Below the pieces are notes generated by a model that did no database searches, was not told the origin of the DNA, and saw nothing but the letters and a program-made list of their open reading frames with translations. A DNA stretch of 64,000 nt, from the NCBI GenBank assembly GCA_024653485.1, contig JANLFY010000008.1:107047-171046 (forward strand). Reading direction: 5' to 3'. This document shows positions 1 to 64,000 of this stretch, in pieces. Source of the stretch: Bacillota bacterium (lineage in GTDB: Bacteria > Bacillota > SHA-98 > UBA4971). The translations under genes were made by a program, and so were the position numbers. Numbering within the stretch: position 1 is the stretch's first letter; the number at the start of each line of letters is the position of its first letter.

Positions 1-659
1 TCGTGCTCCTGTTCGCGTTCTCGTCCATCGACGCGATCAAGTTCCGGCAGGCGGTCATATCGCTTCAGGGCGCGCTTGGCGTGCTCACAGGCGGGCCCCA
101 GCTCCTGAACCCGGGTGAGATGCCGGTTCCAAAGCCTCCGAGCGATATCCGACCTTCGGGGAAGTCCCAAGTCGAGCTCGAGGGGGTCATGGAGGAACTC
201 CAATCTTTCTTGGAGGCTCAGGCGCTCGCCGAGGACGTGCACCTCGAGATCACGGAGCGAGGCCTCGTGGTCAGCTTCATGGACAAGGTTCTATTCGATC
301 TCGGCCAGGCAGACCTGCGCCCGGAGGCTCGGCGCGTCCTTGCGGAAGTCGCTCACATCTTGCGCAGACTTCCGAACGACATAAGGATCGAGGGACACAC
401 GTGCGATCTGCCCATACGCACGGCGAAATTCCCATCGAACTGGGAGCTGTCTACCTCGAGGGCGTGCACCGTGCTAAGGTACTTCATCGAGAGCGCGGCC
501 CTTGCTCCGGACAGGTTTACCGCTATGGGGTACGGCGAGTACAGGCCGAAAGTGCCGAATACGAGCGAGGCAAATAGGGCCCTGAATCGCAGGGTGGATA
601 TCGTCATCCTGAAAGAGAAGGAGAAGATGGTGCTTCCGGAGCAGGCCTCCGGGGAATAG
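1..659 (+). CDS. motB: Flagellar motor protein MotB, 5'-truncated by the window edge
   Basis: This is the stator subunit that anchors the flagellar motor to peptidoglycan. The visible 218 residues begin inside the single transmembrane helix (LLFAFSSID, typical of the MotB segment just after the membrane), so the start codon lies upstream of the window. A linker of about 60 residues leads to an OmpA-like peptidoglycan-binding domain (about residues 95-205) with the expected IEGHTCD and NRALNRRVDI motifs. The gene ends 4 bp before fliL and opens the visible flagellar operon. The identification is secure; only the N-terminus is missing. Confidence 0.95.
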   Translation, partial: VLLFAFSSIDAIKFRQAVISLQGALGVLTGGPQLLNPGEMPVPKPPSDIRPSGKSQVELEGVMEELQSFLEAQALAEDVHLEITERGLVVSFMDKVLFDLGQADLRPEARRVLAEVAHILRRLPNDIRIEGHTCDLPIRTAKFPSNWELSTSRACTVLRYFIESAALAPDRFTAMGYGEYRPKVPNTSEANRALNRRVDIVILKEKEKMVLPEQASGE

Positions 660-663
660 GGGG

Positions 664-1416
664 ATGAGCTTGCCAACGGGTGTCTCAGGTTATCAAAAGC
701 CTGTGTCGAGCCAAGTTGCGACGTCTGGCGCCTCGAGCCGCGTGCCTGCCACCGGCGCGGACCGCGCGGGAACGGATCCAGGGAAGACCGCTGCGACGGC
801 GCGGAGCCAGACGGGAGCTGCTGCCGCAGGGTCCAAGCCTCCGGCGAAGGACGGCTGGGAGGTGCCCGAGAGGCCCGCAGGAGTGGCCTCCGCGAGAGAC
901 CTTCGTGCTATGCAGGGGCAACAGCAGGAGGCGAGGGCCCGCAAGCGGAGACTGCCTCCGGTCATGGTCGTGGGCGGCGTGGTGTTCTGCCTTGCCGCGG
1001 CAGCCGGGGCGCTATGGTACACTCGCGGAGCGAACCGACAGGCGGGTATCGGAGCGAATGGCGCCAGTGTTGCGAACGCGACGAAGCAGGAGCAGAAGCC
1101 GGGTCCGACGTACTCGTTCCAGCCGTTCATAGTCAACGTGGCCGGCACAGACGGAACGCGTTATCTGAAGGCATCCATCAGTGTGGAATGCGCGGACAAG
1201 AAGGCAAGTGCAGACATCGCGGCGGTGGAATACAAAGTGAGGGATGCCGTCATTGCGGTCCTGTCCGCCTGCGACTTGGACGAGCTGACCGACGTATCGA
1301 GAAGGGACGCGATAAGAAGCCGTGTGGCCGAGGCGATAGAGAGAGCGCTCCCCGGCGACGACAAGAGGTCGCCTCGTGTGAGGGGTGTGTACTTCCTCGA
1401 GTTTGTCATTCAGTGA
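664..1416 (+). CDS. fliL: Flagellar basal body-associated protein FliL
   Basis: FliL is a single-pass inner-membrane protein around the stators that modulates torque. The product has one transmembrane helix near residues 98-118 (VMVVGGVVFCLAAAAGAL) and a periplasmic FliL domain from about residue 145 to the end, finishing in GVYFLEFVIQ as FliL proteins do. At 250 residues it is longer than the usual 140-180, because about 95 Ala/Gly/Ser/Pro-rich cytoplasmic residues precede the helix. The ATG lies 4 bp after motB. The long N-terminal extension is the only oddity. Confidence 0.92.
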   Translation: MSLPTGVSGYQKPVSSQVATSGASSRVPATGADRAGTDPGKTAATARSQTGAAAAGSKPPAKDGWEVPERPAGVASARDLRAMQGQQQEARARKRRLPPVMVVGGVVFCLAAAAGALWYTRGANRQAGIGANGASVANATKQEQKPGPTYSFQPFIVNVAGTDGTRYLKASISVECADKKASADIAAVEYKVRDAVIAVLSACDLDELTDVSRRDAIRSRVAEAIERALPGDDKRSPRVRGVYFLEFVIQ

Positions 1417-1438
1417 CCCTGGACGTGGGGGCGGGAAC

Positions 1439-2437
1439 TTGGACGAGATCCTTTCTCAAGAGGAGATTAACGCTCTGCTCTCTTCGTTCGCGAAGCAGGA
1501 AGTGGAGCGCGCCGCAAAGAGCGGGAACGGCAAGAAGAAGCAGGTGCGGCCGTATGATTTCCGCCGTCCCGACAAGCTGTCCAAGGAGCAGCTGCGCACC
1601 ATTGAGATGATACACGAGACCTTCGCTCGGTTGCTTACGACGTGGATGTCCACGTATCTGAGGCTGCCGGTCAGGGTCACGCTGACATCAAGTGAGCAGA
1701 TGTCCTTCGACGAGTTCTCGTCGTCCTTGCCAATCCCCGGCGTCATAGCGGTTTTCAACATCAGCCCGCCGGACGGTGAGGCCATCCTCTCCCTGGAGCC
1801 ACTTCTTGCCTTCGGCATGCTCGATAGGGTGCTGGGGGGACCGGGCCAAGCCAAGGGCAAGCCTCGCGAGCTCACCGATATAGAGCAGCGTCTCATGCAG
1901 GATCTCACAGCGAAGGTGCTGGACTTGCTTACCCGTGCGTGGTCCGACGTGACGGCCTTCTCAGCGCGGCTCGAGAATATAGTCGCGAGCCCCCAATTCG
2001 CGCAGATCACGGCCGAGACGGAAACCGTCGGCACAGTGTCTCTCCAGGTCACCTTGGGCGAGATCACGGGCGGTGTCACGCTGTGCTATCCGTACCCCGT
2101 TCTTCAGCCGGTGCTGCCGAGGCTTGTGGCGACGCGGTGGTTCAAGAAACAGACCGGGCGAGGTGCGGAGGCTAGCTCGGCGGAGGCCATCAGGCAGCGT
2201 CTGGCGAACGTTCAGGTGCCCGTGACCGTGGAACTTGGCCAAGCCACCGTCCTAGTGGGCGACTTCCTCGACCTTGCGGTGGGGGACATCATCAAGCTCG
2301 ACTCCAGGCGCGGCGAAGACCTCGTTGTGCGGGTGGGTGGAGGAGCCAAGTTCGTGGCGCGACCAGGGGTAATCGGGAAGAGGCTTGCGTTCCAGGTGTC
2401 GCGCGTTCTGTACGACAGGGGAGGGACCTTGAGATGA
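1439..2437 (+). CDS. fliM: Flagellar motor switch protein FliM
   Basis: FliM is the C-ring component that binds CheY-P and sets rotation direction. I chose the TTG at 1439 because the protein then begins LDEILSQEEINALLSS, the conserved CheY-binding N-terminus, and is 332 residues, the usual size; a G-rich ribosome-binding stretch lies just upstream. A CheC-like middle domain is followed by a C-terminal SpoA domain (VQVPVTVELGQATV, about residues 255-325). The stop overlaps the fliN start in an ATGA junction, implying translational coupling. Confidence 0.95.
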   Translation: MDEILSQEEINALLSSFAKQEVERAAKSGNGKKKQVRPYDFRRPDKLSKEQLRTIEMIHETFARLLTTWMSTYLRLPVRVTLTSSEQMSFDEFSSSLPIPGVIAVFNISPPDGEAILSLEPLLAFGMLDRVLGGPGQAKGKPRELTDIEQRLMQDLTAKVLDLLTRAWSDVTAFSARLENIVASPQFAQITAETETVGTVSLQVTLGEITGGVTLCYPYPVLQPVLPRLVATRWFKKQTGRGAEASSAEAIRQRLANVQVPVTVELGQATVLVGDFLDLAVGDIIKLDSRRGEDLVVRVGGGAKFVARPGVIGKRLAFQVSRVLYDRGGTLR

Positions 2438-3054
2438 TCGATGACCCAGTTGGCGAGGGGACGAGTGTCGCGCCTGATCCGGACGACGTGGGGGCCCCGG
2501 AACCACTTGGAGAACGGGCGGGAAATGGTGCAGGCCCAGGCCAAGGCTCAGGTCCAGGTCCAGGCCCAGGCCCGGGCGCGGGCGCGGTCACGGGCACGGG
2601 CGCACGCGCAGGCGTAGGCGCAGACTTGGGCGCAGGAGCAGACGCATGGACAGATACAGGAGCGGATGAAGACGCGTTCGCAAACGCCCGGGGCCGCGCT
2701 GTCGCGAACGAGGCGCCTAGGTCCAGCCTGGAGAGGGCGTTCGAGAGGGCGGAATTCGCGCCGTTCGGCGACAGGCAACGCCAGGGAAGCCACAGCAATA
2801 TCGATCTCCTGCTCGACGTGCCTCTACCCGTGACAGTCGAATTGGGAAGGACGAGCATGACCATACGCGACATCCTCGACCTCGCCCCGGGTTCCGTTGT
2901 GGAGCTGGACAGGGTGGCCGGTGAGCCGGTAGACATCCTGGTCAATGGGAAGCTGGTGGCGCGAGGGGAAGTCGTGGTCATTGACGAGAACTTCGGCGTT
3001 CGCGTCGTGGACATCATCGCTCCTGCGGAAAGGTTGAGTGGCACCAAGGCGTGA
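2434..3054 (+). CDS. fliN: Flagellar motor switch protein FliN with a Gly/Pro/Ala-rich linker
   Basis: FliN is the C-ring subunit that pairs with FliM and docks the export apparatus. Only the last ~85 residues are the conserved SpoA domain (LLLDVPLPVTVELGRTSM...). The first ~120 residues are low complexity, with repeated GPGPGPG, GAGA and GTGA units encoded by an imperfect hexanucleotide repeat around 2533-2645. There is no CheC-like phosphatase domain, so this is FliN rather than the larger FliY common in Firmicutes. It overlaps fliM by 4 bp. The linker is unlikely to be a conserved fold. Confidence 0.92.
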   Translation: MIDDPVGEGTSVAPDPDDVGAPEPLGERAGNGAGPGQGSGPGPGPGPGAGAVTGTGARAGVGADLGAGADAWTDTGADEDAFANARGRAVANEAPRSSLERAFERAEFAPFGDRQRQGSHSNIDLLLDVPLPVTVELGRTSMTIRDILDLAPGSVVELDRVAGEPVDILVNGKLVARGEVVVIDENFGVRVVDIIAPAERLSGTKA

Positions 3055-3093
3055 CGTGCCTTTGTTTGAACCGGCTCGGAGGTGGCAGCTGCT

Positions 3094-3504
3094 GTGGACG
3101 TGGTCGTGACGGGAATCCGGCTCGCAGTGAGTCTTGCGCTGGTCATCGCCCTCATATACCTTGTCGGGTTGGCTCTGCGGTCCCTGCAGTGGCGACGTGC
3201 CGGAAGGAGGGGTCGTCCGGCCATGGAGCTGTGCGAGTCGCTGCCCCTCGGGCCGGGGCGGGCAGTGCACCTGGTGCGGGTCGGGGACAGGCTCCTCGTT
3301 CTTGGGGCCACGGGAACGCACGTTTCGATGCTGGCGGAGTTGGCTCCGGGTTCACTGGACGAAGCGGAACGACAAGAGGGCCCCGCTGGGGCCGCCGATT
3401 CCGAAAGCGGGCGGAGGTTCCATGAGGTTCTGAAGGCATACATGGGGCGCTTTGGAGACTCTGAGGACTCGGGAGAGGACACCGGTGAAGGCGACATCCG
3501 ATAG
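3094..3504 (+). CDS. fliO: Flagellar biosynthesis protein FliO
   Basis: FliO is a small bitopic protein that helps assemble FliP into the type III export gate. One N-terminal transmembrane helix (about residues 6-26, [19 protein letters not shown]) is followed by a basic stretch and a cytoplasmic FliO domain containing [22 protein letters not shown]. The GTG at 3094 is preferred over the one at 3082 because the GGAGGTGG ribosome-binding site at 3078-3085 overlaps the latter. The 3' end overlaps fliP. Confidence 0.88.
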
Positions 3505-4399
3505 AGGGAAAGCAAGGGTCGTGGCAGCTCTCTCAGGACGTTTCCTGCCGCTCGTCGCGGTGTCGATCGTTTGCGCGCTCGTCCTCGGGACGATTCCCGC
3601 ACCGCTGGGCGGGGAGGCGGCGCACGCACAGGCCACGACGGCGCAGACCCAGGCACAGACTCCGGCGACGGCCATGCCCATCCCGGCACGGGTGGGGCCC
3701 ACCGTCGACATCGGGGGAATGTTGCCTCTGCCCAGGATAGAGGTGGGAGTTGAGTCGGCGGACAGCCCGAAGGAAGTCTCGACGTCCCTCCAGATTCTCG
3801 CGCTCTTGACCGTGCTGACCCTTGCGCCCGCCATTCTCGTTATGCTCACCTCTTTCACGAGGATCATCATAGTGCTTTCGTTCGTCCGGAGCGCCATGGG
3901 CTCACAGCAAGTACCGCCGAACCAGGTTCTCATAGGGCTTGCTCTCTTCCTCACGTTCTTCGTTATGGCGCCGACGCTGGGGGCAGCCAACGAACAAGCG
4001 CTTCAGCCGTACCTGCAGGGGGAGATCTCACAGCAGGTGGCGCTCGACCGCGCGGCCGCGCCGCTACGCGAGTTCATGCTCAGGCAGACCCGGGAAAAAG
4101 ACATCGCGCTCTTCACAGCGCTCGCGAAAGCGAAGCAGCCTGCGAACCCGTCGGAGGTGCCGCTTCTCGTGCTGATTCCGGCGTTCACGATAAGTGAGCT
4201 CAAGACCGCCTTCGAGATCGGGTTTCTCATATACGTTCCGTTCCTCGTCATCGACATGGTCGTTGCGAGCGTCTTGATGTCAATGGGCATGCTGATGCTG
4301 CCGCCCGTGATGATTTCCTTGCCTTTCAAGTTGTTGCTGTTCGTGATGGTGGACGGATGGAACCTCGTTATCGGATCGTTGCTCCGCAGCTTTCACTAG
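3485..4399 (+). CDS. fliP: Flagellar type III export gate protein FliP
   Basis: FliP forms the core of the export gate with FliQ and FliR. A cleavable signal sequence ([20 protein letters not shown], then AHAQA) is followed by an Ala/Thr/Pro linker and the conserved FliP domain with its membrane helices, including [19 protein letters not shown] and [20 protein letters not shown]. The GTG at 3485 is taken as start because GGGAGAGG lies about 8 bp upstream; a TTG at 3452 is possible. Both overlap the end of fliO. The identification is certain. Confidence 0.95.
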
Positions 4400-4437
4400 A
4401 CGGGATTTTGACGCATGCGCACGGCGGGTGATCGGTT

Positions 4438-4707
4438 GTGACGGAAGAGGTCATAGCGGGGATCGGTCAACGCGCCATATTCGTGACCCTGGAGGTCGCA
4501 GCGCCTGTTCTCTTGTTTGCTCTCGTTGCGGGTCTTCTCGTCAGCATCTTCCAGGCGGTGACGCAAATCCAGGAGATGACTCTCGCATTGGTGCCGAAGA
4601 TCCTTGCGGTCATATTGGCGCTCGTGGTGTTCGGGCCTTGGATGATGCGTATGCTCGTCGAGTTCACGCGAGAGCTGTTCACGAACCTGCCGAATTACGT
4701 GTTGTAG
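4438..4707 (+). CDS. fliQ: Flagellar type III export gate protein FliQ
   Basis: This 89-residue protein with two hydrophobic helices is the usual size for FliQ. Diagnostic sequence includes LLVSIFQAVTQIQEMTLALVP. It starts with GTG 38 bp after fliP and is followed by a 100-bp spacer before the preferred fliR start. Confidence 0.95.
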   Translation: MTEEVIAGIGQRAIFVTLEVAAPVLLFALVAGLLVSIFQAVTQIQEMTLALVPKILAVILALVVFGPWMMRMLVEFTRELFTNLPNYVL

Positions 4708-4748
4708 GCATGGCCCGACGTTTGTCCGAGGTTTGTACGAGCTGCAAG

Positions 4749-4776
4749 CGTTCAAAGACGTCCGTTCAAAGACGTC
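4749..4776 (+). repeat. 14-bp exact tandem duplication in the fliQ-fliR spacer
   Basis: Two adjacent copies of CGTTCAAAGACGTC occupy 4749-4762 and 4763-4776, directly upstream of the fliR ribosome-binding site. No function is evident. It resembles the other short tandem duplications in this window. Confidence 0.8.
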
Positions 4777-4807
4777 AAAGAGTCATGAGTCGCGGAGGAG
4801 CGAGCTC

Positions 4808-5587
4808 GTGGGGGTCGTTGATTCCGCCATCACTAGTGTGCAAACGTACCTTCTGGTTCTGGCGCGGATAGGCGGGGTCTTTGGGCTAGCGCCGGTCTTC
4901 GGGAGCCACAACGTGCCGCTGCAAGTAAAAGCGGGCTTGTCCGCCGTGCTCGGCCTGGTCGTGACTCCCTTAGTACAGACGCCTCCGTCAGGCTATCCAA
5001 CGGATATCGTTGCGTACGCCATATGTGTGGGGCGAGAGGTCCTCGTGGGCGCGATCATCGGCTACGTGGCTTCGCTCTTCATGGTGGCGGTTCAACTCGC
5101 TGGCCAGCTCGTGGACATCCAGATCGGGTTCGGTCTCGTGAACGTGGTGGACCCCGTGGCGAACAGGCAAGTCACGGTCATGGGCCAGTTTCAGTACCTT
5201 CTGGCAATGCTGCTCTTTCTCGTGTTCAACGGCCACCACGCGGTCCTCGCCGGGCTCGTCGAGAGCTACGCGGTCGCGCCCGTGTCGGGCTTCTCCCTCA
5301 CCGCGAGGCTGGAAGCTGGCGTGGTCAGGATGTTCTGTGACACTCTCGTGGTGGCGTTCAAGATAGCCGCGCCGGTCACGTGTACACTGCTTTTGACCGA
5401 CGTAGTCATGGCGGTGCTCGCCAGGACGGTGCCGCAGATGAACATCTTCATCGTGGGCCTTCCGCTGAAGATAGGGGTGGGACTCCTCACCGTGGTGGTG
5501 GCTTTGCCACTATTCGTCATGGTCCTTAGGGGCGCGTTCAGTGGACTGCAGCGAGATATCCTTGCCCTGTTCGGAGGTGCAAGATAG
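4808..5587 (+). CDS. fliR: Flagellar type III export gate protein FliR
   Basis: FliR is the third gate component. The GTG at 4808 is chosen because GGAGG at 4794-4798 sits 9 bp upstream and the resulting 259-residue length is normal; the reading frame is open further upstream to 4733 but gives a non-homologous polar extension. The protein is strongly hydrophobic with about six helices and FliR motifs such as GQLVDIQIGFGLVNVVDP. It ends 3 bp before flhB. Confidence 0.94.
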   Translation: MGVVDSAITSVQTYLLVLARIGGVFGLAPVFGSHNVPLQVKAGLSAVLGLVVTPLVQTPPSGYPTDIVAYAICVGREVLVGAIIGYVASLFMVAVQLAGQLVDIQIGFGLVNVVDPVANRQVTVMGQFQYLLAMLLFLVFNGHHAVLAGLVESYAVAPVSGFSLTARLEAGVVRMFCDTLVVAFKIAAPVTCTLLLTDVVMAVLARTVPQMNIFIVGLPLKIGVGLLTVVVALPLFVMVLRGAFSGLQRDILALFGGAR

Positions 5588-5590
5588 GCG

Positions 5591-6670
5591 GTGCCACGTG
5601 ACGACCGCACAGAGGCCGCGACGCCAAGACGGCGTCAGGAGGCGCGAAGACGAGGCCAGGTGGCGAGAAGCGTCGAGGTAAACTCCGCAGCGATCCTCCT
5701 CGCGACGCTCGGAGTGCTCGGCGCGTCTGGAGGGTTCATCTATTCGGGGCTCGGGGCCTTCATGAGGCATCTTTTGGACGACGCCCTGACGCACCCGGAT
5801 CTCTCGCCCGAAGGCCTGTACGCCCTCGCTATGGACGCCCTCATCGCAGTGGGGAAGGCCGCGGGGCCTGCCATGGCTGCCGGGCTTGTGGCGGGGCTAG
5901 CGACGAACCTTGCCCAAGTCGGGTTGGTCGTGTCCCTGGAACCGATCGCCCCAAAGCTCTCGAGGATAGATCCCGCTGCCGGACTGTCCAGGCTCTTTTC
6001 GGGGAGGGCCCTCGCGGAACTGATGAAGTCGTGCGCCAAGGTGCTCATAGTAGGGTACTACGGTTACGTGACCCTTCGACAGGACTATCCGGCGCTCGTC
6101 GCTACAGGCGTCATGGAACCCGGGCAGATCCTCGCGACCGTGGGGAACCTGGGGTTGCGGCTCGGCTTTCGCGTGGGCATCGCCCTCGCGGTGCTGGCTG
6201 CGATGGACTATGCGTATCAAAGGTGGGAGTTCGAGAAGAGCATCAGGATGACCAAGCAAGAAGTGAAGGAGGAGCTCAGGCAAACGGAAGGAGATCCAAT
6301 GCTCAGGGCGAGGATCCGCGCGCGGCAGCGTCAGATCGCGATGCACAGGATGATGCAGGAGGTCCCAAAGGCGGATGTCGTGGTCACCAACCCGGTGCAC
6401 CTTGCCGTGGCGCTGAAGTACGACCCAGGCACGATGAAGGCACCGAAGGTCGTGGCCAAGGGAGCGAGGCTGCTTGCCCAGAGGATAAGGGATCTCGCGG
6501 CGGCGAACGGCGTTCCGATCGTCGAGAACAAGCCTCTGGCCCAAGCCCTGTACAAGGCGGTGGAAATAGGTCGCGAGATCCCGGCGCACTTGTACAAGGC
6601 GGTCGCGGAGATCCTCGCGTACGTATACTACCTCGACAAGAGGGCAGGGCGCACCGGCCGGTGGAGGTGA
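5591..6670 (+). CDS. flhB: Flagellar export switch protein FlhB
   Basis: FlhB sets substrate specificity of the flagellar export apparatus. The N-terminus carries the polar TEAATPRRRQEARRRGQV motif, four transmembrane helices follow, and the cytoplasmic domain contains the self-cleavage loop. That loop reads TNPVHLAVAL, so the usual NPTH is NPVH: the cleaved Asn-Pro pair is kept but Thr is replaced by Val. At 359 residues the length is normal. The GTG start has GGAGGTG 11 bp upstream. Confidence 0.95.
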   Translation: MPRDDRTEAATPRRRQEARRRGQVARSVEVNSAAILLATLGVLGASGGFIYSGLGAFMRHLLDDALTHPDLSPEGLYALAMDALIAVGKAAGPAMAAGLVAGLATNLAQVGLVVSLEPIAPKLSRIDPAAGLSRLFSGRALAELMKSCAKVLIVGYYGYVTLRQDYPALVATGVMEPGQILATVGNLGLRLGFRVGIALAVLAAMDYAYQRWEFEKSIRMTKQEVKEELRQTEGDPMLRARIRARQRQIAMHRMMQEVPKADVVVTNPVHLAVALKYDPGTMKAPKVVAKGARLLAQRIRDLAAANGVPIVENKPLAQALYKAVEIGREIPAHLYKAVAEILAYVYYLDKRAGRTGRWR

Positions 6671-6679
6671 CGTGGCTAA

Positions 6680-8758
6680 ATGGCGGTAGGACGAGTTCAG
6701 GGCGTGACAATGGACAGGCTGTCGAGGCACAGCGATGTGTTGGTGGCCGTGGCGGTGGTCGTCATCCTCGTGATGATGATAGTGCCCGTGCCCACGTTCA
6801 TCCTCGACGTGCTCCTGACCTTCAACATCACGCTCTCTCTCGTGGTGCTCCTGCTGACCATGTACACCCGCGACGCCTTGGAGTTCTCGTCGTTTCCTTC
6901 ACTGCTCCTGGTGGCCACGTTGTTCCGGCTTGCCCTCAACGTATCGTCGACGCGGTTGATTCTGTTGCACGGCTATGCGGGCAGGGTCATCGAGGCGTTC
7001 GGCAACTTCGTCGTAGGCGGCAATTACGTGGTGGGCATGGTAGTCTTCATCATCCTGGTGGTCATCCAGTTCGTGGTGATCACGAACGGCGCGGGCCGCG
7101 TGGCCGAGGTGGCGGCGAGGTTCACTCTCGACGCGATGCCGGGCAAGCAGATGTCCATCGACGCCGACCTCAACGCCGGCCTCATCGACGAGCAGACTGC
7201 CAGGGCCAGAAGGCGGGCGATAGAGCTCGAGGCGGACTTCTACGGCGCCATGGACGGCGCCAGCAAGTTCGTGCGCGGCGATGCCGTAGCCGGCATCATC
7301 ATCACCCTTGTGAACATCTTGGGCGGCGTGGTCATCGGCATGATTCAGCTGCGGATGCCGGCCATGCAGGCTCTTCAGACGTTCGCGCTCCTGACGGTGG
7401 GGGACGGTCTGGTATCGCAGATACCCGCCCTTCTGATCTCCACTGCGACGGGCATCATCGTCACCCGGGCCGCAGCGCAGTCGAATTTCGGCCAGGAGGT
7501 CACGACACAGCTGCTCGCCCAACCCAGAGCGGTGGCCGTTGCCGCGGGAATGCTCGTGCTCTTCGGCATGGTGCCGGGCCTCCCGAAAGCGCCCTTTTTC
7601 TTGCTAGCGGCTGCGGCAGGCGCGCTTTCGTACGCCATGGCCGGCGCGGAGCGGGCCAGGGCGAAGGGCGAGGAAGAGGCCGAGAAAGCGCCGCCAGCGC
7701 CAAAGCAGCCCGAGAACGTAATGTCTCTCCTGGCGGTGGATCCCCTCGAGCTCGAGATAGGGTACGGCCTCGTTTCCCTTGCCGACGAGAACCAGGGTGG
7801 AAACCTGCTGGAACGGGTTACCATGGTGAGGCGCCAGGTCGCAGTGGATCTAGGGCTCGTGCTCCCTCACATCCGGATCAGAGACAACATACAGCTCCGG
7901 CCGTCCGGGTACGCCATCAAGATCCGCGGCGTCGAAGTCGCGCGGGGAGAGGTCATGTTGGGGTACTGTCTCGCGATGAACCCCGGCATCGTCGTGGAAC
8001 CCGTCCCCGGCATCGAGACCATCGAGCCCGCGTTCGGGCTCTCCGCTCTCTGGGTGCCTGAACAGGACCGGGAGAGGGCGGAGATGGCAGGCTACACCGT
8101 GGTCGATCCAACGTCAGTGATAGTGACGCACCTCACCGAGGTCATCCGCCGTCATGCGGCGGAGATACTTAGCAGGCAGGACACGGCGAACTTGATCGAA
8201 AACGTGAGAAAGACGGAGCCTGCCGTTGTGGAGGAGCTCATCCCCGGTCTGATGACGGTGGGGGAGGTCCAGAAGGTGCTGCAGAACCTCCTGAGGGAGG
8301 GGGTGCCGATCCGAAACGTGGCGACGATTCTCGAGGCCCTTGGCGACCACGCGCGGGAGACGCGGGACACGGAAGTCCTCACCGAATACGCCAGAGCGGC
8401 CCTCGCCCGCATGATATGCAGGCAGTATCGCAACGTCGACGGAGAGCTCGTGGTGGCGACGATCGACCCGGAAATCGAGGAGGAGATAACGAGGTCCGTC
8501 GAAAGTCGCGGCGCGGTCGAGTCACCTGCGCTCGAACCAAGGCTGGTGCATGCTGTGGTGCGCGCAGTGTCCCGAGCGGTGGAGAGAATGGCACAGGAAG
8601 GTTACCAGCCAATCCTGATCACGAAACCTGGTGTGCGGCCGTATCTAAGGAGAATGGTGGAAAGGGTGCTGCCGGACGTCGTCGTTCTATCGTACAACGA
8701 GATCACCAGGGACCAAAAGGTTAGGTCTGTCGGGACGGTGAGCCTGAATGAGAATTAA
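6680..8758 (+). CDS. flhA: Flagellar export protein FlhA
   Basis: FlhA forms the nonameric export ring. About eight N-terminal transmembrane helices are followed by the FHIPEP signature (FTLDAMPGKQMSIDADLNAG, near residues 147-166) and a large cytoplasmic domain. The 692-residue length is typical. The ATG at 6680 has GGAGGTGA about 10 bp upstream; another in-frame ATG at 6710 is less well supported. The end overlaps the flhF start by 11 bp. Confidence 0.96.
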   Translation: MAVGRVQGVTMDRLSRHSDVLVAVAVVVILVMMIVPVPTFILDVLLTFNITLSLVVLLLTMYTRDALEFSSFPSLLLVATLFRLALNVSSTRLILLHGYAGRVIEAFGNFVVGGNYVVGMVVFIILVVIQFVVITNGAGRVAEVAARFTLDAMPGKQMSIDADLNAGLIDEQTARARRRAIELEADFYGAMDGASKFVRGDAVAGIIITLVNILGGVVIGMIQLRMPAMQALQTFALLTVGDGLVSQIPALLISTATGIIVTRAAAQSNFGQEVTTQLLAQPRAVAVAAGMLVLFGMVPGLPKAPFFLLAAAAGALSYAMAGAERARAKGEEEAEKAPPAPKQPENVMSLLAVDPLELEIGYGLVSLADENQGGNLLERVTMVRRQVAVDLGLVLPHIRIRDNIQLRPSGYAIKIRGVEVARGEVMLGYCLAMNPGIVVEPVPGIETIEPAFGLSALWVPEQDRERAEMAGYTVVDPTSVIVTHLTEVIRRHAAEILSRQDTANLIENVRKTEPAVVEELIPGLMTVGEVQKVLQNLLREGVPIRNVATILEALGDHARETRDTEVLTEYARAALARMICRQYRNVDGELVVATIDPEIEEEITRSVESRGAVESPALEPRLVHAVVRAVSRAVERMAQEGYQPILITKPGVRPYLRRMVERVLPDVVVLSYNEITRDQKVRSVGTVSLNEN

Positions 8759-10154
8759 GAGATACGTTGCCCGCACGATACAGGAAGCCCTCGACACCGT
8801 GCGCGAGGACCTCGGACCCGACGCCGTGATACTCCATACGCGCAAGGCTCGCAGAGGGAAGATCGCGGGATTGCTTGGAGGAGAGAGGTTCGAGGTCATT
8901 GCCGCGCTGGACGTGAACGTTCCCGAGGCAGGCCGGTCGGCCGGTATGGGACGCACGACCATCGGGACCAGGGGAGTCGTCGGCACGCACGCGGGCGCAA
9001 CGCCGGCGAGCGGGCAGACACCAGAGGGAAGCCCGTCGAGCGGAAGGGTCGTGGCTGGTCGCACTGTCGGCAGTGCCAACAAGAGGAACTCGGCACGCTC
9101 GGATGGAGGCGCCGTCCGGCGAGCCAGCCCGCGTGAAGTCACGGAGCGCGAGGGAAACGACTTCCCCGAGTGGCCCCGGCCGGTGGCGACGGCGGCCGCC
9201 GGGCGCGCCTATGAGAGCACCCCTGCGGCGCGGCTCGTGGAAATCCACGAACGTCTTCTCGACATGGACCTTGATCCCGATCTCGCGCAGGCGCTCGTCC
9301 AGGCCGCAAAGATGAAGTGGCGTGAGGCGCAAGTGGCCGGGAAGTCCGCGTACGAACTGGTGCTCGACCTCATCACCGCTATGCTTCCGGTGGCGGGGGG
9401 AGTCGCGCTCACTCCCGGATCACGCAGGGTCGTTGCCTTGGTGGGACCCACGGGCGTGGGGAAGACCACGACCCTCGCGAAAGTGGCGGCTCTCACCGCG
9501 CTCTTCGGCAAGAAGAAAGTGGCCTTCATCACCGCCGACACCTACAGGATAGCCGCTGTGGAGCAGCTCCGCACGTACGCCGAGATAATAAGGGTTCCGT
9601 GTGAGGTGGTGTACACGCCCTCAGAGATGCGTCAAGCTCTCGCGTCTCACGATGGGTGTGATCTCGTGCTCATCGATACCGCCGGGAGGAACCCCAGGAG
9701 CAGCATGCACATGGCCGAGCTCAGAGCATTTCTCGAGGCGGCGCAGGTGGACGAGACGCACCTCGTCCTGAGCATGACCACGAGGCCGCGCGACCTTCTC
9801 GAGACAGTGGAAAGGTTCAGTCCATGCGGCGTGAACAGGCTCATCTTCTCCAAGCTGGACGAGACCTTACGCCTTGGCCCGATCCTCGGGGTGACGAGTG
9901 CCGTGAAGCTGCCGATCTCATACGTGACCTACGGGCAGAATGTGCCCGAGGACATCGAGGTTGCGGACGCTGCCCAACTCGCTCGGTGGATCCTTGATGG
10001 GGGAGTCGGGGACATCGAAGGCAGCGCGCGAAGCGACACGAGGAACGGCGGGGCCGGCACGCGTGCCGGCGCGGAAGACGTTGCGGGTGCGGGTGTTGCG
10101 GGTGTAGAGACGGATTCGTCGCGAGACAGATTCAAGGGAATGGGTGGGAAGTGA
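8748..10154 (+). CDS. flhF: Flagellar SRP-type GTPase FlhF
   Basis: FlhF controls where and how many flagella form. After an N-terminal B-domain (MRIKRYVARTIQEALDTVRE) and a variable linker of about 130 residues comes the NG GTPase domain, with G1 VALVGPTGVGKTTTLAKVA, DTYRIAAVEQLRTYAEI and G3 LIDTAGRNPRS. The C-terminal tail after about residue 420 is Gly/Ala/Arg-rich. The start lies inside the end of flhA and flhG follows directly. Confidence 0.95.
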   Translation: MRIKRYVARTIQEALDTVREDLGPDAVILHTRKARRGKIAGLLGGERFEVIAALDVNVPEAGRSAGMGRTTIGTRGVVGTHAGATPASGQTPEGSPSSGRVVAGRTVGSANKRNSARSDGGAVRRASPREVTEREGNDFPEWPRPVATAAAGRAYESTPAARLVEIHERLLDMDLDPDLAQALVQAAKMKWREAQVAGKSAYELVLDLITAMLPVAGGVALTPGSRRVVALVGPTGVGKTTTLAKVAALTALFGKKKVAFITADTYRIAAVEQLRTYAEIIRVPCEVVYTPSEMRQALASHDGCDLVLIDTAGRNPRSSMHMAELRAFLEAAQVDETHLVLSMTTRPRDLLETVERFSPCGVNRLIFSKLDETLRLGPILGVTSAVKLPISYVTYGQNVPEDIEVADAAQLARWILDGGVGDIEGSARSDTRNGGAGTRAGAEDVAGAGVAGVETDSSRDRFKGMGGK

Positions 10155-10155
10155 G

Positions 10156-11034
10156 ATGAACGACCAGGCGAGAGGCCTTCGCGACATGGCGCGGAGCGGG
10201 ACCGAGCTGTCGTCGGGTGTACCCCGGGTCATAGCAGTCACCAGTGGAAAAGGCGGGGTCGGCAAGACGAGCATCGTGCTGAACACCTCGATTGCGCTAG
10301 CCTCAGCGGGGTCACGTGTGGTTGTGCTCGACGCCGACCTCGGCCTAGGCAACATCGATGTCATGCTGGGCATAGTCTCCCGGTACAACCTGGCGCACGT
10401 GGCAGCGGGGGAAGTGAGCCTCGCTGACATAGCGGTGTCGGGGCCTGGCGGAATAAAGATAATCCCGTGCGGCTCAGGCGTGACCTCTCTCTTGCGTCTT
10501 CCAGAGTCGGAGCGGGCGGTCCTGGTGTCAGCGCTGGCGGCCCTCGAGAATGAGGCGGACTTCATAGTCGTCGATACCGGGGCCGGACTCTCCCCGGGCG
10601 TGGTCGGGTTCCTCGCCGCGGTAGAGGAGGTAGTCGTGGTCACGACGCCGGAGCCGACGTCCATAGCGGACGCGTACGCCACCGTGAAGGTGGTGTCATG
10701 CGAAAACCCCGCGGCTCCCGTGATGCTCGTGGTGAACATGGCGCGGGATCTGCAGGAAGCGGAAGATGCGGCCGAGAAGATAACCTTGGTTGCCAAGAGG
10801 TTTCTTTCGGTGAACGTCAAGCTGCTGGGGTTCGTGCCGAGGGACCAGCTCGTGACGAAAGCGGTCATGCAGCAGGTTCCGTTCGTGGTTAGATATCCGT
10901 CGTGCCCCGCTTCGCGCGCCGTGGGCGAGATCGCTGAAAGGTTGCAGAGCAAGCGGCTGGAGGGGTCCTCTTTCAGAGGCTTTGTCGGACAGGGTCTTGT
11001 GGGGTTCCTTGGGAGGATAGCTGCGCGATCATGA
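10156..11034 (+). CDS. flhG: MinD-like ATPase FlhG (FleN/YlxH)
   Basis: FlhG is the ParA/MinD-family ATPase that partners FlhF in flagellar number control. The deviant Walker A SGKGGVGKTS (about residues 24-33), DADLGLGNIDVMLG and FIVVDTGAGL mark the family. The ATG at 10156 is 1 bp after the flhF stop; a GTG at 10144 would overlap flhF. The order flhF-flhG is conserved in Firmicutes. Confidence 0.93.
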   Translation: MNDQARGLRDMARSGTELSSGVPRVIAVTSGKGGVGKTSIVLNTSIALASAGSRVVVLDADLGLGNIDVMLGIVSRYNLAHVAAGEVSLADIAVSGPGGIKIIPCGSGVTSLLRLPESERAVLVSALAALENEADFIVVDTGAGLSPGVVGFLAAVEEVVVVTTPEPTSIADAYATVKVVSCENPAAPVMLVVNMARDLQEAEDAAEKITLVAKRFLSVNVKLLGFVPRDQLVTKAVMQQVPFVVRYPSCPASRAVGEIAERLQSKRLEGSSFRGFVGQGLVGFLGRIAARS

Positions 11035-11067
11035 GCCTCCGCCTCAGCGGAGGAGCGGCTCGGGGGG

Positions 11068-11742
11068 ATGGCCGCCGTGGAAGTCGAGGACGTGCTCAAA
11101 GTCAACCAAAGGGTGACGCTGGTGGTGCCGGACGGACGCAACGCAGGCAGCTACCCTAGCCGCGTTGAGGACATCGGGCTTGACGCTATAGTGGTGGCGG
11201 CTCCGACACACAAGGGTGTGGTGCTCAAGCTCGAGGAAGGCGAGGCAGTCCGCATCCAGGCGGTGCGCGAAGATGGGGTGTACAAGGCTGACACCGTCGT
11301 AGAAGCTGTGATCACATACCCGTTTCCCATGATCCAGTTGGCGAAACCCTCGGAGGTAGTGCGCGAGCAGAGAAGGAAGTACGCGCGAGCGGACGTGTCG
11401 CTTCCGGCGAGGTACCGTTGCCTCGGCCCTATGGACAATGGGCGGCTCGCCCCTCACAAAGGCACGGTGACGAACGTATCCGGCGGCGGCGCTCTCATCG
11501 TGACGTGGCAGTCCAGGCCCGATCTTCGGATCGGGTCCGAGGTCGACGTGGAATTGGAGCTTCCTTGCGGCAAGATCGCCGTAAGAGGGGTCGTGGTGAG
11601 GATGTCAACGGGCCAAACGGAGGCCGGGATGGTTCAAGAGATGGCGGTGGAGTTCAGGGAGATCGACGAGAGGCAACGCGACGCGCTAGCCAGGTACGTC
11701 TTGCAGCGGCAACTCGAACTTCGCCGCAAGGGGTTGTTGTGA
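11068..11742 (+). CDS. PilZ-domain c-di-GMP-binding flagellar brake protein (YcgR/FlgZ-like)
   Basis: This 224-residue protein combines an N-terminal YcgR-type domain (about 1-100) with a C-terminal PilZ domain. The c-di-GMP-binding residues are present: RKYAR (RxxxR, near residue 110) and NVSGGG (N/DxSxxG, near 137). By family knowledge it would slow or stop the motor when c-di-GMP is high. It sits between flhG and sigD, where many Firmicutes carry such a gene. Confidence 0.9.
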   Translation: MAAVEVEDVLKVNQRVTLVVPDGRNAGSYPSRVEDIGLDAIVVAAPTHKGVVLKLEEGEAVRIQAVREDGVYKADTVVEAVITYPFPMIQLAKPSEVVREQRRKYARADVSLPARYRCLGPMDNGRLAPHKGTVTNVSGGGALIVTWQSRPDLRIGSEVDVELELPCGKIAVRGVVVRMSTGQTEAGMVQEMAVEFREIDERQRDALARYVLQRQLELRRKGLL

Positions 11743-11746
11743 CGCC

Positions 11747-12544
11747 GTGGCTACCGAAGAGCTTTGGAATCAGTACAAATTCGCGGGAGATCCCGAGGCC
11801 AAGCATGGCCTCATCTCCCATTACCTGCCGATGGTCCCGATCCTCGCTGGTAGGATGGCGATGAAGCTCTCGGCGGTGGTTGGGTACGAGGACCTGGTGG
11901 GCTGGGGAGTCATTGGGCTCATCGAGGCGGTTGAGAAGTTCGATCCCGGCCGGGGCGTGAAATTCGAGACTTACGCGACGACCCGTATCAAGGGCGCCAT
12001 GGCGGACGGGATGAGAGAGGCGGACTGGGTGCCGAGGTCCGTGCGGCAGAACGCAAGGCGCATCGCGCGTGTGTATGCCAGCCTCGAGAAAGAGCTGGGG
12101 AGGGCGGCAACCGATGAGGAGGTCGCGGCGGAAATGGGGGTCAGCCTGGAGGAGTTTCAGAGGATGGTGGCGGACGCCTCGCGCGGCGCAGTTCTGTCCC
12201 TTGACGAGATGATTCAGATGAGCGAGAACGGTCGCCACGTGACCTTGCTGGATGCCGTCCCGGACATGGAAACCCCCGACCCGCTCGCCGTGTGTGAGGT
12301 GGAGGATCTCAAGGAGCGGCTCGCCAGGGCCATCGACGAGCTGCCCGAGCGGGAGAGGCTCGTGGTGACCTTGCACTACTACGATGAGCTGACAGTAAAG
12401 GAGATAGCTGAGATACTGGGTGTTTCTGAGGGGCGGGTCTCGCAACTCCACACCCGTGCAGTCCTTAGGCTTAGGTCGCGTTTGGCGCCCGGTGAGGCAA
12501 GTGACACGAAGGTAGCGGGCGGGACCAGGCGAGCTCATGGCTGA
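11747..12544 (+). CDS. fliA: Flagellar RNA polymerase sigma factor SigD/FliA (sigma-28)
   Basis: Sigma-28 transcribes late flagellar and chemotaxis genes. Region 2 (GWGVIGLIEAVEKFDPGRG, FETYATTRIKGAMADGMRE), region 3 and region 4 with its helix-turn-helix (LTVKEIAEILGVSEGRVSQL) are all present. At 265 residues it is full length. The GTG start is 4 bp after the PilZ gene. The Firmicutes name is sigD. Confidence 0.95.
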   Translation: MATEELWNQYKFAGDPEAKHGLISHYLPMVPILAGRMAMKLSAVVGYEDLVGWGVIGLIEAVEKFDPGRGVKFETYATTRIKGAMADGMREADWVPRSVRQNARRIARVYASLEKELGRAATDEEVAAEMGVSLEEFQRMVADASRGAVLSLDEMIQMSENGRHVTLLDAVPDMETPDPLAVCEVEDLKERLARAIDELPERERLVVTLHYYDELTVKEIAEILGVSEGRVSQLHTRAVLRLRSRLAPGEASDTKVAGGTRRAHG

Positions 12545-12711
12545 GCGTTCGACTCGGTGCTCGAGTAGATGCGGTACCGATAAGGCTCGCCGGGCGCGAG
12601 TGGCCGACTGACCGGACGCGCAGGATGGATTCTTGGCAGGCTCGGGCGCGCGTGCCTTGACTCGAGGATTGCGACTTTGCCATAAACACGCGACCGAAGG
12701 GGGTGACGAGG

Positions 12712-13236
12712 ATGTCCGTGCGTTCCGTCGACGTCCAGCACGCGGTGGCGCGGGCTACGGAGGCCGAACGAGTCCAACGCGTGCAGAACGACGTGGGCGC
12801 CGCAGGGCAGCAGGCTTTTGCGGCGGAGCTCTCGAAGCGCGCTGAGGAGAAGTCCACGAGAGTGACATCGTCGCCCAGGTCCGAAGAGGAGGCAATCCGG
12901 GACGAGAAGGAAAGGCGCCGTCGCGGTTCGCGGAACGGCGAGTCCGGCGAGGAGCGGGCGGGGCGAGAGCGTGGCGCGGGAAGCAGCGCGCCGGACGGCG
13001 CTCCAGGAGCTGGGATCGCGACAGGCGCTGACGCCGCCGTAGGCTCTGGAGCCGCCGTAGGCTCTGGAGCCGCCGTAGGCTCTGGAGCTGCCGCAGGCTC
13101 TGGAGCTGGTGCTGGAGCTAGAGTGGAAGCCGGTGGCGGAGCGCGGGCTGCCGGAACCCCCGCGGCAAGGCACAGCCGGGACGGGACGGGCGGTGAACCC
13201 GTGATGCCAGGGAGAATAATCGACGTGGAGGTTTAG
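12712..13236 (+). CDS. Small flagellar-operon protein of unknown function with tandem AVGSGA repeats
   Basis: The first ~60 residues (SVRSVDVQHAVARATEAERV...QQAFAAELSKRAEEKS) and the C-terminal PGRIIDVEV resemble a small uncharacterised protein often found next to sigD in Firmicutes. The ATG at 12712 has AAGGGGGTGA upstream. Residues about 105-130 are four AVGSGA-like repeats encoded by an 18-bp tandem repeat at 13038-13110; this middle is probably disordered. The gene ends 3 bp before the DUF6115 gene. Function is unknown, and co-transcription with sigD suggests a role in flagellar assembly or regulation. Confidence 0.75.
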   Translation: MSVRSVDVQHAVARATEAERVQRVQNDVGAAGQQAFAAELSKRAEEKSTRVTSSPRSEEEAIRDEKERRRRGSRNGESGEERAGRERGAGSSAPDGAPGAGIATGADAAVGSGAAVGSGAAVGSGAAAGSGAGAGARVEAGGGARAAGTPAARHSRDGTGGEPVMPGRIIDVEV

Positions 13237-13239
13237 AGC

Positions 13240-14103
13240 GTGCAGAGTCCGATGCTATCTCAGGTGCCGTGGGACATCCTCGTCGCGGCACTCATGTGTG
13301 TGGCCGGAATACTGTTCATAGCCTTTTCCTTCGGGATGACGCTGGGAGAGCGCCGCGTGCAAGCCATCCTGGAGGGACGCGGTAATGATGGAACGGACCG
13401 ATCCCGGGACGGACGCGGGGCAGGGGAACGGCACCGAGGCCGTGACAAGGGCGCAAGGGAGACAAGAGTCTCGCCCGCAGGCCCCGACGATGCTACTCGT
13501 GACGCAACTCGCGCAATAGAGGAAGCTGCGGCAAGGGCAATACAGGATCTCGAGGCCAAGGCTGAGGCCGCCGCCCGGCTCCTCGACGAGGCGGAGGACA
13601 GGATCAAGCAACTGAAGGCAACTGTTGCGGCGCTCGAGCGCGAAGCCAGACAAGGCGGCAAGCTGGAGGCCGCCTCATCACCTGTGCCTCCGCGTGCGCC
13701 GATTATCGCTGGCGCTGCGCAGGGACAGGAGGCTTGCCACGCTGATGAAGGCGTCATCGGTATCGCCGTAGACGTGGGCGAAGACGCGACCGCGGGATCT
13801 GCCGCGAGCACAGAGCCGGGGGCGGGAGCGCACCCGGAAGCGAGCGCGACACCGGATGCAGCTCGTGCTGAGGTGGCAGGAACTGGAGCGAGCCAGGGGG
13901 CGACAGGCGCTATCGGGGTTTCCGAGAGACACGCTCTAGTGCTGCACCTTGCCGACCAAGGTCTGACCCTGCCTGAGATCGCGAGACGGGCGGGGATAGG
14001 CCGCGGTGAGGCTCAGCTTGTCCTGGATCTACACGGCAAGGAGTGTCGGTCAAACCCGGTGGAGGCGTCCGGTCCTGGACCTCTTCCAGGATGCGGATCA
14101 TAG
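13240..14103 (+). CDS. DUF6115-like membrane protein (TM helix, coiled coil, C-terminal HTH-like domain)
   Basis: An N-terminal helix (about residues 12-33) anchors the protein. A coiled coil (about 85-135) and an Ala/Gly-rich linker lead to a C-terminal helix-turn-helix-like segment, HLADQGLTLPEIARRAGIG (near 245-263). This architecture matches DUF6115 proteins that follow sigD in many Firmicutes, with unknown function. It is the last gene of the flagellar run. Part of its 3' half (near 13840-13950) has a diverged copy at about 25.1 kb. Confidence 0.75.
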   Translation: MQSPMLSQVPWDILVAALMCVAGILFIAFSFGMTLGERRVQAILEGRGNDGTDRSRDGRGAGERHRGRDKGARETRVSPAGPDDATRDATRAIEEAAARAIQDLEAKAEAAARLLDEAEDRIKQLKATVAALEREARQGGKLEAASSPVPPRAPIIAGAAQGQEACHADEGVIGIAVDVGEDATAGSAASTEPGAGAHPEASATPDAARAEVAGTGASQGATGAIGVSERHALVLHLADQGLTLPEIARRAGIGRGEAQLVLDLHGKECRSNPVEASGPGPLPGCGS

Positions 14104-14397
14104 CTACATCCCGATGATCTCACAAGACAGTTCCGCAGTAACGATCTTGTGCGGTGCCAAGGCAAGTTCAACGCTGCCGTCCTCGAATGCTTCCGCCCAA
14201 GGGTGTGGTGAATTCCTGAGCTTCCCGCCATAGGGCAGCAGTCTCCCATGAGCCCTGGTACGGGGCGATCGCGTATCGAAATTCATGAACTCCCAAGCTC
14301 CCAAGCACCGCGCGTCTGGTGTCTCGTAGGGTGGTCCGGCATGCCCACCGCGCGTGACCAAGTCGTCCCTTTTTCGTCTGAACTCCACCTCAATCAC
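14104..14397 (-). pseudogene. Possible 3' remnant of an unidentified (glycosidase-like?) gene
   Basis: The 577 bp between the DUF6115 gene and lacI hold no clear plus-strand gene. On the minus strand 97 codons are open, and the last ~40 residues (GGKLRNSPHPWAEAFED, then VELALAPHKIVTAEL) look like natural protein. The APHKIVTAEL ending recalls the C-terminal beta domain of GH38 alpha-mannosidases, but this is a weak impression. No convincing start or ribosome-binding site is visible. If real, it is a broken gene left next to the sugar operon. Confidence 0.3.
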
Positions 14398-14550
14398 AGG
14401 CCGTTCGCGCCCTCACATGTCCTCCGTGCCGTGCCGCGGTTACATGCCACGCAAAGAAAACCCTCTCCGGCTAGCCGATGGTGACAAGTTGCGGTGATGT
14501 CGTGCGTACCAAGGTTCCCTTCCCACATCTCTACTACTAGGAGACTGTGA

Positions 14551-14561
14551 TAAACGTTTTA
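14551..14561. promoter_or_regulatory. LacI-family operator candidate (distal)
   Basis: TAAACGTTTTA contains the palindromic AAACGTTT core with central CG, the hallmark of LacI/GalR-family sites. It lies about 120 bp upstream of the LacI-family gene and 87 bp from a second, better site. Confidence 0.6.
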
Positions 14562-14615
14562 TAAACTTTCTTCCATGGTGCCCAATGCATAGAAGGATTT
14601 TGGCCACGCGTGTAG

Positions 14616-14649
14616 TATTATCCGTACCAGAGCATGAGAAAACGTTTTC
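14616..14649 (+). promoter_or_regulatory. lacI-operon promoter -10 candidate with perfect LacI operator
   Basis: GAAAACGTTTTC at 14638-14649 is a perfect 12-bp palindrome with a central CG, as bound by LacI/GalR/CcpA repressors. TATTAT at 14616-14621 could be the -10 box, placing the operator at about +10 to +21. No good -35 hexamer is visible. The arrangement predicts autorepression of the regulator gene and the downstream operon. Confidence 0.65.
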
Positions 14650-14680
14650 GTACAACGTCGTGAGAGGTCATTGATATCTG

Positions 14681-15721
14681 ATGCCTACCATAAGGGATGT
14701 AGCGAAAGAAGCAAGAGTGTCGATAGCCAGTGTCTCTAAGGTGTTGAACGACCCTGATTACGGCTCGGCAGAGACGCGGGCAAGGGTAGTGGCAGCCATC
14801 AAGAAGCTCGGATATCAACCCAACAACGTCGCTCGAAGCATGGTGAGGGGCAAGACCAACATAATCGCCCTCGTCATCCCGGACGTGCGCAACCAGTTCT
14901 TCACGTCGGTGGCGCGGGGAGTCGAGGACGTAGCGAGCAAGTATGATTACAGGGTCATGCTGTGCAATACAGACGAGGACCCGGCCAAGCAGCAGAAGTA
15001 CATCGATGTGTTCCGGAGCAGGATCGTTGATGGCTTCGTAATCGCCGTCACATCAGAGCGCGATCGCCACCTGGGAAAGGTCGACAGGCACGTGCTTCCT
15101 TTCGTGTTCATTGACCGAGTGTGTGAGGAGATCCCGGCAGACGCCATTGTGGTTGACAACCGAGACGGAGCGTACAAAGCTGTCGCGCATCTGTTGCAGC
15201 TCGGGCATCGCCGGATCGGACTCATCACAGGAAAGCGCGATACTCTCACAGGACGCGAGCGACTGCGGGGATATGTGGAGGCGCTCAATGACCACGACCT
15301 CGAGCCTGAGGAAGAGCTGATCAAGGATGGAGGGTTCACCATCGAGGGAGGGTACGAGGCGGCGAAGGCGCTCCTCGGCGCCAACGTTCGTCCCACGGCG
15401 ATCTTCATCTCCAACAACGCCATGACGATCGGGTGTTTGAAGGCTCTTGCGGAGGCAAAGGTCAGGATACCGAACCAGATGGCTGTGGTCGGCTTCGACG
15501 ACTCGGAGTGGGCTGAGTTCTTCACGCCTCCTCTGACTGTGGTGAGGCAGCCGACGTATACCATGGGGACATTGGCCGGAGAGATCCTCTTTCAGAGGAT
15601 ACTCGGGACGGCTCCGCCCGAGCGAAAGGAGATCGTGCTCAAGCCGGAGCTCGTCATTCGGGAGTCGTGCGGCGCTCTCGGAACAGGTGCCGTTGAGCAA
15701 GGCAAGGGTGCTCAAGCATAA
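14681..15721 (+). CDS. LacI/GalR-family transcriptional repressor
   Basis: The N-terminal helix-turn-helix and hinge (TIRDVAKEARVSIASVSKVLN; LGYQPNNVARSMVRGKTNII) are followed by a periplasmic-binding-protein-like sensor domain, 346 residues in all. It heads a run of co-directional catabolic and uptake genes and has two matching operators upstream. It most likely represses the operon until a sugar or sugar acid binds. The ligand cannot be named from sequence. Confidence 0.93.
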   Translation: MPTIRDVAKEARVSIASVSKVLNDPDYGSAETRARVVAAIKKLGYQPNNVARSMVRGKTNIIALVIPDVRNQFFTSVARGVEDVASKYDYRVMLCNTDEDPAKQQKYIDVFRSRIVDGFVIAVTSERDRHLGKVDRHVLPFVFIDRVCEEIPADAIVVDNRDGAYKAVAHLLQLGHRRIGLITGKRDTLTGRERLRGYVEALNDHDLEPEEELIKDGGFTIEGGYEAAKALLGANVRPTAIFISNNAMTIGCLKALAEAKVRIPNQMAVVGFDDSEWAEFFTPPLTVVRQPTYTMGTLAGEILFQRILGTAPPERKEIVLKPELVIRESCGALGTGAVEQGKGAQA

Positions 15722-15733
15722 AGAGACTTTGGC

Positions 15734-17161
15734 ATGAGGGGGCTTGTCAAGGTGCTATCGAGTAGCAAGACCCGAATCGGTCTAGTTGCCATCTCGGACG
15801 AAAGGCCGGAGATACACTGTCCGGACGAGCAGCACAACAGGGATTACCTGCACATGATGAAAAGGATCCTCGAGGCCAAGGCGGACGCGACCGGATTTGA
15901 CCTGGAGCTCGTCGTGGAGGATCGGATCATCCATACCATGGAGGAAGCGGTCGCCTCTGCCAAGAGGATGCGGGCCGAGGATGTGGCCGGCGTCGCCATA
16001 GCCCACAACATGTGGACGTTTGCCCGGGAGGCAGCCATGTTCGCCCGGGTCTATGGAGGACCCATAGCCGGCTATACCAACAAGGATCCTCTTCGGCCGG
16101 CGCTAGTGGGGCTTCTGTGCAGCGGCGGAACCATAGACAAGATGGGGTTGTACCATCCACGAATCATCGGGGACATACAGGGGGAGGACGTCCAGCAAGA
16201 GTTCCTCGCGTGGGCGCGGGCCGCGGGGACCGCGAGCAAGATCGTGGGCGAAACTTACTGCAATTTTGGCGGCCGCAGCATGGGCATGGGTACCGCCGTC
16301 CGAGATCCGAACGACTGGATCAAGCGTTACGGAGTGGACGTCGAACAGATAGACCAGGTCGTGCTGCTGGAGCGCGCCAAGAGGATAGACTCCGGCGTCG
16401 TCGACCACGCCTATGCTTGGCTCGCGGAAAACGTCGGCTACATAGACCCGAGGGTGCCGGACGAAAAGATCAAGAACCAGATCCGGCTGTACGAGGCGGC
16501 TCGTGAAATATGCCGGGAAAAGGGGATAGACTTCTACGGCGTAAAGTGCCAACCCGAGCTCAGTGAAGTCACGGACTACGCCGTTCCGTGTCTCAATCAG
16601 GCGTTCTCAAATAGCAACTTCGACTGGCACGGCCGAAAGGAACCGGTCGTGTGTGCATGTGAAGCCGATATGGGAGCCGCGATGACGATGAGGCTCTTGC
16701 AGGGGGTCTCTGGCCAGCCTACGTTGTTCATGGATTTCCGCGATTACGATGAGAAGCGCGACGAGTACGTGTTCTGCAACTGCGGCTCCCAGTCTGTGTT
16801 CTACGCCAAGGATATCGGAGACGTGCACCTCGTTCCCACCGACAAGTACTATCCTTCAGGTGGCGCCCACGTCCAATACGTGTGTCGCGAAGGGGAGGTC
16901 ACCGTTGCCCGTCTGTGTGAAGACAAGGACGGCGAGTGGATGGCGATAATCCCCGGGCGCTTCGTGTACTATGACCGCGAAAGGTGCAAGGAAACCAGTC
17001 CACTGTGGCCCCACGCTTATCTGAAGGCGGACATCGATCCGGATGAGCTCCTTCAGGTGTACGGCTCGAATCATGCGCACGCGGTTTACGGGAACTGGGT
17101 GAAGGAACTGACTCATCTCGGAAGGATGCTCGGATTCAGGACCAAAGTCTTCAAACGATAG
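15734..17161 (+). CDS. L-fucose/L-arabinose isomerase-fold sugar isomerase (FucI-like)
   Basis: The 475-residue protein has the FucI/AraA fold. Candidate Mn-binding residues are Glu in CACEADMGAAMT, Asp in TLFMDFRDYD and His in GSNHAHAVYGNW, in the order of the Glu/Asp/His ligands of L-fucose isomerase. It would interconvert an aldose and a ketose, supplying the ketose for the kinase that follows 58 bp downstream. It is shorter than E. coli FucI (591), so the substrate may differ. Confidence 0.82.
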   Translation: MRGLVKVLSSSKTRIGLVAISDERPEIHCPDEQHNRDYLHMMKRILEAKADATGFDLELVVEDRIIHTMEEAVASAKRMRAEDVAGVAIAHNMWTFAREAAMFARVYGGPIAGYTNKDPLRPALVGLLCSGGTIDKMGLYHPRIIGDIQGEDVQQEFLAWARAAGTASKIVGETYCNFGGRSMGMGTAVRDPNDWIKRYGVDVEQIDQVVLLERAKRIDSGVVDHAYAWLAENVGYIDPRVPDEKIKNQIRLYEAAREICREKGIDFYGVKCQPELSEVTDYAVPCLNQAFSNSNFDWHGRKEPVVCACEADMGAAMTMRLLQGVSGQPTLFMDFRDYDEKRDEYVFCNCGSQSVFYAKDIGDVHLVPTDKYYPSGGAHVQYVCREGEVTVARLCEDKDGEWMAIIPGRFVYYDRERCKETSPLWPHAYLKADIDPDELLQVYGSNHAHAVYGNWVKELTHLGRMLGFRTKVFKR

Positions 17162-17219
17162 CGCCGTTCGCTGTTGAGCGAGCACCTTCAAGGGCTGTCA
17201 CTTCGGGAGGCTGAAGGTC

Positions 17220-18887
17220 ATGTCCACGCGTTGTTCACCCACCGAAAAGGGATTGTCCGGTGTTCCCCGGCACGTAATCGGCCTTGACTTCGGCACGGAA
17301 TCGTTGAGGGCGCTCCTCGTGAACGTGGCCACCGGCGAAGAAGTCGCTGACGAGGTGCGCAGGTACGAACATGGGGTCATAGACGAGTCGCTGCCTGACT
17401 CCGAAGTGCGGCTGGAAAGGGACTGGGCTCTGCAGCACCCAGGGGACTACATCAAGGCGATGCACGAGGCCGTCCCGGCGGTGCTGCGCAAGGGCCACGT
17501 GAGTGGAGAAGCCGTGATAGGGATCGGGGTGGACTTCACCTCATGCACTGTCCTCCCGACCACGCGCGACGGCACGCCACTCTGTTTCAGGAGCGATTTC
17601 AAGGACAATCCCCATGCCTGGGTGAAGCTCTGGAAACACCACGCGGCCCAACCGGAAGCGGATCTCATCAACCAGGTGGCTTCCGAACGGGGGGAGCGTT
17701 TCCTCAGGTATTACGGCGGAAGGATATCGTCCGAATGGGCGCTTCCCAAGCTGCTCCAAATCCTGAAAGAGGCCCCAGAGGTGTACAAGGCCGCCGATAG
17801 GTTCATCGAGGCGGGGGACTGGGTCGTATGGCACCTCACCGGGAAAGAGTGGAGGGGCGCGTGTGCCGCCGGGTACAAGGCTCTGTGGAACCATGAGGAT
17901 GGCTACCCTAGCCGGCAGTTCCTCAAAACTCTGGATCCCGCGTTCGAGGGCGCAGTGGACGAGAAGCTGAAAGGACCGATTCTGGCCCCAGGGAAAAGGG
18001 CCGGCAACTTGAGGCCCGAGGTCGCGCGGGAGCTCGGTCTCTCTGAAGGTGCGGTAGTCTCGGCTGCCACGATCGATGCTCATGCCGGGGTGCCCGGCTG
18101 CGGCGTGGCGCGCCCCGGAAAGATGGTCATGATCATGGGCACATCTACGTGTCACATGACCATGGTGGAAGAGCCCAGGTTCTTCAAGGGCTTCGCGGGT
18201 CTCGTGAAGGACGGGATACTGCCAGGATTCTACGGGTACGAGTACGGACAGTCCGCGGTCGGGGACATTTTCGCGTGGTTTGTTGAGAACTGTGTTCCGT
18301 ACGCCTACTACGAAGAGGCCAAATCACGAGGCGTGAGTCTCTATGACCTCCTCGAGGAGAAGGCCTCCAGACTGTCCCCAGGCGAGGGCGGGCTTGTCGC
18401 CTTGGACTGGCATAACGGGAACCGCAGCGTTCTCATGGATGCAAGTCTCAAGGGCGTGGTGGTCGGCTACACACTGAGGACGAAGGCCGAAGAAGTATAC
18501 CGCGCGCTGATCGAGGCAACGGCCTTCGGCACACGGAAGATAATCGAAACCCACGAAGCCGGGGCCGGGCCGGTCGAGGACGTACACGCCTGCGGAGGCT
18601 TGACCAAGAACCGAATGTTGATGCAGGTGTATGCAGATGTCTTGGGAAGGCCAATAAGAGTGGCGCCATCTTCGCAGCCTGTGGCATTGGGTGCGGCTAT
18701 ATTCGGGGCGTTGGCGGCGGGCGCGGCGGGAGGAGGATACGAAAGACCGACCGAGGCGGTAGACAACATGGTGAGCGGGGTATTCGAGGTATACAGGCCA
18801 AACGAGAGGAATCGGAACGCGTATCAAGGGTTGTACCAGAAGTATGTGAAGCTCCACGACTACTTCGGGGCGTGCGGCACAATGTGA
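17220..18887 (+). CDS. FGGY-family ketose kinase, ribulokinase (AraB)-like
   Basis: An FGGY kinase starting at GLDFGTESLRALLV, with the FTSCTVLP region of ribulokinases, the catalytic-base region TIDAHAGVPGCGVA, and MGTSTCHM in the nucleotide half. The 555-residue length is that of AraB rather than xylulokinase (about 490). The ATG follows GGGAGG by about 10 bp. It probably phosphorylates the ketose made by the FucI-like isomerase. No araD epimerase is visible, so an ordinary arabinose route is not complete here. Confidence 0.85.
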   Translation: MSTRCSPTEKGLSGVPRHVIGLDFGTESLRALLVNVATGEEVADEVRRYEHGVIDESLPDSEVRLERDWALQHPGDYIKAMHEAVPAVLRKGHVSGEAVIGIGVDFTSCTVLPTTRDGTPLCFRSDFKDNPHAWVKLWKHHAAQPEADLINQVASERGERFLRYYGGRISSEWALPKLLQILKEAPEVYKAADRFIEAGDWVVWHLTGKEWRGACAAGYKALWNHEDGYPSRQFLKTLDPAFEGAVDEKLKGPILAPGKRAGNLRPEVARELGLSEGAVVSAATIDAHAGVPGCGVARPGKMVMIMGTSTCHMTMVEEPRFFKGFAGLVKDGILPGFYGYEYGQSAVGDIFAWFVENCVPYAYYEEAKSRGVSLYDLLEEKASRLSPGEGGLVALDWHNGNRSVLMDASLKGVVVGYTLRTKAEEVYRALIEATAFGTRKIIETHEAGAGPVEDVHACGGLTKNRMLMQVYADVLGRPIRVAPSSQPVALGAAIFGALAAGAAGGGYERPTEAVDNMVSGVFEVYRPNERNRNAYQGLYQKYVKLHDYFGACGTM

Positions 18888-18913
18888 ATACCGTTGCAGG
18901 GAGGCGCTTACGC

Positions 18914-19837
18914 ATGGGAAGGTTCAACAAAGAAGTGTACGGGAAGATCTTGATCCCAATGGTCACACCCTTCGATGAGGATCAAAGCGTCAACTACGAG
19001 AAGGCCGTGAGGCTCGCAGAATTCATCATCGCGAACAAGAAGGGCGATTCCCTGATCCTTTCGGGCACTACCGGCGAGTTCCACACCATGACCTTTGACG
19101 AGCGGGTAAGGCTCTTCGAAGTCATGAAAGAGAAGGTGGGAGGGAGGATCCCTCTGATCGCGGGAGTGGGTGCCGCATCCACAATGGAGACCGTGAAACT
19201 TGCGAAGAAGGCCGAGGAGCTGGGATACGATGTCGTGATGATCGTATCACCGTATTACACCAAGCCGAATCAGCAAGAACTGTACGCCCACTTCGCGAAG
19301 GTGGCGGAAGCCGTATCGCTCAACATCATGCTCTACAACATCCCGATTTTCACGGGCGTCAACATCGATCCTCCAACAGTCGGCCGCCTCGCGCAGGTAC
19401 CCAACATCGTGGCCATCAAGGAGGAAGCCGAGCTCAATCCCAAGCAGATCACGGGTTTCCTCAACGCGACACCAGAAGACTTCATCATCTACTGTGGCGA
19501 CGACACCATGATTCTCGAAGCGTACGCGCAGGGCGGTCCCGAGAGGATAGGCGGCGTGATCAGTGGAGCGTCTCACGTTATCGGCCACTTGATACGCGAG
19601 ATGATAGACACATTCCTCGCGGGAAGGATCGCCGAAGCGGCTCGGATGCAGAGGAGGATCTACCCGCTCCTCCGGATCATGGGGCAGAACAACAGGACCA
19701 ATCCCGTGTGTCTATGGAAGGAAGCGATCAAGCTCTACGGGGTCGACGCAGGTTTGCCGAGACTGCCTCTGTCAAGGGGCACGAAAGAGGAGGTCGAGAA
19801 TGTAAAGAACGTGATGAAGAGCCTGAACTTGATCTAG
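18914..19837 (+). CDS. DapA-superfamily lyase (dihydrodipicolinate synthase/KDG aldolase family), copy 1
   Basis: A class I aldolase-fold enzyme with GTTGEFHTMT (substrate loop), the conserved Tyr in IMLYNIP and the Schiff-base Lys in VAIKEEAEL. The ATG at 18914 has GGGAGGCG about 9 bp upstream, and upstream residues are not family-like. Its place in a sugar/sugar-acid operon argues for a 2-keto-3-deoxy sugar acid aldolase or related dehydratase rather than lysine biosynthesis. It lies 13 bp before a second family member that is clearly divergent. Confidence 0.88.
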   Translation: MGRFNKEVYGKILIPMVTPFDEDQSVNYEKAVRLAEFIIANKKGDSLILSGTTGEFHTMTFDERVRLFEVMKEKVGGRIPLIAGVGAASTMETVKLAKKAEELGYDVVMIVSPYYTKPNQQELYAHFAKVAEAVSLNIMLYNIPIFTGVNIDPPTVGRLAQVPNIVAIKEEAELNPKQITGFLNATPEDFIIYCGDDTMILEAYAQGGPERIGGVISGASHVIGHLIREMIDTFLAGRIAEAARMQRRIYPLLRIMGQNNRTNPVCLWKEAIKLYGVDAGLPRLPLSRGTKEEVENVKNVMKSLNLI

Positions 19838-19850
19838 CGGGGTGATGACG

Positions 19851-20729
19851 ATGGCCAGGGCGATTGAGGGAATGATCCCGCCTGTTGTCGTGCCGTTCAC
19901 GGAGAAGGACACCATTGATGAGAAGGCTCTTCGGGAGGACATCTCGTACCTCGTAGAACGGGGCATCCATGGCATCAGCAGTGGCGGGAGCACAGGCGAA
20001 GGGGCGGTCTTGTCCGACGCGGAGCTCAGGCGGTGCCTGGAGATCATCATGGAAGAGAAGCCTCACGACATGCCGGTCGTCGCGGGGATCATACGGAACT
20101 CCACCGCCGATGTGATCCGGGCCGCGCTTGACGCCAAGGCGATCGGAGTGGACGCGCTCCTCGTCACTCCAGTGTTCTACTACGGGTGTACTCCCGAGGG
20201 GAACTACGAGTTCTTCAAAGAGATTGCGCGTAGAGTGCAACTACCCATCATCATCTACAACGTCGTTGCCACTAACGTGATCACTCCCGAGGACTTCGTG
20301 AAGCTCCTGGAGATCGATGAGGTGGTTGGCATCAAGCAGGTGGACCCGGTGAAACTCGCCGAGATGTGCGCATTGTGCGCAGGGAACGCCAAGGCGAAGG
20401 TATATAGCGCCTGCGACCAGATGCTATACGCTACCTACGTCTCGGGAGCGATCGGCGCGATCTCCGCGCTCATCACCATCGCGCCGGAGCTGTGTGTGAA
20501 GCAATGGAACGCGTTCAAGAGCGGCGACCAGAGGACAGCGATGGAGATTCAACTTCGACTTGTGCCGATAGTGCGGACTTACCTTTTGAAGCCGTTTCCT
20601 GGGAAGGTAAAGGAGCTGCTAAACCTCCAACACCGCAGAGTCGGAAGCGGTCGGCACCCGAACGTCGTGCCGACGCCTGAGGAAAGGGAGGCCATGAAGG
20701 AAGCTCTAAGGAACGCTGGGCTGGTCTGA
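19851..20729 (+). CDS. DapA-superfamily lyase, copy 2
   Basis: A second DapA-fold protein with GGSTGEGAVLSD, Tyr in IIIYNVVAT and Lys in VVGIKQVDPV. The ATG at 19851 is preferred over in-frame GTG 19842 and ATG 19845 because GGGGTGA sits just upstream. Divergence from the preceding gene suggests different substrates or successive steps (for example dehydration and retro-aldol cleavage) rather than simple redundancy. Confidence 0.88.
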   Translation: MARAIEGMIPPVVVPFTEKDTIDEKALREDISYLVERGIHGISSGGSTGEGAVLSDAELRRCLEIIMEEKPHDMPVVAGIIRNSTADVIRAALDAKAIGVDALLVTPVFYYGCTPEGNYEFFKEIARRVQLPIIIYNVVATNVITPEDFVKLLEIDEVVGIKQVDPVKLAEMCALCAGNAKAKVYSACDQMLYATYVSGAIGAISALITIAPELCVKQWNAFKSGDQRTAMEIQLRLVPIVRTYLLKPFPGKVKELLNLQHRRVGSGRHPNVVPTPEEREAMKEALRNAGLV

Positions 20730-20803
20730 GATAGTGAGCCACTGATGCAGCAGAGTGGGGACCGAGCGCCGAAGGACAAAAGGACAAGAGGAGGGACGTG
20801 CAA

Positions 20804-21850
20804 GTGACAGCCAAGATGAAGAAACTCGTGGTGAAGACAATCATCCTTATGACAGCAGTGTGTGTTCTCTGTGCGACGAACATAGGCGCGCAGGAACGGA
20901 TCGTCTTCAAGCTAGCATTCACCGATCCTCCGTACCTTAAGATCGGCGACCTCCAAGTGATGCACCACTCGTACGCAGGGATGGTGGCGTTCAAGGCTGC
21001 GGCGGAAAAGCTCTCTAGCGGCAGGATCGTCGTAGAGAACTATCCATACGGTAGACTCGGCGACGCGAACGAGAACCTCCAGCAGATCCTGTCCGGGACG
21101 CTGCAGGGCGCCACACCCGCAGATGGAGCCGTTGCCCCCTTCTACCCGAACATCCAGGTTTTCTCCATACCGTACCTCTTCGACAGCGCGCTCGACGCTT
21201 ACGAGTTGTGGGACGGCCCAATAGGGAAGTCGATGTTTGACGACATGGCGAAGAAGAGCGGCCTGAGAGTGCTTGCCATCTACGACAACGGCGGCTTCAG
21301 AAGCTTCTCCAACAACAAGAAAGAGGTCAAGACGGCCGACGACATGAAGGGGCTCAAGATCCGCACCATGACGATCCCCGTTCACATGGAGATGGTCAAG
21401 GCTCTCAAGGCAAGCCCAACTCCCATCGCATGGCTTGAGCTGTACAACGCCCTGCAGACGGGCGTGGTAGACGGTCAGGAGAACTCCGCGGCCACCATCA
21501 TTGGCGGTTCGCTCCAGGAGGTTCAGAAGTACTATACGTTGGACGAACACCTCCTCGGCTCGGCCATGATCGTTACGAGTGAGAAGTGGCTGAGAAGCCT
21601 GCCGGCAGACCTGCAAGACGCCATCATCAAGGCCGGCAAGATAGCGGAATTCGCAGCCCGGGGAACCTCGAGGGCAAACGATTCTCTCGCCCTTGAGCAG
21701 CTGCAGAAACTGGGCATGAAGATCTACATCCCGACCAAGGCCGAGAAAGCGACCTTCAGAGCGGTGACGCAGCAACCCGTCATAGACTGGCTCAAGAAGA
21801 ACGTCGATCCCGCAATGGTGGATCGGGTTCTGCAGGCCGTGAAGAACTGA
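20804..21850 (+). CDS. dctP: TRAP transporter substrate-binding protein DctP
   Basis: The periplasmic-type solute receptor of a TRAP importer. An N-terminal signal (KKLVVKTIILMTAVCVLCA, cleavage near IGAQ) is followed by the DctP fold, with SSGRIVVENYPYGRLGD, the ligand-carboxylate Arg in GLKIRTM, and ALQTGVVDGQENS. GTG 20804 is chosen because AGGAGG at 20789-20794 is 9 bp away. Such receptors usually take organic acids such as sugar acids. A strong hairpin separates it from dctQ. Confidence 0.93.
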   Translation: MTAKMKKLVVKTIILMTAVCVLCATNIGAQERIVFKLAFTDPPYLKIGDLQVMHHSYAGMVAFKAAAEKLSSGRIVVENYPYGRLGDANENLQQILSGTLQGATPADGAVAPFYPNIQVFSIPYLFDSALDAYELWDGPIGKSMFDDMAKKSGLRVLAIYDNGGFRSFSNNKKEVKTADDMKGLKIRTMTIPVHMEMVKALKASPTPIAWLELYNALQTGVVDGQENSAATIIGGSLQEVQKYYTLDEHLLGSAMIVTSEKWLRSLPADLQDAIIKAGKIAEFAARGTSRANDSLALEQLQKLGMKIYIPTKAEKATFRAVTQQPVIDWLKKNVDPAMVDRVLQAVKN

Positions 21851-21866
21851 ACGAAGGTGACACGAG

Positions 21867-21903
21867 GGAGAGCGCCATCTGTGACTCCCGGGTGGCGCTC
21901 TCC
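21867..21903 (+). promoter_or_regulatory. Strong hairpin in the dctP-dctQ spacer
   Basis: GGAGAGCGCCA (21867-21877) and TGGCGCTCTCC (21893-21903) form an 11-bp perfect stem with a 15-nt loop, 17 bp after the dctP stop. No U-tract follows. It probably protects the dctP mRNA or partly attenuates transcription so that the receptor exceeds the membrane subunits. Confidence 0.7.
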
Positions 21904-21954
21904 GCGTCCCAACCGCGTGTCGACCTCCACGTCCTCAGGGAAGGGGAATCGCGT

Positions 21955-22446
21955 ATGTGCACAAGAGGCTTCCTGGCCCGTCTGGACAAGGGAGTCCGGA
22001 TCATGACCAATGTGCTGCTTGCACTTATGACAATCGACATACTCATTCAGGTGTTCTTCAGGTACGTGCTTCGGGACCCGCTCGTTTGGACCGAGGAGCT
22101 GGCGCGCTTTCTCCTTGCGTGGCTGGTCTTCCTCGGCGCGAGCTCGGCGGTCCGCTCATGGGACAACCTGCGCGTGACGTATTTCATTGAGAAGCTGCCA
22201 CCGAAGGTATTTTCGGTGATAGAGACCATGACGAAACTCCTTTCATTCGGGCTCCTTGTGTACGTTTTCATCTCGGCTGTGCGGGTTATTCCGAATGTCG
22301 GGATGAGGGAGATAGCTCCCGCCCTTGGGATAAAGATGATCATTCCGGAACTGAGTCTTCTCGTGGGGCTCGCCTTGATGATCATCCAGCTCATCGGGAT
22401 CCTGATTTCCCTCATTCCCAAGCCGAGGAGCGGAGAGGAGGGCTGA
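21955..22446 (+). CDS. dctQ: TRAP transporter small membrane subunit DctQ
   Basis: A four-helix membrane protein with the DctQ motif FRYVLRDPLVWTEELARFLL. ATG 21955 follows AGGGAAGGGGA by about 8 bp and gives 163 residues, the usual size; the open frame extends upstream to 21892 without homologous sequence. It lies 2 bp before dctM. Confidence 0.92.
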   Translation: MCTRGFLARLDKGVRIMTNVLLALMTIDILIQVFFRYVLRDPLVWTEELARFLLAWLVFLGASSAVRSWDNLRVTYFIEKLPPKVFSVIETMTKLLSFGLLVYVFISAVRVIPNVGMREIAPALGIKMIIPELSLLVGLALMIIQLIGILISLIPKPRSGEEG

Positions 22447-22448
22447 CG

Positions 22449-23741
22449 GTGGCGGCGTTTTGGATAGCGACAGCGATATTGGTCATATTGATCATCTCCG
22501 GGATGCCGATCGCGTTCGCCATCGGACTCTCGTCAATTGCGTTCATCCTCACGACGAATCCGATCAACATCATAGTGGCTCCGTTGAGGATGTTTGCCGG
22601 CGTCAACTCCTTCGTTCTCATGGCGTTGCCTCTCTTTGTTCTGGCTGCGGAGATAATGGTGAGAGCGGGCGTCTCACGAAGGCTTTTCGCGTTGGTGAAC
22701 CTCCTCGTGGGGAGGGTGAGGGGTGGGCTCGCCTACGTGAACGTCATCGAGAGCACGGTCTTCGGGAGCATTTCCGGCGCTGCCCTGTCTGACATTGCCG
22801 CCCTGGGGAAGATCGAGATCAATTCCATGCTGGAGACCGGGTATGACAGGGATTTTGCCTGTGCACTAACGGCTGTGTCTTCCCTGCAGAGCCCGCTCAT
22901 TCCCCCAAGCACGACAGCGATACTCTATGCGGGGATCATGAACCTTTCGGTTGGGGCGGTGCTGATGGGAGGGGCTATCCCCGGTGTCATTCTCGGTCTC
23001 TCCCAGGTACTCTACATCGCACTGATGGGTAGGAGACTGAAACTCCCTAAGGTGACCAGGCGATACGAGAGAAGCGAAATCGTAACCATCTGGCGCGAAG
23101 GCTTGATCGCCGTTGGGATGCCGCTGATCATCCTTGCCGGGATACTCCTGGGCATCTGCACGCCCACCGAGGCTGCCGCAATAGCCGTGCTTTACGCTGT
23201 CATCGTCGCGGTCTTCGTGTACCGGGAGTTGACGCTCAAGGATCTCGTCGCCGCCCTCGAGGCTTCGGCGAAGACCGCGGCGACTCTGTTCATAATCGTG
23301 GCCTTCGCGTCGATCTACTCGTGGGTGCTGGGGTCCGAGAGAGTGCCTGAGATGATCGCGAGGTTCCTGCTCAGCATGTCGAACAACAGATACGTGCTCC
23401 TGCTGCTCGTAAACCTTCTGCTCATCATCGTGGGGATGTGGATGGAGACTGGTGCGGCCATCATACTGTTCGCGCCGATCCTTGCGCCCATCATGGCACG
23501 AATAGGTGTGCATCCGATTCACTTTGCGATAGTCATGATACTCAACCTGGTGATAGGTCTCATTACGCCTCCCGTAGGGGTCGTGCTGTACGCGACCTGC
23601 GCGGTGGGGGAGATCTCGTTCGAGAGGCTGAACCGGGCTTTAGCGCCCCTTTTGCTCATCAGTTTCGTCGTGTTGGCAATAGTGACTCTCGTGCCTGATC
23701 TGGTTCTCTTCTTGCCTAGACTCGTGGGCTTGATCGGGTAG
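22449..23741 (+). CDS. dctM: TRAP transporter large permease subunit DctM
   Basis: A 430-residue, about twelve-helix permease of the DctM family, with FGSISGAALSDIAALGKIE, PLIPPSTTAILYAGI and LGICTPTEAAAIAVLY. It forms the Na+-driven channel with DctQ. The GTG start is 2 bp after dctQ. The 3' end overlaps a 14-bp near-perfect tandem repeat (23727-23754) that contains the stop codon. Confidence 0.95.
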   Translation: MAAFWIATAILVILIISGMPIAFAIGLSSIAFILTTNPINIIVAPLRMFAGVNSFVLMALPLFVLAAEIMVRAGVSRRLFALVNLLVGRVRGGLAYVNVIESTVFGSISGAALSDIAALGKIEINSMLETGYDRDFACALTAVSSLQSPLIPPSTTAILYAGIMNLSVGAVLMGGAIPGVILGLSQVLYIALMGRRLKLPKVTRRYERSEIVTIWREGLIAVGMPLIILAGILLGICTPTEAAAIAVLYAVIVAVFVYRELTLKDLVAALEASAKTAATLFIIVAFASIYSWVLGSERVPEMIARFLLSMSNNRYVLLLLVNLLLIIVGMWMETGAAIILFAPILAPIMARIGVHPIHFAIVMILNLVIGLITPPVGVVLYATCAVGEISFERLNRALAPLLLISFVVLAIVTLVPDLVLFLPRLVGLIG

Positions 23742-23771
23742 GCTCGATCGGGTAGGTGGAGGAGTCGAGAC

Positions 23772-24740
23772 ATGAGTGTGAGGAAGAAAGCTCTGTTGAC
23801 TCTTGGGAAATCGTTCTTTGAGGCGTATCCGAGGCTGAGAGATGACCTGGAAGCCCTGGATCTGGATTTGTGCGCGCTGGTCCTGAGCGACGAGCCTGTG
23901 AGCAAGGACGTGATAATTCGCAACGTAGCCGACGTAGAGATATTCATAATGGGTGTCGAGAAGGTCGACAAGGATGTCCTCGACGCGGCACGTAGACTCA
24001 AGTACATCGCGAAACATGGAGTGGGGCTCGACAACATCGACCTGGAGGAGGCGAAGAGAAGGGGTATCACGATAACATACACGCCTGGCCAAAACGCGTC
24101 GGCTGTCGCGGATCTCGCGATGGGCCTGGTCTTGGCTTGCGCGCGTCAGATCCCCGCGGCGGCCGCGAAGGTCAAGAGCGGCGGGTGGCAGCTCTTCATG
24201 GGCCACGAGCTGGAGGGCAAGACGCTGGGGATAGTTGGACTGGGGGCCATAGGAAAGAAGGTCGCTCTGAGAGCTCTCGGTTTCGGGATGACCGTAATGG
24301 CCTATGATCCCGTGCAGGACGCTGAATTCGCTGAGAAGCATTCGATCACGTACCACGATCTGAATTCGGTCCTCGAGAAGGCGGATTTCGTTTCAATGCA
24401 CCTTCCGCTCGGGCCGAGCACCTACCACCTGATAGACGCGGAGAAGCTGAGAAGAATGAAGCCTTCCGCGTATCTCATCAACACGGCAAGGGGGCCAATC
24501 GTCAACGAGAGGGACCTTGTCAGGGCTTTAAGGGATAGGACCATCAGCGGAGCGGCTCTGGACGTGTTCGACACCGAACCCCCGTCACGGGATTTGCTCG
24601 AGCTCGACAACGTGATCATGACGCCTCATATAGGTGGCTCGACGTACGAGTGCGCGAGACGCCTCGGGGAGATCACCGTCAGGAACGTACGAAACTACCT
24701 GCACGGGCGGGAGTTGGACTTCGTGTACTTCAAGCCCTGA
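23772..24740 (+). CDS. D-isomer-specific 2-hydroxyacid dehydrogenase (phosphoglycerate dehydrogenase-like)
   Basis: A 322-residue NAD-dependent dehydrogenase with Rossmann motif GIVGLGAIGKKVA and catalytic Arg (NTARGPIVNE), Glu (DVFDTEPP) and His (MTPHIGGST). It lacks the ACT/ASB regulatory domains of biosynthetic SerA, so a catabolic hydroxyacid substrate linked to this operon is more likely. The ATG lies 30 bp after dctM and closes the operon. Confidence 0.9.
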   Translation: MSVRKKALLTLGKSFFEAYPRLRDDLEALDLDLCALVLSDEPVSKDVIIRNVADVEIFIMGVEKVDKDVLDAARRLKYIAKHGVGLDNIDLEEAKRRGITITYTPGQNASAVADLAMGLVLACARQIPAAAAKVKSGGWQLFMGHELEGKTLGIVGLGAIGKKVALRALGFGMTVMAYDPVQDAEFAEKHSITYHDLNSVLEKADFVSMHLPLGPSTYHLIDAEKLRRMKPSAYLINTARGPIVNERDLVRALRDRTISGAALDVFDTEPPSRDLLELDNVIMTPHIGGSTYECARRLGEITVRNVRNYLHGRELDFVYFKP

Positions 24741-25177
24741 GGCTCACGAACAGGCATTGACGCTGCCGACTTCGCGGCGGCCCCGGCGCCTCCGGGACAT
24801 CCAGCGGCTGCTCCGTCCCGTGCCGTCCGGCACGGCCGCGCCCGGCGGGCTGGCCAAGCCGTGGCAGACGGGCCGACGGACCAACGGGCCGGACCGTCCC
24901 GAGTCGGCCGCCGCACCTTGACAGCTTCCGCGTCTATGTCGCTTCGCCTGGCATCTGCGGCGTTATCGCGCGCTGCGTGTTTCGGGGCTTTCCGCCTCAT
25001 TGTGGCTACCTGCAGGCGTCCCGGTATCGCCACCCACCTGGGCGAGGCTGCGACTATGCTACCTGCTGCGAGATTAGGACCGACTGGGGGCGAAAGCGCG
25101 GCGGGGAGCGAGCGTGACACCGGATGCCGCCATTGCGAAAGCGGGAGGAACCGGAGCGAGCCAGGGGGCGACAGGCG
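24741..25177. other. Gene-free region holding copy 1 of a dispersed repeat and a duplicated gene fragment
   Basis: No supported gene lies between the dehydrogenase and the end of the minus-strand membrane protein. About 24837-24922 matches 38251-38321 (shared GCCAAGCCGTGxCAGACGGG, GGACCGTCCCGAG and CCGCACCTTGA), with a 12-15 bp insertion in this copy. The region is GC-rich with short inverted repeats such as GTGCCGTCCGGCAC. No transposase or target-site duplication was seen. Confidence 0.65.
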
Positions 25178-25215
25178 CTACCCGGATTTCCGAGAAACGC
25201 GCTGCGGTGCTGCAA
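25087..25215 (+). pseudogene. Duplicated fragment of the DUF6115-like gene at 13.9 kb
   Basis: About 130 bp align to 13830-13955. A 28-bp stretch is identical (25153-25180 and 13885-13912), and flanking bases are about 75-80% identical. Both read in the same frame: TPDAAIAKAGGTGASQGATG here and TPDAARAEVAGTGASQGATG there. The copy lacks the membrane helix, coiled coil and HTH, so it is a relic. Its 3' part overlaps antisense the tail of the membrane-protein gene. Confidence 0.75.
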
Positions 25216-25843
25216 TTTGCTCAGGGTCGCGCGAGTGAGCGGGTCTTCGGTCTTGGCGGGCCTTTGAAGCCGCGCCAAACAACCGACCGAGCGCTGTGAG
25301 ACATGTAAGACAGTACATGGATAGTCCAGCCAAAGAGGCGCCTGCTACCAGCAGCGGGAAGGTAGATCGCATCGGCAGGCTCACACCGCGGGTGAGCTCT
25401 TGAGATGTCGCCGACAAGAGGATGGAGACTGCTGCGATGACGACGACGCGTCCCGCGAGGCGCCGCGCGAAGCCGCGAATTGCGCGGGTCTCGACCATAC
25501 CGGTGAGGGCCGTCGCGTGGGCCACAAAGGGCGTGAAAGACAGCAGGCTCAGGTGGCTCAAGTCTAGGAAGACGAGGATGCCGAGCCCAACGACCACGGG
25601 CTCTACTACACCAGGGTACCTGTCACTCAGAACCAGGCTGACACAGTATTCAAGGGCAACGACGCCGGCACCCCAAGTGGACAGATGGAACCGTCGAGAG
25701 AGCTGTCCGGCAGCCATGAGGCCTACGGCGATGAACATCAGGGCCAGCACACCAGTGGCGGGAACCTTCAGCACAGGGTATGCGGCTAGGACACATCCGG
25801 TCGAGATAGTGAGGAAAACCATCGTTTCATAGGCACGCTCCAT
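25178..25843 (-). CDS. Multi-pass membrane protein, last gene of the MoxR/DUF58 cluster
   Basis: The ATG at 25843 overlaps the DUF58 stop (TAATG). The 221-residue product has about five or six hydrophobic segments (for example MVFLTISTGCVLAAYPVL and PVVVGLGILVFLDLSHLSLL). No family is recognised. The polar last ~30 residues (RQDRRPAHSRDPEQ...) are encoded antisense to the duplicated DUF6115 fragment, so the native C-terminus may have been replaced when that fragment arrived. It is probably co-transcribed with the MoxR-DUF58 pair. Confidence 0.75.
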   Translation of the reverse strand: MERAYETMVFLTISTGCVLAAYPVLKVPATGVLALMFIAVGLMAAGQLSRRFHLSTWGAGVVALEYCVSLVLSDRYPGVVEPVVVGLGILVFLDLSHLSLLSFTPFVAHATALTGMVETRAIRGFARRLAGRVVVIAAVSILLSATSQELTRGVSLPMRSTFPLLVAGASLAGLSMYCLTCLTALGRLFGAASKARQDRRPAHSRDPEQIAAPQRVSRKSG

Positions 25844-27144
25844 TAAGTGTAGTTGCCGCCTGGTCGGTCGCCGGTGACGTGCCGCCGGGAAGGACCGAGA
25901 GACCCTCCGAGACATGCTCCCAGAGGCTCCGTCCCATCCCACTTCGCCACGGTGATTCCGAGGTTGCGCAGTCTCTTGACCCGTGATTCCTGCAACAACG
26001 TCCACCACTTTTGGGCCAGTCCGTCGGCGACGGAGTCTCCGATCGCCTTCCTAGTGAGCTCGATCGGAGAGATGTACATGACAACTGGATCGAAACCTCG
26101 GGCCGCCAGGTCGCCCACCATTCTGTCGGACCTTTCATCAAGCAGCGGAGTTATGACGAAAACGAGTGCCCGCGGAGGCAGAGCCCGATCGGGTATGGCT
26201 TTTACATCTTTGAAAGCAAAGCTCTCGGACGTGCGTAGCCGCGCCAGCTTGTCAAGGATCACGTGAAGCTGCCTGGCGCCGGAGCGGGGCACGACCCACT
26301 CAAGCACACAACCGTAGTTGATCATGCCCACCCTGTTCTTGCGACTCAGGAAATGGCTTGCGGTGCTGGCGGCAGCGCGGGCGCCACAGTCGAGGTAAGT
26401 CGTGCACCCTACCCCGACGTCACGCAACGTATCTATCACGACGATGACATCGATATTCCGTTCAGGGAAACTCTCGTTCACATACAGCCGCTTCCAGCGC
26501 GACGACGCCCGCCAGTTGATCCGGCGGATTGGATCGCCCGATCTGTATTCGCGTAGTCCCGCCAAGTCAAATCCCTCACCGGGCAAGCGTGAGGCATGAT
26601 CCCCCCCGTATGGCCGTGGCCTGCCAGTCATGGTCATCTTCACGTGCAAAGGCTCAACTCTCGGATACACGACGCATACCGTGCCCGGAAGAGTCGTGCC
26701 GTCAAGCCATTTAGCCCCGGTTGGACTCAAGACCCTCGAATGGACGCGACCGAGCACGAACGCTCCGCGCTCCGTAAGGGAGACTTTGGACTCGAGTTGC
26801 CGTATCTCTCCTCTTCTCATCGAGATCAGCATCCGCTCGGTCGAGACGACTCGTCCGCCTTCGGTGCACAGGAAGTGGTAGACCTCCAAGAAAGGCAAAG
26901 GTGACTCGGCGCTAATAGTGACGCGAACGTGGACTGTGTCACCCTCAAAACACCGTTCCCGGGCGCATTCGGACGCGATTGTATAAGAAGGCTCCTCGTT
27001 GTCAAGGTTTGCAAGAACTAGGCTGATGAGAAAGGGAACTCCCACGAGGGCGAATTCAAACCGGCCGCACAGCACACACGCCACAGTGAAGAAAGCTGCC
27101 ATACTGAGCCATGCACGATACTTGAGCGTCGGACGGCTTCTCAT
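25843..27144 (-). CDS. DUF58-domain protein with N-terminal membrane anchor
   Basis: Two N-terminal hydrophobic helices are followed by a DUF58 region with the hallmark LREYRSGDPIRRINWRASSR and a von Willebrand A-like C-terminal domain (VIVVIDTLRD). The MIDAS motif is incomplete, as often in DUF58. ATG 27144 has AGGAGAGG about 8 bp upstream. DUF58 proteins pair with MoxR ATPases, proposed to act in assembly or activation of protein complexes. The start overlaps the moxR stop region. Confidence 0.88.
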   Translation of the reverse strand: MRSRPTLKYRAWLSMAAFFTVACVLCGRFEFALVGVPFLISLVLANLDNEEPSYTIASECARERCFEGDTVHVRVTISAESPLPFLEVYHFLCTEGGRVVSTERMLISMRRGEIRQLESKVSLTERGAFVLGRVHSRVLSPTGAKWLDGTTLPGTVCVVYPRVEPLHVKMTMTGRPRPYGGDHASRLPGEGFDLAGLREYRSGDPIRRINWRASSRWKRLYVNESFPERNIDVIVVIDTLRDVGVGCTTYLDCGARAAASTASHFLSRKNRVGMINYGCVLEWVVPRSGARQLHVILDKLARLRTSESFAFKDVKAIPDRALPPRALVFVITPLLDERSDRMVGDLAARGFDPVVMYISPIELTRKAIGDSVADGLAQKWWTLLQESRVKRLRNLGITVAKWDGTEPLGACLGGSLGPSRRHVTGDRPGGNYT

Positions 27145-27145
27145 A

Positions 27146-28114
27146 TCAATCCTCTCCTGGCCCAGGGGTCGGAACCCTGTCCAGCACGTCATCAACTATG
27201 TCCTCGCCTCTGACGCGCTCCACCCAGAGCTCGGGTCTGATCACTATCCTGTGGGCGAGCGCCGCCATCGCCAATGACTTGACATCCTCAGGGATCACGT
27301 AATCCCTGCCTCTCATCAAGGCACGAGCCCGGGCCAGCTTGAAAAGGGCGAGCGTCCCGCGAGGAGAGGAACCGGCGTGTACGCGGTGATCATCCCTCGT
27401 TGCCTGGACGATTCTTACTATGTAGTCCTGAATGTCGGGACTCACGTAGACCGTCTCCACCGTACCCTGGAGCGAGAGAAACTCCTCCCTGGCTACGATT
27501 CTCAGGAGCTCAACCTCGTCGCGCTTTCTGCTCTGACGCCGGCTCAGGATCTCTCGCTCGGCCTTGGAAGAAGGGTAACCGATCCGCAACCTTGCCATGA
27601 ACCGATCGACTTCGGCCTCCGGCAAAGGGTACGTGCCCTCAAACTCAAGGGGGTTCTGTGTAGCCATTACGAGGAAGGGTGGTTCCAGCTTGAAGTTCCG
27701 TCCGTCTACGGTCACCTGCCGCTCCTGCATCGCTTCAAGCAGAGCGGACTGAGTCTTCGGTGTTCCCCTGTTGATCTCGTCTGCGAGGAGTAGATTGGTG
27801 AACATAGGTCCCTTTCTGAACTCGAAGTCCTCCAGACGCGAGTTGTAGACCATGCTGCCTGTGATATCTCCGGGCAACAGGTCGGGGACAAATTGGATTC
27901 GGTTGAAACTCAAGCCTAGGACACGAGCGAACATCTCTGCCGTGAGGGTCTTGGCCACGCCCGGTACATCCTCGATGAGCACGTGTCCGTTGGCGAGGAG
28001 GACGATCAGGACCGATTCGAGGACTTCATCCTTTCCCACGATTGCCTTACCGACTTCGGATAGTATCTCGTGACACTTCTGTCGAGCCTTGTCGACGACC
28101 GGAGGCTCTGTCAT
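27146..28114 (-). CDS. MoxR-family AAA+ ATPase
   Basis: An AAA_3 ATPase with the MoxR-variant Walker A EDVPGVAKTLTAE, Walker B LLADEINR, sensor ATQNP and GTYPLPEAEVDRF. ATG 28114 is used because GGAGGA lies 7 bp upstream; ATG 28120 abuts that site. It overlaps the preceding small-protein gene by an ATGA junction and drives the chaperone-like MoxR/DUF58 module. Confidence 0.93.
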   Translation of the reverse strand: MTEPPVVDKARQKCHEILSEVGKAIVGKDEVLESVLIVLLANGHVLIEDVPGVAKTLTAEMFARVLGLSFNRIQFVPDLLPGDITGSMVYNSRLEDFEFRKGPMFTNLLLADEINRGTPKTQSALLEAMQERQVTVDGRNFKLEPPFLVMATQNPLEFEGTYPLPEAEVDRFMARLRIGYPSSKAEREILSRRQSRKRDEVELLRIVAREEFLSLQGTVETVYVSPDIQDYIVRIVQATRDDHRVHAGSSPRGTLALFKLARARALMRGRDYVIPEDVKSLAMAALAHRIVIRPELWVERVRGEDIVDDVLDRVPTPGPGED

Positions 28115-28587
28115 ATGCATTCCTCCATCTTCTCGAGCACCCTCGCAATCTGCTCGGGGGTGGCTCCCTGTCCTGACTCGTGCTCCATGGCCGCTGCCAT
28201 CGCAATTACCTCCTCGGGAGCCCTCTTCAGCCTAAGGGTGTACAACAAGTAATCAAAGTTGGTCAGAGAGATGTTGAGCTTGTGGCGTAATTCATCGAAC
28301 TCTCTGCACACGGAGCCGGTTCCAGTTAGGGTCGGCCTGACAGCCGGCCGAGAGAAACGGCCTGACCTGAAAGCCGCCGGACCTGGTGATTCCACTGACG
28401 CGCCGAGGTTCCTCACGGCTGCCCTGTATACCGCCCAAAAGCAAGAGACTCCTGCGATCCGTGAGATCGCAGGCCTCAAGATCTGAGGAGCCAGTGCGTA
28501 GAGAACGAAGAACACCGGCCCCAGAACAACCGGAAGGGCGATCTCCCAGGGGAAGCCCAGCTTCTCTTCTCTCGACGTATCGTGCAC
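28111..28587 (-). CDS. Small membrane protein of the MoxR cluster, unknown function
   Basis: This 158-residue protein has one or two N-terminal hydrophobic segments (about residues 13-47, IALPVVLGPVFFVLYALAP) and a soluble helical C-terminal half (FDELRHKLNISLTNFDYLLYTLRLKR). No family is recognised. It starts with GTG 9 bp after the DUF4129 gene and is coupled to moxR through an ATGA overlap, so it belongs to the same functional unit. Confidence 0.7.
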   Translation of the reverse strand: MHDTSREEKLGFPWEIALPVVLGPVFFVLYALAPQILRPAISRIAGVSCFWAVYRAAVRNLGASVESPGPAAFRSGRFSRPAVRPTLTGTGSVCREFDELRHKLNISLTNFDYLLYTLRLKRAPEEVIAMAAAMEHESGQGATPEQIARVLEKMEECI

Positions 28588-28596
28588 CAGTGAAGT

Positions 28597-29616
28597 TCAC
28601 TCCCGACTCGCCTGGTTTCCTGTGCTTTCACAGAGAGGACCTATCAGATCTAACCTAATCTTCTTCAACGCTTCTATGGCGGCGGCCTTGTCATCGGCTG
28701 TCACGTCGTGGTTGCTGAACCTGGCTTTCTCAAACAGAAGTGTTAGTACCCAGAGGAGCGTCGGGGTCACGGGGAACCGATGGAGTATGTCCGCGAGATA
28801 CTCCTCAGGTGTATAGGTAGCTGGCATCGGCAGGCCCTTCTCACGGAGAACTGTCTCGAACTTTCGGTAGCATGAAATTACGGCGCGTCGAGGGTCGGGC
28901 TCTCTGTCTATCGTGTCGATGCTTAGCTCGAGCGGCTCAGCCGCCATCTTCCGGTCATCGCGCGGTTGGAGCGGTTTCGCCTCGGAAAGACGAGGGACCG
29001 CGTTACGGGCATGCTGCGCCTTCCACGCCAGATGCGCGAGAATGATGGTAGCGGTCAGAGTCACTGCTGCCACCACGATAAGCCAACCCCTTCGGCCTCG
29101 CGGCATTCCCCGCGCGAACCCTGGCTGAGGCTCACCGAGGGAAGACGATTCTCCGATGCGGGGCTGGGGCTGTCCTGGACTCTGGGCTTCTGGCATGTGA
29201 CCTGTGTCGACGCCGCTGGTCTCGATAAGGCCATTCGTGGTAACCAACACTATCGCCACCATAGAGAGGGTCATGATCAGGCTTGCCGCTATTATCGCAA
29301 GATCCTGCGCCGAAAGCCTCCGAGGCTCGGGGAGACGCTCGTAGTCGTCCTTCCTCTTCTTCCTCCTCAAAGTGAAGGAACTCGCAAAGAGGGCTATGAT
29401 CGTCGCAGCACCCGCCACCATGGACACCAAAAAGGCGCCCACAATCAAGTCCCCCGTCACGCCGCCCCTTGCGTCTTGCGTGCGCCGTCCCGCGTCTGCG
29501 AGGACATCCGGTCTAGCACACGCCAGGTTAAGCATGAGTAGGGACGAGATGAAGGCAAGCAGTGCCGTGACGAGAAGCGCATATGAAGCTCTCTTCGAAA
29601 GGCTTTGTTGCCTCAA
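28597..29616 (-). CDS. DUF4129-domain membrane protein
   Basis: Four predicted transmembrane helices lead to a C-terminal cytoplasmic DUF4129 domain (about residues 240-325: RRAVISCYRKFETVLREKGL, TPEEYLADIL, LTLLFEKARFSNHDVT). In related bacteria DUF4129 is often fused to a transglutaminase (TgpA) beside MoxR-DUF58; here the transglutaminase is absent. The start is TTG 29616 with GGGTGA just upstream. The gene lies 120 bp after hppA in the same direction. Confidence 0.82.
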   Translation of the reverse strand: MRQQSLSKRASYALLVTALLAFISSLLMLNLACARPDVLADAGRRTQDARGGVTGDLIVGAFLVSMVAGAATIIALFASSFTLRRKKRKDDYERLPEPRRLSAQDLAIIAASLIMTLSMVAIVLVTTNGLIETSGVDTGHMPEAQSPGQPQPRIGESSSLGEPQPGFARGMPRGRRGWLIVVAAVTLTATIILAHLAWKAQHARNAVPRLSEAKPLQPRDDRKMAAEPLELSIDTIDREPDPRRAVISCYRKFETVLREKGLPMPATYTPEEYLADILHRFPVTPTLLWVLTLLFEKARFSNHDVTADDKAAAIEALKKIRLDLIGPLCESTGNQASRE

Positions 29617-29736
29617 TGTTCACCCGATCCTCGAGAGCTCGGCCAGTCTCGGAGCCTTGCCGGACAGCCAGCCCATCCGCGCATCCCTGAAATCCTGCTC
29701 TTGAGGTTCCTATTGGGTTCGCCGGCTCTTCCACGA

Positions 29737-31689
29737 TTACACGAACAAAGGCCCAAGAACCAGCGAAACGATTGCCATGAGCTTGATAAGGATGTTCAGC
29801 GAGGGCCCCGCGGTATCTTTGAAGGGGTCTCCCACGGTGTCTCCAACTATGGCCGCTGAGTGCGTAGGGGTGCCTTTCCCGCCCAAATTGCCCGACTCAA
29901 TGTACTTCTTGGCGTTGTCCCACGCGGCTCCACCGGTTGTCATCAGAATCGCCAAAGCCACACCGGTCACCAGAGATCCCGCAAGGAGCCCACCCAATGC
30001 CTCGGCCCCCAACCACAGCCCGATCACCACGGGCGACAACACAGCCAGGACGCCGGGGAGGATCATTTCCCTCAAGGCAGCCCGCGTGCTGATGTCCACG
30101 CACCTCGCGTAATCGGCTCTTGCCTTGTTCTCCATCAGGCCATCTATCTCGCGAAACTGGCGGCGCACCTCTTCTACCATCTGGAACGCTGCCCGACCCA
30201 CAGCCTTGAGAGACATGGAAGAGAAAGCGAAGGGAAGCATGCCTCCGAACAGGAGGCCCATCATCGTCTCGGGCCGTGTGACGTCTATGCGGTCAAGACG
30301 CACCGCATGGGTATAGGCCGCGAAGAGCGCAAGGGCAGTGAGGGCGGCGGAGCCGATAGCGAAGCCCTTGCCGATAGCGGCCGTCGTGTTCCCGAGCGCA
30401 TCCAGCGAGTCGGTGATCTTCCGCACGTTCTTACCTAGTCCGGCCATCTCGGCTATTCCGCCCGCGTTGTCCGCGATCGGGCCGTACGCGTCCACTGACA
30501 CCGTCGTCCCAACGATTGAGAGCATGCCAACAGCTGAAAGGGCAATGCCGTAAAGCCCCGCGAAACGATACGCGAGGAAGATGGCAATGACAATGATCGC
30601 TATCGGGAGAGCGGTGCTCTGCATACCGATGGAGAGCCCCGTTATCATGTTGGTAGCGGCCCCTGTCTGGCATGACCGGGCGATCTCAACTACCGGAGGA
30701 CCAGACGTGTAGTATTCGGTTATCGCTCCGATGACGATTCCCGCGAAAAGCCCTGTTACGGTTGCGTAGAATGGGCCGACCTCTCCTAAGAGCGTCGTGA
30801 TCGCAAAGTAGAAGAACACAGCGGCCAAAGCTCCGCTCACATAGGTCCCATTCCGCAATGCACCCTGGGGGTTGGCGCCTCCTCGCCACTTCACGAACCC
30901 CACCCCGATGAGGGAAGCGACAAGTCCGGCACTGACCAGGAGCAGCGGGAGAAGCGCTCCCGTCGCTCCGTACAGGCTCAGTCCTATCGCCATGCTTGCG
31001 ATCACTGATCCCACGTACGATTCGAAGAGATCGGCTCCCATCCCTGCGGTGTCACCGACACAATCGCCCACGTTGTCGGCAATCACCGCCGGGTTCCTGG
31101 GATCGTCCTCGGGAATGCCGGCCTCGACCTTTCCTACAAGGTCTGCGCCGACATCCGCCGCCTTGGTGTAGATCCCTCCTCCGACCCTAGCGAACAAGGC
31201 TATCGAACTAGCTCCGAGAGCGAAACCGTTCACTATGTCGGGGTTACGGAAGGCGAGGTGGAGAGCACCCAGCCCAGCGAGTCCGAGGGCCGCGACGGAG
31301 ATTCCCATCACCGCCCCACCTGAGAAAGCGATGTTCAAGGCCTTGCTCTGAGACTCTTCGGCAGCCTTGGAGGTCCTCACGTTGGCCATCGTGGCCACAT
31401 TCATTCCCACGTACCCTGCCAGGGCGGAGAGGGTCGCACCGATGGCGAAGGAGAGAGCAGTCCGAGAGCTCACTTTCCACGCCAAGACCGCTCCAAGGGC
31501 GACCACAAACCAGACCAGGGTTCTGTATTCCCTGTACAGGAAAGCCATGGCTCCCTCGTGGATGGCCTGCGCGATTTCACGCATCGCTGGCGTTCCTGAA
31601 GGCGCCCTCGATATGGACTTGGCCACACCAAACGCGACCAGCAACCCCAAGAACCCAATGATGACGGGGACGAGTTCAACGAGATTCAC
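29737..31689 (-). CDS. hppA: Membrane-bound ion-pumping pyrophosphatase, K+-dependent, probably Na+-pumping
   Basis: A 650-residue, about sixteen-helix enzyme that couples PPi hydrolysis to ion export. The catalytic acidic motifs are intact ([52 protein letters not shown]). [10 protein letters not shown] carries Ala where K+-independent enzymes have Lys, so it should need K+. The semi-conserved Glu is in DLFESY, the Na+-PPase position, rather than shifted four residues on as in plant-type H+-PPases; Na+ pumping is therefore inferred. The GTG start has GGGAGGG upstream. A fluoride riboswitch lies two genes upstream, co-directional. Confidence 0.93.
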
Positions 31690-31763
31690 GATCCCAGCCC
31701 TCCCTGTTCGTTGTGTACGGACTCTCTTGGCACTTCATTGCGCACAGGACCGCTGCTCCACAC

Positions 31764-31797
31764 AAGTAGTATCTGCAGATAAGTAGTATCTGCAGCT
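31764..31797. promoter_or_regulatory. Tandem repeat containing a perfect palindrome upstream of hppA
   Basis: Two near-identical 17-bp units (AAGTAGTATCTGCAGAT, then the same ending CT) occupy 31764-31797. They embed a perfect inverted repeat, CTGCAGATA-N5-TATCTGCAG, at 31773-31795. It lies about 80 bp upstream of the hppA GTG start and could be an operator; no regulator is assigned. Confidence 0.55.
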
Positions 31798-31908
31798 AGG
31801 CAGGTCCCACACTCCAAGCTAGCGACGTGCTCGCAATCCAGTGTTCCGCCTCGAGGCCGTCAGCTCTCTTGACCTCAAGTGGAGGCTCACGCTGGCGCCC
31901 CGCAAGGT

Positions 31909-32310
31909 CTAGTCGGCCTTCCGGCCCCAATTGGCGAATATGCTCGGAGTGCGCCTTTCTTGATTCTCGGGGCCAGCCTCTCCTCGAAGGGTCGCGAGTT
32001 CTGTGCGGAGCCTCTTGACTTCATCCTTGAGCCACTTGTTCTCGTTCACCAACGCGCCGGTAGCAAGCTCCATGCGCTTCGAACTCTGTTCAGCCTCAAA
32101 GACACGGTACTTCATCGAACTATACGAGGCATTCGCCTCCATGAGTTCGCAAGTGAGTCTCTCGATCTCCGCCCGGAGACGCCCATTGTCTTCCTTGAGG
32201 ACGCTGATCTCGGCAAGGAGGGTCTCGATGTCCGGGTGGTCCTCACCCTGACTTTGACAGGCAGACCGTCTCCGACTTTCTCGGGACTTGCCTGAGAAGA
32301 TCCAAGCCAC
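31909..32310 (-). CDS. Small coiled-coil protein, unknown function
   Basis: This 133-residue protein is mostly a coiled coil (about residues 28-112: heptads such as IETLLAEISVLKEDNGRLRA and ENKWLKDEVKRLRTELATL). No signal peptide or membrane helix is seen. It starts with GTG 78 bp after the DUF6062 gene, and hppA follows after 219 bp. It is likely transcribed from the fluoride-riboswitch promoter. No function can be assigned. Confidence 0.6.
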   Translation of the reverse strand: MAWIFSGKSRESRRRSACQSQGEDHPDIETLLAEISVLKEDNGRLRAEIERLTCELMEANASYSSMKYRVFEAEQSSKRMELATGALVNENKWLKDEVKRLRTELATLRGEAGPENQERRTPSIFANWGRKAD

Positions 32311-32388
32311 CCTTCTAGTGAAACCTCCTCGTCGTTCCTTATCGCTTGGGATGGTCGCTTAGGATGGGAGCTCCCCATCCCTTAGCGT

Positions 32389-33093
32389 TCACCCATGAGG
32401 CGGCGCGGTAGGCAGCGCGGTTTGCGGGAGGCCGCTCCAGACTTGTGTAGCCCTTATCCACGCGTCCTTCTCATCGCCCCACGGCTCCTTTGAGAAACGG
32501 TAGTCGTGCTTTCGAATGACCTCTCCGAGATGCGTCTTCAACTCTTCCAGCTTTCCGATGGATACCCTGAGTAACCGCCTCGCGGTCTCGGCGTTCCGCG
32601 AAACCTCAAGAGCTCGCGCAAGGTGAGAAAGGCATAGGCCGGAGGACGCTGCGAACTCCATCTCAAACAAGGGATCGGACGTAAGTTCCTCAAGGAGAAC
32701 AGCAACATACCTTTCCTGGGATTCGCGTGCCACACAGCATGCCGGGCACTCTTGCCCGGGCACCAGTCGCCTTACTTGGGAGATCGTCAGCTTGCCTGAA
32801 GGGTGGAGGTGGGACGCAAGCAGGCTCCTGAGAGAGTCAAGAACGCCGTCAATCAGATCAACATAGATGATGGAATGGCCCAGAGGATCCCCGTGTTCGC
32901 GTAGCTGCCGGGCATGTGTGGGACAGAAACCGTTGGACTCCCTCAAGTCTCTTCTTACATCAACATCGTTGACGTTCTCATAGAGGAACATATCGAGGTA
33001 ACGGTCGACCATCTCATTGGTGAGCCGGCACACGAAACAACCCGGTTTCTTCATTGCGTCTCTGAGATTGTGGTAAGTCGCGTGCTTTGTCAC
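32389..33093 (-). CDS. DUF6062 family Cys-rich protein, first gene behind a fluoride riboswitch
   Basis: The 234-residue protein carries paired Cys/His motifs typical of DUF6062: CFVC and CPTH in the first half, CPAC and CLSH in the second, with YENVNDVDVRRDLRESNGFC and the C-terminal KHDYRFSKEPWGDEKDAW. The spacing suggests two internal repeats that each bind a metal. GTG 33093 is chosen because GGGAGGGG lies 7-8 bp upstream. It is the first gene after the minus-strand fluoride riboswitch, so it should be induced by fluoride. The biochemical role is unknown. Confidence 0.82.
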   Translation of the reverse strand: MTKHATYHNLRDAMKKPGCFVCRLTNEMVDRYLDMFLYENVNDVDVRRDLRESNGFCPTHARQLREHGDPLGHSIIYVDLIDGVLDSLRSLLASHLHPSGKLTISQVRRLVPGQECPACCVARESQERYVAVLLEELTSDPLFEMEFAASSGLCLSHLARALEVSRNAETARRLLRVSIGKLEELKTHLGEVIRKHDYRFSKEPWGDEKDAWIRATQVWSGLPQTALPTAPPHG

Positions 33094-33108
33094 CGCGGCG
33101 CCCCTCCC

Positions 33109-33149
33109 AAAAGCAAAAACCTCTACGCATCTCACACGAGCCGTAGAGG
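33109..33149 (-). terminator. Riboswitch-controlled intrinsic terminator (minus-strand unit)
   Basis: On the minus strand CCTCTACG (33149-33142) pairs with CGTAGAGG (33127-33120) across a 14-nt loop, followed by TTTTTGCTTTT. The 5' arm includes the aptamer strand that forms the fluoride pseudoknot, so ligand binding and terminator formation exclude each other. This predicts transcription ON with fluoride. Confidence 0.9.
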
Positions 33150-33198
33150 CTATCAGCCATAAGGCGGTTGCGGTCGAATCTTGGCGAGCCTCATCGCC
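33141..33198 (-). ncRNA. Fluoride riboswitch (crcB motif) upstream of DUF6062
   Basis: Read on the minus strand, the aptamer begins GGCGATGAGGCTCGCC and ends GGCTGATAGCCTCTACGG, matching the crcB-motif consensus (P1 with the GATG loop, then CTGATxxCxyCTAC). P1 is GGCG/CGCC. The pseudoknot pairs GAGGCT with AGCCTC, fully Watson-Crick. The P2 region is about 25 nt. A promoter lies 21 bp upstream and an overlapping terminator immediately downstream. By established knowledge this RNA senses fluoride and switches on resistance genes. Confidence 0.93.
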
Positions 33199-33218
33199 AC
33201 ATCTCGGTTGTCAGTTTG

Positions 33219-33247
33219 ATGTTACCAGAGCGCAAACGCGGCGTCAA
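33219..33247 (-). promoter_or_regulatory. Sigma-A promoter for the minus-strand fluoride riboswitch
   Basis: On the minus strand TTGACG (33247-33242) and TAACAT (33224-33219) are separated by exactly 17 bp. Transcription would start near 33212, about 14 nt before the aptamer's P1. Confidence 0.8.
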
Positions 33248-33299
33248 GGGCTATTAGAATGTACTTCCAGAGCCTTACGGAGACTTGCCTGTGGAGGGG

Positions 33300-33327
33300 C
33301 CGAGACAAGAGGACCGAGACAAGAGGA
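33300..33327 (+). repeat. 14-bp exact tandem duplication abutting the plus-strand promoter
   Basis: Two copies of CCGAGACAAGAGGA (33300-33313, 33314-33327) end immediately before the -35 box at 33328. They lie between the two divergent promoters and could be a binding site or a simple slippage product. Confidence 0.75.
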
Positions 33328-33356
33328 TTGATTCTCAGAGAGTTGTTTGGTACAAT
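33328..33356 (+). promoter_or_regulatory. Sigma-A promoter for the plus-strand fluoride riboswitch
   Basis: TTGATT (33328-33333) and TACAAT (33351-33356) are separated by exactly 17 bp. The predicted start near 33363 is about 20 nt before the fluoride aptamer. Confidence 0.85.
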
Positions 33357-33383
33357 AAACCACATAGAGGAAGAGGCCCAAGC

Positions 33384-33438
33384 GGCGATGGGGCTCGCCC
33401 AAGTGCTCGACGCTGTCGAAGCTGATAGCTCCTACCGG
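33384..33438 (+). ncRNA. Fluoride riboswitch (crcB motif) upstream of the MFS-MutS-MutS operon
   Basis: The aptamer starts GGCGATGGGGCTCGCC (P1 GGCG/CGCC, 33384-33399), has a P2 hairpin (GCTCGAC with GTCGAAGC, 33405-33422) and ends CTGATAGCTCCTACCGG. The pseudoknot pairs GGGGCT (33390-33395) with AGCTCC (33427-33432) with one G-U pair. This is the architecture of known fluoride aptamers such as that of Thermotoga petrophila. It has its own promoter and overlaps its terminator. A small open frame across this region (33259-33483) is not a gene. Confidence 0.94.
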
Positions 33439-33483
33439 AAATGGATGTCAGGGAGATCGGTGGGAGCTTGTTCGTTCGTTTGA
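33427..33483 (+). terminator. Riboswitch-controlled intrinsic terminator (plus-strand unit)
   Basis: AGCTCCTACCG (33427-33437) pairs over 11 bp (one G-U) with CGGTGGGAGCT (33458-33468), and a T-rich tract TTGTTCGTTCGTTT follows. The 5' arm contains the pseudoknot strand AGCTCC of the fluoride aptamer, giving a mutually exclusive, fluoride-ON switch of the same logic as the divergent unit. Confidence 0.85.
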
Positions 33484-33528
33484 GGGGTTCGTGCACGGCC
33501 TGAGACCCCAGACGAAGACGAAGAACAG

Positions 33529-33569
33529 CCCTCCGTGATTCCTGGCGGAAACACGGAGGGTTTCGCTTT
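33529..33569 (+). terminator. Second intrinsic terminator downstream of the plus-strand riboswitch
   Basis: CCCTCCGTG (33529-33537) and CACGGAGGG (33552-33560) form a perfect 9-bp stem with a 14-nt loop followed by TTTCGCTTTG. It lies 60 nt after the first terminator and would tighten the OFF state, or may itself be countered by a longer pairing of 33470-33526. Confidence 0.75.
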
Positions 33570-33792
33570 GTAATCAGATCTTGACAGGCTGGCAGAGAAG
33601 GTCAACCTAGGACACGCCATTGTCGCCTGCCCTTGCACAGGTGCGGTGGGATGGCGGAAGCTTCGGCCGCAAAAGGTGCTGCGGCACAAAGGAGCCTAGC
33701 AGCCGGTGCCTTGGTGGCTTGGAGCGTGTTCACGCTCTGCCGCGCCGAGAATCGGACTTGATTCGTGGCCATCACGCGCGGATGAGGCAAGG

Positions 33793-33882
33793 ATGAAAAC
33801 GGGTGCTTTCGAAAAGCTAAGGGTGTTCCGAAGCACTTGTCAAGATGTGCGAGCGCGGGACATGGGGAGGACGCGAAGGTGA
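33793..33882 (+). CDS. Possible 29-codon leader peptide coupled to the MFS gene
   Basis: ATG 33793 follows GAGG by 7 bp and opens a 29-codon frame beginning MKTGAFEKLRVF. Its TGA (33880-33882) overlaps the GTG start of the MFS gene in a GTGA junction, suggesting translational coupling. The peptide is basic with one Cys and matches nothing I recognise. It may be chance; the remaining 33570-33792 holds no other supported feature. Confidence 0.35.
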   Translation: MKTGAFEKLRVFRSTCQDVRARDMGRTRR

Positions 33883-35099
33883 ACGCGGCAGATATCCAGG
33901 GGCGTAGTGGTCAGCATGGAACGAGTTTGCGCAGAACAATGAGGTTCATTCTCCTCCTTGGCATTGTCAGCCTTTTTGCTGATATGACCTATGAAGGAGC
34001 GCACGGCATCACAGGCCCGTTCTTGTCTCTCTTGGGGGCCACTGCCGCAGCGGCCGGCATTACGGCCGGGATGGGGGAACTCATCGGGTATGGAATCCGT
34101 TTGGTGTCGGGCTATCTGGCGGATCGGACCGGTCGCTACTGGAGCATTACGTTGATCGGATACACGATCAATCTTGTCGCGGTTCCTCTCTTGGCATTGG
34201 CCGGTCGCTGGCAAGTTGCGGCGTTTCTGATCGTTGCCGAGAGGTTGGGCAAGGCGATCCGCACACCGGCTCGAGACGCAATGCTCTCGCACGCCACGCG
34301 GGAGATAGGGCGAGGCTGGGGGTTCGGGCTTCACGAGGCGATGGATCAAGTCGGAGCTATCTTGGGGCCCATTATCGTTTCCGTAATCCTCCGTCTCCGA
34401 GGCGGGTACCATGTGGCGTTCGGGATACTTCTCATTCCCGCCCTGGTTGCCCTCCTGGTGTTGATTCTCGCTCGGATGCAATACCCTAGCCCCGAGAAGC
34501 TGGAGAGGGACACGGAGGCTGGGGAGACTCCCGATGCCACCAACACCCGATTCCTTCCGCGTGTCTTTTGGCTCTATCTGTCTTTCGTTGCAGTGAGTGT
34601 GGCGGGGTACGTCCACTTTCAGTTGATCTCCTACCATTTCAAGACCCTGTCAGTGGTATCAGATGTCTTGATACCCGTTCTCTTTGCGCTCGCCATGGGG
34701 GTCGACGCCCTGGTGGCCCTTCTCATAGGGCGGCTGTACGACAGCATCGGCTTGTTATCGCTCATGGCAGTGCCGCTTCTTGCATTGCCGATTTCCGCCT
34801 TGACGTTCTCCCGTGGCTACCACGCAGTCGTGGTTGGAGTGCTGCTATGGGGCGCGGTAATGGGAATTCAGGAGACCATCATGCGCGCGGCGATTGCTGA
34901 CATGATCTCGCCCGGGCGCAGAGGGGTGGCATACGGGATATTCAACACGGTTTACGGTCTCTCTTGGTTTCTAGGAAGCACAATCATGGGACTGTTGTAT
35001 GGCGTTTCCATAGCACAGGTCATCTTATTCTCTATCGCATTACAGGTGGTGTCCGTCCCACTTCTCTTTGCCGTAAGGAGGGAGCTCTCAGCGACCTGA
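33879..35099 (+). CDS. Major facilitator superfamily transporter, candidate fluoride-responsive exporter
   Basis: A 406-residue protein with about twelve transmembrane helices, the MFS motif between helices 2 and 3 (GYLADRTGRYWS) and a second conserved block, ERLGKAIRTPARDAM. GTG 33879 is preferred because GGGGAGGA lies about 8 bp upstream. It is the first full gene after the plus-strand fluoride riboswitch. The usual fluoride exporters (CrcB/Fluc, CLC-F) are absent from the window, so fluoride or fluoride-stress export is inferred from regulation only. A multidrug-type role cannot be excluded. Confidence 0.88.
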   Translation: MNAADIQGRSGQHGTSLRRTMRFILLLGIVSLFADMTYEGAHGITGPFLSLLGATAAAAGITAGMGELIGYGIRLVSGYLADRTGRYWSITLIGYTINLVAVPLLALAGRWQVAAFLIVAERLGKAIRTPARDAMLSHATREIGRGWGFGLHEAMDQVGAILGPIIVSVILRLRGGYHVAFGILLIPALVALLVLILARMQYPSPEKLERDTEAGETPDATNTRFLPRVFWLYLSFVAVSVAGYVHFQLISYHFKTLSVVSDVLIPVLFALAMGVDALVALLIGRLYDSIGLLSLMAVPLLALPISALTFSRGYHAVVVGVLLWGAVMGIQETIMRAAIADMISPGRRGVAYGIFNTVYGLSWFLGSTIMGLLYGVSIAQVILFSIALQVVSVPLLFAVRRELSAT

Positions 35100-35151
35100 T
35101 CATCCTGCCGCCGGCACTCCGGACGGGGAACGGGAAAGAGGTGCCAATCCC

Positions 35152-36696
35152 ATGACTTTCCGTAGCATACTGTTTCCAGAGGGCAAGAGCGATAGGAGCA
35201 GCAGAATAGCGGAAACTCCGGAAGCCCCCTCCTATTTTGTCGACCTGAACCTGGATCAAATTGTGGACGCCATCACTGCCCAGAAGCATGAGTACAACCT
35301 GGAGCCTTTCTTTCATGTCGCACTGGACGATCTCGAGACGATCAAGTATCGCCAGGAAGTAATGCTTGAGCTTGAAAGCCCGAGCGTGCTCGATCACGTA
35401 CGAGCCTTTGGAAGACAGATGAGAATAATGCGCGAGCACCTGTCTCGAGCCGGCGAGTCTTTTTACAAGTACGAGAAGCAGCGGTGGTTCCTGGAGGCTA
35501 TAGGAGTCTACTGCAACGCCGTCAGCGAGCTGCTCCGAGCCTTGTCCCGTGAAGACCTGACGTCGACTGGATTTGTGGCTTTTCGTAGGTACTTGAGTGA
35601 CTATGTCACCTCAGATGGGTTCGCCTCGTTGATGGCGGAGACGGACCGGCTGAAAGCCGATCTGGCGTCAATTAGGTATTGCGTGTTAATCAAGGGTGAT
35701 CAAGTGACGGTCCGCAAGTACGAATCACAGATCGACTACAGCGCAGATGTCGAGGCGACCTTTGCCAAGTTCCGGCAGGGACAATCCAAGGGGGCACGAG
35801 AGTCTTCGTCAAGCGGATCTCCCATGAACCATGTTGAAGCTGAGATACTGGAGCTCGTGGCTAAGTTGTACCCTGACGTCTTCTCGCGTCTAGACCATTA
35901 CTGTACGGAACACGGAGGCTATCTCGATGAAGTCATAGCGGCTTTTGACCGAGAGGTTCAGTTCTACGTTGCGTATCTGGAGTACATCGCGCCGCTAAAG
36001 CAGGCGGGCCTTCCGTTTTGTCTCCCAAACATCTCCGCCGATAGCAAAGAAGTATACAGCAGAGAGGGGTTTGACCTAGCCCTGGCCAGGAGGCTGCTCA
36101 AGGAAGGTTCCTCCGTGGTCTGCAATGATTTTCGTTTGGAAGGTCAAGAGCGCATACTGATTGTATCCGGCCCGAATCAAGGCGGCAAGACAACTTTCGC
36201 TCGGACCTTTGGGCAGCTGCATCATTTGGCAGCGCTGGGGTGCCCGGTTCCGGGCAGAGAGGCTCGGCTCTTCTTGTGTGATCGCCTGTTTACTCACTTT
36301 GAGAAAGAGGAGGACATAAAGAACCTTCGCGGAAAGCTGCAAGACGACTTAGTCAGGGTTCATTCCATCCTGACCCAGGCGACCCCGAGAAGTATCATCA
36401 TAATGAACGAGCTCTTCACCTCCACCACATCGCATGACGCCGTGTTCTTGGGCAAGAGGATCCTCGAGCGTGTAATTTCGCTGGACGCGCTATGCGTTTA
36501 CGTGACTTTCCTAGACGAGTTGGCTTCGCTGAGCGAGAAGATTGTAAGCATGGTCAGTACGGTGCCTCCCGATAACCCGGCCGTGCGAACGTACAAGATC
36601 GTCAGGAAGCCGCCGGACGGGCGAGCATACGCTGCGGCGATAGCGGAGAAGTACCGGCTGACGTACGCGTGTCTCAAGGAGCGTCTGAACTCATGA
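35152..36696 (+). CDS. MutS-related ATPase without mismatch-recognition domain, copy 1
   Basis: The 514-residue protein has a MutS core/lever region (about residues 30-310) and the C-terminal ABC-type MutS ATPase: Walker A VSGPNQGGKTTFARTFGQ and Walker B IIIMNELFTSTT. It lacks the N-terminal mismatch-binding domains and the C-terminal Smr nuclease of MutS2. The ATG has GAGGTG upstream. It overlaps the next, homologous gene in an ATGA junction, suggesting a heterodimer. MutS homologues are a known class of fluoride-riboswitch-associated gene; the target is unknown. Confidence 0.87.
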   Translation: MTFRSILFPEGKSDRSSRIAETPEAPSYFVDLNLDQIVDAITAQKHEYNLEPFFHVALDDLETIKYRQEVMLELESPSVLDHVRAFGRQMRIMREHLSRAGESFYKYEKQRWFLEAIGVYCNAVSELLRALSREDLTSTGFVAFRRYLSDYVTSDGFASLMAETDRLKADLASIRYCVLIKGDQVTVRKYESQIDYSADVEATFAKFRQGQSKGARESSSSGSPMNHVEAEILELVAKLYPDVFSRLDHYCTEHGGYLDEVIAAFDREVQFYVAYLEYIAPLKQAGLPFCLPNISADSKEVYSREGFDLALARRLLKEGSSVVCNDFRLEGQERILIVSGPNQGGKTTFARTFGQLHHLAALGCPVPGREARLFLCDRLFTHFEKEEDIKNLRGKLQDDLVRVHSILTQATPRSIIIMNELFTSTTSHDAVFLGKRILERVISLDALCVYVTFLDELASLSEKIVSMVSTVPPDNPAVRTYKIVRKPPDGRAYAAAIAEKYRLTYACLKERLNS

Positions 36697-38204
36697 AAGC
36701 GTGTCTGATGTACAAGGATTGCAATTTCCGTCTGGATCAGAGGCCACTGTGGAACGAAGAAGCGCTCGTACAGGACCTGGAGTTGGACACATTGTTCCGC
36801 GCCATGGCGCACGACGACGATCTCGTGTTCGAAGTCTCGAAGAGGGCCCTCTTGTCAGGACTCACGAATGGTCCCGAAACGATAACATATCGCCAGCAAG
36901 TCCTCAGCGATTGCCTGAGACATCCGTCAATAGTGATGGACATCTACCGGCTCGCGACCGAAGCGGCTGAACAGGAGAAAAGCGCTTTCACCTTTGGTAT
37001 CTTCGGCAAGTACCCCGCCTCGATCTTACATAGGTCCGTTGGAGTATTGAAAATGCTTTGGGGCGTGCTCAAGAACCTGAGGAAGATCGGGGATGAGAAT
37101 GCCGGCAAGTTTGAGTCGGACGGATTCAACACGCTGCTTGGGATGCTGAGGAAGGAACTCAACGATGAATTCCTCACCAAGATTGGAGAGCATCTAAGGA
37201 AGCTGGAATTCCGAGACGGCGTGTTGCTCAGCGCTGAGTTGGGTGAAGGCAATTGTGGTACGAATTACGTACTTCGAATGACTCAGGAGAAAAGGCAAGA
37301 CTGGCTGAGGCGGCTCCTCTCTAAGAAGCCGCCCGCTTACACCTTTCGGATCGCCCCTCGTGATGAAAGCGGCGCGAGAGCGCTCTCTGAACTGCGAGAC
37401 AGAGGCATTGCCCCTGTGGCGAATGTAGCCGCGCAGTCGGCAGAGCACATTCTCGGCTTTCTCGATATGTTGAGAACGGAGTTGGCCTTCTACGTGGGCT
37501 GCCTGAACTTGCATGACCATTTAACCCGAAAGGGTGAACCAACGTGTCTTCCCAGGCCCGAGGTTGCCGGCAAGCGCACCCTCTCATTCAGGGGATTATA
37601 CGATGTTTGCCTAACCTTGAATACGGAGCGAAGGGTCGTCGGCAACGACTTGAGCGCAGACGACAAGACCCTCATGGTGATCACAGGCGCGAATCAGGGT
37701 GGCAAATCAGTGTTCTTGCGAAGCATTGGGGTGGCTCAGTTGATGATGCAGGCTGGGATGTTCGTGCCGGCGGAGGCATTCTCTGCTAGCGTCTGCGATG
37801 GCCTCTTCACACACTTTAGGAGAGAGGAAGATGCTAGTATGAGAAGCGGGAAACTGGATGAGGAGCTCGGCAGAATGAGCGCCATCGTCGACCATGTGAG
37901 GCCGGACACGATAATCTTGCTCAACGAGTCGTTTGCCGCCACAAACGAGCGAGAGGGCTCGGAGATCGCGAGGCAGATCGTTGACGCCCTGGTCGAGAAG
38001 GGCGTCAGAGTGTTCTTCGTTACGCACCTGTACGAGTTTGCTCATGGCGTCTATGAAAGGCGAATGAAGAACGCGGTGTTCTTGCGGGCCGAAAGGGAAA
38101 GCGACGGTGGACGTACTTTCAAGCTGCACGAAGGGGAGCCACTGAACACCAGCTACGGAGAGGACTTGTACCGGACCGTATTCGGCACTGCCTTGGAAAG
38201 CTGA
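36693..38204 (+). CDS. MutS-related ATPase without mismatch-recognition domain, copy 2
   Basis: A diverged homologue of the preceding gene (503 residues). The MutS core includes ITYRQQVLSDCLRHPS, the ATPase has Walker A ITGANQGGKSVFLRSIG and Walker B IILLNESFAATNEREG, and HLYEFAHG follows. ATG 36693 overlaps the upstream stop and has AAGGAGCG about 10 bp away. Neither copy has domain I, so DNA mismatch recognition is not expected in the usual way. The two probably form a heterodimeric ATPase. Confidence 0.87.
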   Translation: MKACLMYKDCNFRLDQRPLWNEEALVQDLELDTLFRAMAHDDDLVFEVSKRALLSGLTNGPETITYRQQVLSDCLRHPSIVMDIYRLATEAAEQEKSAFTFGIFGKYPASILHRSVGVLKMLWGVLKNLRKIGDENAGKFESDGFNTLLGMLRKELNDEFLTKIGEHLRKLEFRDGVLLSAELGEGNCGTNYVLRMTQEKRQDWLRRLLSKKPPAYTFRIAPRDESGARALSELRDRGIAPVANVAAQSAEHILGFLDMLRTELAFYVGCLNLHDHLTRKGEPTCLPRPEVAGKRTLSFRGLYDVCLTLNTERRVVGNDLSADDKTLMVITGANQGGKSVFLRSIGVAQLMMQAGMFVPAEAFSASVCDGLFTHFRREEDASMRSGKLDEELGRMSAIVDHVRPDTIILLNESFAATNEREGSEIARQIVDALVEKGVRVFFVTHLYEFAHGVYERRMKNAVFLRAERESDGGRTFKLHEGEPLNTSYGEDLYRTVFGTALES

Positions 38205-38427
38205 ACGCTTGCGATGCAATGGACCGTGAGGGCGGCTCATGGGTCTGGTTGCGTCCGGCGGGCGGGGGCCAAGCCGTGCCAGACGGGCGGGACCGTCCCG
38301 AGCCGGCCACCGCACCTTGACTCAACAGCGGTAATGTGGCGCGGTGGCTCGAGCACGGCACGGTGGCGGCGTCGGGCGACGGCCGGCGCGTGGTGCACGC
38401 AGGTGGCCCGGCTTGGTATGATTTGGA
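38205..38427. repeat. Intergenic copy 2 of the dispersed repeat plus a possible HTH-protein remnant
   Basis: About 38251-38321 matches 24837-24922 (shared GCCAAGCCGTGxCAGACGGG, GGACCGTCCCGAG, CCGCACCTTGA). Directly after it, 38334-38420 reads plus-strand as VARWLEHGTVAASGDGRR followed by VVHAGGPAWYDLD, a natural-looking fragment like a small DNA-binding protein. A stop precedes it and no start is visible. It abuts the 3' end of the racemase gene. Confidence 0.55.
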
Positions 38428-39180
38428 TCAGAGCCTCACATACAGGTCGTCGATGGAGGCCACCCTACCCCCCGCGAGCTTCGGCGGCAGCGCGAACGCC
38501 TTCTTGGAGTGACGCAGGCCCGCGCCGATCAAGGCTTCGGCAACCTTCAACGCCACCTTGGACGGGTTCACCACCGGCACGCCCAGCGCTGCCTGGACAT
38601 CTTCTGCCACGTTCAAGAACCCCATGGACATGCACCCGAGGACCAGTACCTGCGCCCCGTCTTCCTCGATGGCGCGGCGTCCCACCGCGATTATCTTCTC
38701 GAGAGTGCCCTGTCTATCGACGGCAAGCTCCAGGACGGGGACGTTCACCGCCCTCACGGAGGCCAGTTTCGCAGCCACGCCCGCCTTGTGCACCAGTTCG
38801 TAGCTTGTGGGGATCATGCTATCCATGACTGTGAGGAGCGAGAAGCGGTAGCCGAGCGTCGCCGCGACGACGAAGCTGGCCTCCGCGGGGCCAACCACCA
38901 GCATCTTCGATGTGATCTCTCGCATGGCGTCGAGCCCGGGATCTCCCGCGCACCCCAGGATGGCGGCATCGTACCCCTGTTGTTCCAGGTCGAAGATCTT
39001 CTTCGCGGTGGCGGGTATGCTAAGGTACTCCTCATACATCGATTCGATTGACGCAGGCCCTTCCGTCACTCCGGTGATGTCGACGTCAACTCCTGGAGCG
39101 GCCCACTCTCGCAGCAACCTCCCTCGTCTCGCCATCTCTTCTTCATCCATTGTGCCGGGCACGACGTACACTATCTTCAA
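38428..39180 (-). CDS. Asp/Glu/hydantoin racemase family protein
   Basis: A 250-residue member of the two-domain racemase family. Both candidate catalytic Cys are present, in AAILGCAGDPGLD and VLVLGCMSMGF, with the typical N-terminal KIVYVVPGT. It lies convergently with the MutS operon and about 235 bp downstream of the peptide-type importer genes on the same strand. It may racemise an imported amino acid, hydantoin or related compound; the substrate is not predictable. The 235 bp upstream hold no clear promoter. Confidence 0.85.
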   Translation of the reverse strand: MKIVYVVPGTMDEEEMARRGRLLREWAAPGVDVDITGVTEGPASIESMYEEYLSIPATAKKIFDLEQQGYDAAILGCAGDPGLDAMREITSKMLVVGPAEASFVVAATLGYRFSLLTVMDSMIPTSYELVHKAGVAAKLASVRAVNVPVLELAVDRQGTLEKIIAVGRRAIEEDGAQVLVLGCMSMGFLNVAEDVQAALGVPVVNPSKVALKVAEALIGAGLRHSKKAFALPPKLAGGRVASIDDLYVRL

Positions 39181-39415
39181 CCCGCACTCCTCCTTATGCT
39201 GTGTTTCGTGTTAGCGTGACAAGCCTATCCGGGCATCAGCACCCAAGCATCCGATCCAGACACTCGCGTCAGAGGCGACTTCCGCACCGTCTCCTGTGTT
39301 TGTGTGTTTGCGCCGACTCTCGCATTGCCTCGCGCCGGCGCGCCATCCTCGAGGAACATTCGTTTCTCGCTCCCGTTCCCTGGGGCCCGCCTTGGGACCC
39401 GCCTTGGCCCACGTC

Positions 39416-40414
39416 CTACGCCGCTCCCGCCGCCATGTGGCATCTCACGGAGTGACCCGATCCTCGGTCGACTAAGGCAGGTTGCACTCGCCTGCAGACC
39501 GGGTCGGCGTGGGGGCAGCGATCTTGGAACAGGCACCCCGGCGGCAGGTCTATCGGGCTGGGCACGTGGCTCGTGATGTTGAGGTCCTCCCCCTTCACAT
39601 CCGGATCTGGGGAAGGCACAGCCGAGATCAAGGCCCGGGTATACGGGTGCTCCGGTTGGTCCAGCACCTTCTCCGTAGGCCCGATCTCCACTATCTGTCC
39701 GAGATACATGATCGCGGCGTAGTCGCAGAGGTACCTGATGAGCGACAGATCGTGCGAGATATACACCGTGGTGAGGCGTCTCGTCCGTGCGATCTCGCTC
39801 ATGAGGTTCAACACGCCTGCCCTTATGGAGACGTCGAGCATGGAAACGGGCTCATCGGCCACGATGAAGACGGGATCGACCACCAGCGCCCTGGCCAGGA
39901 CGACCCGCTGAAGCTGCCCGCCGCTCATCTGGTGCGGGTACTTGTCGAAGAACGCTTCGGCCGGCCTCAGGTTCACGGTTTCCAAGGCTTCCTTCACTAG
40001 GTCCGCCCGTTCGCTCTTGCTCCCGATGTTGTGGATGATGAGCGGCTCTGCTATGGAACGGAACACCGTGAACCTGGGATTCAACGCCTCGAACGGGTTC
40101 TGGAACACTAGTTGCGCTTGCTTCCTGAACTCCTTGAGCTCCTGGCCGTGCTTGATGTCTGTGACGTCCTTGCCATTGAACAAGTACTTGCCGTCCGTCG
40201 GCTCATAGAGTTTCAGGAGGATTCTCCCTGTAGTAGTCTTCCCGCACCCGCTTTCTCCGGCTAGGCCCAAGGATTCACCCTTCTTCAGCTTGAAGCTCAC
40301 GCCGTTCACCGCCCGGAGGACGCCGCCTTTGCTCCTGCCGAGGAACAACCCTTGCCGGACGGGGAAATGCTTCGTGATGTCCCGCACTTCTACGACATAT
40401 CCGCTCTCTGCCAC
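39416..40414 (-). CDS. Oligopeptide/dipeptide-type ABC transporter ATPase (OppF/DppF-like)
   Basis: Walker A GESGCGKTTTGR, signature SGGQLQRVVLARAL and Walker B FIVADEPVSMLDV are intact. The C-terminal oligopeptide-ABC extension contains the Cys cluster CLFQDRCPHADPVC. The GTG start has GGAGGTGG 6 bp upstream and overlaps the oppD-like gene. With its partner it energises the permease pair encoded upstream. Confidence 0.93.
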   Translation of the reverse strand: MAESGYVVEVRDITKHFPVRQGLFLGRSKGGVLRAVNGVSFKLKKGESLGLAGESGCGKTTTGRILLKLYEPTDGKYLFNGKDVTDIKHGQELKEFRKQAQLVFQNPFEALNPRFTVFRSIAEPLIIHNIGSKSERADLVKEALETVNLRPAEAFFDKYPHQMSGGQLQRVVLARALVVDPVFIVADEPVSMLDVSIRAGVLNLMSEIARTRRLTTVYISHDLSLIRYLCDYAAIMYLGQIVEIGPTEKVLDQPEHPYTRALISAVPSPDPDVKGEDLNITSHVPSPIDLPPGCLFQDRCPHADPVCRRVQPALVDRGSGHSVRCHMAAGAA

Positions 40415-41406
40415 GTTTCCACCTCCTCAGCCCTCCGCCGCAGTAGGTCGATGTCGTCCAGACGGAAGCAGGCGGAATGATGGCCGGGAGAAACCTCAAC
40501 CAGTTCCGGAGCCCGCTCTCCACACTGAGGCGCTCTAAATGGACACCTTCCGGCGAACCGACAACCATCTGGCAGCTCTATCAAGTCCGGCGGCGAACCC
40601 TCGATCGATATGAGCGTCTTTCGGGGGTTTCGGAGATCCGGGAAAGCGTTCCTCAATCCCATCGTGTAAGGATGCGCCGGGCTCTTGAGCACATCCCTGA
40701 CCGCGCCCATTTCCACTACTTTGCCGGCGTACATGACCACTACCGACTCGCAGACATCCGCGACCACCGACACGTCGTGCGTGATCATTATCAGCGAGAG
40801 CCCGAGGTCTCTGCGCAACCTCTTCAGCTCCCCCAGAATCTGCTTTTGCACGATGACGTCGAGCGCGGTCACGGGTTCGTCGGCAATGACCAGCCTGGGA
40901 TTTAACGCAAGGGCCAAGGCGATCACGGCGCGCTGCTTCATGCCCCCTGAGAACTCATGAGGATAGTAGCGCAGGCGTTGTGTATCCAAGCCGACCATGC
41001 GGAACAATTCACCGGCGCGCTCGCGCGCTTCCCTCCGGCCCAGCCCGCCCTTCTGACGCAGTACCTCCACGAACTGGTCGAGAACGGGATAGACCGGGTT
41101 GAGGGAGTCCATCGCGGCCTGCGGGATCAGAGAGAGCTTGTTCCAGCGGATCCCGCGCATCTTGCTCTCAGGCAGGCGCACGAGGTCTTCTCCTTCGAAA
41201 ATGACCTTGCCGCCTGCTATGTACATGTTTCGAGGCATTACCCGAATGATCCCCCGCGCCGAGGTGCTCTTGCCGCAGCCGCTCTCTCCCACAAGGCCGA
41301 CGCTTTCTCCGTGATCCACGCTGAAGGAAACGCCGTCGACCGCCTTGTTGCACCCGCGGGTCGTCTTGTAGTAGATCTTGAGATCCCTGACTTCCAGCAA
41401 AGGCAT
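40390..41406 (-). CDS. Oligopeptide/dipeptide-type ABC transporter ATPase (OppD/DppD-like)
   Basis: Walker A GESGCGKSTSARG, Q-loop SLIPQAAMDSLNPV, signature SGGMKQRAVIALAL and Walker B VIADEPVTALDV. The C-terminal extension (GCRFAGRCPFRAPQC) matches OppD-type proteins. It overlaps the oppF-like gene by 25 bp and follows the permease genes by 92 bp. Confidence 0.93.
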   Translation of the reverse strand: MPLLEVRDLKIYYKTTRGCNKAVDGVSFSVDHGESVGLVGESGCGKSTSARGIIRVMPRNMYIAGGKVIFEGEDLVRLPESKMRGIRWNKLSLIPQAAMDSLNPVYPVLDQFVEVLRQKGGLGRREARERAGELFRMVGLDTQRLRYYPHEFSGGMKQRAVIALALALNPRLVIADEPVTALDVIVQKQILGELKRLRRDLGLSLIMITHDVSVVADVCESVVVMYAGKVVEMGAVRDVLKSPAHPYTMGLRNAFPDLRNPRKTLISIEGSPPDLIELPDGCRFAGRCPFRAPQCGERAPELVEVSPGHHSACFRLDDIDLLRRRAEEVETWQRADMS

Positions 41407-41498
41407 GTCGTCCCTCTCCAGTTGCGCCTATTCGCTCGAATGCAACTTGCAGATTCCACCAGGATGTCCACTGGAACGCTTTGCCACACACACGTCGC

Positions 41499-42395
41499 TC
41501 ACACGTCCTTCAATCTGGGGTGGAGGATCTCCTCGGAGCCTCGTCCCAGGTAGAAGCCAGCCATTACCGTAAGCATGATGCATATTCCCGGCGGCACGAA
41601 CCAGTGAAAGGCTCCTCGGGACAGTGCCTGCGACACGTATGCGTCGTGCAGCATGTATCCCCAACTCATCACCTGGGGGTCGCCGAACCCCAGGAAGCTG
41701 ACGGCGGCTTCGGTCAGGATCGCCCATCCGACGGCAAGCGACCCATACAGAAAGGAGAGCGGGAGGATGTTCGGCGCGATGTACACGAACATGATGCGTA
41801 GGTGCGAAGCACCGGAGACTCTGGCGGCCTCGATGAAGCTTCGCTCCCTTATCGTCAGCACCTGGGACCGGATCACCCTGGCGGTGTCCCGCCAGAGGAG
41901 GAGCGCCATGGCCAGCACTATGTTCCATACGCTGGGCCCGAGGAACCCAACGAGCACTATCACGAACGGCTCGAAGGGTACTCCGAAGGCCACGTCCGCC
42001 AATCTCATCAGCACAGTGTCCACCCATCCCCGGAAGTACCCGGAGAGAAGCCCCACGAGTGTTCCCAGCACCACAACGAAGAAGGCCGCGCTGAATCCGA
42101 CGGTCAGGGCGGGACGCGCGCCATGTACCAGCTGCGAGAATATGTCTCTGCCCATGTTGGTAGTCCCGAGAAGATGCCGGGAGGAAGGCGGGCGGTTCGA
42201 TGCCAGTTCGCTGCCGTCTATAACCAATTCATGGGGGTCATAGGGCGCGATGTACGGCGCGAATACCGCAATCAAGATGAAGAAGACGTAGATGGCAGCT
42301 CCCGCCATCGCAAACTTGTCTCGCTTCAGGAATCCGTATGTGCCGGTAAGAGCTCGTCTCATGACACTTGCGAGACCAGTCTGACTCCGTGTCAT
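41499..42395 (-). CDS. Peptide-type ABC transporter permease (OppC/DppC-like)
   Basis: About six transmembrane helices with the binding-protein-dependent permease EAA loop (EAARVSGASHLRIMFVYIAPNI without the terminal residues; key residues near 190-210). The N-terminal helix and periplasmic segment (HLLGTTNMGRDIFSQLVHGA) are typical of OppC. The start overlaps the oppB-like stop in an ATGA junction. Confidence 0.93.
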   Translation of the reverse strand: MTRSQTGLASVMRRALTGTYGFLKRDKFAMAGAAIYVFFILIAVFAPYIAPYDPHELVIDGSELASNRPPSSRHLLGTTNMGRDIFSQLVHGARPALTVGFSAAFFVVVLGTLVGLLSGYFRGWVDTVLMRLADVAFGVPFEPFVIVLVGFLGPSVWNIVLAMALLLWRDTARVIRSQVLTIRERSFIEAARVSGASHLRIMFVYIAPNILPLSFLYGSLAVGWAILTEAAVSFLGFGDPQVMSWGYMLHDAYVSQALSRGAFHWFVPPGICIMLTVMAGFYLGRGSEEILHPRLKDV

Positions 42396-43390
42396 AGGCT
42401 CGCCCCCTTGCTCTCGAGGCTCACCCGCGGATCCAGCAGGCTGTATAAGATGTCGGCCACGAAGTTCATGATCACCATGACTGCGGCGATGAGAAGAAAG
42501 GCGCCCTGAGACAGGGGATAATCGCTCGCTGACACCGCTTTCACGAGCAGCCTTCCTAGGCCCGGCCAGCTAAACACCGTCTCAATCACCACGTTTCCAC
42601 CGATCGCGTAGCCGATTCCAACTGCCATCGCGGTCACCACCGGCAACGCGGCGTTCCTGGCGGCGTACTTGAACATGACGCGCGCGTCGGAGAGGCCTTT
42701 CATCCGTGCCATGTCCACGTACGCCTCGCCCAAGACATCGAGCATACTGGAGCGCATAATGAGGAGCGGCAGCCCAAGCAGGTACAGGGCGAGAGTGGCC
42801 GCGGGCAAGAACATGTGCCGCCAGAACGACGGTGAGAGCAATTTCGCCAGCTCTGACGGGTAGACAACGCCCGCGGGGGAGGACCCTCCCGATGGGAACC
42901 ACTGCAGCTTGAACGCAAAGATAGCGAGAAGGATCATCCCCACCCAGAACTGAGGGCTGGACCTGGTAAGAAGGGTGAAGACGATTCCCACAGTCTCGAA
43001 CCTCTCTCCGCGCCTCCAAGCCAGGGCTATTCCGCCCAGCACGCCGATGACGTAGGCGATCACGAGCGACGTGAACATGAGGTACACCGTATTGGGAAGG
43101 ACCTTCCACACCACGTCGACCACGGGGTCTTTATAGAAGAATGAGTCTCCGAGTTCTCCTTTCAAAAGGTTGCCTACGTATACGAGGTACTGTCGCCACA
43201 GAGGTTTGTCCAGCCCAAACTGGCGCATGAGGAGCTCTTGCTGCTCTTGCGTGAAAGTCGGGTCAATGTACGCCACCAACGGGTTACCGGGCATCAAACG
43301 GAAGATGAAGAACAGGATGGTGACGATAATCCAAAGGGTCAGGAGCATCTGACAGAGTCGTTGCGCAAAGAACTTCCAGTTGACCCTCAA
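42392..43390 (-). CDS. Peptide-type ABC transporter permease (OppB/DppB-like)
   Basis: A 332-residue permease with FRLMPGNPLVAYIDP near the N-terminus and the EAA region AYVDMARMKGLSDARVMFKY. TTG 43390 is chosen because GGAGGAGG lies about 8 bp upstream and the protein then starts with the conserved amphipathic segment; the open frame continues upstream as non-family sequence. A strong hairpin precedes it. Confidence 0.93.
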   Translation of the reverse strand: MRVNWKFFAQRLCQMLLTLWIIVTILFFIFRLMPGNPLVAYIDPTFTQEQQELLMRQFGLDKPLWRQYLVYVGNLLKGELGDSFFYKDPVVDVVWKVLPNTVYLMFTSLVIAYVIGVLGGIALAWRRGERFETVGIVFTLLTRSSPQFWVGMILLAIFAFKLQWFPSGGSSPAGVVYPSELAKLLSPSFWRHMFLPAATLALYLLGLPLLIMRSSMLDVLGEAYVDMARMKGLSDARVMFKYAARNAALPVVTAMAVGIGYAIGGNVVIETVFSWPGLGRLLVKAVSASDYPLSQGAFLLIAAVMVIMNFVADILYSLLDPRVSLESKGASL

Positions 43391-43432
43391 AGCGTATCCT
43401 CCTCCGCCAGCGTCTAGCCTGGCAGCACCTGT

Positions 43433-43462
43433 CGGCGTGCACTGGTATACCAGTGCACGCCG
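43433..43462. promoter_or_regulatory. 30-bp perfect palindrome between binding-protein and permease genes
   Basis: CGGCGTGCACTGGTA followed by its exact reverse complement, centred between 43447 and 43448. As RNA it forms a very stable hairpin, without a U-tract, in the 206-bp spacer. It probably sets the ratio of binding protein to permease, as the dctP-dctQ hairpin would. Confidence 0.75.
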
Positions 43463-43596
43463 GTGCCTTGTTGCGCCGAGAGAACGGGGCAGGGTGAAAA
43501 GGAGAGAACCGCCAAGGGACGGGACCACGGTTTCCCGATCCCCCTGCCCGTGAATGAATCAGGCGCGGGCCGATGAATCGAGCTCGGACCAGCGTC

Positions 43597-45285
43597 TTAG
43601 GACGCCGGAGGTGTCTCCTCCTTCCTACCCTCGGGATAGAGGAGTCTGCCCTTGCTGTCCCACTCGTAGCCCGCGGCTTTGAGGATGTCCCTCGCGGCCT
43701 TCACTCCGCCCTGTGGGTAGTTGAGGTTCTTGTTCTTCCAGAACTCCAACGAAGGGGAGACCACGGAGTCTGCCGGCACCGCGTAGCCTTTCCACACGGC
43801 GTTCACGATAAGCTGGCGGTCGGTCAAAGCTAGAACCGCCCGCCGGAACGCGACGTCGTCGAACGGCGGCCTACGTAAGTTCATGGCGAAGAACCTGAAC
43901 CCGAGATCCACTGAGGATACTATTGTGAGGGATGGGTTCGCTTTCACCTTTTGCGCCAGGATCTGTGGGTCGCCCACGTATGTCGCCAGGAAGTTGATCT
44001 CCCCCGTCTGGAGCATACCTAGGGTCGCTTCCATGTTGGGAATGAAGCGACAGATCCACTTCTCAATCTTCGGGGGCTGGAAGTGCGCCTTGTTGGCTTC
44101 GAGGACTATCTCCTCGGAGAACTTCCAACTGCTGAACTTGAAGGGGCCTGATCCTATCGGAGTCTTCTCCTGGTAGCTTTCCGCGGTCTCCGGCTTGCCC
44201 TGGAGACCCTTCAGGACCGGCTCCCATATGTGCTTCGGGACCAAGTTTATCTTGGCCAGGCATGCGGTTTCGAAGGCGGCTGAAGGTCTCTTCAGCTTGA
44301 AGATGAGAGTCCTCGCGTCGGCGATCTCGATTTTCTCTATGTTGCTTACAAACGGCTTGTACATGGGCACCTCGTCGCCCATCGGGGCTTCGAAGGAGAA
44401 CTTGACGTCCTCGGCGGTCACGGGTTTGCCGTCGTGCCACTTCATGTCCTTCCGCAAAACGACCCTAACCTGATCGTTCGCCGTCCATTTTACGGACTCG
44501 GCCGCCCACGGTTTCGGCAGCCCGTCCGTGCCCATGCGCATCAGCCGGTCCCAAACCAGCTCGGTCACCCAAGAGTCGACCGTGCCGCTTATGTAGAAGG
44601 GGTTGACCGCCTGGACCGCGTCGTTGCTGTTAAGGATCATGTTCTTTTGCGCGCCTCTGGGTGTGGCGTATATGTACGTCCAGAAGTTCTTGATGCCGAG
44701 GCCGGCCATTTCTTTGATGGACTCGGGCGCGAACACCTGGTTGTTGAAGACGATGGGGATCTTTTGGTGCACGAGGAAGTCGTACACGGCATCGTCGACC
44801 AGTAGTTGCTGGGCTTTCAGCACGAGCTCCTTACGCTTCTGGGGATCTATGGTGACCCGCTGTTCCTCCGCGATCTTGTCGTAAGCCGGGTTTATGTAGC
44901 CCACGAAATTGTAGCCCGTCTCGGCCGTGCTCGAATGGAACAGGTTATAGATGAATTCGTCGGGGTCCAATCGCTCCGGCCGTGCCGTCATTTGCCACCC
45001 GGTCATGTCCCAGTTGTCCCTCTGGTACCAGACCAAGTCGGCCATCTGCTCCCAAGGCATGACCTTCACGCGCGCATCCAGGCCCACTTGTTTCATGGCG
45101 TTCGCTATGAGCGTCGCGCTCTCGAACTCATCTGGGGAGGAAGCCTGCGGCCTCGTCAGAATGTAGATGGGGCGGATGATCCTCTCAGCCGTGTTGCCGG
45201 CCGCGACAGCGGTCGTCCCGAGTGCGGCCGTAAGGTAGATCAGCACCAGTAGCATGATCCATCCAGCCATCGCTCTTCTTCTCAT
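43597..45285 (-). CDS. SBP_bac_5 family ABC substrate-binding protein, apparently circularly permuted
   Basis: A signal peptide (MLLVLIYLTAALGTTAVAA) is followed by about 140 residues (IANAMKQVGLDARVKVMPWE, PDEFIYNLFHSS, AEEQRVTIDPQKRKELVLKA) that in the family normally form the C-terminal part. The usual N-terminal part comes next (AESVKWTANDQVRVVLRKDM, KWHDGKPVTAEDVKFSFE), and the protein ends at GGVKAARDILKAAGYEWD, the point where the normal chain would enter the segment now at the N-terminus. Length is 562. It is the receptor for the importer encoded downstream. The ligand is unknown. Confidence 0.88.
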   Translation of the reverse strand: MRRRAMAGWIMLLVLIYLTAALGTTAVAAGNTAERIIRPIYILTRPQASSPDEFESATLIANAMKQVGLDARVKVMPWEQMADLVWYQRDNWDMTGWQMTARPERLDPDEFIYNLFHSSTAETGYNFVGYINPAYDKIAEEQRVTIDPQKRKELVLKAQQLLVDDAVYDFLVHQKIPIVFNNQVFAPESIKEMAGLGIKNFWTYIYATPRGAQKNMILNSNDAVQAVNPFYISGTVDSWVTELVWDRLMRMGTDGLPKPWAAESVKWTANDQVRVVLRKDMKWHDGKPVTAEDVKFSFEAPMGDEVPMYKPFVSNIEKIEIADARTLIFKLKRPSAAFETACLAKINLVPKHIWEPVLKGLQGKPETAESYQEKTPIGSGPFKFSSWKFSEEIVLEANKAHFQPPKIEKWICRFIPNMEATLGMLQTGEINFLATYVGDPQILAQKVKANPSLTIVSSVDLGFRFFAMNLRRPPFDDVAFRRAVLALTDRQLIVNAVWKGYAVPADSVVSPSLEFWKNKNLNYPQGGVKAARDILKAAGYEWDSKGRLLYPEGRKEETPPAS

Positions 45286-45799
45286 GACTCCTCAGCTCCT
45301 TGACGTTGACTCTTTCTATGGCTGGTGCGTGTGAGTAGCTGCCGGGACGACCCGCCCGAAGGCCGCAGCGCCGCCGTAAGGAGACGACTGGTTTGGAAGC
45401 AAGCCTGCCAGACCTGCTACCTTTATGCGCCTGCGCCAAGCTTGCGCCTGGGTTGCCGGGACGGTGCAGGGTACCCCCTGAGGGAACGTGGACTTCCCGA
45501 AGCGGACGATCAAGGCCGGTCAGCAACAGTATCCCTCGGCAAGAGCTGTGGACGTGGGCTGGTCCTTCTCGCTCCTCAGCTTCTCCGCGCGCCAGACATG
45601 GTGTGAACGTGCTCCTACAACTGCCTCAGCCAAGCCGTTACAGCAATACGAGCGGCGGTATGGTTCGGAACACGAGATCGCCTCGTGAGACACGAGATCG
45701 CCTCGTGAGAACCGTGGCCTGCCTTCGCGACCACCTCCTCATGAAGTTCTTGGGCCAGAAGGAACGTTTTTTAGATGCTACAACGACCTGGCGGCTTTG
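45286..45799. other. Gene-free region upstream of the binding-protein gene, with a 20-bp tandem repeat
   Basis: No supported gene is seen between the binding-protein start and the etfA stop. Positions 45671-45690 and 45691-45710 are identical 20-bp copies, each containing the inverted repeat CACGAG-N5-CTCGTG, so the site can form stacked hairpins. It may be a terminator or operator region; no promoter is clear. Confidence 0.6.
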
Positions 45800-47095
45800 T
45801 CAAGAGTACGCGGTCTTGGCAAACTCCGCGGTTAGGACGGGGATCACCTCGAAGAGATCCCCGACGATCCCGTATGTCGCCACGTTGAAGATGGGCGCGG
45901 ACGGGTCCTTGTTGATGGCAACTATTATATCCGAGGACCCCATCCCGGCAAGATGCTGGATGGCGCCGGAGATGCCGCACGCGATGTATATCTTGGGACA
46001 CACGGTCTTGCCGGTCTGCCCGACCTGGTGCGCGTACGGTATCCACCCTGCATCCACCGCGGCGCGGGACGCCCCTACGGCGGCGCCAAGCACGCGTGCG
46101 AGGTCCTCGATGAGCTTGAAGTTCTCGGCCTTTCCGAGACCTCGGCCTCCGGAGACTATGATGTCTGCCTCTGCGAGGTTCACCATCTGGTGGGTTTCCT
46201 CGACCACTCTGACCAGCCTTGCTCTGGGCGGCAGGACCTCTTTGACGAGCTTGATGATATCGCCGCGCCGGGCGTCATCTCGGGCCGCCCGCTTCATGAC
46301 TTTGTGCCTCACCGTGGCCATCTGCGGGCGCCTATCGGGGCAGAGAATGGTTGCCATGATGTTTCCGCCGAAGGCAGGCCGGGTCTGTAGGAGCAAACGT
46401 CTTTCCCTGTCGATCGCGAGCCCCGTGCAGTCAGCGGTAAGGCCCGTTTCGAGCCTAGCCGCCACTCTCGGACCCAAGGACCTCCCTACGGTCGTCGCGC
46501 CGAGGAGGAAGACTGACGGTTTGTACTCCCGGACGAGCTCGGTTATCACTTGAGCATAGGGCTCGTCTTGGAAGTCCGCGAGCGCAGGGTCGTCTACCAC
46601 GTATACTTTCTCCGCGCCGTGAGCGATGACGTCTTGTGCTGCGCTTTCCACGTCGTAGCCTAGGAGCACGGCGGCAAGCTCTTCGCCCAAGTCGTCGGCG
46701 AGCTTTCTGCCTTCGCCGAGGAGCTCGTACACCACGCTCGAGGGTTTTCCCCTCCGCTGCTCCACGAATACCCATACGCCCCGCCATTCGCGGACATCGG
46801 TGCCTGGTCCGGAGCCGCCGCCTTGCCCGGCAGTGCTCTCTGGCCCTCTGGTGCCCCCAGACCGCGACACCTGGCCGTCGCTCTCCTCGGGTGCTTGATG
46901 CCCGGCTCCAGCACGCACTTCCTCTACCTCGATGGCCTCCACCGGACACGCTCCGGCGCACGCTCCGCACTGAATGCAATCTTCCAAGAAGACTGCGACT
47001 TTGTCCCGCACGGCGATGGCACCGTACGGGCACGAGCCTACGCACGCTTCACATCCCGTGCATCTATCCGAAAGGACACGAACAGCCACTTCCAC
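45800..47095 (-). CDS. etfA: Electron-transfer flavoprotein alpha subunit with N-terminal 2x[4Fe-4S] ferredoxin domain
   Basis: Residues 1-60 hold two CxxCxxCxxxCP clusters (CTGCEACVGSCP and CIQCGACAGACP), then a disordered linker (about 62-100) and the EtfA domain with its FAD-binding half (SGGRGLGKAENF, GQTGKTVCPKIYIACGISGA, INKDPSAPIF). This fusion resembles CarE of caffeyl-CoA reductase and other bifurcating Etfs that feed ferredoxin. The GTG start follows GGAGAGGAGC. It lies 106 bp after etfB. Confidence 0.92.
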   Translation of the reverse strand: MEVAVRVLSDRCTGCEACVGSCPYGAIAVRDKVAVFLEDCIQCGACAGACPVEAIEVEEVRAGAGHQAPEESDGQVSRSGGTRGPESTAGQGGGSGPGTDVREWRGVWVFVEQRRGKPSSVVYELLGEGRKLADDLGEELAAVLLGYDVESAAQDVIAHGAEKVYVVDDPALADFQDEPYAQVITELVREYKPSVFLLGATTVGRSLGPRVAARLETGLTADCTGLAIDRERRLLLQTRPAFGGNIMATILCPDRRPQMATVRHKVMKRAARDDARRGDIIKLVKEVLPPRARLVRVVEETHQMVNLAEADIIVSGGRGLGKAENFKLIEDLARVLGAAVGASRAAVDAGWIPYAHQVGQTGKTVCPKIYIACGISGAIQHLAGMGSSDIIVAINKDPSAPIFNVATYGIVGDLFEVIPVLTAEFAKTAYS

Positions 47096-47201
47096 CGCTC
47101 CTCTCCAAACGTCCCATCCAACCGCAGCAACCCATGGCCTCGCACTCGAGAACCGGCACAGCCGCAGACCGGTGGTCGCGGCGCACCAACCGACGGGCGG
47201 A

Positions 47202-48086
47202 CTATACGAGGTGGGTTTCCTTGAGCTTCGACACGAGGATTCTCACCTTTTCGTGGATCGTCTCGCCCTCGATTATCTCGCCTCGGCGTTTCTGCTCGGG
47301 AGTGAACACCCGGATGACTCGTGTTGGCGAGCCCACAAGGCCGACGCGGTCGGGGTCCACGCCGAGGTCCGCCGCGGTCCAGGTCGTGATCGCGGCCTTC
47401 TTCGCCTTGAGCATGCCCTTTATCGAGGGCATCCTGGGCTCGTTTATCTCCTTGACCACGGTGATGAGGGCCGGGAGGGGAGACTCTATGACCTCGTAGC
47501 CCTCCTCGGTCATGCGCTGCACCCTGATGAAACCCCGAGCGAGACCTCGCTCACGGTCGCCACAACAACCGGCGCTGTCGCCGGCGCCTCCCGGGCCGTG
47601 CTCGACAGATCCGGCCGCGGGCCCCGCGCCAGGGGAGAGGTCTTCGATCCTGCGGACGTACGTCACGTGGGGGATGTCGAGGTTCTCCGCAACCTCCGGG
47701 CCGACCTGAGCAGTATCGCCGTCAGAGGCCTGCTTGCCGCACACGATGAGGTCGAACCCGCCCGACTTTTCGATGGCTTTCGCCAGCGTGTACGACGTGG
47801 CAAGGGTGTCCGCGCCAGCGAACGCCCTGTCCGATAGCAGCACGGCCTCGTCCGCACCGAGCGCGAGCGCCTGGCGCAACGCTTCTTCCGCCTGCGGGGG
47901 GCCCATGGTGATCACTGTGACCTTGCCGCCGTGCCGTTCGCGGATGCGAAGCGCCTCTTCGATGGCGTACATGTCGAACGGGTTTATGATGGACGCGACA
48001 CCCTCACGCATGAGGGTGTTCGTCTCCCGGTTTATCTTCACGTCTGTGGTCTCGGGGACCTGCTTGATGAGAACGGCTACGTTCAT
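47202..48086 (-). CDS. etfB: Electron-transfer flavoprotein beta subunit
   Basis: EtfB fold with the N-terminal VAVLIKQVPETTDVKI, GGKVTVITMGPPQAEEALRQ and CGKQASDGDTAQVGPEVAE. An unusual Gly/Ala-rich insertion of about 30 residues (starting LSPGAGPAAGSV) sits in the middle. In bifurcating Etfs this subunit holds the bifurcating FAD. The ATG overlaps the acyl-CoA dehydrogenase stop (ATGA), so the two are translationally coupled. Confidence 0.92.
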   Translation of the reverse strand: MNVAVLIKQVPETTDVKINRETNTLMREGVASIINPFDMYAIEEALRIRERHGGKVTVITMGPPQAEEALRQALALGADEAVLLSDRAFAGADTLATSYTLAKAIEKSGGFDLIVCGKQASDGDTAQVGPEVAENLDIPHVTYVRRIEDLSPGAGPAAGSVEHGPGGAGDSAGCCGDRERGLARGFIRVQRMTEEGYEVIESPLPALITVVKEINEPRMPSIKGMLKAKKAAITTWTAADLGVDPDRVGLVGSPTRVIRVFTPEQKRRGEIIEGETIHEKVRILVSKLKETHLV

Positions 48087-49252
48087 TTCCGCCTCGCGGC
48101 CTCCCTCATGGCATCCTTGATCACGGCGCTTCCGATTATGGAGCGCTGGATCTGGTTGGTGCCCTCGTAGATCTGGGTTATCTTCGCGTCGCGCATCATC
48201 TTCTCTACGGGGTAGTCGCGCATGTAGCCGTATCCCCCGAAGATCTGGACCGCGTCGGTGGTAACGCGCATGGCGACATCGGAAGCGAAAACCTTGGCCA
48301 TCGACGCTTCCTTGGAGAAATCGCGTTCACCGGCGTCGATCATGCGCGCCGTCGCGTATACGAGGGCGCGTGCCGCCTCCACCTGCGTGGCCATGTCCGC
48401 GAGCATGTGCTCGATGGCTTGGAACTCGGCGATTCTCCTGCCGAACTGCACGCGCTCGGTGGCGTACCTCGCGGCTCTGTCGAGAGCGCCCTGGGCTATT
48501 CCGACGGCTTGGGCCGCCACGCCGGGGCGGGTGCGGTCGAATGTGCGCATGGCCACGATGAAGCCCTTTCCCTCGCGGTCGAGGATGTTCTCGGCGGGGA
48601 CGCGGCAGTCGCTGAAGATGAGCTCGCGAGTGGCGGAGGCCCTTATGCCCATCTTTTTCTCTTTCTTGCCGAATTCGAAGCCGGGCGTGCCCTTCTCTAC
48701 GATGAAAGCCGTCATCCCCCGCGCGCCTTTGGACGGGTCGACCGTGGCGATGACAGTGTATATCTCGGCCTCGCCGCCGCTCGTGATCCATTGCTTGGTG
48801 CCGTTCAGTATGTAGAAGTCCCCATCGCGCGTCGCTGTGGTGCGGACGCTCGACGCGTCAGACCCAGCTCCCGGCTCTGTGAGCGCGAACGCCGCGAGTC
48901 TCGCCCCGGACGCTATGTCAGGCATGTACTTGCGCTTTTGTTCGTCGGTCCCGAAAAGCAGGATAGGAAAGCCGCCGAGCGCGCTGGCGGCGTACGATAC
49001 GGCGACGGCACCGCACGCCCTTGACAGCTCCTCGACCACAAGGCACTGCTCGAACACGCCGCCTCCGAGGCCGCCGTATTCCTCCGGCACCCAGACTCCG
49101 AATAGACCCGAATCAGCCAGCACCCTGATGAGCTCCCACGGGAATTCTTCAGCCTCATCGAACTGGGCCGCACGCGGCGCCACCTTCTCTTCCGCGATTC
49201 TCCTCGCGAGATCGCGCACCATCTGTTGCTCTTCCGTGAGGAAGTAGTTCAT
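48083..49252 (-). CDS. Acyl-CoA dehydrogenase (Bcd/CarC-like), first gene of the Etf operon
   Basis: A 389-residue flavoprotein of the butyryl-CoA dehydrogenase group: AFALTEPGAGSD (FAD/substrate), WITSGGEAEIYTV, the catalytic Glu in QIYEGTNQIQR, and IFGGYGYMRDYPVEK. ATG 49252 follows AAGGAGGAGG at ideal distance. With the ferredoxin-fused Etf it probably forms a complex coupling NADH oxidation to enoyl-CoA and ferredoxin reduction. The acyl chain cannot be specified. Confidence 0.92.
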   Translation of the reverse strand: MNYFLTEEQQMVRDLARRIAEEKVAPRAAQFDEAEEFPWELIRVLADSGLFGVWVPEEYGGLGGGVFEQCLVVEELSRACGAVAVSYAASALGGFPILLFGTDEQKRKYMPDIASGARLAAFALTEPGAGSDASSVRTTATRDGDFYILNGTKQWITSGGEAEIYTVIATVDPSKGARGMTAFIVEKGTPGFEFGKKEKKMGIRASATRELIFSDCRVPAENILDREGKGFIVAMRTFDRTRPGVAAQAVGIAQGALDRAARYATERVQFGRRIAEFQAIEHMLADMATQVEAARALVYATARMIDAGERDFSKEASMAKVFASDVAMRVTTDAVQIFGGYGYMRDYPVEKMMRDAKITQIYEGTNQIQRSIIGSAVIKDAMREAARRK

Positions 49253-49408
49253 CGCCCCTGCCTCCTCCTTAAGATAGGGCCATAGGATAGGGCCATCATC
49301 GAATGCGGGGACACCATAAAGCACAGGCCGGGAATGGGGCACCGCACGACACCGTACCGTGAGATGCCACGCCTGGCGCCACGCAACATCACACAGCGCA
49401 CGGGCATG

Positions 49409-49440
49409 ATTAGCACCTGCTCCTAATATGAGATGCTAAT
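49409..49440 (-). promoter_or_regulatory. Palindromic operator overlapping the start of the acd-etfBA transcript
   Basis: ATTAGCA (49409-49415) and TGCTAAT (49434-49440) form a perfect 7-bp inverted repeat with an 18-bp spacer, spanning about -3 to +29 of the predicted transcript. A repressor bound here would block initiation. The regulator is unknown; the adjacent STAND ATPase is one candidate. Confidence 0.6.
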
Positions 49441-49443
49441 GGC

Positions 49444-49472
49444 AGTGTAGCACGCACAATGAGAGCTGTCAA
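49444..49472 (-). promoter_or_regulatory. Strong sigma-A promoter of the acd-etfB-etfA operon
   Basis: On the minus strand a perfect TTGACA (49472-49467) and TACACT (49449-49444) are separated by 17 bp. Transcription would begin near 49437, leaving a leader of about 185 nt before the acyl-CoA dehydrogenase ATG. Confidence 0.85.
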
Positions 49473-49508
49473 GGCGACCCGCTTTCGGCGATTACGGTCC
49501 GCGCGCCG

Positions 49509-51956
49509 TCACACGCTCCCTCGCTCTTCCTCCAGGGATGCCAGTATTGTGGCGAGGTTTCGGAGAGCCTGCCGGAGACGTCTGTAGTAAGTGGTTCGAG
49601 GTAGTCCAAGCCGCTCCATCACGCACTCGTGGGATCCAACGCGGTCGATGTAGGCCATGCGGACGAGCTTCGCCTCCTCCGCTCCGAACCTGAAGGCGAA
49701 ACGTCCCGTCCCTTGTGCGAGTATATCGAGGGCACCCTTGAGGACGGACCGAATGGCAGCCGGCAACGAGGCCGGGATGGAATCGGTCGATTCTCCGTCA
49801 GCCTTTCCGCTCTCGCCAGGACGCGCCAACCGGCGGGCAACGACGCCAAGGTGAGCCATCCTACTGTGCTCGAGCTTTCTGTCGTTCCAGAAATGGCGCA
49901 GGCAGAGAACGACCTCCTGAAGGAGCTCTTGTTGGGAGAGGGTTTCCCTCTGTGGACCCTCTTGCCGCCCCAGCACCTCATTCATCCATGCGCGGGCGGA
50001 TTTCTTCGTGAGGTCGAGGTAGTAGTACGTGATTGGCATGCCGGGACCGTACGCCATGCATACGGGGTCTCGCACTTGCGTGAAGAGGAGCTGTTCCGCC
50101 CTCGAGGCGGCCATTTCGTCGTGAACCCACGTAGTGAAGACCGCGTGAACGTCGCGTTTCGTCTGCCATTCGAACACGGCCTTCACGAGGGCGGCTCTCA
50201 CCTGGTATGCATGGGTGCTCGACATGATGAACGGGAAGAGAAGGACATGGCTTGCGCTTCGTGGGCCCGGAAGGTTGTCCACGCAGAGTCTCGTAACCTC
50301 CGACATCCTGAGAATCGGAAGGGAGCGCTCCTCCACCGGAATGAGACACGTGAAGCCGGCGAGGCGCCCGTCGGGCTCTCTCACGGCTGTGAACCTGTCC
50401 TTGTAGAGTTCGAAGAGACTCGCAATCTGATCGACCTCTCCCAGGCGGTCTTCCTCCTGGCCGAGGTACTCGCGCATCCACGTGCGGTAGACGTCTGCTA
50501 TCTCAGAGAGCTTTGGCGGGGCACCGTCGCAAGACAGAGTGACGTCGCCCCACTCAGTAAAGAAATAGCGACGGAGTAGCGGGTCAGGGGCTAGAAAGAC
50601 GTACTCCAGGATGTCGTCTGTACCCAGAACCCTCCGGTCCTTCCCCATCCAATCCGTTGCAAGCCGTCTCAGGGCTGCGAGCCGGTTCGGGGCACGCCAG
50701 CGCATATCCTCGAGGATCACGTTGCGGATCTCATCGTCTACAGCAAGTCCTTCTTCGGTCGGGTGGACGAACGACAGGCCGGTCAGCTTGTTGATGTCGA
50801 GAGCGGTCACGTGCCTGCCTGCAAGATGGCTGAGGAGCTCCTCGTTGCAGCGGCGCACAACGCACGCGGCCTCCAGAAGGCTCAAGGTATCCCCGTCTTC
50901 GATCTCCCGTGCGACGCGCCGGAATACCTCATGTGCAACCCCACGATAGGTCGCTTGACGCCTCTTCTCAACGTTTGATTCCTCGGTGCTCTCCGCGCCG
51001 AGTTCAGCGTCGGCCGCCAGTACAAGTGCCAAGGGAAGGCCGCCGGCGAAGAGGATGATCCGGTCTAGCGTGCCTTGTTCCGTGATCCCACGACGCCGCA
51101 GGACTTCCTCAGCTTCCTGGGGCGTTAGGTATGGCAAAGCCATGCAGCGAGTCTCTGAGAGGCTTGCGGGGTCGCTCTCCCAGAGGCGAGTGAGGGGGTG
51201 CCACGACGCCACGACGACAAGCGTCCGCCTGTCCAGAGCCGGCAAGACCGTCCGGCGAAAGACGTCGTCAAACATGGGGGCGGCTTCATAGTCATCGATC
51301 ACGATAGCCGTCTGCATCGTATCAGCGACCGACCTTAGAAGTGAAACGGCACTCTCTATGGCTGCGCTTCCCGCTCCGAGCGGCCTGCGCAGTCGAGGAT
51401 CGCTCGGCCCGCCGAGCGCTCTTTCGCAGACCGCCGCCTCGGGCGAGTCGGTCTCTGAGTATGCGATAGAGTCAAACGTTGATTGACTCGTAGACGAGAG
51501 GGAGGCTTGATAGTCAATGGCGCATGAGGCAAAAGCCACTTTCTCAAGCGAATGGCATAGAGCCTCGGTGAAGCTCCCGATGGAAGGCTCGATCTCAAGG
51601 GCGTTGAGCCAGATGACGCATGCGCCCTGTGCCCGAAGCTCATCCGCAAAACGGTACAGTAGGTGCGTTTTGCCGATCCCCGCGGGACCGTAGACGTTCA
51701 ACACCCGATAATGCGGGTGCGAGACCACTCCTTTGCGTAATTCGGCAAGCTCTTTGTTGCGCCCGACGAACATAAACGTGCGACCGGCAAACCCGCCATC
51801 TCCCGGCAGCACGCTGATCACCTCCAGACCGGACGGCCACTGAAGACGTCGTTTGAATGGAAGAATCCCCCGATAGGTAATTCTGTGTTCATTCGCAAAA
51901 ACCTGCGTAGTCTCAAACTGTTCCAAGAACATGTGGAACTGTTTCCGGTACTGCAT
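49509..51956 (-). CDS. STAND/AAA-type signalling ATPase with C-terminal HTH (MalT-like regulator)
   Basis: An 815-residue protein. After about 60 residues comes the FVGRNKEL motif, then Walker A GPAGIGKT (residues 90-97), Walker B AIVIDDYE (near 217) and the GLPLAL motif of STAND NTPases. A long helical region follows, and a C-terminal HTH-like segment (HECVMERLGLPRTTYYRRLRQ without the last residue; near 775-795). It resembles large ATP-dependent activators. It lies just upstream of the acd-etf promoter on the same strand. The ligand is unknown. An internal ATG (51932) is an alternative start. Confidence 0.8.
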   Translation of the reverse strand: MQYRKQFHMFLEQFETTQVFANEHRITYRGILPFKRRLQWPSGLEVISVLPGDGGFAGRTFMFVGRNKELAELRKGVVSHPHYRVLNVYGPAGIGKTHLLYRFADELRAQGACVIWLNALEIEPSIGSFTEALCHSLEKVAFASCAIDYQASLSSTSQSTFDSIAYSETDSPEAAVCERALGGPSDPRLRRPLGAGSAAIESAVSLLRSVADTMQTAIVIDDYEAAPMFDDVFRRTVLPALDRRTLVVVASWHPLTRLWESDPASLSETRCMALPYLTPQEAEEVLRRRGITEQGTLDRIILFAGGLPLALVLAADAELGAESTEESNVEKRRQATYRGVAHEVFRRVAREIEDGDTLSLLEAACVVRRCNEELLSHLAGRHVTALDINKLTGLSFVHPTEEGLAVDDEIRNVILEDMRWRAPNRLAALRRLATDWMGKDRRVLGTDDILEYVFLAPDPLLRRYFFTEWGDVTLSCDGAPPKLSEIADVYRTWMREYLGQEEDRLGEVDQIASLFELYKDRFTAVREPDGRLAGFTCLIPVEERSLPILRMSEVTRLCVDNLPGPRSASHVLLFPFIMSSTHAYQVRAALVKAVFEWQTKRDVHAVFTTWVHDEMAASRAEQLLFTQVRDPVCMAYGPGMPITYYYLDLTKKSARAWMNEVLGRQEGPQRETLSQQELLQEVVLCLRHFWNDRKLEHSRMAHLGVVARRLARPGESGKADGESTDSIPASLPAAIRSVLKGALDILAQGTGRFAFRFGAEEAKLVRMAYIDRVGSHECVMERLGLPRTTYYRRLRQALRNLATILASLEEERGSV

Positions 51957-52404
51957 TTGGCACCCGGCGATCCGTACACTAGGCGTAACACTAGGCGTAC
52001 GGTCTGCCGGACACGTGTAGACGCGCCGCAGTACGTCTCGGTATTGCTCTCAATGGCGCCGTTGCTCCAGGGCTCAAGGCCCGCAAGTCGGGGCGGCGCG
52101 GAAGCGAGCAAACGCTGCGGTACTGGGCCGAATCAGGACGGGCAAGGCTGCGCGAGGCGCCCGGGGAGACTCGTCCCGGGGCTTCGGGGCAACGGTGGCG
52201 ACGCCCAGGTGGCGGGCTGGAACCGGCGTTCAAACAAGGCGACCGAGGCGATCAAGGCGACCACGCGAGGGATGCACGAGACTGTCCAAGTCAGAGGGAT
52301 GCACGAGGCTGTCCAAGTCAATGGTAGCTCGATGCTTGTGACCGCGACCAGTTCTGATCGCCGGATCTGAGAGACGCAGTCTGGAGAACGGGAGGGGAAT
52401 GTCA
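51957..52404. other. Divergent intergenic region with two tandem duplications
   Basis: The region separates the STAND ATPase (minus) from the lipoprotein gene (plus). ACACTAGGCGTA is duplicated exactly at 51976-51987 and 51988-51999, just upstream of the ATPase start, and could be a regulator site. A 27-bp unit is duplicated at 52268-52294 and 52295-52321 with a single mismatch. No clear promoter hexamers or small genes were seen. Confidence 0.6.
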
Positions 52405-54033
52405 ATGAACCGTGATGTGGGAGGAGCGCGTAGCGCTGCGAGAAGAGCTGTTGGTTCGTGTGTCTTGCTCGCCTTGTGCTGCCTGGTTTCCGTTGGGGCG
52501 ACAGGTTGCTTCGGAGGTGGAGGGGTCGCAGCCCCTAGCGGGTCAGTCGTCGGGTACGTCTCTGAGATCGACGTGTCTGACCCGCTGAAGATGGAAGTCA
52601 CGTTTTTCGCCTCTTCTCCGGGAGTCCAGGATGCCCAGGCGACCCTCGTCGGAACCAACAAGACGGCCAAGACATCGCCGGTGGGCAAGTTCTCCTTTAC
52701 CAGCGTAAGCCCGGGGACCTATGACATGCTGGTTCAGAAGACCGGCTGGCCCTCTGTGAGGGTGTACGGGATCAAGATCGAGGCCAACAGCGCCACCGAG
52801 GTAGGACTGCGCATGGGGAGACGGCCGAACGCGGAGGTGACCCAAGGACGTCTGGTAGAGAACGTACCCCCTTCCGTCACCATCGATTGCCCGTCTACAG
52901 TATCGGGCACAGTGGAGGTCGCGGTGACGCCTAGCGACGCGAGCGGAGTCTTTGGAGTGGCGTTGTTCGTGGATCAGGGGCTCGAATGCGTCTGGGGGTT
53001 TGGGAATGAAGCTGGGGAAGCTGAGATAGTATCCGGGGAGACCCTCGTTTGGGAATGGAGCACGGTGACCGGGTTTCCCGGCGAAGAGACCGGGTGGAAC
53101 AACGGTGAGCACCGGCTGATGGCGATGGTAGTGGATACGAACTATAACATAGCGTACAGAACGGTCACCGTGACGGTGGACAACTCCACGAGCCAGGGCA
53201 CAGTGCCTGTAGCGCCCTCCGAACTGCGGTGCGGAATGAGCACGGTTCACTATTCATGTTTCCAGTTCCCGTGGGGCCCGAGCGACCTCAGTGACGGCTC
53301 AGACGGTGAGCCTTTGGCGCTGGCCACGACCGCGCGGAAGGTCAGGGAGTTCGGCGCTAAGTCCGGCTCCAGTGTGCGCGGCACGCCATCTGGATCGGAC
53401 GCGGTGGTATTTGCAAACATCTACTGGCGCTATGAGAACCCGACGGGCGTGATGGGATACAAAGTGTACCGCAACGGCCGGTTCGTGGTCGACATCAAGC
53501 GCGAGTGGGGCGACGGATGGATGGACGGCTCGCCAGTGCTCACCCCGGGGCAGCGGGTGGAGTACGCGGTGTCTGCCTACAACCGTGTCGGTGAAGGTCC
53601 AAAAAGTCCTACAGTAGCGCGTACGCCCATAGCCCCTCTGACGAAGGTCGTGTTGACGGGGCCTGCCGATGGCGAGGAAGTGGACGGCGCCACACCTGCT
53701 TTTCGCTGGGAGCGGGTATCCGGAGCAGAGGCGTATCTCGTTTTCGTCTCCAGTACGGGGGGAGACGCTACACTGATGTGGATAGGCTATGCGCGGGGAG
53801 CTGACTCGACCTCGGTGACGTACGGATCGGCCGCTAACAGCTTCCAGGGCGCACCACCTGCTCAAGAACTCGTGCCAGGTGAAACGTACGCGTGGGGTGT
53901 CATGGCTCTGAGCCTGGAGCCGAATCTCCCGGGTTCGGACCCTCTCGACCTATCAGCTGGCTACGAGCCGGAGACGATGTCCATGTCCGCGTCAGACGTG
54001 CAGACCTTTTCGGTGACCACGGACGCGCTTTGA
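52405..54033 (+). CDS. Secreted lipoprotein with carboxypeptidase-regulatory-like, Ig-like and FN3 domains
   Basis: ATG 52405 follows GGGAGGGG by 8 bp. A signal peptide (CVLLALCCLVSVGATGC) ends at a lipobox Cys, so the protein should be a surface lipoprotein. A carboxypeptidase-regulatory/PEGA-like domain (about 45-140; GKFSFTSVSPGTYDMLV), an Ig-like domain (155-265; PPSVTIDCPSTVSGTVEVAV) and FN3-like modules (about 335-540; GYKVYRNGRFV, GETYAWGVMAL) follow. No catalytic motif is seen, so an adhesive or structural role is likely. Confidence 0.8.
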   Translation: MNRDVGGARSAARRAVGSCVLLALCCLVSVGATGCFGGGGVAAPSGSVVGYVSEIDVSDPLKMEVTFFASSPGVQDAQATLVGTNKTAKTSPVGKFSFTSVSPGTYDMLVQKTGWPSVRVYGIKIEANSATEVGLRMGRRPNAEVTQGRLVENVPPSVTIDCPSTVSGTVEVAVTPSDASGVFGVALFVDQGLECVWGFGNEAGEAEIVSGETLVWEWSTVTGFPGEETGWNNGEHRLMAMVVDTNYNIAYRTVTVTVDNSTSQGTVPVAPSELRCGMSTVHYSCFQFPWGPSDLSDGSDGEPLALATTARKVREFGAKSGSSVRGTPSGSDAVVFANIYWRYENPTGVMGYKVYRNGRFVVDIKREWGDGWMDGSPVLTPGQRVEYAVSAYNRVGEGPKSPTVARTPIAPLTKVVLTGPADGEEVDGATPAFRWERVSGAEAYLVFVSSTGGDATLMWIGYARGADSTSVTYGSAANSFQGAPPAQELVPGETYAWGVMALSLEPNLPGSDPLDLSAGYEPETMSMSASDVQTFSVTTDAL

Positions 54034-54362
54034 GCTGAAAACACGTCCCAGACCAATTAGCTTACGACGCGCCGTAGTGCCGCCCTGCCACCCGCCGGCA
54101 GGGCGGCCACGGTGTACGAACTTACGACGGTTTGCCATGGCTTGCCGTGGCTTGACGGGGCACGCAGCCGTGGTGCGCAGCATCGTGCGTTTGCGGCATC
54201 TTGCGCTTGCAGTCTCGCGCAACCGCAACCGCGCCCTCAAGAGCGTGTCTAGGCAAGCGTGCCCAGACGTAATGGTCTCTGGGGAATTTGTAGCCTTCGG
54301 GTGTGGCAGACGAGCCAACAATTGCTTGAATGATCGCGTGCGTGTCTGTCGAATGACCAAGC
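54034..54362. other. Intergenic region with a strong hairpin after the lipoprotein gene
   Basis: GCCGCCCTGCC (54079-54089) and GGCAGGGCGGC (54097-54107) form a perfect 11-bp stem with a 7-nt loop about 45 bp after the stop codon, likely the end of the transcript although no T-tract follows. The rest is GC-rich with short repeats (GCTTACGAC/ACTTACGAC; TGGCTTGCCGTGGCTTG). No gene is supported. Confidence 0.65.
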
Positions 54363-54950
54363 ATGAGCACGAACACGATTTCGTTGATCCTGCTGCTTGT
54401 CTTGGTCTTCGCTGCAGTTGGGGCAACAGGCCAGCCGGCCACGGCCCCCGGCGACGAATCGATCCTCCCGCCGAGCCCGGCACCCACACCGGAGCCGACG
54501 CCCGACCCTTCGCCTGCACCGTCTCCTGAACCGCTCCCCGAGCCATCTCCCGAGCCATCCCCGCCGGGACAAAGCTACCAGGCCAGCCCCGAAGAGCGCC
54601 TTCTCCTCGCAAGACTGATCCGCGCTGAGGCGGAAGCGGAGCCGTTCGACGGGCAGGTCGCCGTGGGGGCGGTCGTTCTTAACCGCGTGGAAAGCCCGGA
54701 TTATCCGGACACCGTGCGGGACGTCATCTTTCACGTGGACAACGGCTACGTGCAGTTCACGCCCGTCGCCAATGGCACCATCAACTTGCCGCCCACCGAG
54801 ACCGCCATCGAGGCGGCCGACCGGGCGCTCGAGGGTGAGGACCCTTCGTTTGGGGCGACAGGTTTCTATAACCCGGCGAAGAGCTACGACCCGTGGGTTC
54901 GGACAAGGCCCGTGACTGTGGTAATAGGCAACCACGTCTTCTTCAAGTGA
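54363..54950 (+). CDS. Secreted SleB/CwlJ-type cell wall hydrolase
   Basis: A signal peptide (ISLILLLVLVFAAVGATG) is followed by a Pro-rich spacer (about residues 28-68, PxP and PEP repeats) and a Hydrolase_2 domain: LLARLIRAEAEAEPFDGQVA with the catalytic Glu, VGAVVLNRVESPDYPDTVRD, FTPVANGTI and AADRALEGEDPS. This family contains spore-cortex-lytic transglycosylases. The family hints at a spore-forming lineage, but some members act on vegetative wall. The ribosome-binding site is weak. Confidence 0.88.
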   Translation: MSTNTISLILLLVLVFAAVGATGQPATAPGDESILPPSPAPTPEPTPDPSPAPSPEPLPEPSPEPSPPGQSYQASPEERLLLARLIRAEAEAEPFDGQVAVGAVVLNRVESPDYPDTVRDVIFHVDNGYVQFTPVANGTINLPPTETAIEAADRALEGEDPSFGATGFYNPAKSYDPWVRTRPVTVVIGNHVFFK

Positions 54951-55157
54951 AGACCTCAAGACGAAGACGGCAACCTTACTTGAGTTCTTCGGCCCTCCTT
55001 CTTGCGTTCTGCCTTTTCTGCTTTCTGTGGGCGGCGGGCACGCAGGCGCGCGCCCACCGCGCCCGGCGCCGCCGTCGCGCGGGGCTGGCGCCACGCCGTT
55101 GCCACGGCCTTCCCCGCGCCATCAGGCTCGTGGGGTCCAATGCGGGCCGATATCTCC

Positions 55158-55202
55158 TTGACAAGACAGACCAGACCTGCGTATACTATACCTGGCAGGG
55201 TA
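55158..55202 (+). promoter_or_regulatory. Sigma-A promoter with CsoR-type operator
   Basis: TTGACA (55158-55163) and TATACT (55182-55187) are 18 bp apart. TACCTGGCAGGGTA (55189-55202), a TACC/GGTA inverted repeat, lies at the predicted start site (about 55194) and resembles known CsoR operators. This predicts autorepression of the csoR transcript relieved by Cu(I). Confidence 0.75.
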
Positions 55203-55212
55203 CCTACTATAG

Positions 55213-55383
55213 ATGGCATGCACTCCTTGTCCGCAAGGGAATTGCGTGGCCGCCTCAACGGGATCGGCAGAGGCCGGGGCGCGGCATGACAGAAGGGAGA
55301 GGCGGACGAACGCCCGAATGGGGCGATGGACCGGGCGACATGCGAGGCGGCGAGTTCTAGCAGAGTGGACCAGAGTCGAATGA
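55213..55383 (+). CDS. 56-codon Cys-rich leader ORF coupled to csoR
   Basis: ATG 55213, about 20 nt after the predicted transcript start, opens a 56-codon frame beginning MACTPCPQGNC. Three Cys lie in the first eleven residues; the rest is Arg-rich. GGCAGGG at 55194-55200 may serve as ribosome-binding site. Its TGA (55381-55383) overlaps the csoR ATG at 55380 (ATGA). The position between a CsoR-type operator and csoR suggests a copper-related small protein or translational coupler, but no family is recognised. Confidence 0.45.
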   Translation: MACTPCPQGNCVAASTGSAEAGARHDRRERRTNARMGRWTGRHARRRVLAEWTRVE

Positions 55384-55886
55384 CAGACGGTGGGGTGAAT
55401 CACGCGGTGGAGAACGTGCCGGAGAAATCGCTATCCGACCGGGGAGAACTGGCCCTTGCACGAGAAGACCGAGGGAAGGGTGGCGAAGCCGCCCCGGACT
55501 CGCGCGACGGCGTAGAGAGCATGAATGGAGCAGACGGCTCCATGCTTGCTGGCAGCGGAAACGGGGGAGGCATTCAGGCGGAACGTGACGGTGCTACGCT
55601 GGACCTCGACGCCCTCGTTCTGAGCGACGACGCGCGGAGCGACATAGTCTCTCGCCTGAAGCGCATCGAGGGCCAGGCCAGGGGCATCAGGAAAATGATC
55701 GAGGACGGGCGGAGCTGCGAGGACGTGATCATCCAGGTGGCGGCGTTGAAGGCCGCGGTGGCTCAGGTCGGCATAGCCATTGCCGGGTCTCACTTGGTGG
55801 ACTGCGTAGCGCGTGACATGGAGGCAAGCCCAGCGAGCCGGGCGGCGCTCGCGAGGTTTGTGAAGATCTTCAGCAAGCTGTCGTGA
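55380..55886 (+). CDS. csoR: CsoR-family metal-sensing transcriptional repressor with long N-terminal extension
   Basis: The C-terminal ~85 residues form the all-helical CsoR core (DIVSRLKRIEGQARGIRKM, CEDVIIQVAALKAAVAQVG). The Cu(I) ligands Cys-His-Cys are present: GRSCEDV, then AGSHLVDCV (HxxxC). About 80 Gly/Asp-rich residues precede the core, unusual for a family of 90-110 residues. ATG 55380 is chosen because it overlaps the upstream leader ORF stop; GTG 55407 (with GGTGGGGTGA upstream) and ATG 55521 are alternatives. Confidence 0.87.
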   Translation: MTDGGVNHAVENVPEKSLSDRGELALAREDRGKGGEAAPDSRDGVESMNGADGSMLAGSGNGGGIQAERDGATLDLDALVLSDDARSDIVSRLKRIEGQARGIRKMIEDGRSCEDVIIQVAALKAAVAQVGIAIAGSHLVDCVARDMEASPASRAALARFVKIFSKLS

Positions 55887-56097
55887 TTGCCTGCGCGACT
55901 TCGGTCGTCGCGCAAGGATTCAGGGGTTGCCCGATTCCAGGCATATGTTCTGACCCGAGCTGTGAACCTATACTGTGGCCTCATTCATAGATTGAGATTC
56001 ATGGATTGAGGAGCATCCGTAACAAACGTCAACCACCGTCGACGATAGCCTGGATCCTAGAATCACTACTTGGAAAGAGCGGAAAGGAAGGGTTGGT

Positions 56098-56424
56098 ATG
56101 ACGAAGGGAGTCATTGAGGTAAGCGACGCCACTTTCGCTCAAGAGGTGCTGAAATCTGAAGAGCCGGTGCTCGTGGATTTCTGGGCGGAGTGGTGCGGTC
56201 CGTGCAGAATGATGGCGCCCGTGGTCGAGGACATCGCCACGGACTACGCGGGCAGAATGAAGGTAGCCAAGCTGAACGTGGACGAGAACCGCGTGTCCGC
56301 GACCACGTACGGCATAATGAGCATCCCCACCCTCGCGCTGTTCAAGGGAGGCCAGCTGGTCCAGAAGTTCGTGGGGTTCATGCCCAAGCACGAGCTGGCG
56401 AGGAGGATCGACGCCGTCCTGTAG
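56098..56424 (+). CDS. trxA: Thioredoxin
   Basis: A 108-residue thioredoxin with active site WCGPC (Cys33, Cys36), cis-Pro in MSIPTLALF and FVGFMPKHEL. AAGGAAGG precedes the ATG. It lies about 210 bp after csoR on the same strand; whether CsoR controls it is unclear. It is a general disulfide reductase. Confidence 0.96.
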   Translation: MTKGVIEVSDATFAQEVLKSEEPVLVDFWAEWCGPCRMMAPVVEDIATDYAGRMKVAKLNVDENRVSATTYGIMSIPTLALFKGGQLVQKFVGFMPKHELARRIDAVL

Positions 56425-56855
56425 GTTGGCATGCCGACATGCCGCCATAGCCGCGTTGGCACGCCGGTAAGACCTGTGTCATAGGACAGGGGAGCCCGGC
56501 CACCTCGGCGGGTCCGAGGAACGCGGGCATCATCCCGGCTAGCCAGAGGAGAGCTTGCATTTCGGCGAGCCAGAGGGGGAGCCGGTGCATGCCGGCGAGC
56601 CACAGGGGTTCGGTGCTTGTGAACACGTAACTTGTGCGACCTTGCGTGACCGCGATCATGAGGCACGCGCCGACCGTACCCGGCCGGCGCGTGCCTCATG
56701 CCGTCGTGCTTGTGACTGTGGCCTCAGAGGTACGATCGTTGTGGGTAGCGCGGCTGTGCGAACCCAGTGTGTCTGTACAGTACATATAGTATGTGGAAGG
56801 TATGCTGTGCCAGAGGGAGAATGAATGGAAGGGAAAGAGAGGAGGGAATTGCTTT
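56425..56855. other. Intergenic region with imperfect 29-bp tandem repeats and a 15-bp hairpin
   Basis: About 56531-56615 holds three imperfect ~29-bp units built around CGGCGAGCCAGAGGGG. ATGAGGCACGCGCCG (56658-56672) and its exact reverse complement (56685-56699) form a 15-bp stem with a 12-nt loop, likely a transcript end. Near 56785, ACATATAGTATGT is a short palindrome that could hold the -10 box of the following gene. No gene is supported. Confidence 0.6.
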
Positions 56856-57356
56856 GTGAAATGGCCTAGAATTCTCCTCGGCGTTGTAGTCGCACTAATC
56901 GGGTTGTGGCTGCTGCTCTACAACTTGGACGTGGTGTCCTCGGTACCTTGGTTCTGGTGGCCTCTCGCGCCCCTCGGGCTCGGGGCGATTCTGCACTGGA
57001 TGGCGTTTGCTGAGAAGGGAGCGGAAGGGCTTTTCATCCCGGGCGGGTTTCTCACCACCGTCGGGGCTCTCTTCCTGGCATGTCAGTTCTTTGGATGGGA
57101 CATTCTCGAGTATCTATGGCCCGTCTTTCCGCTGGCGGTGGGCGTAGGCTTTCTGGAAACGTATCTCTTCGGCGGGCGGCGCGTGGAATTCCTCATACCC
57201 GCGGTGCCCACGCTAGGCGCGGGCGTCGTGGGGCTTTCAGCGACGCTCGGCCGGGAGATCGGAAGGTGGCTATTGCCCGCCGCGATCATAGTGATCGGGT
57301 TCTTGATGCTGCTGGCCCCGGGAGCTGGTCGGCGGCGAGGGCCGCGCGCGGAATGA
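56856..57356 (+). CDS. LiaF-transmembrane-like/DUF5668-type membrane protein
   Basis: GTG 56856 has GAGGAGGG 9 bp upstream; upstream in-frame ATGs lack one. The 166-residue product has about six hydrophobic helices in pairs, starting ILLGVVVALIGLWLLLYNL, with WFWWPLAPLGLGAI and LEYLWPVFPLAVGVGFL, the Trp/Pro-rich pattern of LiaI/LiaF-type domains. It ends in an Arg-rich tail. Function is unknown; related proteins sense cell-envelope stress. Confidence 0.7.
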   Translation: MKWPRILLGVVVALIGLWLLLYNLDVVSSVPWFWWPLAPLGLGAILHWMAFAEKGAEGLFIPGGFLTTVGALFLACQFFGWDILEYLWPVFPLAVGVGFLETYLFGGRRVEFLIPAVPTLGAGVVGLSATLGREIGRWLLPAAIIVIGFLMLLAPGAGRRRGPRAE

Positions 57357-57451
57357 ACCGGGGCCGGCTACTTCGGCTTTACTTTGGCTTTGCCTGCGAT
57401 CAGGCCGGGCGCGCCCGCCTACGGCGAAGAGCACCGCCAGCGGCCGCGTGT

Positions 57452-60400
57452 TTAGGGGCGTGGCTCCACTGCATTCAATGGCTCGTGTGAGCGCAAGTAC
57501 AGGTCGAAAAGCAAGTTCTTGACAGCTTCGCCGAAGCCTTTATCGTCGGTGATGCGCTTGTAGAGCTCGAAGTTGGAGTCCACGATTTCCTGAACCAGTT
57601 CATCAACCTTTTGGTCGAATGTTAGGCGCACATTCTCGCGTGTGTTCACCCGAGCGCTTGCGTCGAGAGCGGGGTCGGCATCGAGCTTGGCCATGACTTG
57701 GCCCAGCGTGACGTGGTGCTCTGGTCCGAGATTGAGGCCAAAGCGCTCGTTCAGCTCGGCAATGATGCGCGAGAGCGGCTCCAGTTCCTCCGGTGCGACC
57801 CCATACCGGCCCTTGGTGCTTTGCGGATCGAGCAGGCCGGATCTTCGGTCGAGCGTGATCCTGCCGCTTGACGTTTGTTGAATACGGTAGGATTCCATGT
57901 CGATGTTTTGTTGCACTTCCCAGGGTAGTGTATCACGATCGGCAGGTAGCAGGCGTCGCAGGTGGCGCGCAAAAACATACAGTTTCTCCAGGTCGGGGTC
58001 GGCGAAGGTGAGCACCTGTGCCAAGAAGGCGTAGAGCCGGATGAAGTCAGTGAGTTGGCCGCGAAAATCCTGCTGCTCATCCTTGGCCAATCCGCGGAAC
58101 CGATCCACCACGGGGGCCAGGGCCGCATACAGTTGGTCCTGGGTGGCCCTCTTGTCGAAGTACAGCTTGGCAAAGGCGTTTATGTCCTGCTCGGTGTATA
58201 CAGGGAAGCCAGCTAGGCGCGTCTGGATCTCGTAAAGCAAGTTCGGATCGGTCGCCTCGGATAGCAATGTCGTTTCGTAATACGGTTCAAAGGCCGCTTT
58301 GATCTCGTCGGCCTCGTTAGCGAAGTCGAGGACTATCGGGCCCCTCTTTTCAGGATGGGTGCGGTTCAGCCGCGAGAGCGTCTGTACAGCGTTCACCCCG
58401 CCCAGTTTTTTGTCCACATACATCGTGTGCAGGAGGGGCTGGTCGAAGCCGGTTTGGAACTTGTTGGCAACGATCAGGAAGCGGTACACCGAGCGCTCGA
58501 AGGCCTTCGCGGTCTGGGCTTCCGGGAAGCCGTTCATGCCGGCTTCGGTGTACGACTGGCCGCCATCCTGCACCGTCCCCGAGAAGGCGACCAGCGCCTT
58601 GAATGGATACCCGCGCTTCGCCAAGTACTCGTCTAGGGCGAGCTTGTAGCGCACTGCGTGAAGGCGCGAACGGGTGACGATCATCGCTTTCGCCCTGCCG
58701 CCGATCTCGCCCTGTACATGCGCCGCGAAGTGCTCGACCATAATACGCACTTTCTCGTCGATGGCGTGCGGATGGAGCTCCACGAATGATTTTAGCAGGT
58801 ACTCGGCCTTTTTCTTGTCGTACCGGGGGTCGTCCCCGATCTTCTTGAGCAACCGCCAGTAGGCCTTGTACGTGGTGTAGTTGGCAAGCACATCCAGAAT
58901 AAACCCTTCCTCGATGGCCTGGCGCATACTGTAGAGGTGGAACGGCTCGAACTTCCCGTCAGAGCGCCTGGTGCCGAAAAGCTCGAGCGTTTTGGGCTTG
59001 GGCGTGGCGGTGAAGGCGAACATGGAGAGATTCGGCAGCCGCCCGCGCTTTTCGATCTCTGCGAGAATCGCCCTCTCGAGCTCCTCCTCAGGTGTTGCCG
59101 CCTGAGCCTCCTCGTGTTCCGCCTCCTCGAGCGAAACCGAGGCCAGCACGGCCTTGAGGCTCTTCGTGCTCTCGCCCGACTGAGAGGAGTGGGCTTCATC
59201 TACGATCACGGCGAAGCGCTTGCCGGGGAGCTCACCGATCTGGTTCACGATGACAGGGAACTTCTGAAGCGTCGTGACGATGATCGTCTTGCCAGACTCC
59301 AGCGCCTCCTTGAGCTGGCGCGACGTGGTGTCGATGTTTTCCACCACTCCCAGCGTCTGCTCGAACTGCCGCATGGTGCGCTGCAGTTGTCGGTCAAGCA
59401 CCCGCCGGTCGGTGACGACTACGATGGAGTCGAAAACTCGCCGGTTTCTGGCGTCGTGCAAGGTTGCCAATTGATGCGCCAGCCAGGCGATGGTGAAACT
59501 CTTGCCGCTTCCCGCCGAGTGCTGAATGAGGTAGCGTTGCCCCGGGCCATACGCTCGGGCATGGGCGATGAGCTTGCGCACGCAGTCGAGCTGGTGGTAG
59601 CGTGGGAAGATGAGAAAGCTCCGGCCGTTCTTGCGCCCCTTCTCATCCTCCTCTTCCACCTCGTGGATGAACTGGCGTATGAGGTCGAGCACGCTGTCGC
59701 GCGCCCAGGTTTCGTCCCACAAGTAGCTCGTGGCGTAGCCCGCGCGTGTGGGTGGCACTGGCGGATTTCCCGCGCCGCCAAAGCGGCCCTGGTTGAAAGG
59801 CAGGAAGCGCGTCTTCGTGCCTTGCAAATGGGTGGTCACATAGACGAGATCGGGGTCGACAGCGAAGTGCGCCAGACACCGGCCATAGGCGAAGAGCGGC
59901 TCGCGGGGGTCTCGGTCGGTTTTGTACTGCCGCATCGCGTCTTCCACCGTCTGGCCGGTGAGCAGGTTTTTGAGTTCGGCGGTGAAGACGGGGATGCCAT
60001 TCAGAAACAGCACGAGATCGATGCTCTTCTCGTTCTTGGTGCTGTAGCGGAGCTGGCGGACGACGGAGAAGATGTTCGCCTGGTAGAGGCTCCTCGTTTC
60101 CTCGTTGAGCCCGCTGGCCGGGCGGAAGTAGGCGAGCTTGAACTTGCAGCCCGAATCCTTAATGCCATTGCGCAGCACATCCAGCGCTCCGCGGCGCTCG
60201 ATTTCGGAAGAAAGCCGCTTGAGGAACTGCTCCTTCACCGGTGCGCCGTGGTGCTGCTTGAGCTTGGCCCATTCCTTGGGCTGAGTGGCGAGGACGAAGT
60301 CCACCACATCGCGCGGGATCAGGCAAAGCGTGCGGTCGTAATCCTCGGGTCGGCGCTTGTGGTAGCCGCCCGGCGGCATCTCGCCGTACGGTGCCGGCGT

Positions 60401-60511
60401 CTCGCGCACGGCGCCGGCGTCGCCATCGCCAGCGTAGGCATCGGGGCCATACTGGAGCAATGACGCCTCGATGGCGTCTTCAAGACTGTGCTCGGAGATG
60501 TCCGGGCTCAT
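57452..60511 (-). CDS. hsdR: Type I restriction endonuclease R subunit (HsdR)
   Basis: A 1019-residue motor-nuclease. The N-terminal PD-(D/E)xK site is Asp165 with Glu179-x-Lys181 (DLVLFLNGIPVFTAELKN). The SF2 translocase has Walker A SAGSGKSFT (near 325), DEAHSSQSG and SAT-like FTATPKPKT, and a helical C-terminal domain follows. It cleaves unmodified foreign DNA only together with HsdM and HsdS, which are not in the window; the genes immediately upstream encode a subtilase and an AAA ATPase instead. It starts 85 bp after the subtilase gene. Confidence 0.93.
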   Translation of the reverse strand: MSPDISEHSLEDAIEASLLQYGPDAYAGDGDAGAVRETPAPYGEMPPGGYHKRRPEDYDRTLCLIPRDVVDFVLATQPKEWAKLKQHHGAPVKEQFLKRLSSEIERRGALDVLRNGIKDSGCKFKLAYFRPASGLNEETRSLYQANIFSVVRQLRYSTKNEKSIDLVLFLNGIPVFTAELKNLLTGQTVEDAMRQYKTDRDPREPLFAYGRCLAHFAVDPDLVYVTTHLQGTKTRFLPFNQGRFGGAGNPPVPPTRAGYATSYLWDETWARDSVLDLIRQFIHEVEEEDEKGRKNGRSFLIFPRYHQLDCVRKLIAHARAYGPGQRYLIQHSAGSGKSFTIAWLAHQLATLHDARNRRVFDSIVVVTDRRVLDRQLQRTMRQFEQTLGVVENIDTTSRQLKEALESGKTIIVTTLQKFPVIVNQIGELPGKRFAVIVDEAHSSQSGESTKSLKAVLASVSLEEAEHEEAQAATPEEELERAILAEIEKRGRLPNLSMFAFTATPKPKTLELFGTRRSDGKFEPFHLYSMRQAIEEGFILDVLANYTTYKAYWRLLKKIGDDPRYDKKKAEYLLKSFVELHPHAIDEKVRIMVEHFAAHVQGEIGGRAKAMIVTRSRLHAVRYKLALDEYLAKRGYPFKALVAFSGTVQDGGQSYTEAGMNGFPEAQTAKAFERSVYRFLIVANKFQTGFDQPLLHTMYVDKKLGGVNAVQTLSRLNRTHPEKRGPIVLDFANEADEIKAAFEPYYETTLLSEATDPNLLYEIQTRLAGFPVYTEQDINAFAKLYFDKRATQDQLYAALAPVVDRFRGLAKDEQQDFRGQLTDFIRLYAFLAQVLTFADPDLEKLYVFARHLRRLLPADRDTLPWEVQQNIDMESYRIQQTSSGRITLDRRSGLLDPQSTKGRYGVAPEELEPLSRIIAELNERFGLNLGPEHHVTLGQVMAKLDADPALDASARVNTRENVRLTFDQKVDELVQEIVDSNFELYKRITDDKGFGEAVKNLLFDLYLRSHEPLNAVEPRP

Positions 60512-60596
60512 AGCGGCGCCATCCTTTCGCTCAATGCTTCAAGGTAGCGATCATACACAAGAGTCTCCCCCGAAAAAGCCCTGATTCCTAAGCACA

Positions 60597-63140
60597 TCAG
60601 CTTTCCAAAGGGACTGATTCCACCGGTACACCGATTTGAACTGCCACTGGAGTCCAGATATCTATGTCTTCAGCATCGACCTCTATGCTCACAACGAGAG
60701 CATACCGAGCGCCGACCTCACTGCGGTCGCGCGTGGGCTGATCCTTCCACCAGCCGGATATAGGGTACACACCGATGACACCCCGTTCAGCGAGATCCGC
60801 TGCGGTACCTTCCCAGATGTCGGAGTGGAGCGAACCTTTGTTGCGGGCCTGCTCACCGAGTAACCATCCCTCCGAATCCGACCCGCTTGTCGGCCTATCT
60901 TCGTCCTCGTCAAGTGCTCGCTGGTTCAGTCTCTTCCTGAAATCGTCCCTACTTTCTGCGGGTAATTTGACGTCGAACCGGAAGCCGTGAGACGCATAAC
61001 GGTATCGGCGCTTCCACCCACGTCGCCCAGGGTTCGGCTCAATAAAGTATGATAAAGTGACCCGCAGACGAACTCGGGTTTCCCCGAGATCTAACAGAAC
61101 TTCCCTGGGCCATGGCAGATCATGCAGATGCATCTCGTGCATTTTGCGATCCTTGAACGGATGCAAGGTCGCTTGGGCGACCAGTGTCAGCGCGTCATTT
61201 GCACTGCGCAAGGCGCGTTCCAGGTTGGGGACACCGAAACCATATCGGCGTACTAACTTGGCCCTGTCGCGCTTCCCCCTGGCGTTTCCAAGGTGCGCCT
61301 CCATGGCTGGCGTCCATCTTGCCGAGTGGACGATCAACGCACGGACGGTCTCAGGCCAGAACTCAGGATACTCAGCACGTACGATTGCTGCCATGCGCGC
61401 GACCTGTGCTGTTGCCGCACTCGTCGCGTATGAAAGCACAAGCGGCTTTACATTCGGTCTGTAATATGTGGACAATCCACAGAGATCGGGGACTGCATAG
61501 TCCGTGTCATTGCCGCTGCAAGCGACGTTGCCACCCTCGAATACCACCTCGGGCTTGATGGGCCAAATACCTTGAAACGTCACAGAAGTTGTACTCCAAG
61601 GCGAAAGGTCCCCCGGCGGGGAGACGGGCGACCAGTCGCTCCAGTCCGGATGTGTAATCACTGCTTTCTCGGTGTAGGCACCCACCGTAAGTACGTTCCA
61701 GGCCTGCGCTGGATCGTGCACCGCCTCGATATCGCTGCGATCGAGGTGCGCTGCTTCCAGCCGGTCAGCGGGTACGTTGCCCGCGCTCACAACGAAAAGC
61801 CGCCGTGCAGCTCCCTCAGCGCCATTCAGGTAGCACAGCCCTTGCGTTGCCGGGTCGAACACACGCCCAGCCGCGAGGGCGTCGAGTGCCGCCGACCACG
61901 AAGTAGGCTGACCACGGTCGCGCCCGTCGAGCGTCGTCACCGCGAGTGAGAATACCCGGGGTCGGTGAGGGGCAGAGACTTCTGGTCGGGCTACCGCTTG
62001 TGCCGTGATCGCACCATAAAGCTCCGGGTGATTTACGCCGTGTGGGGGCAAGATCTTCACCGACTCGATGCGGTGGCACAGACGCACCGGGGTGCGTGCG
62101 GTCAGGACAGCCACAAGATCACCGTACAGAGCGAGGCCTGCCATTTCTGTTCCATGCCCCATGTTGTCGGGCCCACCGCCATCGTCGTGTCCGCCCCACG
62201 CGGGATCTACCGCACTAGCATCGGACGAAGCGATCGCCAGATCCAGTAGCGGATGGGCGCGCGTCACACCCGTATCGAGGATGCATACCGCCGGCGCATC
62301 TTTCGGCGGCGGTGTAGTGCGCCTTACGAGGTCTTCAATCCACGCGGCCTGTTCTTTCGCGGGCATGTCCACAAAAAACGCGGCACTTTCCTTTGCTCGC
62401 CGCACCTCGGCGACATCATTCAAGACGTCCAGGGATCCGGAAAGCTGCTGTTCCGTTCCCCACACCAGGACGACGATTCGATCATCGAATGCGAGGCGGC
62501 GCTCACCCAGGGAAAGCCCAACCACCTGGGCGAACTCGTGAAGGCGTTCCAGCTCTCTCCCATCGTGACGGCGCAGCCATACCTCCCACCAGATCGCTTC
62601 ACCTTCAACCGGATACGCCGCCGCGTCGTCCGTCCAGAGTGCACGCAGCGTTGCACGCCGAAGCTCCGCGATGCGATCGACCAGGTCCTTGTGCCGAGGT
62701 TCGCCCTTTTCGGTCTGCTCAGTTGCGTACTGCTCGAACTTTGTAACGAAGTGTTTGAATGCTCCATCTGGAAGGAATACGGTCGCACGCTGGACCGGTG
62801 GACGCTTGGGGTCGGGCTGGAAGCTCTGAACCGCCACCAGCTCGATGCCTTTGAGTCGGTCTTCTAGGGATTCGAGCTTGAGCTCGGTCCCGGGCGGACT
62901 TTCGAACTGGATATAAAGCCCCGGCTGCGCGCCACGCACGGTAACGCCCAACTCCGCACGGCGCCCCACCGCCTCCTCTTGCGCCCGCTGTAATGAGGCG
63001 CTTAGGGCCTTTGCGTGTGCCGAACGATCCTGCGGCCCCGCAAATGGTGTGAGCTTGATTCGCCTACCGTGCGGCCGGTACGGCTCGGCCGCCGGTGCGT
63101 CGGGCACAAGCAGGTGTCTCTTGTTGCGCGTCGCGCGCAT
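60597..63140 (-). CDS. IetS-like subtilisin (S8) protease, effector of an IetAS-type defence/addiction system
   Basis: An 847-residue cytosolic S8 protease (no signal peptide) with a ~280-residue N-terminal domain. Catalytic triad: Asp289 in CILDTGVT, His329 in GHGTEMAG and Ser574 in SYATSAATAQ, with oxyanion Asn455 in VVSAGN. Normal subtilases have GTSxAxP around Ser; here it is ATSAATA. The AAA ATPase gene lies 10 bp upstream, the gene order of ietA-ietS known from Agrobacterium Ti plasmids and as an antiphage system. It lies beside hsdR. Confidence 0.82.
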   Translation of the reverse strand: MRATRNKRHLLVPDAPAAEPYRPHGRRIKLTPFAGPQDRSAHAKALSASLQRAQEEAVGRRAELGVTVRGAQPGLYIQFESPPGTELKLESLEDRLKGIELVAVQSFQPDPKRPPVQRATVFLPDGAFKHFVTKFEQYATEQTEKGEPRHKDLVDRIAELRRATLRALWTDDAAAYPVEGEAIWWEVWLRRHDGRELERLHEFAQVVGLSLGERRLAFDDRIVVLVWGTEQQLSGSLDVLNDVAEVRRAKESAAFFVDMPAKEQAAWIEDLVRRTTPPPKDAPAVCILDTGVTRAHPLLDLAIASSDASAVDPAWGGHDDGGGPDNMGHGTEMAGLALYGDLVAVLTARTPVRLCHRIESVKILPPHGVNHPELYGAITAQAVARPEVSAPHRPRVFSLAVTTLDGRDRGQPTSWSAALDALAAGRVFDPATQGLCYLNGAEGAARRLFVVSAGNVPADRLEAAHLDRSDIEAVHDPAQAWNVLTVGAYTEKAVITHPDWSDWSPVSPPGDLSPWSTTSVTFQGIWPIKPEVVFEGGNVACSGNDTDYAVPDLCGLSTYYRPNVKPLVLSYATSAATAQVARMAAIVRAEYPEFWPETVRALIVHSARWTPAMEAHLGNARGKRDRAKLVRRYGFGVPNLERALRSANDALTLVAQATLHPFKDRKMHEMHLHDLPWPREVLLDLGETRVRLRVTLSYFIEPNPGRRGWKRRYRYASHGFRFDVKLPAESRDDFRKRLNQRALDEDEDRPTSGSDSEGWLLGEQARNKGSLHSDIWEGTAADLAERGVIGVYPISGWWKDQPTRDRSEVGARYALVVSIEVDAEDIDIWTPVAVQIGVPVESVPLES

Positions 63141-63150
63141 CGGTCAATCC

Positions 63151-64000
63151 TCACCGTCCCGAGGTGTGCGCCTTGCGCCGCTCGTCAAGGGCTTCCAAGA
63201 TCTCGGCCGTCTCAACGTACCGACGGTGCCCGAGAATCGCGTTCTTGGCTGCGTGTTCGCAGGCGCTCGTTATATCCGCATGGCTCAGTCCCTCGCTGGT
63301 CTCTGCCGCTTTCGCCCAATCTACCCGTGTCGTGTCGAGAAGTGCGAGTCGCGCGCGCATCACGTTCTCCGCTACCGCTGGCGACGGTAGCGGATATTCG
63401 ATAACTGAGTCGAACCGTCGGAAAAGCGCGCGGTCGAGAAGCTGCGGATGGTTAGTGGCTGCGACGATGAGGCTCTCCGACTCATCCAATTCGAGAAACT
63501 GCAGGAAGGAACTGAGCACCCGCCGAATTTCGCCGACTTCGTTTCGCGCCGCGCGCTCTCCGCCGAGCGCATCAAACTCGTCGAACAGATAGACAGCTCG
63601 TGTCTCCCGGATGGCATCGAAAATGAGACGGAGCTTGGCTGCCGTCTCGCCGAGATACTTGGTAATGAGCCCATCAAGCTGGATGGTGAAGAGCGGCAGC
63701 CCCAACTCACCCGCAAGCACGGCAGCGGTCATCGTCTTGCCCGTGCCCGGTGGGCCAATCAAAAGCAGCTTGCGGAGGGGGGCAAAGCCGTACTCGCGGA
63801 GCGCCGCGCGGTTGCGTTGCTCGATGAGCACGCGCTCGATTCTTCTGTATACCGCTTCATCAAGCGTCATGTCTACAAGCCGGGTTTTTGGGTAGGCGGC
63901 AGTAAGGAGTCCCGCCAGTTCACCGCGCGGCTGAATGATCGCTACCGGCCTTGTGTGTTGGCCTGCCGGAAGAGTCTTCCCACGTGCCCGTGCCTGGTCC
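63151..64000 (-). CDS. IetA-like AAA+ ATPase, 5'-truncated by the window edge
   Basis: An AAA+ ATPase with Walker A LIGPPGTGKTMTAA, Walker B VYLFDEFDAL, sensor 1 IVAATNHPQ and arginine finger region FRRFDSVIEY. The frame stays open to the window end (DQARARGKTLPAGQ...), so the ATG at 63870 is internal and the true start lies beyond 64000. It probably restrains or activates the adjacent IetS-like protease. The 10-bp spacing implies an operon. Confidence 0.85.
   Translation of the reverse strand, partial: DQARARGKTLPAGQHTRPVAIIQPRGELAGLLTAAYPKTRLVDMTLDEAVYRRIERVLIEQRNRAALREYGFAPLRKLLLIGPPGTGKTMTAAVLAGELGLPLFTIQLDGLITKYLGETAAKLRLIFDAIRETRAVYLFDEFDALGGERAARNEVGEIRRVLSSFLQFLELDESESLIVAATNHPQLLDRALFRRFDSVIEYPLPSPAVAENVMRARLALLDTTRVDWAKAAETSEGLSHADITSACEHAAKNAILGHRRYVETAEILEALDERRKAHTSGR

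Follow-up and report, generated by a model that had tools for sequence, protein, structure and literature searches.

Back-to-back fluoride riboswitch aptamers between a DUF6062 gene and an MFS-MutS-MutS gene set in a Bacillota genome

Two fluoride aptamers in one intergenic region

Two fluoride riboswitch aptamers (RF01734) lie back to back on opposite strands of one intergenic region in the window, i.e. the whole 64-kb stretch of DNA that was analyzed. Very probably, each of them switches on its own transcript with fluoride, that of DUF6062 to the left and that of MFS-MutS-MutS to the right.

The left aptamer was located at 33137..33207 on the minus strand (36.6 bits, model positions 1-64) and the right aptamer at 33375..33441 on the plus strand (35.2 bits, model positions 1-64). 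Both exceeded the Rfam gathering score for RF01734 (34 bits) only marginally, and they were the only over-threshold Rfam matches in the window. Their E-values in the search of the 3.0 Mb genome were 1.9e-8 (left) and 5.5e-8 (right). The preliminary description of this DNA had proposed two crcB-motif aptamers on opposite strands and had named a covariance-model search of both strands as a check; that search passed the gathering score twice. The aptamers are oriented outward, with 167 bp between their 5' ends.

P1 of the left aptamer spans 33198-33183 and its pseudoknot strands are 33192-33187 and 33151-33146 (minus strand), while P1 of the right aptamer spans 33384-33399 and its pseudoknot strands are 33390-33395 and 33427-33432 (plus strand). 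P1, P3, the pseudoknot and the conserved positions were present in both aptamers, with one non-standard pair marked in P3 of the right one. Each aptamer is situated in the 5' leader of a gene on its own strand (DUF6062, start at 33093, minus; MFS, start at 33879, plus), and on both sides a predicted expression platform would compete with the aptamer.

The conservation of the structure was evaluated in a reference alignment of 42 aptamers picked from the fetched loci, the two of the window included. The pseudoknot pairs were held in 98.8% of the cells, and five of the six pairs varied on both sides. The whole structure was 95.4% paired, compared with 37-55% when the partners were slid by 1-3 columns. 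Among the 19 columns conserved at >=90% in the 40 other aptamers, the right aptamer kept all 19 and the left aptamer 18. The exception in the left aptamer is column 80, with C for T, and its partner column 18 has G for A; as read from the alignment, the departure is a compensated pseudoknot change from A-U to G-C.

Promoter-like sites and predicted terminators

Promoter-like sites with a 17-bp spacer were found on both sides by consensus match only, in agreement with the 17-bp-spaced promoter proposed earlier for each aptamer. The left site is TTGACG-17-TAACAT (33219..33247, minus) and the right site is TTGATT-17-TACAAT (33328..33356, plus), each with TG before the -10 element. Both sit within the 167-bp gap, upstream of their aptamers. 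Two such sites in 1.3 kb compare with 0.5 +/- 0.7 in shuffled sequences.

Intrinsic terminators built from the pseudoknot strand had also been proposed, and hairpins whose 5' arms overlap the 3' pseudoknot strand were predicted on both sides. The left terminator (33109..33150, minus; -18.0 kcal/mol) has arms 33150-33142 and 33127-33120, the 5' arm holding most of the pseudoknot strand, and a U-tract at 33119-33109. This U-tract abuts GGGAGGGG, after which comes the GTG that is the likely DUF6062 start. The right terminator (33427..33481, plus; -19.0 kcal/mol) has arms 33427-33437 and 33458-33468, the 5' arm containing the pseudoknot strand, and a U-rich tail at 33468-33481 that is interrupted. 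Mononucleotide shuffles were as stable in 7/500 cases for the left terminator and in 35/500 for the right, which is therefore not striking on energy alone. A simple terminator scan, which is limited to loops of 8 nt, detected neither hairpin; the loops here measure 14 nt or more.

In the fluoride riboswitch family, binding of Mg-fluoride locks the pseudoknot and RNA polymerase reads through. Holding the pseudoknot strand out of the terminator hairpin is the likely ON mechanism at this locus as well. When fluoride is absent, the 3' pseudoknot strand would pair forward into the terminator and transcription would stop after roughly 100-120 nt, while bound Mg-fluoride would lock the pseudoknot and permit readthrough of both arms. 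The aptamer matches, the hairpins overlapping them, the neighboring genes and the recurrence are computed results; we infer fluoride binding, the direction of the response, the extent of the operons and the roles of the proteins at this locus. A bidirectional fluoride-inducible locus, as first proposed, is still the best reading, with aptamers recurring beside both gene sets; hppA is a possible member of the left transcript, and readthrough rightward into MFS-MutS is a prediction.

Genes on either side

The DUF6062 gene (32389..33093, minus) encodes a protein of 234 aa that matched PF19538 with 95 bits (cut-off 27). The longest open reading frame starts at 33135, and the likely start is the GTG at 33093, preceded by GGGAGGGG at 33108-33101. 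On the minus strand it is followed by a coiled-coil-like ORF, hppA, a DUF4129 protein, a small ORF, a MoxR ATPase and a DUF58 protein. The coiled-coil-like ORF (133 aa; 31909..32310, minus) begins 78 nt after DUF6062; a blastp search of the fetched loci gave no relative for it at E <= 1e-10. The hppA gene (29737..31689, minus) encodes a membrane-bound pyrophosphatase (Pfam H_PPase, 887.9 bits, over cut-off).

It is possible that hppA is a member of the left transcript. The terminator scan listed no site in the two gaps that follow DUF6062 and the coiled-coil-like ORF, although the same scan missed the riboswitch terminators. Searches of the genome for soluble pyrophosphatases (PF00719 and DHHA2), which gave matches in control genomes, found none, and raising the nearby membrane pyrophosphatase under fluoride would therefore be sensible. 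In the three other loci in which hppA was found by blastp, an aptamer was absent within 3 kb. In L094, L096 and L099, where the fetched stretch showed no aptamer match, DUF6062 genes of family f22 adjoin hppA convergently; these may point to a link between DUF6062 and hppA that does not depend on the riboswitch.

The MoxR ATPase and DUF58 genes (25843-28120, minus) are located downstream of hppA. In a divergent pair of genome G345, DUF6062 forms the left arm and MoxR-DUF58-(94 aa)-DUF4129 the right arm (L103 11658-15116), a hint that the MoxR-DUF58 set is also fluoride-linked.

To the right, a leader of about 440 nt separates the aptamer from the MFS transporter gene (33879..35099, plus; likely GTG start at 33879). 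It is followed by genes for a first MutS-core ATPase (35152..36696, plus) and a second MutS-related ATPase (36669..38204, plus), which overlaps the first. The order aptamer-MFS-MutS-MutS recurs in L117.

Recurrence of the divergent layout

The aptamer was detected at E <= 0.001 in at least 156 of 398 genomes sampled from the phylum, in a scan that used stricter filters and listed 150 matches. Rescoring of the 49 genomes with at least two matches gave 146 hits at E <= 0.01, among which there were 11 divergent pairs of adjacent aptamers within 1 kb of each other, five tandem pairs and no convergent pair. The spacing was 63-175 bp in ten of the 11 divergent pairs and 627 bp in one. Within the 49 rescored genomes, divergent pairs occurred in nine, the source genome included, or 9/398 of the sample.

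Named records of the best 80 of 557 confirmed relatives of the first MutS protein, which are therefore close relatives and no random sample, held at least 17 divergent pairs less than 500 bp apart in 15 records, together with four tandem pairs and no convergent one. Of the 17, two (L132) duplicate the pairs found in the sampled genome G187, whose contig is equally long (438891), which leaves 26 distinct pairs. Both members were above the Rfam cut-off in 12 of the 26, neither member in the pairs of L179, L183 and G191, and a single member in the archaeal record L170. Since the 42 aptamers underlying model R1 include both aptamers of the window and several of the pairs, R1 scores for these are not independent, and Rfam serves as the independent test.

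The records carrying pairs are deposited as Tepidanaerobacteraceae, Lucifera butyrica, Candidatus Formimonas warabiya and Selenomonadales, and further as Anaerolineae, another Chloroflexi, Spirochaetaceae, Deltaproteobacteria, Acidobacteria and relatives, and a Woesearchaeota MAG. These names are given as deposited; MAG contigs can be misplaced, and the Woesearchaeota pair has one member under the cut-off.

Terminators and promoters were examined in 18 of the 26 pairs, leaving out those of G191, L170, L179, L183, L197, L198 and L203 (two). A terminator overlapping the pseudoknot strand was predicted for 28 of 36 aptamers, against 0.85 expected from shuffled downstream DNA. Promoter-like sites with at least 8 of 12 matching positions accompanied 22 of the 36, against 11.3 expected, and are weak evidence.

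Tandem fluoride aptamers were seen in L089, L119 and L147. In L147 (Lucifera butyrica; 5666-5931, minus), three aptamer matches follow one another at intervals of 48 and 30 bp, and a divergent pair lies about 2.8 kb away. L022, from genome G009 of another genus, has three aptamers within 4108-6392; two form a divergent pair and one immediately precedes the MutS pair. Its divergent pair is flanked by a dynamin-like gene on the left and by genes for an uncharacterized protein of 239 aa and a GGGtGRT protein on the right.

Paired switches had been called unusual, which is true per genome (9/398), but the layout recurs in 26 distinct pairs. No description of back-to-back fluoride riboswitches was found in the open literature searched. 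Each switch is an ordinary member of a known family, and the back-to-back layout is a recurring variant.

The MutS pair and the neighborhoods of fluoride aptamers

From the gene name, one would expect the MutS pair to be induced to repair DNA damaged by fluoride, and Weinberg et al. (2010), in their account of the crcB motif, list mutS among the associated genes as DNA repair (PMC2864571). The best NCBIfam scores also point to this family, with MutS for the first protein (82.1 bits) and MutS2 for the second (82.5 bits), both far below the cut-off. We consider this role somewhat unlikely. In both proteins, Pfam gave MutS_V alone at E <= 0.001 (70.3 and 79.0 bits, cut-off 30.2), with no match to mismatch-recognition domain I at that threshold. 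The structural model of the first protein corresponded to the core of MutS, with alignment to most E. coli MutS chains starting only at about residue 260, which indicates a protein without the mismatch-recognition domain; ahead of the core helices there are only about 25 residues, most of them disordered. The absence of this domain makes a DNA repair role doubtful. The second protein scored about equally with the KamC reactivase (79.1 bits), MutS2 and MutS (74.6 bits).

The NCBIfam equivalog cut-off for KamC-type reactivases (300 bits) was reached neither by the second protein (79.1) nor by the first (44.5).

Three of the best 80 of 557 first-MutS loci, in which the contig begins less than 600 nt away and no aptamer was detected, were set aside. 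Of the 77 testable loci, 51 had an upstream aptamer match at a distance of up to 600 nt (R1, E <= 0.1), 40 of these at >=26 bits and 11 under 24 bits by R1. The other 26 had no upstream aptamer, and eight of them had either no R1 match at all or one below 19 bits.

The genes that recur beside fluoride aptamers are MutS-MutS, MFS, Na+/H+ exchanger, Usp, dynamin-like GTPase, enolase, CrcB, DUF190, GGGtGRT and DUF6062. In L178 and L209, pyrophosphatase and NUDIX genes adjoin a pair on its left side. These labels were spread from Pfam-tested representatives via BLAST clusters, and single labels can be wrong. Near fluoride aptamers of three genomes (L121 of G196, L022 and L103), the GGGtGRT protein is encoded beside a protein of 143-239 aa; the one of these tested (L022) had no Pfam match.

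A second hairpin in the right leader

Outside the right aptamer and beyond the right switch in the direction of transcription, a second stable hairpin with a U-rich tail was predicted at 33529..33570 (plus; hairpin 33529-33560, -25.5 kcal/mol), within the stretch marked in the preliminary description, whose right end (33569) takes it in. It is the most stable of the three hairpins and was equaled by 0/500 shuffles. It does not use the pseudoknot strand and also folds with the aptamer left out. It could stop rightward transcripts at any fluoride level. The U-rich tail of the right terminator is, by fold prediction, largely complementary to 33508-33526 (plus; region 33468-33526), and the right leader may thus form hairpins in a row.

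It is very unlikely that only the left switch governs its gene, with this hairpin cutting the right RNA short at any fluoride level and MFS-MutS-MutS using a promoter of its own further down. The stability of the hairpin, its U-rich tail and its position about 300 nt from the MFS start would fit such an arrangement, but the promoter scan of the plus strand listed no site in 33570-33879. An aptamer also precedes this MutS gene in the majority of the testable loci counted above, and some MFS relatives follow one (of 34 blastp hits, six within 300 bp and 18 within 3 kb), L117 having the same order as the window. That the aptamers are degenerate copies from an inverted duplication with their regulation lost is hardly credible: their scores just above the cut-off would allow it, but at 55% identity they are no more alike than aptamers of different loci (mean 59%, sd 7%) and hence not recent copies, they keep the conserved columns with one pseudoknot pair changed on both sides, and both have promoter-like sites and predicted terminators.

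Association of DUF6062 with fluoride

The phylum sample contained 51 DUF6062 genes after merging three pairs of split rows (54 rows), and 19 of them had a same-strand aptamer 46-120 bp upstream. An aptamer was present within 3 kb in 24 of the 51 and absent in 27, two of which have less than 120 bp of upstream DNA. The 11 top-scoring members were all among the 27, indicating that the fluoride association belongs to part of the family. DUF6062 was found in none of 14 control genomes.

The model of the window's DUF6062 protein showed a confident all-helical fold (pLDDT 89.2), for which a convincing relative was not found in the PDB. C33, C36, C71, H74, C130, C133, C168 and H171 (numbering of the ORF from 33135) were invariant in 25 aligned members, all of them from loci with an aptamer match. 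The two CxxC...CxxH sites that these residues form are likely to bind metal. DUF6062 is likely part of the fluoride response; the name was absent from the literature searched, and the fluoride association was not found in print.

Fluoride genes elsewhere in the genome

The locus had been described as having no crcB or CLC-F gene. This holds for the locus, and profile searches that gave matches in control genomes found no CLC in the genome, but crcB is present elsewhere under a third riboswitch. This third RF01734 aptamer (47.6 bits), on another of the 41 contigs of the 3.0 Mb genome, ends 56 bp upstream of the sole CRCB match of the genome. The locus is therefore without a known exporter gene, while the genome is not, and it may form one part of a dispersed fluoride regulon, with the exporter gene crcB controlled separately by the third riboswitch.

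The distribution of the locus among its kin is patchy. Four of the five other genomes of the genus had no RF01734 match at E <= 0.001 among the 150 of 475-511 candidate places scored, and of 17 genomes of the class only two, the source genome and G009, gave a match to the second MutS gene at E <= 1e-30.

A broader proposal, which is speculative and unlikely in full, is that the back-to-back switches form a bidirectional module under selection, central to a fluoride regulon shared by bacteria and at least one archaeal record. As members not yet described, this regulon would include the helical DUF6062 protein, with its two likely metal-binding sites, and the MutS-core pair, the latter rescuing fluoride-poisoned enzymes as a reactivase and not mending DNA.

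Comparison with known systems

The locus offers fluoride biology a compact, predicted two-way switch, and the recurring regulation ties DUF6062 and a pair of MutS-core ATPases to fluoride stress. A link to MutS was already published in 2010, and the absent recognition domain reopens the question of a DNA repair role. The main consequences are a fluoride link for DUF6062 and doubt over DNA repair by the MutS pair. A 2024 review (PMC11139923) names antiporters, pyrophosphatase, enolase, formate hydrogen lyase and haloacid dehalogenases, and its text contains none of the terms MutS, "DNA repair" and DUF.

Each aptamer shares with the fluoride riboswitch RF01734 its consensus, its pseudoknot and a terminator overlapping the motif, the last of which Weinberg et al. 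(2010) describe for many members (PMC2864571). What differs here is that two copies lie on opposite strands, 167 bp apart, and precede two gene sets, neither with a known fluoride exporter gene. The FRM operon of Enterobacter cloacae, described as ppaC-uspA-eno-gpmA-crcB-orf5249 with one riboswitch upstream of ppaC (PMC5533749), likewise links genes beyond the exporter to a riboswitch, and Usp, enolase and pyrophosphatase also occur in the neighborhoods analyzed here. However, MutS and DUF6062 are not among its six named genes. As in same-strand tandem riboswitches, two aptamers for one ligand share one regulatory region, whereas the aptamers of this locus point apart and would serve two transcripts.
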